Source: Campylobacterota bacterium (GTDB taxonomy: Bacteria > Campylobacterota > Campylobacteria > Campylobacterales > Nitratiruptoraceae). Taken from it: DNA of 35,857 bases. Position numbers and translations under genes: made by a program. Each line of letters starts with the position of its first letter. Position 1 is the first letter of the stretch. The stretch lies in contig JAADDW010000046.1 in the NCBI GenBank assembly GCA_013153715.1, positions 1 through 35,857 of the forward strand, written 5' to 3'. The notes under the pieces were generated by a model. That model was not told the DNA's origin and made no database searches. It saw nothing but the letters and a program-made list of their open reading frames with translations. Of the stretch, positions 1-35,857 are shown in pieces.

Positions 1-2
1 CC

Positions 3-1493
3 CTGACCAATATCGATACCATCGTCCTCTTCAACATCTACCCCCTCCTCCTCATCACCTTCCTCCTCTTCGGGGTCTACTTTGTCCTCAAACGGACCAC
101 CCTCTCCTGGTTCGCCGCCCTCTCCACCCTCCTCATCTATGGAGCCCTCCTCATCGGCTCCCCCCTCAATACCCTCATCGCCACAGAGATAGCGACGACA
201 GACCATCCAACCATCATAGAGTTCTTCGGGCTGAGGTTCTACGATATTCCCCATGACCCCTACCTCTTCAGGGAAGAGGTCGGCATGCACCCCTATATCC
301 GCTACTTCAGCGGTATGGCCTACGAGTTCTCCTCGGCACTCTTCCTCATCAATCTCTACTACCTGATCCGGGCCCTCCACCGCTACCGCCTCCGCTACCT
401 CATCAACTACTCCCTCTCCCTCATGCTGGTCTTCATCTTCCACGGAGGGGGAGCCATTGTTCTCATAGTTCCCTCCCTCCTCATCTTCCTCCACGCCCTC
501 CTCTCCCTCCGCCTCACCCCCAAACTCCTCCTCAAAGGGATCTCCGCCATAGTCATAGCCGCCATCCTCGGAAATGGGTGGCTCCTCTCAATCCCCAAAT
601 ATGGTATTCCCCAGGACTTCGGAGTGGCCGCCCCCTTCCTGGATAGGCTCTTCGGAACCAAACAGGCCATGAAGGAGGTGGCCTCATCGGGGACCGAATT
701 TGTCGTCATATCCCAACTCTCCCCCCTCCACCTCTACCTCCTCGTCACCATCTCCACCCTCTTCCTCCTCCTGCGGTTCAGGAGCTTCTTCGCCTCCTCC
801 TTCCTCCTCATTCCCATAGGAGTCGGCTTCCTCTACTTCTCCCAGAATTTGGGATTTCCAGCCCTCGTCCACCCCTACAGGGCCGTCGAGTATCTGATGC
901 TCTCCCTCACCATTCCCCTCGCCTATCTCATCCTCATAGGGGAGAAAATTGTCAGAATAGTCATACGGGGGCTCTTCCGCTGGATCGCCATCGCCATTAT
1001 CTGGGTAGAGCTGGTCGGGATAGCCCTCTTCCTCCCCAAATATTATGAGACAGAGAAGTTCCACACCTATATTAACTACACCCAGTATTCCGATATTCCC
1101 TTCTTTTTGTATAAAATAGTCAAAGGGTTTCGCCCCTTCACCTGGACTGTGGTCTCCTATGTCCAGGAGTACTCCAAAGTGTTGGGAAAGGGTTATATGA
1201 TCAATGTCAATGAGTTTATCACCAAATATGATCCCCGGGCCCCCTACCTCCCCATTCCGACCCCATGGATCTTCATCTTCGTCGAGGATATTCCCCACCA
1301 ATATAGGGGATCCAGCGACTGGTTCTACAGATGGAGAGCCGATATTCAGACACGGCTCAAGGAGTGGATCGCCCTCTACGGAGCGGAGCACACCAATATA
1401 GAGGTCTTTGGGAAGACGGGACTCCTCACAGTCTATAAGATCGACAACAGGGAGTACCTCAAGAGGTTGGAGGAGAGAGATGCCCATCGATAG
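3..1493 (+). CDS. Multi-pass membrane protein, 5' end outside window (possibly GT-C-like)
   Basis: The reading frame is open from base 3 to a TAG at 1491-1493, so the gene begins upstream of the window; 496 codons are visible. The protein has about nine to eleven hydrophobic segments in its first 330 visible residues, followed by a soluble C-terminal part of about 130 residues. That tail holds several aromatic and proline-rich stretches (for example PYLPIPTPW). The overall shape, a polytopic membrane part plus a C-terminal extracytoplasmic domain, recalls GT-C glycosyltransferases and polysaccharide polymerases, but I see no diagnostic motif, so this is only a suggestion. It overlaps the next gene by 14 nt, which implies coupled translation with the HD-GYP protein. 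The nearby glycan genes on the other strand make a surface-polysaccharide role plausible. Confidence 0.8.
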   Translation: MTNIDTIVLFNIYPLLLITFLLFGVYFVLKRTTLSWFAALSTLLIYGALLIGSPLNTLIATEIATTDHPTIIEFFGLRFYDIPHDPYLFREEVGMHPYIRYFSGMAYEFSSALFLINLYYLIRALHRYRLRYLINYSLSLMLVFIFHGGGAIVLIVPSLLIFLHALLSLRLTPKLLLKGISAIVIAAILGNGWLLSIPKYGIPQDFGVAAPFLDRLFGTKQAMKEVASSGTEFVVISQLSPLHLYLLVTISTLFLLLRFRSFFASSFLLIPIGVGFLYFSQNLGFPALVHPYRAVEYLMLSLTIPLAYLILIGEKIVRIVIRGLFRWIAIAIIWVELVGIALFLPKYYETEKFHTYINYTQYSDIPFFLYKIVKGFRPFTWTVVSYVQEYSKVLGKGYMINVNEFITKYDPRAPYLPIPTPWIFIFVEDIPHQYRGSSDWFYRWRADIQTRLKEWIALYGAEHTNIEVFGKTGLLTVYKIDNREYLKRLEERDAHR

Positions 1494-2952
1494 TACCGCA
1501 CTCCAGGAGAGGCTCAACGATGTCCTCTTCTTCATAGGGGTCAATTTCTGGTACCTCTTCCTCCTAGCCGCCCTCCTCTTCTTCCTCCTGGCGGTCAAAA
1601 GCTTCAAGGATAAGATCGAGCAGGAGCTCCAGCTGGGCCATCTCAACAAGTGGCTCCTCTATCTGTCGAAGCTGGACCGCCTTGGGGAGATCGAGGACCA
1701 CCTCCTCAACTTCAAGACCTACATCAATGGAGATGGGACAGCCCTCTACATACGGCGGGGGGAGACCTTCATCCTCCAAGCCCAGAGTATGGTGGAGGAG
1801 GCCCCCTGCCTCCCACGGCTCCACATGAAGGAGATAGAGGAGTATAGACGGATCGGCAAGAGACACTACTACTACATCATCTCGGAAAAGGGCCTCTCCC
1901 TCTATATCATCGCCTCCAAGGGGGAGCTGGAGATAGAGGATTACGAAGGGTTCATCAAAGTGGGACTTGCCTACTACGAGAAGAGTCAGAATGTCTCCCA
2001 GGAGCACAACCTCTCCACCATCTCTACAGCCTCCAAAGAGGTCCTCTCCAAGATGATGAAGATCCACTACACAGCCGATATGTTCCTGAAATTCATTGTC
2101 TCCCTCCTCATCAAATCCCTCAACGCCAAGGGGATCGTCCTCAAAAACAGGAACAGGCCCAAAAAGGCTATCTACTTCAAGGAGCCCGAGAGTTCTACCC
2201 TCCAGAAGAGCTTCTACATACGGAATACCCCCTATATTCTGGAACTCTACAGGGATAAACCCTTGAGCCCCAAGGAGATAGCGGAGGTAGGTTCATTCTT
2301 GGACCTTGCAGGGGCCTATTTTGAGAGCAATAATGAAAATAGCCGGATGGTCCAGAACTATATTAAGTTCCTCCGCTTCTCCGTTCGGGCCATCGAACTC
2401 CAGAGCCCCTACTTCAAGAACCACTCCAAAAAGGTAGAGATCACTGCGACGGAGATTGCCAAGGCCCTCTTCCTCAGCGATAGGGAGATCAAACAGATCG
2501 CCCTCGGGGCCTACCTCCACGATATAGGGATGATAGGGAAGATCGAGAACTTCATTGACAGCAAGAAGATCGGGAAGGAGGATCTCCAGCTGATACGGTA
2601 CCATCCCATTGTTGGGGCTGTCCTGGTCGAGCCTATCTCCCATGTCTATAATCTGGTCCCCATCATCAAATACCACCATGAGAGGTATGATGGGGAGGGG
2701 TACCCCTTCGGACTCCGGGGAAAAGATATTCCCCTCAACGCCCAGATTGTCGCCTTGGCGGAGTACTATATCGGGATCACCAGCCCGAGGGCCTACCGAA
2801 AGGCCATGGATCACGGAGAGGCTATGGAGGATATTGAGAGGCAGAGGGACCAGCTTGTGGAGGCCGGAATTATCGATGCCTTCATCGAGAGTGCCGACAC
2901 CATTCAGAAGAAGCTCAGACTCCTTGAAGAGGGGGTGGAGGTGGAGAGCTAG
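1480..2952 (+). CDS. Membrane-anchored HD-GYP domain protein
   Basis: This is a 490-residue protein with one N-terminal membrane segment (residues about 14-40), a middle region of about 270 residues that may be GAF-like, and a C-terminal HD-GYP domain. Visible metal and active-site motifs are HxxK (H315), HDIG (H347-D348), HHER (H399-H400) and the GYP triplet (407-409) in DGEGYPFGLRG. HD-GYP proteins normally hydrolyse cyclic di-GMP. The usual A-D-x-[FY]-D-A-[LM] after the GYP motif is replaced by AEYYIGIT, a departure that could change activity. I chose ATG 1480, which follows GGAGAG, instead of an upstream GTG/ATG-type start, because the 24 upstream codons lie inside the previous gene. It may control the neighbouring surface-glycan genes; that is inference. 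Confidence 0.85.
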   Translation: MPIDSTALQERLNDVLFFIGVNFWYLFLLAALLFFLLAVKSFKDKIEQELQLGHLNKWLLYLSKLDRLGEIEDHLLNFKTYINGDGTALYIRRGETFILQAQSMVEEAPCLPRLHMKEIEEYRRIGKRHYYYIISEKGLSLYIIASKGELEIEDYEGFIKVGLAYYEKSQNVSQEHNLSTISTASKEVLSKMMKIHYTADMFLKFIVSLLIKSLNAKGIVLKNRNRPKKAIYFKEPESSTLQKSFYIRNTPYILELYRDKPLSPKEIAEVGSFLDLAGAYFESNNENSRMVQNYIKFLRFSVRAIELQSPYFKNHSKKVEITATEIAKALFLSDREIKQIALGAYLHDIGMIGKIENFIDSKKIGKEDLQLIRYHPIVGAVLVEPISHVYNLVPIIKYHHERYDGEGYPFGLRGKDIPLNAQIVALAEYYIGITSPRAYRKAMDHGEAMEDIERQRDQLVEAGIIDAFIESADTIQKKLRLLEEGVEVES

Positions 2953-2953
2953 A

Positions 2954-3946
2954 TCAGTAGTTCTTCGACTTCACCTCATAGACGGTCTTGTTGGGGTTGT
3001 CGATAAAGTTCTTCTTGATGAACTCCTGCTCCTCCTTGGTCAGATAGACGGTGACCAGGGCCTTCGTTCCGGTCTGGAGAATGTAGTTTTTGTTGGGAAC
3101 TTCGATCTCTGCCGTCATCCTGCCGAAATTGGGATCGACGACCAAGACGACTCTGCTGATCTTCGCCTTCACGCTGTAGGGGGGGGTGGTAATGAAATCG
3201 ATCTTCACATCCTTCCCCTTCTTGATGAAGGGGAGGAGTCCCGCCGCAATACCTGCCTTGACAATAACGGTATCGATATTGGAGATGGTCCCCAAGGGGG
3301 AGCCTTTACTCACATAGTCCCCTCTCTGGGTCTTGATCTGGGAGACTATCCCCCCAATCTCACTCCGAACCTCGCTCAAGGAGATGAGGTGCTGGAGCTT
3401 CATGAGTTCGCTCTTCACAGTGGCGATCCGCTCATCCAGCATTCTAATCCGCTCTATCTTGTTCTCCTCTTCGGTATATTTGGAGTGGAGAGAGGAGGCA
3501 TAGACCATCTTGGCACTGTTGAGCTCCTGGTCACTGCTGTACCCCTTGGACCTCAGCTGGGCCAGTTTCTCCAGGTTGAGGCGGGCCACATTGACCATGG
3601 CCTTGGTCACCTCCCCCTTCCGACTCTTCTTGAAGAACTCCCTGAGGGAGGTGAGATACTCCAACTCCTGCTGGGTCCGATCCAGATCGTACCGGGTTAC
3701 GGTGGTCTCGAAACGCATGAGGAGCTCCCCCCGGCTCACCCGATCCCCCACATCGACATAGATCGATTCCACCGTTCCATCCATCGGAGCCAGAATCTCC
3801 TCTTCTTGAGAGGGGAAGACCTCCCCTTCCAGCCGAATAGTGATCCCCTCTCTGCTCTTCTTGATCTCCTTCTCTTCGGGACTCTTGGCACATCCCGCCA
3901 TCAAAAAGAGGAGAACCGAGAGCAGGAGCCACACCACCCTATCCAT
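2954..3946 (-). CDS. HlyD/RND-type periplasmic adaptor lipoprotein
   Basis: This 330-residue protein starts with a lipoprotein signal peptide ending in the lipobox LMAGC, so it should be lipid-anchored in the periplasm. A lipoyl-like half (APMDGTVESIYVDVGDRVSRG, around residues 50-70) is followed by a long alpha-helical hairpin and the second half (GGIVSQIKTQRGDYVSKGSPL). This is the standard order of membrane-fusion proteins that link an inner-membrane pump to an outer-membrane channel. No pump or channel gene is adjacent, so the partner is unknown. It is the last gene of the minus-strand operon and starts 8 nt inside the deacetylase gene. Its stop codon lies one base from the end of the convergent HD-GYP gene, leaving no room for a terminator between them. 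Confidence 0.85.
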   Translation of the reverse strand: MDRVVWLLLSVLLFLMAGCAKSPEEKEIKKSREGITIRLEGEVFPSQEEEILAPMDGTVESIYVDVGDRVSRGELLMRFETTVTRYDLDRTQQELEYLTSLREFFKKSRKGEVTKAMVNVARLNLEKLAQLRSKGYSSDQELNSAKMVYASSLHSKYTEEENKIERIRMLDERIATVKSELMKLQHLISLSEVRSEIGGIVSQIKTQRGDYVSKGSPLGTISNIDTVIVKAGIAAGLLPFIKKGKDVKIDFITTPPYSVKAKISRVVLVVDPNFGRMTAEIEVPNKNYILQTGTKALVTVYLTKEEQEFIKKNFIDNPNKTVYEVKSKNY

Positions 3947-4757
3947 TCCATTCCTTTAGCGATCTCAATAGTTTCGAGAGCCTCTTCCGTCCATCTCCGG
4001 TATGGGCAAATGTGAGGATGTAGGCCAGATCCATCCGGACACTCTTGAGAAACCTCGTAAAGAGAGGGCTCTCAAGCTCGTAGGGATGTGTGTATATTAT
4101 CGGTTTCACCCCCTCCTTCATTAGAGCCTTGGCAAGGGGGAGGATGACCCAGAGGGGGAGGATCCTCATATAGAAACCGCCGCTGAAGGGGATCATCTTC
4201 TTGGGAATGGGGAGCTCCGTAATGGGACCAGAGGGGGTGGAGATGGAGAAGGGAGTCCTCTTCTCTATCTCGTTGCCGTACATATAGGTTTTGAAGGGAA
4301 AATAGGAGGAGGAGTAGCGGAAACCCATCTGGACCAGAGCCTCATAGTACCTCTTCTCAAAGGGGAGAGACCAGCTGGGGGAGCGGTACCCCTCGACCCT
4401 CCTCCCCGTCAGCTCTTCCAAAAAAACCTTAGCCCTCTCCAGCTCACTCCGCCACCGATGGAAGGGGAGGGTATAGACCAACTCATGGCTCCACCCGTGG
4501 CAGGCTATCTCATGGCCATGGCGGGCCAACTCCTTGACGATCTCAGGATACCTTTCGGCAAAACTTCCGAGGACGAAGGCGCAGGAGCGGATCTCCAACT
4601 CTCCACAGAGATCGATCCACCACTCCAGAATCTCCCTGTAGTCGATGGGGAGCTCCCCCCGCACCTCCACTCCGAAATTGGCATCCTCTATCCGTTCCAC
4701 ATCGATGGTGAGCCAGAAATGGGGGCTCTCTCTATAGCTCTCGGGCAGGTAGATCAC
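3939..4757 (-). CDS. Polysaccharide deacetylase (NodB-like, XrtA/PEP-CTERM-associated type)
   Basis: This 272-residue protein carries the NodB-fold motifs: an early aspartate in LTIDVE, the metal-binding H-x3-H in ACHGWSH, the RSPSWS motif and a late THP. Such enzymes remove N-acetyl groups from polysaccharides. The TIDVE opening and overall length resemble the deacetylase family that accompanies exosortase-type exopolysaccharide clusters (established family knowledge, recalled and not searched). The open frame continues upstream to 4901, but those 48 codons are low-complexity Ser/Pro sequence lying inside the YbhN-like gene. I therefore place the start at GTG 4757, with GGAG ten bases upstream. 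It overlaps the upstream gene by 26 nt and the adaptor gene by 8 nt. No exosortase gene is visible. Confidence 0.82.
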   Translation of the reverse strand: MIYLPESYRESPHFWLTIDVERIEDANFGVEVRGELPIDYREILEWWIDLCGELEIRSCAFVLGSFAERYPEIVKELARHGHEIACHGWSHELVYTLPFHRWRSELERAKVFLEELTGRRVEGYRSPSWSLPFEKRYYEALVQMGFRYSSSYFPFKTYMYGNEIEKRTPFSISTPSGPITELPIPKKMIPFSGGFYMRILPLWVILPLAKALMKEGVKPIIYTHPYELESPLFTRFLKSVRMDLAYILTFAHTGDGRKRLSKLLRSLKEWNG

Positions 4758-5670
4758 GGGGGGGACTCCAGAGAAACTCCCTTTTGAGGGAGAGATAGAG
4801 GGTGTAGAGGGTTGCGGGGAGGAGATAGAGGAGTTGGAGGACCCCCGAAGAGGCCAGGGCCTCCTCCTTTCCAATTCCGTACCAGCCGAGGGCGACGACA
4901 AAGGCGGCTTGGAATGTTCCTACTCCACCGGGGGTGATCGGAATGGCCGAAACGGCAAAGGCCAGGGTCGAGGCCGCCAGAATCTGGGGAATGGTGAGGT
5001 GGAAATCGGTGGCCCAGAGGAAAAAGAGTAGATTGTTGAGGTAGTACCCTCCCCAGACAAGGAGGGTAGCCCCAAGGGCCCCGAGGAGTCTAGCCATCGA
5101 CAGGTTTCCGAGCTCCCTCACCACCCTATAGGCGAGGCGGCGCACTCTCCCCTTGGGGAGGAGGAGGATCCACCTCACCAGAACCCGCCGATGGAGGAGA
5201 CCATAGAGGAGTATCCCCACCCCCGCCAGGAGGAGAAGGGCGGAGAGGAGGGCGATTCGGCTGGGGAGAATGAAGAGGGCGCTCACACCGACCATAATGG
5301 CCAGGACTACCATATCGAGACTCCTCTCCACCAGAAAGAGGGCTGTGAGCCAGTGGGGATCGCTCCCCTCCCTCCTGTGGATATAGTAGATTTTCGACAG
5401 ATCTCCCAATTTGGCGGGGGCAAAGATGTTGAGGAAGAAGGCGACCATGGTGGCATCGAGAGAGGTTGAAAAGGAGATTCGGGAGCCACTCAAGAAGAAC
5501 CAGCGGTAGGCCACCAGAAGATCGCCGAGGACCACTGTGGCCAGGGTGGCCACCACCCCCAAGGGGTTGAGCTGGAGGAGACTCTCTCCCAGCCGCTCCC
5601 AATCCACCCCCCAGAGGAGCCAGACCAGGAGCCCACCGACAATGAGCCATTTGAGGAGCTTCTCCCTCAT
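4732..5670 (-). CDS. YbhN/UPF0104-family flippase-like membrane protein
   Basis: This is a 312-residue integral membrane protein with about eight hydrophobic segments. It matches the lysylphosphatidylglycerol synthase transmembrane family (YbhN/AglD-like): a conserved AYRWFFL near residue 55, FLNIFAPAKLGDLSKIYYI near residue 80, an ERSLD motif near 115, and AIPITPGGVGTFQAAF near residue 250, all typical for the family. Members are thought to move or modify lipid-linked substrates, though most are uncharacterised. Its ATG overlaps the stop of the FemAB-like gene as ATGA. Its company (deacetylase, FemAB-like, GT2) points to assembly of a surface glycan or glycolipid. Confidence 0.85.
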   Translation of the reverse strand: MREKLLKWLIVGGLLVWLLWGVDWERLGESLLQLNPLGVVATLATVVLGDLLVAYRWFFLSGSRISFSTSLDATMVAFFLNIFAPAKLGDLSKIYYIHRREGSDPHWLTALFLVERSLDMVVLAIMVGVSALFILPSRIALLSALLLLAGVGILLYGLLHRRVLVRWILLLPKGRVRRLAYRVVRELGNLSMARLLGALGATLLVWGGYYLNNLLFFLWATDFHLTIPQILAASTLAFAVSAIPITPGGVGTFQAAFVVALGWYGIGKEEALASSGVLQLLYLLPATLYTLYLSLKREFLWSPPRDLPAREL

Positions 5671-6557
5671 AGGTCAACCAAGTATTTAGATATGAGGGGT
5701 CCCACCCTGTCGGTGAAAGCCCTGGGGAGATGGCTCCACACCTTGGCAGGAAGGGCGTAGAACCGATAGATATTTTTCTGGCGGTCAGTATGGAGATCGA
5801 TCTTGATGGGACTCCCCCCGAAACGGCTCTTGAAGAAGTAGGTCCCCACTCCGTAGGGGGAACGGCCAAAATCGATGATCTCCTGGCCCCGGAGGAAAGA
5901 GTGCTCGATGACCAGATGGTAGAGGAGGTAACCGTTGAAACTGGTCCTCTTCCCGTACCGCACACTCCCATACTGGATGGTAGCCATCTTCCCATCATAG
6001 AATATAAAGAGCGATCCGATCACCTCATCTCCCTCCTTCAGGAGGGCGATCTCCACCTCCTCCAGCTCCGACGCCAGATTGTGGAAGAGCTCCCTGGGGA
6101 GAACGGGGGTCCCGTGGTGGTGGTAGATCTCTTGGAGGATAGAGTAGAAGGAGTCGATCATCTTGGGGGTGAGGCCGATCTCAATAGAGTACCTTCCCGT
6201 CTCCCTCTCCTTTCTGACACCCCTCTTCACCGCCCGCCTGTAGAGGGAGGGGATCTCCTCTACACTCTCCACCCCCCTCAAGTCCAGTCGGACCGTGACA
6301 GGATCGTACTCCTTGAAATCCCTGTAGTCGGGGTTGAGGGTTCTGATGAGGTAGTGGTTATCCTTGGCGAGCTCCAGGAGATCGTCTATCTCACCGCTCA
6401 CCCTATCGGTATAGTTGAGGAGGGGGAGATAGGTGAGGTAGTGGCTCGTCAGCGTCGGCTGGATGAGGAGATCCATATACTCCCTGTAGCCAAAGGTTTT
6501 CTGGAGCGCCCTCTTCCACTGCTCCACAAGTTGGGGAGAGTAGGTTCTCACCGACAC
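5667..6557 (-). CDS. FemAB-like GNAT acyl/aminoacyltransferase (exosortase-cluster type)
   Basis: This 296-residue protein has the double-GNAT layout of FemAB-like transferases. The C-terminal signature IDFGRSPYGVGTYFFKSRFG (around residues 230-250) is the most telling part and resembles the FemAB-related family found in XrtA/PEP-CTERM polysaccharide loci. The likely role is addition of an acyl or aminoacyl group to a cell-surface polymer; the substrate cannot be read from sequence. The start is GTG 6557, supported by GGAGG seven bases upstream inside the DUF2304 gene. It overlaps DUF2304 by 10 nt upstream and the YbhN-like gene by ATGA downstream. It is soluble and probably cytoplasmic. Confidence 0.8.
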   Translation of the reverse strand: MSVRTYSPQLVEQWKRALQKTFGYREYMDLLIQPTLTSHYLTYLPLLNYTDRVSGEIDDLLELAKDNHYLIRTLNPDYRDFKEYDPVTVRLDLRGVESVEEIPSLYRRAVKRGVRKERETGRYSIEIGLTPKMIDSFYSILQEIYHHHGTPVLPRELFHNLASELEEVEIALLKEGDEVIGSLFIFYDGKMATIQYGSVRYGKRTSFNGYLLYHLVIEHSFLRGQEIIDFGRSPYGVGTYFFKSRFGGSPIKIDLHTDRQKNIYRFYALPAKVWSHLPRAFTDRVGPLISKYLVDL

Positions 6558-6874
6558 CTCTTGGCCTCCATGATGGCTATCTTCCTCACAATCTTGGTCA
6601 TGGCCCGCTCACTCCCCTTGACCTTGGCGTAGAGAATGGCCACAATGAGGGTGAGGGTGGCGATAGAGAGATAGATAACAAGATCGACCCCCCTCCCTAT
6701 CCCGAAGATATGGGCCACCTTGTCGGCCCTCTCTGGAAAGAGGATGAGATAGGCGAGGAAGAAGTAGAAGAGAATTATGGTCAGGTGCTGGTAGATTTTG
6801 AAGCGGTTGCTCAGGGCCAGGAGGCCGAGGGCTATGGTGAGCATAATGAGGAGGAGGATTTTGATGAAGATCAT
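6548..6874 (-). CDS. DUF2304 family small membrane protein
   Basis: This 108-residue protein has three hydrophobic segments: an N-terminal helix, a second near residues 30-45, and a third around 65-85. The sequence GIGRGVDLVIYLSIA is characteristic of DUF2304. In many genomes this family is encoded directly beside a dolichyl-phosphate-mannose-synthase-like GT2, as here, so it probably partners that enzyme at the membrane. Its ATG overlaps the GT2 stop as ATGA. The very basic C-terminus (residues 85-108) would face the cytoplasm. Confidence 0.82.
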   Translation of the reverse strand: MIFIKILLLIMLTIALGLLALSNRFKIYQHLTIILFYFFLAYLILFPERADKVAHIFGIGRGVDLVIYLSIATLTLIVAILYAKVKGSERAMTKIVRKIAIMEAKRCR

Positions 6875-7554
6875 CGGATCACCTTTCCCAGGAAGAACTC
6901 AATCAGAATATTGAGGCTGTTCATCATCGACTGTCCCTTGGCCAAGGAGTAGTCGCTGTAACGGATTGTACAGGGGATCTCCTTGTACCGCATGCCGAGG
7001 CGCTTGATGAGGTCCACAATCTCCGAGGCGTGGCTCATTCTGTTCTGTGTAATGGCGAAGTCGGGGAACTTCTCGATATTGATGGCCCTGAAGCCGTTGT
7101 GGGCATCGGTGAGGGAGATACCTGTCAAAGCCCTCTCGACGAGGGTAGCCAGTTTCAGAAGATACCTTCTAGCTCGGGGGATATTTTCGGCTCTTCCGAG
7201 AAAACGGGAGCAGAGGACAATATCGGCCTCCCCCCTCTCCAGGACATCGATAAATTTTCCAATCTCCTCCGGGCAGTGTTGCCCATCGCTGTCGAAGGTG
7301 ACAACATAGCGGCACCCCATTTTCCGGGCATACTCAATCCCCGTCTGAATGGCCGCCCCCTGGCCCAAATTGACCAGATGTCTCAGGAGATGGACCCCGG
7401 GCAGGCAGGCCTCCTCAGAGCTCCTATCTGTGGAGCCGTCATCGACAACAATAATGAGATCATGGGGGCGACACCTCATGAGCTCCGTGAGGGTCTCCCT
7501 GATCACCCGCTCCTCGTTGTAGAGGGGGATTATGATCGCTACCTCTCTTCCCAT
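6871..7554 (-). CDS. GT2 glycosyltransferase (DPM1/UDP-glucose-undecaprenyl type)
   Basis: This 227-residue enzyme has a GT-A fold of the dolichyl-phosphate-mannose-synthase subgroup: IIIPLYNEE near the N-terminus, VVDDGSTD, the metal-binding FDSDGQH near residue 85, and GFRAIN near residue 155. It should transfer a sugar from a nucleotide donor to a polyprenyl phosphate at the cytoplasmic membrane face. It lacks its own transmembrane helices, which fits pairing with the DUF2304 protein that follows at ATGA. ATG 7554 is needed to include the first beta strand. Its Shine-Dalgarno (AGGAG) abuts the ATG and is poorly spaced, so translation may depend on coupling with the upstream tcdA gene, whose frame runs 95 nt into it. 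Confidence 0.88.
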   Translation of the reverse strand: MGREVAIIIPLYNEERVIRETLTELMRCRPHDLIIVVDDGSTDRSSEEACLPGVHLLRHLVNLGQGAAIQTGIEYARKMGCRYVVTFDSDGQHCPEEIGKFIDVLERGEADIVLCSRFLGRAENIPRARRYLLKLATLVERALTGISLTDAHNGFRAINIEKFPDFAITQNRMSHASEIVDLIKRLGMRYKEIPCTIRYSDYSLAKGQSMMNSLNILIEFFLGKVIR

Positions 7555-8185
7555 CTCCTATGATCTTCTCTATCCCCTTGGCACAGAGAGCCAATCCAAA
7601 AGCCCCTGTCACCCCGACGAAACTCCCTTTCCCTTTGATAGACGGCTCTTCGGGGCTGAATACGGTCAGAAAATCCCCTTGGAAGCCGGATCTCCTCAGT
7701 GCGTGGCGCACCTTCTTGGCAAACCGATCCCCATAGGTCTCCCAAATGGAGCCTACTCTGATCAAGGTGGGATCCCGCCTCTTAGCGCTCCCCATAGAGC
7801 TAATGAGGCGGTCGCTCACCCTTTTGGCTAGGGCTACCTTGACCTCTATCTCATCGATAGCGTCGATGATAAGATCGTAGCCATCGAAATTGAAGCTATC
7901 GATCCAGTTATTGTCGATTTTAGCCTCTATTTTTTTAATTCCAGGATAGAGTCTCGCCAAAACATCTACTTTAAGCTCCCCCACAGCTTCGGCCCCTATT
8001 TGACGGTTCTGGTTGGTCACATCGTACCGATCGAAATCGACGATGGTGATCCTCTCCACTCCACTCCTGTAGAGGCAGTCCAGGGCGAAACTCCCCACCC
8101 CTCCCACACCGATAATGAGAACTTCTGCCCTCCGAATAGCCTCAAAATCCTCTCCAAAAAGCTCTCTGCACCGCTCAAAACGCAC
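7460..8185 (-). CDS. tcdA: TcdA/ThiF-like tRNA threonylcarbamoyladenosine dehydratase
   Basis: This 241-residue protein belongs to the ThiF/MoeB/E1-like superfamily. It has the ATP-binding loop IIGVGGVGSFALDCLYRSGV, the following VDFDRYDVTNQNRQ, DAIDEIEVK and SSMGSAKRRDPT, which match TcdA (CsdL), the enzyme that cyclises t6A37 in tRNA to ct6A. GTG 8185, with GGAGG six bases upstream, is a better start than the TTG at 8209. It overlaps surE by 11 nt. The family-like part ends near GIEKIIGDGK; the frame then continues about 30 codons through the start of the GT2 gene before a stop at 7460. This tail is probably non-conserved and arose by loss of the original stop. Confidence 0.82.
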   Translation of the reverse strand: MRFERCRELFGEDFEAIRRAEVLIIGVGGVGSFALDCLYRSGVERITIVDFDRYDVTNQNRQIGAEAVGELKVDVLARLYPGIKKIEAKIDNNWIDSFNFDGYDLIIDAIDEIEVKVALAKRVSDRLISSMGSAKRRDPTLIRVGSIWETYGDRFAKKVRHALRRSGFQGDFLTVFSPEEPSIKGKGSFVGVTGAFGLALCAKGIEKIIGDGKRGSDHNPPLQRGAGDQGDPHGAHEVSPP

Positions 8186-8963
8186 GGGAGACCTCCGGGA
8201 GCCCCTCAAAATCTGTAGGGTTGGCAGTAACGGGGGTGACAGAGATAAACCCCGCCTTCACCGCATCAAAATCGCTCCAATACTCCCCTCCCGCCTCCGG
8301 ACGCCACTCCAGAGGGTGGAGACCGATCCACCAATACTCCTCCCCCCGAGGATTTCTATGGACATGGGCATCATTTCCGTAGTAGCGGTAGCCCGCCTTG
8401 GTCACCTTGAACCCTCTGCACCGTTCCGGCGGAAGGGGAGGGACATTGATATTGAGGTAGCTCCTCTCCCTGAGGGGGATCTCTCCCCGGAGCATCTTGA
8501 TCGCCACCTCCCGAGCGGCCCTCTGGGCAAGGGCGTACCCCACCTCCAGCTCCACCTGGGCGCAGTTGTGGTTACAGACCTGGGAGACGGCGCAGGCCGG
8601 AATTCCGTGGAGAACGGCCTCCAGGGCGGCATTGGCCGTACCGGAATAGGTAATATCCTCCCCCATGTTGGCCCCCCTGTTGATACCGCTCAAAACCAGA
8701 TCCGGCCTCACTCCATCGGCATAGAGGGCGTGGAGAGCTAGGTAGATGGCATCTGTCGGCGTTCCATCATCTATCTTGTAGAAGTCGTCATCTATCTCCA
8801 CAAAGCGGAGGGGGCGGGTCAGGGTGAGGCTGTGGCCACAGGCACTCTTCTCCAGGGCAGGGGCGACAACGAGGACCTCTCCCAAATCTTTGACCGCTTC
8901 GACCAGAGCCTTCAGACCCGGAGACTCAAAGCCGTCATCGTTGGTGACTAAAATCTTCTTCAT
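8175..8963 (-). CDS. surE: 5'/3'-nucleotidase SurE
   Basis: This 262-residue protein starts with the invariant SurE sequence ILVTNDDGFESPG, followed by SACGHSLTLTRPLR, the substrate loop IDDGTPTDA, and LVLSGINRGANMGEDITYSG. These are the metal- and phosphate-binding motifs of the SurE family. The enzyme dephosphorylates nucleoside 5'- and 3'-monophosphates in the cytoplasm and is linked to stationary-phase survival. The length is normal. Its ATG overlaps the stop of the AEC transporter as ATGA. Finding surE next to a ThiF-like gene and near lpxB and greA matches what I recall of Campylobacter gene order. Confidence 0.95.
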   Translation of the reverse strand: MKKILVTNDDGFESPGLKALVEAVKDLGEVLVVAPALEKSACGHSLTLTRPLRFVEIDDDFYKIDDGTPTDAIYLALHALYADGVRPDLVLSGINRGANMGEDITYSGTANAALEAVLHGIPACAVSQVCNHNCAQVELEVGYALAQRAAREVAIKMLRGEIPLRERSYLNINVPPLPPERCRGFKVTKAGYRYYGNDAHVHRNPRGEEYWWIGLHPLEWRPEAGGEYWSDFDAVKAGFISVTPVTANPTDFEGLPEVSRAF

Positions 8964-9868
8964 CGGAAACCTCCCACAATTTCGATATAGAAGGGAAGCA
9001 GAGGGAGAAAGAGGAGAGATGTAATGAAGATGAGGGCTGTGACAGTCAGCTCCTTACAGCGGTAGAGGGCCGCCAAATTGACATTGGCGACGGCTAGGGG
9101 CATGGCCAGCTCCATAAAGAGGACCCCTTTGGCCAGCCCCTCGATGGAGAGGCTCTGGAGGACCAGATAGGCCAGGGCGGGGAGGGCTATAAATTTGACG
9201 AAGGAGACCGAAAAGGCCAACTTCAGATCAATATGGGAGAGTCTGATCCGAGCCAGATAGACTCCGAAGATAATGAGCTGGAGGACAATGGCCGTGTAGG
9301 ACCCCATCTGGAGGAAGAGGTCAAACTCCCTCTCCGGCCTAAAACCTTGGGCACTGAGGATAAGGGCGGCAAGGGCAAACCAGAGGATCGGGAGCTTGAG
9401 GGTGTTGACCATCGAATCCCGAACGCTGAAGCTCCCCCTCGAATAGAAATAGGCCCCGACGCTATAGACCATGAAGACATTGGCCAGGTTGACTATGGTG
9501 GTGTAGGGGAGGGAGGCCTCTCCGAAGAGGGCGAGACCGAGGGGGACCCCAAGATTTCCTGTGTTTCCTATGACCGAAGCCACCGTGAAGATCGACCGAT
9601 CCTTAGGGTCCGAAAAGAGCCTCTTTCCTATAAGGAAGTTGGCCAGAACAACGGCGAGGGAGATGAGGAAGAAGATGATGGGAGCCACGACCAGATCGAG
9701 ATCGAGGGGCCTCTTGAGGAGCCCCCAGAAGGTGAGGAAGGGCTGGAAGATATAGACCGAGAGGAGGACCAGAGTCCTCTCATCGATCCTCTCCCGAAAC
9801 CACTTTTTAGCCAGAAATCCGATGGCGATGAAGAGATAGACAAAAAAGACCGCCTTAAAACTCTCCAT
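8960..9868 (-). CDS. AEC-family (auxin efflux carrier-like) transporter
   Basis: This 302-residue membrane protein has ten hydrophobic segments in two five-helix halves. The family-typical N-G dipeptide region appears as VIGNTGNLGVPLG near residue 105, and a second half motif as AMPLAVANVN near residue 255. AEC proteins are secondary transporters, often of organic acids such as malate; the substrate here cannot be told. ATG 9868 follows GGAGG by seven bases and is preferred over the TTG at 9874. It overlaps lpxB by 14 nt and surE by ATGA, so it is embedded in the operon. Confidence 0.85.
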   Translation of the reverse strand: MESFKAVFFVYLFIAIGFLAKKWFRERIDERTLVLLSVYIFQPFLTFWGLLKRPLDLDLVVAPIIFFLISLAVVLANFLIGKRLFSDPKDRSIFTVASVIGNTGNLGVPLGLALFGEASLPYTTIVNLANVFMVYSVGAYFYSRGSFSVRDSMVNTLKLPILWFALAALILSAQGFRPEREFDLFLQMGSYTAIVLQLIIFGVYLARIRLSHIDLKLAFSVSFVKFIALPALAYLVLQSLSIEGLAKGVLFMELAMPLAVANVNLAALYRCKELTVTALIFITSLLFLPLLPFYIEIVGGFR

Positions 9869-10877
9869 TGACAATCCTCCCTACCCTCTCGGCACTGCCG
9901 TGACCCAGATACTCCCTGAGCTGGCGGGACCGCTCCAGAAACTGGAGGGGATCCCTCTGACGGTAGGCCCGGAGGAGGTTGAAGGCATGGACCTCCGACT
10001 GGAGAAACTCCGGATGGAGATCGCCCACCATGATATTGGCCAGACCGACCCGATCGATCTGGGCGAAGCTCTTGGCGATGAGATAGTCCAGGGGGCGGGC
10101 AATATAGACCAGGGCCAGAGGGGTCCCTATGAGGGAGGCCTCCAGAGTTGCCGTACCGCTACAGATGAAGGCGAAACTCCCCCGGAGAAGGGCACCGTGG
10201 GAGTCGTGGGTCACTTCGAAACCCCTTAGATCTCCGTAGAGCTCCCCCTCTCCCTTCAGATGGTCCGGTATGACCAGAACTGCCTCCCTCTCAATAAACC
10301 TCCGGACCTCACGGAAGATCGGCATCAACCTCTTCACCTCTCCCCGACGGCTCCCCGGCATGAAGATGACGGGTCCCCCATCGTCGACCCTCTCCTTGAA
10401 CTCCTCAATTTCATCGAGGAGAGGGTGGCCCACATACTCTATACTGTACCCTTCGGGATAGATTTCGGGCTCGAAGGGGAGAATGGAGCAGGCCCGATCC
10501 ACATACCGCACGACATCTCGGACCCTCCCCCTCCTCCACGCCCAAGCCTGGGGGAGGATATAGTAGATAATCTCCTTATCGGGATACCTCTCCTTGATCG
10601 CCTTGGCCAGGGGGAGGTTGAAGCCGCTCCCATCGATGAGGAGAACCTTCTCCGCCTCTCCGGCCAACTCCACCATCCGCCTTTTCAGATCGAGAAAGAG
10701 GGGGATCTTCTTCACCACATCGACGAAACCCATGACGGCCAGACTCTGGAGGTCGATAAGGGATCGACCCAATCTCCCATCACAGATACCATGGATCTCC
10801 CACCCTTGGAGATAGGGGAGGAGAGCCTCTAAATGGAGATTTGCGGAGCGCTCGATGGCACTGACGAGGAGCTTCAT
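9855..10877 (-). CDS. lpxB: Lipid-A-disaccharide synthase
   Basis: This 340-residue GT19 enzyme condenses UDP-2,3-diacylglucosamine with lipid X to make the lipid A disaccharide at the inner membrane. The opening LVSAIERSANLHLEALLPYL is the form typical of Campylobacterota LpxB, and the C-terminal half carries MPGSRRGEVKRLMP and CSGTATLEASLIGTP, the nucleotide-binding core of the family. It is the first gene of the minus-strand operon and is divergent from greA across 91 nt. The Shine-Dalgarno is weak. A lipid A gene leading a series of surface-glycan genes suggests coordinated envelope synthesis. Confidence 0.93.
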   Translation of the reverse strand: MKLLVSAIERSANLHLEALLPYLQGWEIHGICDGRLGRSLIDLQSLAVMGFVDVVKKIPLFLDLKRRMVELAGEAEKVLLIDGSGFNLPLAKAIKERYPDKEIIYYILPQAWAWRRGRVRDVVRYVDRACSILPFEPEIYPEGYSIEYVGHPLLDEIEEFKERVDDGGPVIFMPGSRRGEVKRLMPIFREVRRFIEREAVLVIPDHLKGEGELYGDLRGFEVTHDSHGALLRGSFAFICSGTATLEASLIGTPLALVYIARPLDYLIAKSFAQIDRVGLANIMVGDLHPEFLQSEVHAFNLLRAYRQRDPLQFLERSRQLREYLGHGSAERVGRIVNGEF

Positions 10878-10907
10878 AGAGGTAAGGTATCTCTGGTAGT
10901 CTTACTC

Positions 10908-10919
10908 AAGGGTACCCTT
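10908..10919. repeat. 12-bp perfect palindrome in lpxB-greA divergent region
   Basis: AAGGGTACCCTT is its own reverse complement and overlaps the start of the proposed -35 box of greA. It lies about 30 nt upstream of the lpxB start codon. It could be an operator serving both genes, but a palindrome this short can arise by chance. Confidence 0.4.
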
Positions 10920-10945
10920 TTGCGCAGTTAAAAAGTTGGTATAAT
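10918..10945 (+). promoter_or_regulatory. Sigma70-type promoter of greA
   Basis: TTTTGC (10918-10923) is followed after 16 bases by a perfect TATAAT (10940-10945). The -10 box ends 23 nt before the greA ATG at 10969, leaving a short leader that contains GGTGGA as a ribosome binding site. Confidence 0.65.
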
Positions 10946-10968
10946 TATAGCAAAAAGCGGGTGGAACT

Positions 10969-11460
10969 ATGGAAAACAAAGAACCTATGACAGAGTATGG
11001 ATACAGAAAGATAGAGAGGGAGTTCAATCTCCTCAAAGAGGAGCGGCCCAAAGTGGTTGAGGAGATTGAGCGGGCCAAGGAGCACGGAGACCTTCGGGAG
11101 AATGCCGAATACCATGCGGCCAAGGAGCGGCTCGCCTTCATCGATGCCCGACTTACCGAACTGGCCGATCTCCTTGCAAGGGCCCAGATCATCGATCCCA
11201 GCAAACTCCCCCACAACCGAGTAAGTTTCGGTTCCACAGTGAAGCTCCTCGACATCGAAGAGGATGAAGAGATCGAATACACAATAGTCGGGGCCACCGA
11301 GAGTGACCCGGAGCATGGCCTCATCTCCTACAACACCCCCCTAGCCAGGGCCCTCCTCGGAAGGGAGGAAGGAGAGGAGATTAGGGTCAAACTCCCCAAG
11401 GGGGAGATCGATTTTGAGATACTGGAGATCTCCTATAAACCGATAGAGTTCAAAAGATGA
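10969..11460 (+). CDS. greA: Transcription elongation factor GreA
   Basis: This 163-residue protein has the two GreA domains: an N-terminal coiled coil (residues 1-75) with EHGDLRENAEYHAAKERLAFID, which holds the acidic tip (D, E) that enters the RNA polymerase secondary channel, and a C-terminal FKBP-like domain ending with ALLGREEGEEI. GreA stimulates cleavage of backtracked transcripts. ATG 10969 is used; a second ATG at 10987 is possible. The stop overlaps the argC start as ATGA. The adjacency of greA and lpxB is common in this phylum. Confidence 0.96.
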   Translation: MENKEPMTEYGYRKIEREFNLLKEERPKVVEEIERAKEHGDLRENAEYHAAKERLAFIDARLTELADLLARAQIIDPSKLPHNRVSFGSTVKLLDIEEDEEIEYTIVGATESDPEHGLISYNTPLARALLGREEGEEIRVKLPKGEIDFEILEISYKPIEFKR

Positions 11461-12461
11461 GAAGAGCATCGATAGTAGGGGCATCGGGATTTACAGGGCT
11501 GGAGCTCATCAAACTCCTCCTCAACCATGGGAAGATGGAGATTGTCGGACTCTACGGCAGTGAGGAGGGGGCCATCGAGAAGCTCTACCCCGGACTGGTG
11601 GGGGTCTTTGAAATGGAGATCGAGAAAGTGGATCTGGAGAAGATCGCCCGGACCAGCGATATAGTCTTCCTCGCCCTCCCCCACAAGAGCGCCATGGAGG
11701 TAGCCCGCCCCCTGCTGGAACAGGGAGTCATGGTAGTCGATCTCTCAGCGGACTACCGATTGAAGCGGGAAAACTACGAGGCCTTCTACACCCGCCACAC
11801 CGACCCCGAGAACCTCAAAAAGGCTATCTACGGTATTCCCGAGATCTGGAGGACGGAGATTGAGAAGGCCCAGCTGGTGGCCAATCCGGGATGCTATCCG
11901 ACGGCGGCCCTCCTGGCGGCTATCCCCTTCCTCCCCTATATCGATTTCTCTGAGAGGATCGTTATCGATGCCAAGAGTGGAGTCAGCGGAGCGGGGAAAA
12001 AGTGTGGCCCCAAGAGCCACTTCGTCACCATCGACGAAAATATATTTGCCTACAACCCCCTCAAACACAGGCACGCCATCGAGATCAAGGAGAAGCTGGA
12101 GCTCCTGGGCAGAGAGCCCCTCCACATCGATTTCGTTCCCCACCTCATACCGATAGATCGGGGTATGCTGGTGAGCCTCTACCTCACCCTTCGGGAGCCT
12201 GTGGACCCTCTCCAACTCCTGAGGGAGTTTTACGGAGAGGAGCCCTTCATCAGAATTAAAGGGGAGCCTGTCGATGTCAAGAGCGTAGCGGGAACCCATT
12301 TCTGCGACATCTATGGCCAGTGCGAGGGGAGGAGGCTCTTTCTCACCAGTGCCATCGACAACCTCCTCCGGGGGGCTTCCAGCCAAGCTGTCGCCAATGC
12401 CAATCTCATGTTAGGTTTGGAGGAATATCTTGGACTCCCAAAAATCCCCTATATCCCTTAA
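11457..12461 (+). CDS. argC: N-acetyl-gamma-glutamyl-phosphate reductase
   Basis: This 334-residue enzyme reduces N-acetylglutamyl phosphate with NADPH in arginine biosynthesis. The nucleotide-binding loop VGASGFTGLELIKLL is at the N-terminus, the catalytic cysteine lies in ANPGCYPTAALLA (near residue 145), and KSGVSGAGKK plus the histidine-containing VPHLIPIDRGM follow, all as in ArgC. The length is usual. It overlaps greA by 4 nt and the next gene by 32 nt, so the three genes are translationally linked even though their functions differ. Confidence 0.95.
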   Translation: MRRASIVGASGFTGLELIKLLLNHGKMEIVGLYGSEEGAIEKLYPGLVGVFEMEIEKVDLEKIARTSDIVFLALPHKSAMEVARPLLEQGVMVVDLSADYRLKRENYEAFYTRHTDPENLKKAIYGIPEIWRTEIEKAQLVANPGCYPTAALLAAIPFLPYIDFSERIVIDAKSGVSGAGKKCGPKSHFVTIDENIFAYNPLKHRHAIEIKEKLELLGREPLHIDFVPHLIPIDRGMLVSLYLTLREPVDPLQLLREFYGEEPFIRIKGEPVDVKSVAGTHFCDIYGQCEGRRLFLTSAIDNLLRGASSQAVANANLMLGLEEYLGLPKIPYIP

Positions 12462-13185
12462 AGATGGGGCCCTCTTCGTCGCCGATGTCCACTACCAGCG
12501 GGGCGTACGCCAGGAGCTAGAGAGACTTCTGGACTGGTTGCTCCACGACCCCCCTCCCCAACTCCTCCTAATGGGGGACATCTTCGATCTTCTGGTGGGA
12601 ACTGTCCCCTCTACCGTGGAACGGAATAGGGAGATGGTCGAGAAGTTGAGGGAGATAGGGGAGCTGACAGAGTGCCACTATTTCGAGGGAAACCACGACT
12701 TCAATCTGGCCTCCATCTTCCCCAATATGCGGATCTATCCCAGAGAGGAACAGCCTGTCGTCTTCACCACCAACTCCAAGAGGGTCGCCCTCGCCCACGG
12801 AGACCTCTGTGTCGGGAGCTGTTACGAGTATTACTGCAACTGGATCCGCAAGGAGAAGATCCTCCAGCTCCTCAATATCTTCAATGTGGGGGACTGGATC
12901 GTGGAGCGGGTCCTCCGATCGACAGCGGAAAAAAATCTCTGCCGCTCCATAGAGCGTTTCGACTACATCGTCGAGAGGAAATTGGCCACCTACCCCGATG
13001 TGGACCTCATCATCGAGGGCCACTTCCACCAGAACTACTTTACCAAGAGGTATATCAACCTCCCCGCCTTCGGGTGCACCCGTTCGGTCATTCTCTACAA
13101 AGATCGGCGGTTGGTGGAGCTCTGCGTTATAGACCGCAACAGACGGCAGTCAAAGTTGAAACGGAACTCGGCCTCCTTGAGATAG
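12430..13185 (+). CDS. LpxH-like metallophosphoesterase (UDP-2,3-diacylglucosamine diphosphatase family)
   Basis: This 251-residue calcineurin-fold protein shows the full set of metal motifs: ADVHY, GDIFD, GNHDF, a mid-protein AHGD and a late GHFH. They match the LpxH/UDP-2,3-diacylglucosamine diphosphatase group, which produces lipid X for LpxB; lpxB is about 1.5 kb away. It lacks enough recognised LpxH-specific sequence for me to assign the symbol. The start is an unusual TTG at 12430; GGAGG at 12419-12423 stands six bases before it and no in-frame ATG is available near the DVH motif. The 3' end overlaps the convergent IS1595-like gene by 91 nt. Confidence 0.82.
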   Translation: MDSQKSPISLKDGALFVADVHYQRGVRQELERLLDWLLHDPPPQLLLMGDIFDLLVGTVPSTVERNREMVEKLREIGELTECHYFEGNHDFNLASIFPNMRIYPREEQPVVFTTNSKRVALAHGDLCVGSCYEYYCNWIRKEKILQLLNIFNVGDWIVERVLRSTAEKNLCRSIERFDYIVERKLATYPDVDLIIEGHFHQNYFTKRYINLPAFGCTRSVILYKDRRLVELCVIDRNRRQSKLKRNSASLR

Positions 13186-13760
13186 TAGAAGAACTGCTCC
13201 CTCCCGACACCCCGATACCTCTTGATGAACTCCTCGAAGTAGCGCCAAAAAGAGGCTATCAGCTCATCGTGGCTACTGGCGAGGCGACTGCGGCGCAGGA
13301 ATTTCTCGAACTCCCGATAGTAGAGGTCCTCCAGCCCGTCCTCCAACAGGATCGGCTTGTAGCGGGAGAGATCGGGGAGGAGGATATTGTAGATCTTCTG
13401 GTCATAATTGAAGGTGAGGAAGTTGTAGGCGTCGAAGATGGCCCTCTTCTCCCTCCACCGTCTGGGAGGGAGATAGAGGTACTCGTCGAAGGCGATGGTC
13501 CTCTCCTTGGAGAGGAAGTCCTCCTCCATGAAGGCGGCCATTCTCTCCCGCAGGCGGCGGTACCCCCTCTGGACGGTGAGATAGTGGAGGGAGAGGTGGT
13601 GGGCACAGCTGGAGGCACTCAACCCTCGGCAGAAGCAGTCGAGGATCTCCCTTTCCCGCTCCACCCTTCGGGGGCTAAATTTCCTCCGACACCGCCTGCA
13701 CTTGAGCTGTCCACTCTTCAACCTGTAGAGATGAGGGGCCCCGCAGTAGATGCAGTTCAC
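13095..13760 (-). CDS. IS1595-like transposase-related protein, probably domesticated
   Basis: This 221-residue protein starts with a zinc ribbon (CIYCG...CRRCRRKF, residues 3-27), then a helix-turn-helix-like segment (LSASSCAHHLSLHYLTVQRGY) and a DDE-like region with FDEYLYL. It ends with ASFWRYFEEFIKRYRGVGRE and FYYLKEAEFRFNF, which closely resembles the C-terminal IS1595 signature (I-E-[NS]-FW...EFRFN). The glutamate that precedes FW in active members is alanine here (LIASFW), so transposition is doubtful. GTG 13760 has GGAGG seven bases upstream and overlaps the phosphatase stop as GTGA. No terminal inverted repeats or target duplications are visible. It appears to be a fixed operon gene with a nucleic-acid-binding role, which is inference. 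Confidence 0.7.
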   Translation of the reverse strand: MNCIYCGAPHLYRLKSGQLKCRRCRRKFSPRRVEREREILDCFCRGLSASSCAHHLSLHYLTVQRGYRRLRERMAAFMEEDFLSKERTIAFDEYLYLPPRRWREKRAIFDAYNFLTFNYDQKIYNILLPDLSRYKPILLEDGLEDLYYREFEKFLRRSRLASSHDELIASFWRYFEEFIKRYRGVGREQFFYYLKEAEFRFNFDCRLLRSITQSSTNRRSL

Positions 13761-14422
13761 CGCCGATCCCTCCCGTCCAGGGGGAGGCTCACTATCCGAC
13801 GGCTCCCCAACTCTATAGCTGTCAATCTCCCCCCATAGATACACCCTGTATCGATACCGATATAGTTGGGTCCCCAGAGGGGCTCTGGATAGACGGTATG
13901 GCCGAAGATGTTGGTGACGGAGTAGCTCTCCCACCCCTCCTCCCACCCCTCTCGGGGCTCCTCTAAACGGTTGGTCAGAAGCTCTATTCCCACCTCTCTC
14001 CGCCGACGGTAGTAGGGGAGTCCGAAGCCATGGGTCAGATAGAACTCTCCAACCTCTAGATACTTGGGAAGAGTTGGAATGAGCTCCAGATGGCGGAGAA
14101 GGGTCTCCTCGTGGCCTCTGTAGGAGTCGATGGTCTCCCGCCCTCCGTATCGGGGGTCGGTGCTCCAGACCGACTCCTCTCCTCGGAACAGGGCATCCCG
14201 AATGTAGTTGAACATCAGATACTCATGGTTCCCCATAACCGTCTCATAGGAATCGGTCACCAACTCGAAGACCTCTCGGGAGTACCTTCCCTTGTCCACC
14301 AGATCCCCGAGGAAGATGATCCGCCCCTGGGAGGGGAGTCTCTGGAGGAGTCTCTCCAAAGTGAAGAGGGATCCATGGACATCACCGATAACCCATATCT
14401 CCATTTTGGTCCCAAAATGCAA
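13757..14422 (-). CDS. PPP-family metallophosphatase (PphA/PrpE-like)
   Basis: This 221-residue protein has the phosphoprotein phosphatase motifs in order: GDVHG, GDLVDKG, GNHE, a histidine in THGFGLP and a late GHTVYPEP. Such bacterial enzymes act on phospho-Ser/Thr proteins or on dinucleoside tetraphosphates; the two cannot be separated here. TTG 14422 has an ideal GGAGG seven bases upstream, so I choose it over the internal ATG at 14404, which has no clear ribosome binding site. It is followed, with a GTGA overlap, by the IS1595-like gene. It is divergent from the nickel transporter, and an inverted repeat lies between the two starts. Confidence 0.82.
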   Translation of the reverse strand: MHFGTKMEIWVIGDVHGSLFTLERLLQRLPSQGRIIFLGDLVDKGRYSREVFELVTDSYETVMGNHEYLMFNYIRDALFRGEESVWSTDPRYGGRETIDSYRGHEETLLRHLELIPTLPKYLEVGEFYLTHGFGLPYYRRRREVGIELLTNRLEEPREGWEEGWESYSVTNIFGHTVYPEPLWGPNYIGIDTGCIYGGRLTAIELGSRRIVSLPLDGRDRR

Positions 14423-14464
14423 GAAGTTGCCTCCTGTTTAAACCCTATTTTACTAAAAAAGCCC

Positions 14465-14470
14465 TATAAT
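14465..14470 (+). promoter_or_regulatory. -10 box upstream of nickel transporter/hyp operon
   Basis: A perfect TATAAT stands 33 nt before the ATG at 14504, preceded by an AT-rich stretch (14446-14460) without a good -35 hexamer, as is common in Campylobacterota. It is the most likely promoter for the transporter and the following hyp genes, which have no other large gap. Confidence 0.6.
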
Positions 14471-14493
14471 GGTGAATAACCATTCATTCACCA
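14470..14493. promoter_or_regulatory. Inverted repeat, candidate operator for nickel/hyp operon
   Basis: TGGTGAAT (14470-14477) and ATTCACCA (14486-14493) form a perfect 8-bp inverted repeat with an 8-nt centre. It begins at the last base of the -10 box and covers the expected transcription start. A regulator bound here would block initiation, and it could also affect the divergent phosphatase gene. The sequence does not match the NikR operators I know, and an RNA hairpin in the leader is the alternative. Confidence 0.5.
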
Positions 14494-14503
14494 AAGGGAG
14501 ACC

Positions 14504-15154
14504 ATGGATCAGCTACCCCTTCTCCTCCTCTTCTGGTACGGTATCCTCCACGCCTTCGGTCCCGACCATCTGACAGCCATTGCCGATTTCAGCATCGGGA
14601 AGAGCAGGGCCAAGACCCTCCTCATCACTCTAGCCTTCGCCATCGGCCACGGCGTCAGCCTCTTCCTCTTTGCCAAAGTATTGGAGAGCATGGAGATCGA
14701 CGAGACCATTCTCCAGTGGGGAGACACCATAAGCTCCCTAGTCATCGTCTCCATAGGTCTCTTCCTCCTCTTCCTGGCCTTCACAGATCGGATCAATGTG
14801 GGGTGGCACGACCACCATGGAGAATCCCATATCCATATCTGGTTTGGAAGGGAGCACTCCCACAATGGGGGAGAGCTCCGGGGGAGAATGGCTACCGCCT
14901 TGAGTGTGGGGGCCCTCATGGGTATCGGAGGGGTCCGGGGAATGCTCATTACCTTGAGCGCCATAGCCCATAGGGAGGTGGATCTCTCCATGGTAGCCAG
15001 CTTCACCCTCGGGGTCATGGTGGTTTTTCTCCTCTTCGGAGTGGTCCTCGGAATTGTCAATGAGGCCATTCTCAAGAGCCGTTCAGCTGTCCGGGCCGCC
15101 TTCGCTACGGCGGGAACAATCTCTGTCGTGGTCGGCGGCTCAATTCTTCTCTAA
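14504..15154 (+). CDS. NicO/UreH-like nickel (cobalt) transporter
   Basis: This 216-residue protein has six hydrophobic segments. The first carries HAFGPDHLTAI, the metal-binding motif of the NiCoT/UreH/NicO group, and the second has IGHGVSLF. A histidine-rich loop between helices 3 and 4 (WHDHHGESHIHIW...EHSHNGG) should help collect metal. With hypB 12 nt downstream, the substrate is almost certainly nickel for [NiFe]-hydrogenase. ATG 14504 follows AAAGGGAG. The leader holds a possible operator. Confidence 0.88.
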   Translation: MDQLPLLLLFWYGILHAFGPDHLTAIADFSIGKSRAKTLLITLAFAIGHGVSLFLFAKVLESMEIDETILQWGDTISSLVIVSIGLFLLFLAFTDRINVGWHDHHGESHIHIWFGREHSHNGGELRGRMATALSVGALMGIGGVRGMLITLSAIAHREVDLSMVASFTLGVMVVFLLFGVVLGIVNEAILKSRSAVRAAFATAGTISVVVGGSILL

Positions 15155-15165
15155 AGGAGTCTTCA

Positions 15166-15894
15166 ATGTGTAAAGATTGCGGTTGCACCATTACAGAACA
15201 TCACCACCACGATGAAACGGTAAAGAGCAACCCCCAACTCAACGACAGCAGGACAATCGAGGTGATCACCAAAATCCTCGACAAGAATGAGAGGCAGGCG
15301 GCCCACAACAGGGAGCACTTTGACAACTTGGGGATCTTGGCCATCAATCTCATGAGCGCTCCGGGGAGCGGAAAGACCTCCCTCCTCCAAGAGCTGGCCA
15401 AGAGGGGGACCCTCAACTTCGCCGTTATCGAAGGGGATCTGGAGACCAACAGAGACGCCGAGAGATTGCGGGAGCATGGGATCGAAGCCTACCAGATCAC
15501 AACGGGGACGGCCTGCCACCTGGACGCTTTCATGGTCCACGACGCCCTCCACCACCTCAACCTGGAGGGGAAAGAGGTCTGTTTCATCGAAAATGTCGGT
15601 AACCTGGTCTGTCCCGCAAGCTACGACCTCGGGGCCCACCTCAATATCGTTCTGGTCAGCGTTCCGGAGGGAGAGGATAAGATCGAGAAATATCCGGTCA
15701 TGTTCCGCCAGGCCGATCTGATCCTCATTACCAAGAGCGATCTCCTCCCCTACTTCGATTTCGATCCCGAAAGGGTCAAAAGGATGGCCAAGAGGCTCAA
15801 ACCAGGGGTGGACATTCTGGAGGTCTCCACCAAGGACCCCACCTCTATCGAGAGAGTGGAGAGGTGGATCCGGTATAAAATGGAGTTTGCCTGA
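15166..15894 (+). CDS. hypB: Hydrogenase nickel incorporation GTPase HypB
   Basis: This 242-residue protein is a SIMIBI-class GTPase that delivers nickel to the hydrogenase large subunit together with HypA. It begins MCKDCGC, the high-affinity N-terminal CxxCGC nickel site, followed by a short HHHH stretch. The G-domain has the P-loop SAPGSGKTSLL (near residue 65), EGDLETN, the metal-binding TGTACHLDA, ENVGNLVCPA and TKSDLL. The gene overlaps hypC by one base (TGATG). All residues expected for nickel and GTP binding are present. Confidence 0.97.
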   Translation: MCKDCGCTITEHHHHDETVKSNPQLNDSRTIEVITKILDKNERQAAHNREHFDNLGILAINLMSAPGSGKTSLLQELAKRGTLNFAVIEGDLETNRDAERLREHGIEAYQITTGTACHLDAFMVHDALHHLNLEGKEVCFIENVGNLVCPASYDLGAHLNIVLVSVPEGEDKIEKYPVMFRQADLILITKSDLLPYFDFDPERVKRMAKRLKPGVDILEVSTKDPTSIERVERWIRYKMEFA

Positions 15895-16166
15895 TGTGTC
15901 TCTCCATTCCGAGCCAGGTGGTCAGCATAGATCGGGAGAAGATGACGGCCATCGTCGATACCCTCGGAGTCAAGCGGGAGGTGGGTATCGATTTTATTGC
16001 CGATGAGGTAAAGGTCGGAGATTTTGTCCTGATCCACATCGGCTACGCCATGAATATCATCGATCCGGAGTATGCCCGGGAGTCCATTGAGCTCTATCGG
16101 GAGATTATCGCCCAGATGGAAGAGGAGGAAGAGGGCCAGAGGGGGGAGGGTGCAAGTGGAGCTTAG
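15894..16166 (+). CDS. hypC: Hydrogenase maturation chaperone HypC
   Basis: This 90-residue protein starts MCLSIPSQV, with the essential Cys2 that, with HypD, holds the Fe(CN)2CO unit and binds the hydrogenase precursor. The GDFVLIHIGYAM segment is the conserved OB-fold core. The C-terminal 20 residues are acidic and longer than the usual core, and overlap the hypD start by 11 nt. No paralog (HybG-like) is visible. Confidence 0.95.
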   Translation: MCLSIPSQVVSIDREKMTAIVDTLGVKREVGIDFIADEVKVGDFVLIHIGYAMNIIDPEYARESIELYREIIAQMEEEEEGQRGEGASGA

Positions 16167-17289
16167 GGACCTCTACGACCGCTTCCGTGATCCCGAGGCC
16201 ATGAGAGCCCTAGCCCGACAGATCCAGAGGGAGGTCCAGGGCCTGGGCCCCATCAACATCATGGAGGTCTGTGGGGGACACACCCACACAATTATGAAAT
16301 ACGGCCTCCTCCAACTCCTCCCCAAGGAGATCTCCTTCATCCACGGGCCGGGCTGTCCGGTCTGCATCATGCCTAAGGAACGGATCGACCACGCCTCCAT
16401 CCTGGCGGCCCAGCCCGATACGATCCTCTGCACCCTCGGAGATATGATCCGTGTTCCGGGGAGCAGGGGGAGTCTCCAAGATGCCCGGGCACGGGGGGCC
16501 GATGTCCGTTTTGTCTATTCCCCTATGGACATTCTCAAAATAGCCCTCGACAACCCGACCAAGAGGGTGATCTATTTCGCCATCGGCTTCGAGACCACAA
16601 CCCCCATGACTGCGGCTCTCATCGACCAGGTTGTCAAGAGGGGGATCACAAATCTCCTCTTCCATATCAACCATGTTACAGTACCTGAGGTGATGCGGGA
16701 GCTCATTGACAGCCGAGACGAACATATTGACAGCTACAACAACAGAATAGATGCCTTCCTCGGCCCCAGCCATGTCAGTGTCATCACAGGGAGCCGTATC
16801 TACGAAGAGTTCCCAACCCGCTACAACAGACCGGTCGTGGTGGCCGGATTTGAACCTGTCGATCTCCTGGAAGGGGTACTCATGGTGGTCCGCCAATTTC
16901 GGGAAGGGCGGCGGGAGGTCGAAATTCAATACAGGCGGAGTGTGACCCGAGAGGGAAATAGGAGGGCCCAGGAGCTGATGGAGCGCTACTTTGTGAAGCG
17001 GGATCTCTTTAAATGGCGGGGGCTCGGCAATATCCCGAAGAGTGCGTGGCGGCTCAAGGATGAGTGGAGAGAGCTGGACGCCGAATGGGTCTGCGGCTAC
17101 CTCCTCCCCAATCGGGAGATTGAGGACCATAAGCTCTGTATCTGCGGCGACATTCTCCGAGGCATGGCCAAACCCACCGAGTGCCAGGTCTTCGGCACAG
17201 CATGCACCCCCTCCAAACCCCTCGGGAGTTGCATGGTCAGTAGCGAGGGGGCCTGTGCCGCCTACTACCGCTACGGCAACCTTCTCTAA
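16156..17289 (+). CDS. hypD: Hydrogenase maturation protein HypD
   Basis: This 377-residue iron-sulfur protein is the scaffold on which Fe(CN)2CO is assembled. It contains MEVCGGHTHTIMKYG, HGPGCPVCIMP, FAIGFETTTPMTA and the C-terminal [4Fe-4S] cysteines in CICGDILRG...ECQVFGTACTP...GSCMVSSEGAC. I use GTG 16156, which has GGAGG six bases upstream; a longer frame to 16072 lies inside hypC and is not conserved. Another GTG at 16150 is worse placed. It overlaps hypC by 11 nt, and hypE starts 11 nt downstream. Confidence 0.96.
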   Translation: MELRDLYDRFRDPEAMRALARQIQREVQGLGPINIMEVCGGHTHTIMKYGLLQLLPKEISFIHGPGCPVCIMPKERIDHASILAAQPDTILCTLGDMIRVPGSRGSLQDARARGADVRFVYSPMDILKIALDNPTKRVIYFAIGFETTTPMTAALIDQVVKRGITNLLFHINHVTVPEVMRELIDSRDEHIDSYNNRIDAFLGPSHVSVITGSRIYEEFPTRYNRPVVVAGFEPVDLLEGVLMVVRQFREGRREVEIQYRRSVTREGNRRAQELMERYFVKRDLFKWRGLGNIPKSAWRLKDEWRELDAEWVCGYLLPNREIEDHKLCICGDILRGMAKPTECQVFGTACTPSKPLGSCMVSSEGACAAYYRYGNLL

Positions 17290-17300
17290 GGAGGAAGTGG

Positions 17301-18290
17301 ATGGAGAAGATTGTCTCACTAGCCATGGGGAGTGGAGGGAAGGAGAGCTGGGAGCTCATCGAGAGAATCTTCCGCCATCTGGGCAATGACCTCCTCAAGG
17401 AGGCTGAAGATGGAACCCCCCTCCCCTCCCTCCAAAATCCGCTCTTCACAACGGACTCATTTACCGTCTCCCCTCTCTTCTTCCCGGGGGGAGATATTGG
17501 CAAACTGGCTGTGGCCGGAGCCTGTAACGATCTGGCCATGATGGGGGCCCAGCCCCGCTTTTTGAGTCTGGGGCTCATTATTGAAGAGGGGCTGGAACTC
17601 CGCCAGCTGGAGAGAATTCTCCGGAGCATGAAGAGGGAGCTGGCCCTTAACGGAGCCCAGGTGGTGACGGGAGATACAAAGGTTGTCCCCAAAGGGGGGT
17701 GTGACGGCCTCTACATAGGGGTCTCCGCCCTGGGGGAGCGGAAAGCCTCCATCTCCCAGCGGAATATAGAGGAGGGGGACCTCATTCTCCTCAGTGGCGA
17801 TATAGGCCGTCACGGAGCTACAATCTTTGCGGCTCGGGAGGGGATAGAGCTCTGGAACGACCTAGAGAGTGACTGCAGATCCCTCTGGCCCATTGTGGAG
17901 GAGCTCCTGGAGAGTGGAGCCACCATCAAGGCGATGCGGGACGCCACCAGGGGAGGGATTGCCGCCGTCCTCAACGAGTGGGCAACTGCCCAGAATGTGG
18001 AGATAGAGATCGAAGAGGAGAAAGTTTCGGTACGGCAAGGGGTTCAGGGGATCTGCGAGATATTGGGGCTCGATCCTATGGTTCTCGCCAATGAGGGGAC
18101 CTTCCTCCTGGTCTCCAGCAGAGATGAAGCTCCCAAAATCCTCGAAATTCTCCGCTCCCACAATCCGGAGGCCTCCATCATCGGAGAGGTCAAGGGGGAC
18201 CACCCACAGCGGGTCGTCCTCAGGAGCCCCTGGGGGACGAGGCGGTTCCTCGACATGCCCAGCGGAGAGATACTCCCCCGAATATGTTGA
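17301..18290 (+). CDS. hypE: Hydrogenase maturation protein HypE
   Basis: This 329-residue PurM-like ATPase dehydrates a carbamoyl group on its C-terminal cysteine to make the cyanide ligands. The N-terminus has AMGSGGKES, the ATP-binding TTDSFTVSP and GDIGKLAVAGACNDLAMMGA; the C-terminus ends PRIC, keeping the essential terminal cysteine. HypF, which supplies the carbamoyl group, is not in this window. The stop overlaps the hypX start by 7 nt. Confidence 0.97.
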   Translation: MEKIVSLAMGSGGKESWELIERIFRHLGNDLLKEAEDGTPLPSLQNPLFTTDSFTVSPLFFPGGDIGKLAVAGACNDLAMMGAQPRFLSLGLIIEEGLELRQLERILRSMKRELALNGAQVVTGDTKVVPKGGCDGLYIGVSALGERKASISQRNIEEGDLILLSGDIGRHGATIFAAREGIELWNDLESDCRSLWPIVEELLESGATIKAMRDATRGGIAAVLNEWATAQNVEIEIEEEKVSVRQGVQGICEILGLDPMVLANEGTFLLVSSRDEAPKILEILRSHNPEASIIGEVKGDHPQRVVLRSPWGTRRFLDMPSGEILPRIC

Positions 18291-19954
18291 AAATCCTCCT
18301 CCTCTGCGACACATTCAATACCCTCACCCAGAAGGTCTATTGTCGTCTCAGGGAGCTGGGCCACACCGTCTCCGTCGAATACGCCCTCTCTCCAGAGACC
18401 ATGGAGGAGGGGGTCCAACTCTTCCAGCCAGACCTCATCATCGCCCCCTACCTGACCAAGAGGATCCCCTCCTCCATCTTCACCCGCTACCCCACCTACA
18501 TAATCCATCCAGGCCCCCCGGGGGATCGGGGAGCCTTCAGCCTCGATCTAGCCATTCTCCAGGAAGAGGAGGAGTGGGGAGTCACCCTTTTGGAGGCCGA
18601 CGAGGAGTTTGATGGAGGGGCCATTGTAGCCTGGAGGAGATTTCCCGTAACCAGGGGGATCTCCAAGGGGGCCCTCTATCGGACCACCGTCTCCCAGCTC
18701 GCCCTGGAACTGGTTGAGGAGCTTCTTACCCAGCGGGGAGAGCCTCTTCCCAATCCCCGACTCCCCCTCCACCCGAAGGTGACCCAGAGGGAGCGGGCCA
18801 TCGACTGGGAGAGGGATTCCACCCAGACCATCATGAAAAAGATCAACGCCTCCGACAACTTCCCCGGCGTTCGGGACCGCTTCTTCGACCTCGATCTCTA
18901 CCTCTTCGGAGCCGTTGAGGAGAGAGATGGATTGGAGAAGATGGAGGGGGCCCCCAAAGAGATTATCGCCAAGAGGAATGGAGCGGTCCTGGTCAAAACG
19001 GTCGATGGAGCCCTCTGGATCCGCCAGATGACCGAGATCAGGGGGGGTATCCGCCAGATCAAACTTCCGGCCACCTATCTCCTCAAAGAGCGGATCAAGG
19101 GGGTCAAGGAAGAGCGGATCCCTCTCTATGTCCCGCCAGAGCGTCCCACCTTCAAAGAGATCACCTACTACCAGAGAGATCGGGTAGGCTTCCTCGCCTT
19201 CCATTTCTACAACGGAGCCATGGCCTCCGACCACTGCATCCGCCTCAAGTATGCCATTGAGACCCTTCGGGAGGAGGTCGATATTCTGGTCCTCCTGGGA
19301 GGGGAACAGTTTTTCAGCAACGGAATTCACCTGACCATCCTTGAAGAGAGCAAGAAAAAGGGGGAAGATGGCTGGAGCAACATCAACGCCATGAACGATC
19401 TGGTCAAAACCATTATCGGAAGTGAGGATCAGCTCATCATCACAGCCTTTCGGGGCAACGCCGGAGCAGGTGGAGTCTTCCTCGGACTGGCGGGAGATAT
19501 TGTGATGGCTCGGGAGAGCACGATCCTCAACCCCCACTACAGAACTATCGGTCTCTCGGGAAGTGAGCTCCACACCTACACCCTCCCCCTCCGAGTGGGG
19601 CAGGAGATGGCGGAACAGCTCCTGGAGGAGGCCCTCCCCATCAGTGGAAGGGAGGCCCAGAGGATAGGAATGGTTGACCATCTCTTCGACAGAGTGGAGG
19701 AGGTGGAGAGTTTCGCCCTCCAGCTCGCCCAGGATGAAGAGCGGTACTACGACCTCCTCGATGCCAAAAGGGAGCGGCTCTCCAGGGATTGGGAGCTCAT
19801 CGAGGAGTTGGAGCGGAAGGAGCTAGAGAGGATCTATCCCCAGTTCTGGGATCCAGAGAGCCCCTTCCATCGGCTGAGGAGGGAGTTTGTCTATAAAATC
19901 TGTCCCCGGGAGACCCCCCGGCGGCTGGCAATTCACAGGAGGGACCATGCATGA
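18284..19954 (+). CDS. hypX: Hydrogenase maturation factor HypX (HoxX), CO-forming
   Basis: This 556-residue fusion has an N-terminal formyltransferase-like domain (residues 1-260, with YIIHPGPPGDRG) and a C-terminal crotonase-like domain (about 300-500, with FRGNAGAGGVFLGLAGDIV and NPHYRTIGLSGSE). This matches HypX/HoxX, which converts formyl-tetrahydrofolate to CO through a formyl-CoA intermediate for the active-site ligand. It is mostly known from organisms that mature hydrogenase in the presence of oxygen, so its presence suggests micro-oxic or aerobic hydrogen oxidation. It is embedded between hypE (7-nt overlap) and hypA (8-nt overlap). Confidence 0.93.
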   Translation: MLKILLLCDTFNTLTQKVYCRLRELGHTVSVEYALSPETMEEGVQLFQPDLIIAPYLTKRIPSSIFTRYPTYIIHPGPPGDRGAFSLDLAILQEEEEWGVTLLEADEEFDGGAIVAWRRFPVTRGISKGALYRTTVSQLALELVEELLTQRGEPLPNPRLPLHPKVTQRERAIDWERDSTQTIMKKINASDNFPGVRDRFFDLDLYLFGAVEERDGLEKMEGAPKEIIAKRNGAVLVKTVDGALWIRQMTEIRGGIRQIKLPATYLLKERIKGVKEERIPLYVPPERPTFKEITYYQRDRVGFLAFHFYNGAMASDHCIRLKYAIETLREEVDILVLLGGEQFFSNGIHLTILEESKKKGEDGWSNINAMNDLVKTIIGSEDQLIITAFRGNAGAGGVFLGLAGDIVMARESTILNPHYRTIGLSGSELHTYTLPLRVGQEMAEQLLEEALPISGREAQRIGMVDHLFDRVEEVESFALQLAQDEERYYDLLDAKRERLSRDWELIEELERKELERIYPQFWDPESPFHRLRREFVYKICPRETPRRLAIHRRDHA

Positions 19955-20321
19955 GTACTCCATTGTCCAGAGTCTGATGGAGCTCATTGAGGGGCAGGTC
20001 CGGACCCACGGCGGCGGAAGTGTGAAACGGGTTTCAGTCAAAATCGGAGTCCTGAGCGGTGTCGAACCCCACCTCTTCCAGATCGCTTTCGATACCTTCA
20101 AAGAGGGAACAATCTGTGACGGAGCCCAGCTGGAGATGGTGATCCAACCCATTGTGGCGGAGTGTCTGGAGTGTGGAGGCAGGAGCAGTTTCGAGGAGAA
20201 CCAGATCTTCTTCCAGTGCCAGAGGTGCGGAGGGGTCCAGTTGGAGCTCCTGGACGGAGAGGAGATGGTCCTCATGGAGTTGGAAATTGAAGGGCAAAGT
20301 GAAGGAGAGGGGAACTCCTGA
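19947..20321 (+). CDS. hypA: Hydrogenase nickel chaperone HypA
   Basis: This 124-residue protein begins MHEYSIVQSL, where Met1-His2-Glu3 forms the nickel site, and has the zinc site CLECGG...CQRCGG (near residues 73-92). It works with HypB in nickel insertion. ATG 19947 follows AGGAGG and overlaps the end of hypX by 8 nt; a frame extending upstream to 19887 is inside hypX and is rejected. It is the last gene of the hyp operon; the C-terminal tail is acidic. Confidence 0.95.
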   Translation: MHEYSIVQSLMELIEGQVRTHGGGSVKRVSVKIGVLSGVEPHLFQIAFDTFKEGTICDGAQLEMVIQPIVAECLECGGRSSFEENQIFFQCQRCGGVQLELLDGEEMVLMELEIEGQSEGEGNS

Positions 20322-20359
20322 CATGGTAGAATCTCCTATTTCGACAAGAAAGGAGTACC

Positions 20360-22480
20360 ATGGATAACCTTCGACCCTTCTCCCGCCCCAGGAGAGCTCT
20401 CCTCTCCTTACTCCTCGGGATAGTTACCCTCTCTTTCCCTACCTTCGGTCAGAGTACCCCACAATCAACGGAGGGGGAGTGTCGGGAGCTCTTTCCAGAG
20501 CATAGCTTCGGAGAGTGGAAAAATGTGAGGGCCTTCGCCGCCTTGCGGGAAGATGGGACCGTCACCACTTGGGGCTACAAACCGTTTGGAGGGGATAGTA
20601 GCCTTGTGGCCGACCAGCTCACCAATGTCAAAAAGATCTACTCTACAGCCCAAGCCTTCGCCGCCCTCAAAGATGATGGAACTGTTGTCACTTGGGGGGA
20701 TAGAGAGAACGGTGGCGACAGTACGGAGGTGGCAGACCAACTCATCCATGTCAAAGCTATCTACTCTACTGGAATAGCTTTTGCCGCCCTGAGAGAAGAT
20801 GGGACCGTCGTCACCTGGGGGAGAAAGAGATACGGAGGAGAGAGCAAAGAAGTAGCCCAACTTCTGGGCCATGTGAAAGAGATATTTTCGACACAGACAG
20901 CTTTCGCGGCCCTTAAGGAAGATGGAAGTGTCATCACTTGGGGGAGAGATTACTATGGAGGAGATAGTCGGTCCGTCTCCCATAAGCTGACCAATGTGGT
21001 GAGAATCTACTCTACACGGGGGGCCTTTGCCGCTCTCAAGAGGGATGGAACTGTTGTGACCTGGGGAGATCCCGCCCAGGGAGGGGATAGCAGTAGTGTA
21101 GCCCATAAGCTGACCGATATTGTGGAGATCTTCTCAACGGGGAGAGCCTTTGCCGCCCTAAAGAGAGATGGAACTGTCGTCACTTGGGGAGGGAATGGAC
21201 TCTTCGGAGGGGATAGCAGTGCTGTAGCCAGCGAACTCACCAATGTTGTCAAAATCTTCTCCAATACAGGGGCCTTCGCCGCCCTGCGGAAGGATGGGAG
21301 TGTCATTACCTGGGACGGAACATACCGCTTCTTCTCCCAGGAGGGCTATAAGGAGTATCAGGAGGATCTCAAGAAGAGGCTCACCAATGTGGTGACCATC
21401 TTCTCCACCTCTGGCGCCTTTGCCGCCCTCAAGAGAGATGGAACCGTTGTTACCTGGGGCTATCCAATGGACGGAGGAGACTCTTCCAGAATCCAGGATG
21501 AGCTCTACAATATCAAAACCATCGCCTCCACGACAGATGTTTTCGCCGCCTTGCGGGGAGATGGAACTGTCCTCATCTGGGGAGCCGGAGACATAGCCTT
21601 CAAGTGGCTCACCAATGTCAAAAAGATCTACTCTACAGCCCGAGCCTTCGCCGCCCTCAAAAATGATGGAACTGTCACCGCAATCCATTGGGATAGCTGG
21701 GATACTGGGTCCCCATCCCAATTCTCCTACCTCAACGAGGAGGAGGCTACCCACATCGTCAATATCTTTCCCAACCTCTGCGACAAAGAGTACCACCTCA
21801 CCGAGAAGCTCTCCTCAAACACCGACGGAGCCCTCTGTATTCAGAAGATTACCCACGCCTACAATCCCAAAACGGGGGAAGAAAGAGACTTCCCCACCCC
21901 TTGCCATGTGCCCGAAGGGTGGATCCAGGGATACCCTCCCCGAGAGGGTTCTGCCAAACCCCAGAAAGAGAAGGAGATCTTCCTCAACAGCGATAAAGAG
22001 GCTCTGAGGGAGTACCTCCTCTCCTCCCAATACCCCTTTGGAGAATCGGGGATCTTCCTCCACTACGATTTTGAAGAGACCGATCCTATCTACGACTGGG
22101 TCTTCGTCACCTCTGGCCTCGTCTATCAGTTCCACGGGAAGGAGGCGACAAGGAAAAATATTTTCGGCTGGAAAAAGCTGGAGTCAAAGTATAACGACGA
22201 CGGCACACTCTCCATCCTAGACAGAGGTGAATATCGACCCCTCTCCCTCCATTCCAATCCCTGGGTCATGGTCAGATTGGACGACTGGGACCTCGATGGA
22301 GACCGCCGTTTTGACTGGCTCCTCTTCAGACCCCCTCAACAGAGCCCCAAAGGGTACACAACCTCCATCTTCAAACTGGACGGCATCACATCTACAGGAG
22401 AATTCAAATACCTCCCCCTCTCCGGTCTCAAAGTCTATCCCGTGGGAAGAAAGGAGTACATCTTCAAACCTACCCCCTAG
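20360..22480 (+). CDS. Secreted RCC1-like repeat protein with C-terminal Asp-Trp modules
   Basis: This 706-residue protein has an N-terminal signal peptide (about residues 1-31). Residues 58-428 contain nine repeats of usually 41 residues with core AFAALK.DGTVVTWG....GGDSS and LTNV.KI.ST, then a tenth partial one. The pattern is that of RCC1-like beta-propeller blades. Repeat 6 is 42, repeat 7 is 48 and repeat 9 is 35 residues long. The C-terminal part has two copies of a short module: residues about 565-612 (YDWVFV...GLVYQF...FGWKKL) and 636-690 (FDWLLF...FKLDGI...GEFKYL), shared with proteins at 32133 and 34162. ATG follows AAGGAG. The ligand and function are unknown; an exported surface or adhesin-like protein is my inference. 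Confidence 0.85.
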   Translation: MDNLRPFSRPRRALLSLLLGIVTLSFPTFGQSTPQSTEGECRELFPEHSFGEWKNVRAFAALREDGTVTTWGYKPFGGDSSLVADQLTNVKKIYSTAQAFAALKDDGTVVTWGDRENGGDSTEVADQLIHVKAIYSTGIAFAALREDGTVVTWGRKRYGGESKEVAQLLGHVKEIFSTQTAFAALKEDGSVITWGRDYYGGDSRSVSHKLTNVVRIYSTRGAFAALKRDGTVVTWGDPAQGGDSSSVAHKLTDIVEIFSTGRAFAALKRDGTVVTWGGNGLFGGDSSAVASELTNVVKIFSNTGAFAALRKDGSVITWDGTYRFFSQEGYKEYQEDLKKRLTNVVTIFSTSGAFAALKRDGTVVTWGYPMDGGDSSRIQDELYNIKTIASTTDVFAALRGDGTVLIWGAGDIAFKWLTNVKKIYSTARAFAALKNDGTVTAIHWDSWDTGSPSQFSYLNEEEATHIVNIFPNLCDKEYHLTEKLSSNTDGALCIQKITHAYNPKTGEERDFPTPCHVPEGWIQGYPPREGSAKPQKEKEIFLNSDKEALREYLLSSQYPFGESGIFLHYDFEETDPIYDWVFVTSGLVYQFHGKEATRKNIFGWKKLESKYNDDGTLSILDRGEYRPLSLHSNPWVMVRLDDWDLDGDRRFDWLLFRPPQQSPKGYTTSIFKLDGITSTGEFKYLPLSGLKVYPVGRKEYIFKPTP
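20618..20685 (+). repeat. 68-bp near-identical internal repeat, copy 1
   Basis: This 68-bp stretch inside the RCC1-like gene (end of repeat 1 and start of repeat 2) matches 21608-21675 at 66 of 68 positions, much closer than the other repeats. This suggests recent duplication or gene conversion. Confidence 0.85.
21608..21675 (+). repeat. 68-bp near-identical internal repeat, copy 2
   Basis: This is the partner of 20618-20685, at the junction of repeats 9 and 10 of the same gene, in direct orientation. The differences are one A/G in CCCAAGCC against CCCGAGCC and one G/A in AAAGATG against AAAAATG. Recombination between the copies would remove 990 bp in frame. Confidence 0.85.
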
Positions 22481-22659
22481 CGGATCGGGAGAGCTCTCCC
22501 CCCGCCCAGAAGGAAAACACCATCCCACCATCGCACCAGGGGAATATTCAACTACTCTCCTACCACCACTTCCAGTTGTGATTGAGAACTCTCCCATTTG
22601 AATTTCCACCCACAGCGGGGAACTTCCACTCCTTTAACCCTTTTCCCATTAAAAAAACG

Positions 22660-22688
22660 ATGGCTCATAGCCGGATATGGAATGCAAC
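22660..22688 (+). repeat. 29-bp direct repeat, copy 1
   Basis: This 29-bp unit starts ATGGCTCATA and ends GGAATGCAAC, and is identical to 22733-22761. It has an internal GGCT-cat-AGCC mini-hairpin. Read on the minus strand it starts GTTGCATTCC. Confidence 0.85.
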
Positions 22689-22732
22689 TCTACTTTAAAA
22701 GAGAAGGGAGAGTTTGGTTTTTTTGAGTCTCA

Positions 22733-22761
22733 ATGGCTCATAGCCGGATATGGAATGCAAC
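22733..22761 (+). repeat. 29-bp direct repeat, copy 2
   Basis: This is a perfect second copy of 22660-22688; 44 bp of unrelated sequence lies between them. Repeat and spacer lengths are CRISPR-like, but there are only two copies and no cas genes nearby. Confidence 0.85.
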
Positions 22762-22789
22762 CCTCCGAAAATTGGGGCTTCCGAAGGAC

Positions 22790-22820
22790 TTTTGGACCGG
22801 ATGGTCCAAAAATTTTTTTT
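22790..22820 (+). terminator. Rho-independent terminator, plus strand
   Basis: TTTTGGACC pairs perfectly with GGTCCAAAA around a GGAT loop (22790-22811), followed by A and eight T residues (22813-22820). It would end plus-strand transcripts from the RCC1-like gene, 310 nt after its stop codon. On the minus strand there is no T tract after the stem, so it acts in one direction. Confidence 0.85.
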
Positions 22821-22886
22821 CGTCCAAAATGGCTCGGAACAGCGGAACAATGGGCTTTAAGAGAGCTTTTGTTTACTTTGCACACA

Positions 22887-22915
22887 ATTATAGCTTTTTC
22901 TAGGAAAATTGTCAA
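22887..22915 (-). promoter_or_regulatory. Perfect consensus sigma70 promoter with no gene behind it
   Basis: On the minus strand TTGACA (22915-22910) and TATAAT (22892-22887) are separated by exactly 17 bases. Both hexamers match the consensus fully, which no other promoter in this window does. Transcription would run leftwards through the terminator hairpin sequence and the two 29-bp repeats, then antisense to the 3' end of the RCC1-like gene. No minus-strand gene follows, so it probably makes a noncoding RNA. Confidence 0.7.
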
Positions 22916-22992
22916 AATTGGCCCTCCGTGTGCATAGTTGAGAAAGGGATCTCTCCAGCTATAGAGACATTTTCTGTCTGCCTCGATGGGTT

Positions 22993-23700
22993 TCAGAATG
23001 TATAGACAATGGAACCCTTTGTTATGGTATCAATCTTCCTCTTGTTTCCAGGAGGAAGGTTATCATACTTGAGCTCAAAGGAGAGTTTGAAATGGAAGGA
23101 ATCGACGATCCAGAGTTTCAACTTGGAGAGCCACTGACTCTCCAGATCCCTCCGTTCATCTATGTTTTCTATAAAGGAGAGTTTCGTCTCAAAACTGTTC
23201 TTCTTGGTAAATCTGTAGAAGTACCTCACCTCCCCTTTGAGATAGTTGAAATTCTCCCCTCCCCCCTTGGTATAGTTGTTACGCCTGAAGAGGTAACCGA
23301 GGAGGAGATCCAATCTTCCCCCTGAAGCTGTGTGGAAACGGTGCCCCAGACCGGGGGAGATATTGTATTGCTGATTATACCCTCGAAAGGTATTTCTGAG
23401 AAAGGAGAACTGGGAGTAGAGATAGCGATCCCTATCTATGTAGTGGTAGATGTCCAGCTGGGAGCGGTAGCGTTCGCTACTCTTCTTTCCGCTCTTGGTG
23501 CTGTAGAGAATATCCGTTTTCAATTTTACCCTGTTGTCCCTGTCAATTCTGTAATCTATCCGATAGGCGGTGGTGAGGGAGGTGACATTGCTGTTTCCTG
23601 TTGTCCCAAAATAGCCTAACTCCACCTTCTGCTCTACCTTCGCCTCTCCCCAGATGAGAGAGGGGAGCAGGAGAGAGAGGAGCACTCTAACGGGTCGCAT
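22993..23700 (-). CDS. DUF481 outer-membrane beta-barrel protein
   Basis: This 235-residue protein has a signal peptide (cleavage around residue 19, after WGEA) and then alternating amphipathic strands typical of DUF481 (YdiY-like) barrels: VELGYFGTTGNSNVTSLT, LKTDILYSTKSGKKSSERYR and a final phenylalanine after VYT, the usual outer-membrane insertion signal. Function is unknown. It overlaps the upstream DUF302 gene by 14 nt, so the two are coexpressed. Its A+T content and use of AAA/AAG are higher than in most of the window. Confidence 0.82.
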   Translation of the reverse strand: MRPVRVLLSLLLPSLIWGEAKVEQKVELGYFGTTGNSNVTSLTTAYRIDYRIDRDNRVKLKTDILYSTKSGKKSSERYRSQLDIYHYIDRDRYLYSQFSFLRNTFRGYNQQYNISPGLGHRFHTASGGRLDLLLGYLFRRNNYTKGGGENFNYLKGEVRYFYRFTKKNSFETKLSFIENIDERRDLESQWLSKLKLWIVDSFHFKLSFELKYDNLPPGNKRKIDTITKGSIVYTF

Positions 23701-24118
23701 AGTCGGTAATACTCTTCAAAAGTTTCTCCATTTTCTGCAAGAGGCTCTCTGGAATATAGTAATTCTCCTTGAACTCCAAGGGAGAGTGGTAGGTGAGAAA
23801 GACGCCGCTCTTTTTTTCATAAATATAGATTTTCAGGGGGAGATCGACTCCTATCTTCGGATTTTTCGCCACCAACTCGCTCTCCAATGCGGGGTTGCTG
23901 ACAAGAATGGAGATAGAAGAGGGGATCTCTACTCCAAACTCTTTGGCCCTTTTCCGAAAATCGATGACAGCGGCAGTCTTGAGATTGTGGGATTTGATGG
24001 CGTAGATAACTCTAATCAGCGTTTTATAGAAAGAGTACTTGGATTTCTTCATGATAATATGGCACCCAGCCCATAGATTGATATTCATAAGAAAAAATAT
24101 TATAATCGCAAACCTCAT
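23687..24118 (-). CDS. DUF302 family secreted protein
   Basis: This 143-residue protein has a hydrophobic N-terminus (residues 1-17, ending LWAG) that should direct export; the cysteine after LWAG could make it a lipoprotein. The rest fits DUF302: VIDFRKRAKEFGVEIP, LVSNPALESEL, and a strand pair with LPLKIYIYEKKSGVFLTYHSP. The biochemical role of the family is unclear. The gene is A+T-rich compared with its neighbours. AAGGAAG six nt before the ATG is its ribosome binding site, and TAAAAT (24143-24138) is a possible -10. It is divergent from pyrG. Confidence 0.75.
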   Translation of the reverse strand: MRFAIIIFFLMNINLWAGCHIIMKKSKYSFYKTLIRVIYAIKSHNLKTAAVIDFRKRAKEFGVEIPSSISILVSNPALESELVAKNPKIGVDLPLKIYIYEKKSGVFLTYHSPLEFKENYYIPESLLQKMEKLLKSITDYATR

Positions 24119-24199
24119 AATAACTTCCTTTTCTTTCTATTTTACCAAGTTTAAGCATTGTTTAGTTAAAATTTTTCTTAAAAAGTCTAAGGTACCGCC

Positions 24200-25819
24200 A
24201 TGACCAAATATATCTTTGTTACAGGAGGAGTGCTCAGCTCCCTCGGCAAAGGAATTTCCAGTGCCAGCATCGGAGCCCTCCTCAAAAACAGCGGTCTCGA
24301 TGTCTCCATTCTGAAAATAGACCCCTACATCAATGTAGACCCTGGAACGATGAGCCCCTTGGAGCACGGGGAGGTCTTTGTCACAGCAGATGGAGCGGAG
24401 ACCGACCTCGATTTGGGACACTACGAACGCTTCCTCGATGTGAAACTCTCCAAGCTCAACAATTTCACGACAGGCCAGGTCTATCTCTCCGTTATCACTC
24501 GGGAACGGAAAGGGGACTATCTGGGAAAGACGATACAGGTTGTCCCCCATATTGTCGATGAGATCAAACAGCGTATTCGGAAGGCTGGGAAGGGACGGGA
24601 CCTCCTCATTGTCGAGTTGGGGGGAACGGTGGGAGACATAGAAGGCCTCCCTTTCCTCGAAGCGATACGGGAACTCACCCACGATCTGGGTCCCCACAAA
24701 GCCTACAATATCCATGTGACCCTGGTCCCCTACATAGCGGCGGCAGGAGAGCTCAAGACAAAGCCGACCCAGCACAGCGTCCAGGAGCTTCGGCGCATCG
24801 GGATCAGTCCCGATATGATTATCGCCCGGTGCGAACGGCCCCTTCCCCACGATGTGCGGGATAAGATAGCCAAGAGTTGCGGTATTCCACTGGAGAGTGT
24901 CATCGAAGCGAAAGATGCGGAGACGATCTACAAAGTTCCCCTCAACTTCCTCCGCCAGAATATCCTCTCACCCATCAGCCACCAACTGAAACTGGGAGAG
25001 CTGAAGCCCCAAATGGATGAGTGGGACTTCATTGTGAAGAAGATAATCGCCCCCAAAGATGAGGTAACCATCGCCTTCGTCGGAAAATACCTTGGCCTCA
25101 AGGAGTCCTATAAATCCCTGACCGAAGCCCTGGTCCATTCGGGAGCCGCCCTGGATAGTCGTGTCAACATCAAATGGGTTGACAGTGAGCTCATCGAGGC
25201 CGAAGGGAGTGACCACTTTTTGAAAGATGTAGATGGGGTCCTCGTAGCTGGAGGTTTTGGAGAGCGGGGAGTCCAAGGGAAGATCGAGGCTATCAGATAT
25301 GCTCGGGAACATAGAATTCCCTATCTCGGCATCTGCCTCGGTATGCAGTTGAGTATTATCGAATTTGCACGGAATGTCCTCGGAGTGAAGGATGCCAACT
25401 CCATGGAGTTCGATCCCCAGACTCCCCACCCATTTATCTACCTCATAGATGAGTTCATCGACCAGTCAGGTCAGAAACAGATACGGACCCACAAATCTCC
25501 CATGGGGGGAACAATGAGACTGGGAGAGTATGCCTGCACAGTGCGGGAAGGTACAAAGCTTTGGGAAGCCTATGATCGAGCTCAAACCATCTACGAACGC
25601 CACCGCCACAGGTACGAAGCCAATCCCAAATACCGCTCCATGCTGGAATCTAAAGGTATGATTGTGAGCGGTGAGAGTGGAGAGGGGCTCATTGAGGCTG
25701 TGGAGATTGAGGACCACCCCTGGTTTGTCGGAGTCCAATTCCATCCTGAATTCACATCGCACCTCCAGAAACCCAACCCCCTCATCACAGCTTTCATCAG
25801 AAAAGCGCTCAAGGGCTGA
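24200..25819 (+). CDS. pyrG: CTP synthase
   Basis: This 539-residue enzyme aminates UTP to CTP. The synthetase domain opens with [20 protein letters not shown] and contains the P-loop, [15 protein letters not shown] and [23 protein letters not shown]. The C-terminal glutamine amidotransferase domain has the nucleophile in GICLGMQLS (near residue 380) and the His/Glu pair in GVQFHPEF. The length is typical. The TGATG overlap with recJ means coupling; the pyrG-recJ pair is also found in Helicobacter. The 81-nt upstream gap shows TTTAAG (24150) and TTTAG (24161) 11 bp apart, which may be regulatory. Confidence 0.98.
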
Positions 25820-27384
25820 TGGTCAGACTGACAAAAGAGAGCCTCTATGAACTTTTGAAGAGTCGGTTTCCAGAGGGGTTCCTCAAGTTGAGGGAGCTCC
25901 CAGACCCCAAGGAGTTCAAAGACCTCCAGAAAGCGGCACGGCGTATAGCCGACGCTATCCGAAGGGGAGAGAAGATCGCCATTATTGGAGATTACGATGT
26001 CGATGGAGTGGTCTCTTCGGTACTCATGCAGGAGTTTTTCGACGCCGTCGGCCACAGGGTCACCATCGAAATTCCCAACCGCTTCAGGGATGGCTACGGG
26101 ATCAACAGCAAAATTGTTGATAGGATCGAGGCCGATCTCATTATCACCGTGGATAACGGAATTGGTGCCCACGACGCCGCCCAACGGTGTAGAGAGAGGG
26201 GAATAGATCTCATCATTACCGACCACCATACCCCTCCCGAGATACTTCCAGAAGCCTATGCCATTGTCAACCCGAAACAGCAGGGGTGCTCCTTTCCCTA
26301 CAGCGAGATCTGCGGTGCCCAAGTGGCATGGTTCCTCACAGCCCAACTCAAAAGGGAGCTCTCCCTCAATTTCGACCTCAAACGCTCCCTCGACCTCGTG
26401 GCCCTCGCCATTGTAGCCGATGTTATGCCCCTTCGCCACATCAACCGCTCCCTGGTCCAAGCGGGACTCCAGATGGTAGAGAGGAGCCACCGTCCAGCGA
26501 TCCGTTTCCTGAGGGACAGCTTGAAAAAAAATAGAATAGGGAGTGACGATCTCGCCTTTGGAATTGCTCCCATTATCAACAGTGCGGGAAGAATGGAAGA
26601 TGCCCGAATAGCCTTTGACTTCCTCCTCTCCAAGGACCTCTTCGAGGCCTCCATCTACTACTCCCGTCTCCTCGCCCTCAATGCCGAGAGGAGAGCGGAG
26701 GAGAGGAGAGTCTTGGAGGAGGCCAGAAGATCGGTAGGGGAAGAGAGGGTCATTGTCGCCGTGGGAGACGACTGGAACGAAGGGGTGGTCGGTATAGTGG
26801 CGGCCCGACTGGCTGAAGAGTATGGCAGACCCGCAATTGTACTGACCAAGAGCAGAGAGGGGTATCTCAAAGGGAGCGGAAGGAGTCCCGACGGAGTAGA
26901 TCTCTACGCTCTCCTCCACGGAACGAAGGATCTCCTCATCGGCTTTGGGGGTCATAAAAAAGCCGCCGGAGTCTCCCTCGATCCTCTCCATCTAGAGACT
27001 TTCCGCAAAGAGTTGGAGGGGCTCGCCGCCAATCTCCACGGGGAGTGCGGGGGAGAAGATCCCCACATTCTTGGAGAGCTCCCCTTCCAAGAGGTGGACT
27101 GGGAGCTCATCGACATTCTCCAGCAGTTCGCCCCCTACGGTGAGGGAAATCCCCTTCCCAAATTTTTGGCCCGGGAAGTTGAGGTTCTGGAGTGGAGGGA
27201 GGTTGGAGAGAAGGGGGAACATCTCCTCTTGACACTCCGCCAGAATGGAGTGGTCTTCAAAGGAATTTTTTTCAGGAGCACCTACCATCAACGGCCTCCG
27301 AAGGTTGACATTGTCTATCATCCTGCCCGAAACGAGTTTAACAATAGCGTCAATATCCAGCTCTTCATCAGCGAAATCAGATAG
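25819..27384 (+). CDS. recJ: Single-stranded-DNA exonuclease RecJ
   Basis: This 521-residue DHH-family nuclease digests ssDNA 5' to 3' in recombination and mismatch repair. Visible are IIGDYDVDGVVSSVLM (motif I), the TVDNG and TDHHTPP motifs with the catalytic DHH, INSAGRMEDAR, and the DHHA1 GFGGHKKAAG. A short OB-like domain ends the protein. It is shorter than the roughly 570-residue E. coli enzyme but similar to other Campylobacterota RecJ. ATG 25819 uses the last base of the pyrG stop. Confidence 0.96.
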   Translation: MVRLTKESLYELLKSRFPEGFLKLRELPDPKEFKDLQKAARRIADAIRRGEKIAIIGDYDVDGVVSSVLMQEFFDAVGHRVTIEIPNRFRDGYGINSKIVDRIEADLIITVDNGIGAHDAAQRCRERGIDLIITDHHTPPEILPEAYAIVNPKQQGCSFPYSEICGAQVAWFLTAQLKRELSLNFDLKRSLDLVALAIVADVMPLRHINRSLVQAGLQMVERSHRPAIRFLRDSLKKNRIGSDDLAFGIAPIINSAGRMEDARIAFDFLLSKDLFEASIYYSRLLALNAERRAEERRVLEEARRSVGEERVIVAVGDDWNEGVVGIVAARLAEEYGRPAIVLTKSREGYLKGSGRSPDGVDLYALLHGTKDLLIGFGGHKKAAGVSLDPLHLETFRKELEGLAANLHGECGGEDPHILGELPFQEVDWELIDILQQFAPYGEGNPLPKFLAREVEVLEWREVGEKGEHLLLTLRQNGVVFKGIFFRSTYHQRPPKVDIVYHPARNEFNNSVNIQLFISEIR

Positions 27385-27395
27385 GGTTTTGGATT

Positions 27396-27422
27396 TTGAG
27401 CTTTTTTTTGTTACCATATAAA
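27396..27422 (+). promoter_or_regulatory. Probable promoter of sqr
   Basis: TTGAGC (27396-27401) and TATAAA (27417-27422) are separated by 15 bases and a T-rich stretch. The -10 is 47 nt before the sqr start codon. The spacing is slightly short, so the -35 assignment is tentative. Confidence 0.5.
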
Positions 27423-27469
27423 AATTAGTGAAGTGGCCAATAAACAGATCTTAACTACAGGAGAGTACG

Positions 27470-28966
27470 ATGGATAAGAAAAAGCTCACATTCGCCCAAG
27501 AGGTCATCGAGGAAACATTGAGGAGCGAGGGACTTTCTCGCCGTGACGCTTTGAAATTGATGGGGGTGGGAAGTGCGGCACTCCTCACCGGTGGATCGCT
27601 GGCAACACCTCCCGAAGCCAACGCAGGTCCCAGTAGCGATAAGAAGGCGACCATCGTTATAGTTGGAGGGGGAGCAGGAGGTATTATGGCCCTCGCCCGA
27701 CTGAGAAGGGCGGCGCCTAACGCAAAGATCATCTTGATCGCTCCCAATGAGATCCATCTCTACCAGCCCGGTCAGGTCTTCATGGCGGCGGGTCTCTACA
27801 AAGCCGAAGAGATCAAGAGATACAACAAAGATTTTATTCCGGACGGAGTCCAATGGATCAAGGCGAAGGTAGCGGAATTTGATCCCGACAAGAACCAGGT
27901 TATTACCGACACAGGTCAGAAGATAGGGTACGATTTCCTCGTCGTCGCTGTGGGGATCTCCTACCAGTACGATCAGATTGAGGGGCTTACTCTGGATCTC
28001 CTTGGAAAGAACGGGATCAGCAGTGTTTACCTCAACAATCCCGAGACAGGAAGTGTAAAAGGGGGAGAGATCACCTGGGAGTGGTTCAAACTCATGAGAG
28101 CGGCGGCGGAGAAGGCAACCAAAGAGAACCCGATTCAGGTTATCTGCACCCAGCCAGCAACTCCGATTAAGTGTGGGGGAGCTCCCCAGAAAATTCTCTA
28201 CCTCTCTGACGACTTTTTGAGGGGAAATGGCCCCATCGGAGGAGCAGATGTCCATCAAAACGCTAAATTCTACTTCACGAAAGGGAAGGGAACCAAGCTC
28301 TTCGGCGTTCCAGAGTACAACGAAACCCTCTCCAAGCGGGTCCAACCCATGTACGGCAATATCGAAAACAAGTGGGACCATAACCTTGTCAAGATAGACC
28401 CCAAGAAGAAGATCGCCACATTCCACCACACCTACTATGTGAAAGGGAAGTGGGATCCCGACCTGGAAGAGTATGAGATGATCAAAAAGGAGAGGATGGT
28501 CGAGCTCCCCTATGACTTCATCCATATCGTCCCCCCAATGACAGCCGCCAATGAGTTCAAGAGCTCACCGCTCGCCTGGCAAAAGGGGAGTGCAAAGGGA
28601 TGGATGGAAGCCGATCGGTACACTCTCCAACACCGCCGCTATAAAAATGTCTTCGGTATCGGCGATGTTCTCGGTATTCCAAAAGGGAAGACAGGGGGAA
28701 GTGCCCGCCACCATGGACCGATTATGACCCAGAACCTCATCGATGTCATGAACGGGAAAGAGCCGAAGGCACAATTTGACGGCTATACCGTCTGCCCCCT
28801 CAAAACCCAGTACGGTAGAATTATGTTGGCAGAATTCAACTACGACGGTCCAGCTCCATCCTTCCCCTTCCTCGATCCTGCAGAACCCCGCTGGATCTGG
28901 TGGGCCTTCGACCTCTACATGCTCAAACCGATGTACTGGAACCTCATGCTCAGAGGACTCATGTAA
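27470..28966 (+). CDS. sqr: Sulfide:quinone oxidoreductase-like flavoprotein with Tat signal
   Basis: This 498-residue protein has a twin-arginine signal (SRRDALKLM, Arg24-Arg25, then a hydrophobic stretch to about residue 45), implying folded export to the periplasm. The FAD-binding GGGAGG is at residues 66-71. Two cysteines match the redox-active pair of sulfide:quinone oxidoreductases: Cys235 in IKCGGAPQK and Cys442 in YTVCPLKT. The C-terminus (WIWWAFDLYMLKPMYW) is aromatic and amphipathic, suiting contact with the membrane quinone pool. I take it as an SQR; a flavocytochrome c subunit is the alternative, but no cytochrome gene is adjacent. AGGAG precedes the ATG by six bases. Confidence 0.85.
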   Translation: MDKKKLTFAQEVIEETLRSEGLSRRDALKLMGVGSAALLTGGSLATPPEANAGPSSDKKATIVIVGGGAGGIMALARLRRAAPNAKIILIAPNEIHLYQPGQVFMAAGLYKAEEIKRYNKDFIPDGVQWIKAKVAEFDPDKNQVITDTGQKIGYDFLVVAVGISYQYDQIEGLTLDLLGKNGISSVYLNNPETGSVKGGEITWEWFKLMRAAAEKATKENPIQVICTQPATPIKCGGAPQKILYLSDDFLRGNGPIGGADVHQNAKFYFTKGKGTKLFGVPEYNETLSKRVQPMYGNIENKWDHNLVKIDPKKKIATFHHTYYVKGKWDPDLEEYEMIKKERMVELPYDFIHIVPPMTAANEFKSSPLAWQKGSAKGWMEADRYTLQHRRYKNVFGIGDVLGIPKGKTGGSARHHGPIMTQNLIDVMNGKEPKAQFDGYTVCPLKTQYGRIMLAEFNYDGPAPSFPFLDPAEPRWIWWAFDLYMLKPMYWNLMLRGLM

Positions 28967-28970
28967 TCTC

Positions 28971-28986
28971 CGGGGCTTCTGCCCCG
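28971..28986 (+). promoter_or_regulatory. Hairpin between sqr and the small membrane protein gene
   Basis: CGGGGC pairs with GCCCCG around TTCT, starting four bases after the sqr stop. No T tract follows, so it is more likely a 3'-end stabiliser or partial attenuator than a full terminator. Confidence 0.5.
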
Positions 28987-29008
28987 TCATTGAAGAAAAG
29001 GGAGGGGA

Positions 29009-29248
29009 ATGGGAAAGATAGTCAAGAGGGAGCTCTTTGTATTCTTCGTCCTTTTTCTACTCCTCGCCCTCTCCATGCACTACAAGGAGTGGATCTCCCA
29101 TCCTGTCCAACATATTGAAAACCTGCCCCAAAGCCCCTTTGGACCCCTGCACCCACTTCTCTTTACTCTCTTCTTCTATATCCTCGTTCTCGTGGTGAGG
29201 GTGGCAATCCATTGGGCTCGAAAGTTTCAGAGGAGACGGAAACTATAG
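29009..29248 (+). CDS. Small two-helix membrane protein downstream of sqr
   Basis: This 79-residue protein has two strong hydrophobic segments (about residues 9-24 and 48-67), a short connecting loop with HPVQHIENLPQSP, and a basic tail. I do not recognise a family. GGGAGG immediately before the ATG supports translation. The gene follows sqr by 42 nt with only a hairpin between, so it is probably cotranscribed and may anchor or assist the SQR. Its stop codon and that of the convergent pgi gene share the palindrome CTATAG (29243-29248). Confidence 0.7.
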   Translation: MGKIVKRELFVFFVLFLLLALSMHYKEWISHPVQHIENLPQSPFGPLHPLLFTLFFYILVLVVRVAIHWARKFQRRRKL

Positions 29249-30442
29249 GAAGCTCTCCCTCAAAATCCTCTTACCGAGCTCCACCCCAGGCTGATTGTAG
29301 GCATCTATGCCGAGGGCGAGGGCTGTAGCCGATGTGAGGAGCTCGAAGTAGAATATGAGCTCTCCTACGGCTCTCTCCTCTATTCTCTCTATCTCGATGA
29401 GGTCGTTGGGCACTTGGGAGCGGGTCAAGGCCTCCCTCGTCGCATCGCACTCCCTATTGAGGAGGGTAGAGAGGGTGGACCCATTGACAAAATCGGATCG
29501 GTCCAGATGGGGGAGATGGAGGTCGGGGATCTCCAGATCGGTATTGAAATGGCCCACTTTGAGGAAGGTGACCGTCTTATCCCGAGGCCCCTCGATGAGA
29601 AGCTGGAGGAAGGAGTGCTGATCTATAGTTCCCAGGAGGCCGACAGGAGTCAATCCCACCCCTTCACCCCCCCTCCTCTTTCCCAGAGACTCCCCCCAGA
29701 GTTGCACATACCACTTGGTAAACTCTTCGAGCTCGCTGGCATAGCTAAAGAGGACATTGATAGGGTACCTCCTGGCATTGAGGGAGTAGAAGAGGGCCTT
29801 ATGGAGGAGATGATCCTCCTCCCTTCTGAAGAAGCGGTCACGGAACTCCCCCGCCCCCTCCAGGAGATGGAGGGTATCGAGACCTGCCAGGGTAAGGGGA
29901 ACAATACCGACGGAACTCAAAACGGAAAATCTCCCCCCCACCTCCTTGGGGATATGGAAGGAGCGGAGTCCGTAGGTAGCCGCAAATCTGTCGAGGGGGG
30001 AGCCCTCCTCTGTGATGGTCCAGATATTGGGAGCCCCCTCCAGCTGGAGATCGAGGGTTTTCAGGAGAATTTTGAAGATAGTCAGGGTCTCTATGGTCGT
30101 CCCCGACTTGGAAACAACGAGGAAGAGGGAGGATTGGGGGTCGATCCCCTCCAACTTCCCGCCCAAATCTACAGGGTCGGGGTTCTCCAAAAAGACGATC
30201 TCCTTGGAGAGTCTCTCTCTGAAAAGGGCGGAGAGAGCCTTGGGCCCCAAGGAAGAGCCTCCTATACCGATATGGACAATGGTCGTAAAAGTGAACTCCT
30301 CCCCCTTCAGCTCCTCAACGAGCCCTCGGGAGCTCTCGGGAAGGGAGTAGTATCCCACCTTCCCCCCTCTCCTCTCCTCTTCAAGTTGGGAAAAGAGGGT
30401 ATCGACCGATAGAGGTCGGGGTAACCCTTCATACCGAACCAT
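29243..30442 (-). CDS. pgi: Glucose-6-phosphate isomerase
   Basis: This 399-residue enzyme interconverts glucose-6-phosphate and fructose-6-phosphate. It carries HIGIGGSSLGPKAL, the sugar-phosphate-binding SKSGTTIET, the signature YVQLWGESLGKR and the C-terminal GIDAYNQPGVELGK with the active-site lysine. It is much shorter than E. coli Pgi (about 550) and matches the compact form of Campylobacterota and Gram-positives. In an autotroph it serves gluconeogenesis and polysaccharide precursors. The ATG overlaps bpt by 14 nt. Confidence 0.95.
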   Translation of the reverse strand: MVRYEGLPRPLSVDTLFSQLEEERRGGKVGYYSLPESSRGLVEELKGEEFTFTTIVHIGIGGSSLGPKALSALFRERLSKEIVFLENPDPVDLGGKLEGIDPQSSLFLVVSKSGTTIETLTIFKILLKTLDLQLEGAPNIWTITEEGSPLDRFAATYGLRSFHIPKEVGGRFSVLSSVGIVPLTLAGLDTLHLLEGAGEFRDRFFRREEDHLLHKALFYSLNARRYPINVLFSYASELEEFTKWYVQLWGESLGKRRGGEGVGLTPVGLLGTIDQHSFLQLLIEGPRDKTVTFLKVGHFNTDLEIPDLHLPHLDRSDFVNGSTLSTLLNRECDATREALTRSQVPNDLIEIERIEERAVGELIFYFELLTSATALALGIDAYNQPGVELGKRILRESFL

Positions 30443-31178
30443 CTACTTCCCTCCATTCTGGCTCCACATCGAGGGGGGGAAAACCGTCGAGGAGCTGATA
30501 GGGCCTGAAATTGGTCTTGTAGGCGAAGGAGGGACAGCCGTCCACCCAGTAGCCGAGGTAGATCCATTTCAATTTCAACATCTTGGCCAGATTGATCTGG
30601 ACCAGGAGGGAGTAGATGCCCAGGGAGAGACGCTGGTAGTCGGGGTCGTAGAAGAAGTAGATGGAACTGATACCATCTTCCAGAATATCAATGAGATCGA
30701 CTCCGACCAGCTTCCCGTCATGGAAGTAGAGCACCTCCTTCCCAAAATCGTGGGCCCCCACAACAAATTCGCTATAGTAGGTTTCAAGGTCCATTTCAAC
30801 ATATTTCCAGCCGCTCTTCTTCTCCTTGAACTTGTGGAAGCGGTTGTAGAGCTCCACATGGTCAAATGTGAGGGAGGGAGATTGAATGAAGATCTCCGTC
30901 TCCCTGTTCCGTTTGACCGCCTTCCTCTGGCTCCTGGTCATGGAGAACCGCTCCACATCGACCCGAATACTCTTACACTCCCTGCATCGGGCACAGATGG
31001 GGTGGAAATAGGCGTGTCCAAAACGCCTCCACCCCCTCTTGATGAGGGCTGTCGCCATCTCCTTTGTCGCTTCAGGGAGATAGCGGTAGTGCATACGGGT
31101 GGCTCTGTCAGGAAGGTATGGGCACTCATACTCCAGAGTGCAGAACTCGATCGAAGTTGTATTTAAACTCCTCTCCAT
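30429..31178 (-). CDS. bpt: Aspartate/glutamate leucyltransferase (Bpt/Ate family)
   Basis: This 249-residue protein transfers leucine from Leu-tRNA to proteins with N-terminal Asp or Glu, marking them for ClpS/ClpAP degradation (N-degron pathway). The N-terminal domain has CTLEYECPYLPDR and the cysteine pair CARCREC; the C-terminal GNAT-like domain has YYSEFVVG, the conserved IYFFYDPDYQRLSLG and WIYLGYWVDGCPSFAYKTNF. These match the bacterial Bpt/Ate group of normal length. It lies 7 nt after the Nfu-like gene and overlaps pgi. Confidence 0.9.
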   Translation of the reverse strand: MERSLNTTSIEFCTLEYECPYLPDRATRMHYRYLPEATKEMATALIKRGWRRFGHAYFHPICARCRECKSIRVDVERFSMTRSQRKAVKRNRETEIFIQSPSLTFDHVELYNRFHKFKEKKSGWKYVEMDLETYYSEFVVGAHDFGKEVLYFHDGKLVGVDLIDILEDGISSIYFFYDPDYQRLSLGIYSLLVQINLAKMLKLKWIYLGYWVDGCPSFAYKTNFRPYQLLDGFPPLDVEPEWREVDGSV

Positions 31179-31185
31179 AGGGGGA

Positions 31186-31464
31186 TTATATCGGAAGAAC
31201 CCTTATATTTGGGTAATCGAGCCTCTCCCTGAGGGTATGTTCTATCCCGAAGAGGGTCCCCGTCGTAGCGCTGGCACAGCCGACACATGCCCCCATATAC
31301 CTAATGTAAATATCCACAAACTCCCCATTCTCTTGGACATCGATAACCTCCAAATTTCCTCCATCCAAAACGAGGAATTGGCGGATCCCTTCATCTATCG
31401 TCTTCTCGATGAGCTCCTTCTTCTCCTCCAAAGGGAGCTCCTTGAACTCTCTACCCTTATCCAT
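31186..31464 (-). CDS. NifU C-terminal-domain (Nfu-like) Fe-S protein
   Basis: This 92-residue protein contains a single Nfu domain: IRQFLVLDGGNLEVIDV and the cluster-binding CxxC in YMGACVGCASATTGTL. Nfu proteins hold and pass on [4Fe-4S] clusters. The N-terminal 20 residues are charged and helical. A good Shine-Dalgarno (AGGAGG) precedes ATG 31464. It heads the minus-strand group Nfu-bpt-pgi and is divergent from the Bfd-like gene, another Fe-S protein. Confidence 0.9.
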   Translation of the reverse strand: MDKGREFKELPLEEKKELIEKTIDEGIRQFLVLDGGNLEVIDVQENGEFVDIYIRYMGACVGCASATTGTLFGIEHTLRERLDYPNIRVLPI

Positions 31465-31530
31465 CTCTCCTCCTAAATGGGATAATTTATCTCCGAATTG
31501 GCAAAAATATTACACCAGCCCCCCTTAAGA

Positions 31531-31558
31531 TTGGTTTAGAGAAAGAAACTGTTATAAA
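31531..31558 (+). promoter_or_regulatory. Probable promoter of the Bfd-like gene
   Basis: TTGGTT (31531-31536) and TATAAA (31553-31558) are 16 bases apart. The nonamer GTTATAAAA containing the -10 recurs at 31583-31591, 32 bp (three helical turns) downstream, giving a second possible -10 or a paired binding site. Confidence 0.5.
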
Positions 31559-31613
31559 AGTAGCACTCATCTCTCCCCTTTTGTTATAAAATGGAGTGAA
31601 AAAAGGAGGAGCT

Positions 31614-31868
31614 ATGCAGATCGATCAACTATCGAGTATCGACGACCTCTATGTGGTCTGCGAATGTATGGAGGTCACCTATGGGGAGATTGTCAAAGCC
31701 ATCAGAGAGGGAAACTGCGACCTGGAATCCCTCATGAAGGCGACGGGGGCAGGGACCACATGTGGAAAGTGTCGGAGCAGAGAGAGCGATCCTGCAGATG
31801 AACGGGCCATCCATCTCGACGAAATTCTCTCCCTAGCCAAAGGTGAGGGACTCTGTCCGGAAGAGTGA
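31614..31868 (+). CDS. Bfd-like [2Fe-2S]-binding protein
   Basis: This 84-residue protein matches the BFD [2Fe-2S] domain: VVCECMEVTYGEIVKAI holds the first Cys-x-Cys pair and GAGTTCGKC the second, Cys-x2-Cys. Bfd proteins help release or move iron and electrons, for example from bacterioferritin; similar domains occur in nitrite reductase and NifU. ATG 31614 follows GGAGG; a GTG at 31596 would include the Shine-Dalgarno and is rejected. The C-terminal 30 residues are specific to this protein. It is divergent from the Nfu-like gene, so both probably act in Fe-S metabolism. Confidence 0.85.
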   Translation: MQIDQLSSIDDLYVVCECMEVTYGEIVKAIREGNCDLESLMKATGAGTTCGKCRSRESDPADERAIHLDEILSLAKGEGLCPEE

Positions 31869-31874
31869 TACACT

Positions 31875-31896
31875 CCCCACGCCTCGGGGCGGGGGG
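31875..31896 (+). terminator. GC-rich hairpin after the Bfd-like gene
   Basis: CCCC (31875-31878) and CGCC (31880-31883) pair with GGCG (31888-31891) and GGGG (31893-31896) with a single A/G mismatch and a TCGG loop, starting seven bases after the stop codon. The tract after it (TTCTGCTCT) is only moderately T-rich, so termination may be weak. Similar hairpins occur near IS200/IS605-type ends, but no transposase is present. Confidence 0.5.
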
Positions 31897-32001
31897 TTCT
31901 GCTCTCAAAACGATGGCTACCAAAGGAGAGCTACCCGCCGCCATCTATTCCAAAACCGACCTCTCCACCTCCACATATCTATCACCCCCTCCTCTCACCT
32001 A

Positions 32002-32014
32002 GGGACAGGGTCCC
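32002..32014. repeat. Small inverted repeat in Bfd-propeller intergenic region
   Basis: GGGAC and GTCCC flank AGG. Together with AGTTC and GAACT farther on, this 264-nt gap (31869-32132) contains several short dyads. No gene is seen in the gap. Confidence 0.35.
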
Positions 32015-32068
32015 ACAGTGAAGTTCGGTAACCTCCAAAGCTGAACTATTTCTGAACCTCCTTGAGTA

Positions 32069-32099
32069 TTAAGAGAGTGTTAAGAATTTTAGGTATAAA
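32069..32099 (+). promoter_or_regulatory. Promoter with tandem TTAAGA boxes for the propeller gene
   Basis: TATAAA (32094-32099) is the -10. In place of a -35 hexamer there are two direct TTAAGA copies, at 32069-32074 and 32080-32085, exactly 11 bp apart. Such spacing is typical of OmpR-family response regulators bound as tandem dimers. It resembles the tandem TTTAAG pattern I recall for HP1043/CosR-type regulators of Campylobacterota. Confidence 0.5.
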
Positions 32100-32132
32100 A
32101 TAGATTGAGAAGGGTATATCAAGGAGGCTATT

Positions 32133-34130
32133 ATGAAGTGGTTCAGTAAGGTATTATCACTCATTGCACTCACATTTGTTAGCACCGTCACTGTAACAGG
32201 GGAGGTGAAATATGATCTAGAACTTGAAAATACGGAGAGTCTGAGTATCTCCTTCTCCTCTATCCCCTCCCCTCTATACGATCTCCAGAAAATAGGGGAG
32301 ATAGAGCTCAACGAAGACTTCGCCTTTGCGGCCAAGCTCACCCCCTATGGCGGAGACCTCCTCTACGTTGGATATACGGGGGGCTTCACGATCATCGATG
32401 TTTCCCAGAAAGAGGCTCCTCAGATCATCAATGAGCCGCCCATGAGGGCGATCAATATGGAGATAGACTGGGCAGATCGCCTCCTCTTCGCCGCTATGGG
32501 AACGGGGGGATTTGGAGTCTATGACATCTCCGATCCTCTCCACCCATCTCAGTTGGTGAAGAGTAGTGTGATGGAAGACCACATGAGTGTCGATATCGCT
32601 GGGACCCCCTCCACCTTCTATGTGGCCGATATGTGGTACGGTTTCCACAAATACCGCCTGGTGGAGGGGGAGGATGGGAGTTACAGTTTTGAGAAGGAAC
32701 TCTCATTTGCCCCATCATACGGGTACGATCCCGACCCTTCCAAAAGAGAAGGAGTACGGGGATTGGAGATGGTCAACGGGGTTATCTACACCATCGATAA
32801 CAAGAACATTTACGGTTTCAATGAGAATTTCTCCACCTTTCTCACTCTCCCCTTCAATGTGACTACCCCTTCCACCTACTTCAAGGTGATTTCAGAGAGC
32901 ACATCTTACGAGGTCATCTACAACGGAATTCACAGGGAGAGGATCATTGTCGCCAATCTCGAAGGAGAGAATAAGATCCGCTTCTTCCGAGTGGAGAGAA
33001 AGGGTGCTCCCATTTTGTCCAGTACCTATTCAAGCGTCTCCATCAGCACTCCCTCCTTCGATCCCAATCTTACTCCCTCATCAAGTTCCGCCGCTATCAT
33101 ACCTCTAGAGAGGGGAGAGACAGAGAATATTACCACTGTTCCTGAGACCGTCACCCTGGCCAATACTCCGGCACAGATCGCCTATCGTCAAGAGGATAAA
33201 AAACTCCTCATCGTCGAAGGGCGGGGGGACCTGTTGGAAGTTGTGGATATAAGCGGCAACTCCCCCCAATCTCTCCACATCTTCTCCCTCCAGCAAGATG
33301 TTTTCCCCTCCTTCTTCCCAGCCAATCATGGAGGGATGCACAACCCCATCAAGGATATTGCGGTTTCAGGACCCTACATCTATCTCTTGATGGCCTACTT
33401 CGATCAGGAAGATGATACCCATCCCTATGTCCAGAAAGTTGTCATTCTCAAGGACAATGTAACCTATACCGGTCCTGCTCCCTCATCAACTGGCGAGGTA
33501 AGCAGTAGCGAGGAGTCCACATCTGCCTCTATCTCCCAATCAAGTAGTAGTGAGGCATCTGCTACCACATCTGCTTCCGCTTCCCAGTCCAGCAGTAGCA
33601 GTACCAGTATCAGTTTCAGCTCCCAACCCCTTCTCCCTGAGGGCACAGGGTGTCCCCAATTCCTCGCCAACCTGCTCCATAGAGAGTTCGATGTGAAGGG
33701 GTACTTCTACCACTACGGCCCAGGAATTTTCGACTGGCTCTATGTGAGTCAGACCGGACGACTCCTCGCCAAGTTGAAGGGAATGCTCCCCAATGGTAAT
33801 CTCGACTGGGAGATTCTCACCGACCATGTAGACCATATCGAGCTCAAGTATGAAAATGGAAACGAGTACTTCAAGCTTGTCGGAGTCAATGAAGAGAAGG
33901 CTCCCGACTATCTGAAGAATTTGGAGGAAAGCTGGATCAAGGCCCACGGCTTCTTCTTCCACTACGGCCCTGGAGCCTTCGACTGGCTCTATCTGACAAC
34001 AAGCCGCAAATATCTCGCCAAGTTGGACGGTATGAATGAAGATGGAAGCTTCAAGTGGGTCTTCATCCAAGACTGTCTCTCCAGCTTCGACTTCGACGGA
34101 GAGAAAATCTCAATAGGAGGTCTCCAGTAG
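32133..34130 (+). CDS. Secreted LVIVD-type beta-propeller with Ser-rich linker and two Asp-Trp modules
   Basis: This 665-residue protein has a signal peptide (residues 1-24). Residues about 50-440 contain blades resembling LVIVD repeats, for example YVGYTGGFTIIDVSQKEAP and VYDISDPLHPSQLV, and later VVDISGNSPQSL. A Ser/Thr-rich linker (about 449-500) follows. The C-terminus has two copies of a 40-residue module: about 522-562 (HYGPGIFDWLYV...LAKLKGM...LDWEIL) and 605-645 (HYGPGAFDWLYL...LAKLDGM...FKWVFI). AAGGAGG precedes ATG. It is an apparent paralog of the next gene. I infer a cell-surface or matrix protein; no enzyme motif is visible. Confidence 0.85.
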   Translation: MKWFSKVLSLIALTFVSTVTVTGEVKYDLELENTESLSISFSSIPSPLYDLQKIGEIELNEDFAFAAKLTPYGGDLLYVGYTGGFTIIDVSQKEAPQIINEPPMRAINMEIDWADRLLFAAMGTGGFGVYDISDPLHPSQLVKSSVMEDHMSVDIAGTPSTFYVADMWYGFHKYRLVEGEDGSYSFEKELSFAPSYGYDPDPSKREGVRGLEMVNGVIYTIDNKNIYGFNENFSTFLTLPFNVTTPSTYFKVISESTSYEVIYNGIHRERIIVANLEGENKIRFFRVERKGAPILSSTYSSVSISTPSFDPNLTPSSSSAAIIPLERGETENITTVPETVTLANTPAQIAYRQEDKKLLIVEGRGDLLEVVDISGNSPQSLHIFSLQQDVFPSFFPANHGGMHNPIKDIAVSGPYIYLLMAYFDQEDDTHPYVQKVVILKDNVTYTGPAPSSTGEVSSSEESTSASISQSSSSEASATTSASASQSSSSSTSISFSSQPLLPEGTGCPQFLANLLHREFDVKGYFYHYGPGIFDWLYVSQTGRLLAKLKGMLPNGNLDWEILTDHVDHIELKYENGNEYFKLVGVNEEKAPDYLKNLEESWIKAHGFFFHYGPGAFDWLYLTTSRKYLAKLDGMNEDGSFKWVFIQDCLSSFDFDGEKISIGGLQ

Positions 34131-34146
34131 CGGGACCTCCCTTTTC
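34116..34146 (+). terminator. Hairpin at the end of the first propeller gene
   Basis: GGAGGTC (34116-34122) and GACCTCC (34134-34140) pair around an 11-nt loop that contains the stop codon, followed by CTTTTCT. A second small stem, CCTTT-tctg-AAAGG (34139-34152), would cover the ribosome binding site of the next gene. Partial termination or attenuation between the paralogs is plausible. Confidence 0.55.
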
Positions 34147-34161
34147 TGAAAGGAGAACGCC

Positions 34162-35857
34162 ATGAAACGGATCCAAACAGTTCTATCGGGAGCGGTGCTC
34201 TCCCTACTCCTCACCACAGCAGGAGTTGGAGGAACTACCTCCGGAGGAGATCCCACCATTCTCCCGTTCCAACCGATCGGGATAATCGATATAGATCACA
34301 GTATCCGGACCCTCCTCCCCTACGACAAGGATATTCTCTACGGAGGGGGGAGCCATGGGCTCATCGCCGTTTTGGTAGATGATAAGAGCTCTCCCCAACT
34401 CCTCTCCAAGTATGAGTTTCAACCGTGGAAGATCAGATTGGAGAAGGTGATCCAGGACCCCACTTATAGGACAATTCCCAAAAAACTCTACCTGGCCGAG
34501 TGGACCGACGGTTTCTCGGCCCTGGAGATCAGCTCAAAGGGGCCCGGATATCTGGAACTTCTGGCTACGGAAAGGTCGATCCCCCATATCTCCTTCGATA
34601 TAGATTCCGATGGAGAGGGAGGGATTTATGTGGCCGATGGTTGGCACGGAATGAGGAAGTATGAGCTCGTCCCTGTTGAGCCTCCATACGCCTACAAACC
34701 TCTCACTAAATACACATTTAAAGAGGTGACCACCTTCCTCCCATCGTACAAATATAAACATGATGATAAACTGCTCGAAGGGTTCCGATGTGTCGAGACT
34801 CTGGAAGGTACAATCTACGGGGCCGACAAACACTTTATCTACGCCTTTACAAAGGATTTGAAGCCCCTCTACACAATCCCCTTCCAGATGGATGAGGGGC
34901 CTCTCCATATAAAGGTAATCCCCATCGATGAGTATGAGAAAGACCTCCACTACCATGTCAAAATCATCGGTATCAAAAATGATGAACTCTATATCTTCAA
35001 GGTAGGTTCCTATGAGACGCCCATTAACTCTTCTTCCTCCTCATTCCCATCATTATCGATCTCTATTCCATCGCTCTCCTCTCTTTCTATCTCTTCCATG
35101 GCGCTCCCAGAGGAGAGGGGAACAATAGTCCAATATACCTTTAAACTTGTCGGGAAAATGAGATTGAAGGACGAGGCCATCGACATAGCCTATAAACCGG
35201 GAGGGAAACTGTTCGTCATCGAGAAACATAGTATTGAAACAGTCGATGTCAGCGGAGATAAACCCCAACTGCTCTCCGTTTCCCTCCTCGGCTCCATATT
35301 CGGAAGCGCTATAGCTGTCGATAGACACTATATCTATGTGGGGGGATATACCAGGACCAGTACCAACTACGATCGAAAAATCTTTATCCTGGAAGATACC
35401 ACCCCGTCACCAAGTAACTACGGCAGTCTCTCTACCATCTCGGGAGAGGGTTCCCTCAGCTCTGAAGAGAGTAGTTCTTCAGAAGCGAGTGAGGAGATGA
35501 CCTCTGCAAGCACACTGAGCAGTAGTAGTATGAGCAGTGAGGCATCGGTAAGCAGTTCAGTGATATCCTCTGTCGCCGACTTCCCCGTGATTCCCAATAC
35601 CGATCCCATCATAGCTGTCGAAAATGAGATCATCGGGGCAGAATCTGTCCCCATCAAAGGGTACTATAAGAAGCACGACTTCAACGGGAACGGGAAGATA
35701 GAGTACAACGACTGGGCCTACAAAGCCGTTCCGAGCGGAAGGGTCTACCAGCTCCTCGGTAAACCACCTACATCTGAAAATATCTTCGGCTGGAAAGAGG
35801 TCAATGTCTCCGTTGAACCTCCCTACGACTGGTACTTCCTCAAATATGGAGAGGGAA
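34162..35857 (+). CDS. Secreted propeller protein, tandem paralog, 3' end outside window
   Basis: The frame is open from ATG 34162 (after AAAGGAG) to the window edge, 565 codons. A signal peptide (about 1-25) leads into a region resembling the preceding protein (LLPYDKDILYGGGSHGLIAV, GIYVADGWHGMRKYELV), so the two genes look like a diverged tandem duplication. There are two Ser-rich linkers (about 288-315 and 423-470), the second with many Ser-Ser-Glu and Ser-Ser-Met runs. From residue about 500 it has an EF-hand/dockerin-like loop DFNGNGKIEYND, then WAYK, GRVYQLLGK and NIFGWKEV, the same module as in the RCC1-like protein. The end of the protein is missing. Calcium binding is inferred from the loop only. 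Confidence 0.85.
   Translation, partial: MKRIQTVLSGAVLSLLLTTAGVGGTTSGGDPTILPFQPIGIIDIDHSIRTLLPYDKDILYGGGSHGLIAVLVDDKSSPQLLSKYEFQPWKIRLEKVIQDPTYRTIPKKLYLAEWTDGFSALEISSKGPGYLELLATERSIPHISFDIDSDGEGGIYVADGWHGMRKYELVPVEPPYAYKPLTKYTFKEVTTFLPSYKYKHDDKLLEGFRCVETLEGTIYGADKHFIYAFTKDLKPLYTIPFQMDEGPLHIKVIPIDEYEKDLHYHVKIIGIKNDELYIFKVGSYETPINSSSSSFPSLSISIPSLSSLSISSMALPEERGTIVQYTFKLVGKMRLKDEAIDIAYKPGGKLFVIEKHSIETVDVSGDKPQLLSVSLLGSIFGSAIAVDRHYIYVGGYTRTSTNYDRKIFILEDTTPSPSNYGSLSTISGEGSLSSEESSSSEASEEMTSASTLSSSSMSSEASVSSSVISSVADFPVIPNTDPIIAVENEIIGAESVPIKGYYKKHDFNGNGKIEYNDWAYKAVPSGRVYQLLGKPPTSENIFGWKEVNVSVEPPYDWYFLKYGEG

Follow-up and report, generated by a model that had tools for sequence, protein, structure and literature searches.

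The exact consensus sigma70 promoter found on the minus strand of the window (the whole stretch of 35,857 nucleotides that was analysed) lies in a 180-nt stretch which, judged by its sequence, is a CRISPR leader, and the locus that it precedes is, on the same grounds, a CRISPR array with one spacer. A preliminary description had taken this promoter to be an orphan; what it transcribes is most probably a normal precursor of CRISPR guide RNA. It can be put forward with high confidence that the locus is a chromosomal one-spacer mini-array with a full-length leader, predicted to make pre-crRNA and to be open to new spacers. This reading is based on the presence of the same repeat in arrays on contigs C3 and C11 and at the edge of contig C8, and on leader copies of 96-97% identity, with an identical promoter, that abut the repeat on C8 and C11. 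It is further based on the genes for Cas1, two Cas2 and Csx1 that adjoin the C11 leader copy and on a type I-B set on contig C48. CRISPR leaders normally carry the main promoter of the array together with integration-site signals (PMC8616872). The features are listed in Table 1.

Table 1. Features of the one-spacer CRISPR locus, with positions in the window.
Feature	Position	Strand	Remarks
Inverted heptamers TGCACAC/GTGTGCA around the promoter	22879-22885 and 22928-22934		weak operator lead
CRISPR leader, about 180 nt	22762-22941	minus	96-97% identical copies abut the repeat elsewhere
Consensus sigma70 promoter, TTGACA-17-TATAAT	22887-22915	minus	predicted start near 22880
Terminator-like hairpin with T tract	22790-22821	plus	9-bp stem, 4-nt loop, then ATTTTTTTTC; faces the array
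CRISPR repeat 1, complete, 35 nt, GTTGCATTCCATATCCGGCTATGAGCCATTGAGAC	22727-22761	minus	identical to the repeats of C3, C8 and C11
Single spacer, 38 nt	22689-22726	minus	spacers of C3 and C11 measure 35-42 nt
Terminal repeat, matching the first 29 of 35 nt before it diverges	22660-22688	minus	3'-truncated

The promoter is the only match to TTGACA-N17-TATAAT in the window (spacings of 15-19 scanned), and no match was obtained in 100 dinucleotide-preserving shuffles of the window, with none expected by chance; the exact consensus reported earlier is thereby confirmed. The genome has 12 perfect sites in 1.5 Mb, six of them ahead of tRNA loci, one ahead of hsp20 (small heat-shock protein), one ahead of clpB and four in CRISPR leaders. 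The hsp20 and clpB genes were identified from the translated sequence without a family search. Its presence ahead of the tRNA loci (6/12), hsp20 and clpB shows that the perfect promoter is indeed associated here with genes for which high expression is expected, and the proposed link of the perfect consensus to highly expressed stable RNA genes holds in that half of the sites precede tRNA loci. The CRISPR leaders here thus share a consensus promoter with tRNA genes of the same genome. The perfect promoters of the hsp20- and clpB-like genes (L068, L071, position 1501) have similar spacers, ATTGGCTAAAAT and ATTGACTAAAAT. The inverted heptamers were rejected as an operator, because comparable pairs occur about 3.8 times per kb in the window and the pair is not significant alone.

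The orphan status of the promoter did not hold, since the genome has three further copies of its leader. Positions 22762-22940 are 97% identical to positions 37-214 of C8 and 96% identical to positions 5645-5823 of C11, and both of these copies abut the same repeat. The promoter-side 81 nt of the leader are 100% identical at the end of contig C26 (L018:15320-15401), where the copy is cut by the contig end. The four copies have a common 5' start near TCAAC[T/C]ATGCACAC with unrelated flanks, and the 29 bases of the promoter are identical in all four. A conserved leader carrying a promoter is accordingly found beside the first repeat. Given the copy at the end of C26, the assembly may lack one or more further arrays. 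Nothing on point was found in the literature searched regarding identical leaders dispersed within one genome.

The preliminary description predicted a noncoding antisense RNA. As predictions, the strong promoter and the non-coding nature of the RNA stand, but a CRISPR leader followed by pre-crRNA fits better than an antisense RNA. It is highly improbable that the transcript serves specifically as an antisense RNA against the RCC1-like gene at its 3' end: its direction fits and no minus-strand terminator was found before 22480 in a terminator scan of 22300-23100, but the promoter-leader unit is also located beside unrelated genes in three other places and is always accompanied by the CRISPR repeat wherever the assembly continues. 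With no such terminator found, transcription of the pre-crRNA may continue toward the RCC1-like gene; the antisense extension into the end of this gene that had been suggested is thus possible, but would be incidental. A covariance-model search against Rfam, named earlier as a check, gave no match at the gathering threshold and nothing above the cut-off with permissive thresholds. The view that the RNA is not tmRNA, SRP RNA or RNase P RNA agrees with the rejection here of all three, for which neither Rfam nor ARAGORN gave a match.

Both 29-bp repeats noted earlier were confirmed, at 22660-22688 and 22733-22761 of the plus strand with a spacing of 73, but they are CRISPR repeats, and the second belongs to the 35-nt unit 22727-22761. 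The 35-nt and 29-nt repeats with one 38-nt spacer between them, and the spacers of 35-42 nt on C3 and C11, agree with the pattern of CRISPR arrays, in which near-identical repeats of about 25-40 nt alternate with unique spacers of similar length. A whole-genome search showed that the repeat core recurs on C3, C8 and C11. The C3 array, which is cut by the contig end, has six repeat copies and five resolved spacers (36-42 nt), the C11 array has three complete repeats, one degenerate repeat and three spacers of 35-42 nt, and C8 begins inside one repeat copy. In the C3 and C11 arrays, too, the repeat farthest from the leader diverges, at the same end as in the terminal repeat of the window; divergence of the last repeat is usual in CRISPR arrays. 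The terminal repeat with the T tract just below 22660 was rejected as a terminator, as it has a 4-bp stem only and folds no better than shuffled sequences. Leader homology within one genome can reveal single-spacer arrays. A supposed orphan regulatory RNA is here corrected to a CRISPR locus of a kind that a minimum-repeat cut-off could miss.

The GGACC hairpin described earlier is also real, with its 9-bp stem at 22790-22811. On the plus strand it reads TTTTGGACC-GGAT-GGTCCAAAA, followed by ATTTTTTTT, and looks like an intrinsic terminator directed against the array. No other terminator-like site was found in 22300-23100; with 1.1 such sites expected there by chance, finding one is not significant in itself. 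The folding z of the hairpin is -2.4, and the C11 leader copy has one mismatch in the stem.

The spacer is unique in the genome, with no match elsewhere when up to three mismatches are allowed. No exact 25-nt match was found in IMG/VR, no significant match among phage sequences and no match among plasmids, and two spacers from other arrays were likewise without a match. Spacers from poorly sampled habitats often have no target match, which decides nothing here. The missing protospacer and the single spacer count against a functional array, and a loss of function is possible. The locus could then be a relic, either what remains of an array after the loss of other spacers or a duplicated leader and repeat that failed to grow, and its transcription would have no consequence. 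Such a relic would be a CRISPR array just as in the preferred explanation, the one difference being whether it still functions; it is a possible but rather unlikely alternative, suggested by the one spacer, the truncated terminal repeat and the lack of a known target, and opposed by an intact leader, promoter and first repeat and by the identity of the promoter with that of the other leader copies. Single-spacer arrays with a regulatory use are known in principle and the promoter is strong, so a crRNA-like RNA with a host gene, not an invader, under its control was also considered. This is very unlikely; a genome search for full-length matches to the spacer with three or fewer mismatches, which found none elsewhere, counts against it, although regulation may work through partial matches.

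Cas genes are present in the genome on C11 and C48, some of them beside the repeat that the window carries. On C11, divergent from the leader and array, there are genes for Cas1, an unknown protein of 249 aa (here called X) and two Cas2 in tandem, and beyond these a CARF-HEPN Csx1 (L020:1796-3172). The Cas1 belongs to PF01867 (3.6e-38), and the E, H and D residues expected to be catalytic are invariant in the alignment. The order Cas1, X (about 248 aa), Cas2, Cas2 is kept at L020:3262-5559 (C11), L041:9104-11152 and L042:8761-10806. In two genomes from the same taxonomic order, close relatives of the Cas1 (45-49% identity) are accompanied by X and paired Cas2 and adjoin CRISPR repeats that differ in sequence from the repeat of the window. 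In genome G158 (L041), two long arrays with related repeats at 345-2117 and 11249-12804 flank a doubled cas1-cas2-cas2 locus with csx1. Protein X is 28-30% identical between genomes; searches of Pfam, PADLOC, NCBIfam and PDB gave nothing significant for it, and IMG/VR yielded no relative. No Cas1 relatives were confirmed in GTDB-220 contigs, and the literature searched had nothing on point regarding tandem cas2. The two different tandem Cas2 genes suggest a Cas2 heterodimer.

The type I-B set on C48 includes Cas6, the only one detected in the genome, Cas8b, Cas7, a Cas5-like ORF as putative Cas5, Cas3, Cas4 and Cas1b. The ends of C48 (L019), 1-208 and 8874-9081, are 208-bp inverted copies that are 93% complementary, perhaps two facing leaders broken by assembly. 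RAMP (PF03787) and Cas10 (TIGR02578) profile searches of the genome found no type III effector, and Csx1 seems to be without its usual partner. As candidate effector for the repeat of the window, only the I-B complex on C48 was found. Counting against an assigned effector are the Csx1 without detected RAMP or Cas10 and the I-B operon, which may have arrays of its own.

As a working one-spacer array, the locus would be transcribed from near 22880, and about 119 nt of the resulting pre-crRNA would be leader. Cas6 would cut within the repeat, leaving the 5' handle ATTGAGAC on a crRNA with the 38-nt spacer, so that the predicted crRNA begins with ATTGAGAC followed by TCAAAAAAACC. The crRNA would be loaded into a Cas effector, for which only the I-B complex on C48 was found. 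The leader-repeat junction (22761/22762) could accept new spacers from Cas1-Cas2, probably the C11 set, which adjoins the same leader, and the plus-strand terminator in the leader may stop transcripts opposing the array. It is a speculative and improbable extension that the leader and repeat spread together through the genome and so give rise to empty or one-spacer arrays, which would be served by the unusual Cas1-X-Cas2-Cas2 acquisition cassette, with possible recognition of this leader by the cassette.

The leader and repeat were not found in the 21 other genomes of the family that were searched, so the conservation in sister genomes that had been proposed as a check was not seen. The exact repeat has no match in GTDB-220 contigs. 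The gene order from DUF481 to CTP synthase and on through two further genes is conserved in six sister genomes, and the RCC1-repeat gene is not beside this block in the sister-genome stretches read; with the conserved block on one side and the RCC1-repeat gene on the other, the array is placed at the edge of the block. The mini-CRISPR arrays of the Sulfolobales viruses SPV1 and SPV2 likewise have 1-2 spacers, a host-like leader with a promoter and no cas genes alongside (PMC6858448), and the array could similarly have been brought by a virus or plasmid. This origin has little probability given that the window array, in contrast to those of SPV1 and SPV2, lies on a chromosomal contig, between conserved genes (DUF481, CTP synthase and further ones) and the RCC1-repeat gene, and that the exact repeat is absent from IMG/VR contigs.

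Compared with known repeat families, the 35-nt repeat aligns end to end with RF01373 (CRISPR-DR60; 22727-22761, minus strand), but membership was rejected, the score of 18 bits (E 2.1) being far under the cut-off of 45. Although it differs from chromosomal CRISPR arrays in having one spacer, no adjoining cas genes and a leader present in at least four copies, the locus resembles such arrays (with a type I-B/III-like repeat) in its leader promoter, repeat, spacer, degenerate terminal repeat and genomic cas genes.
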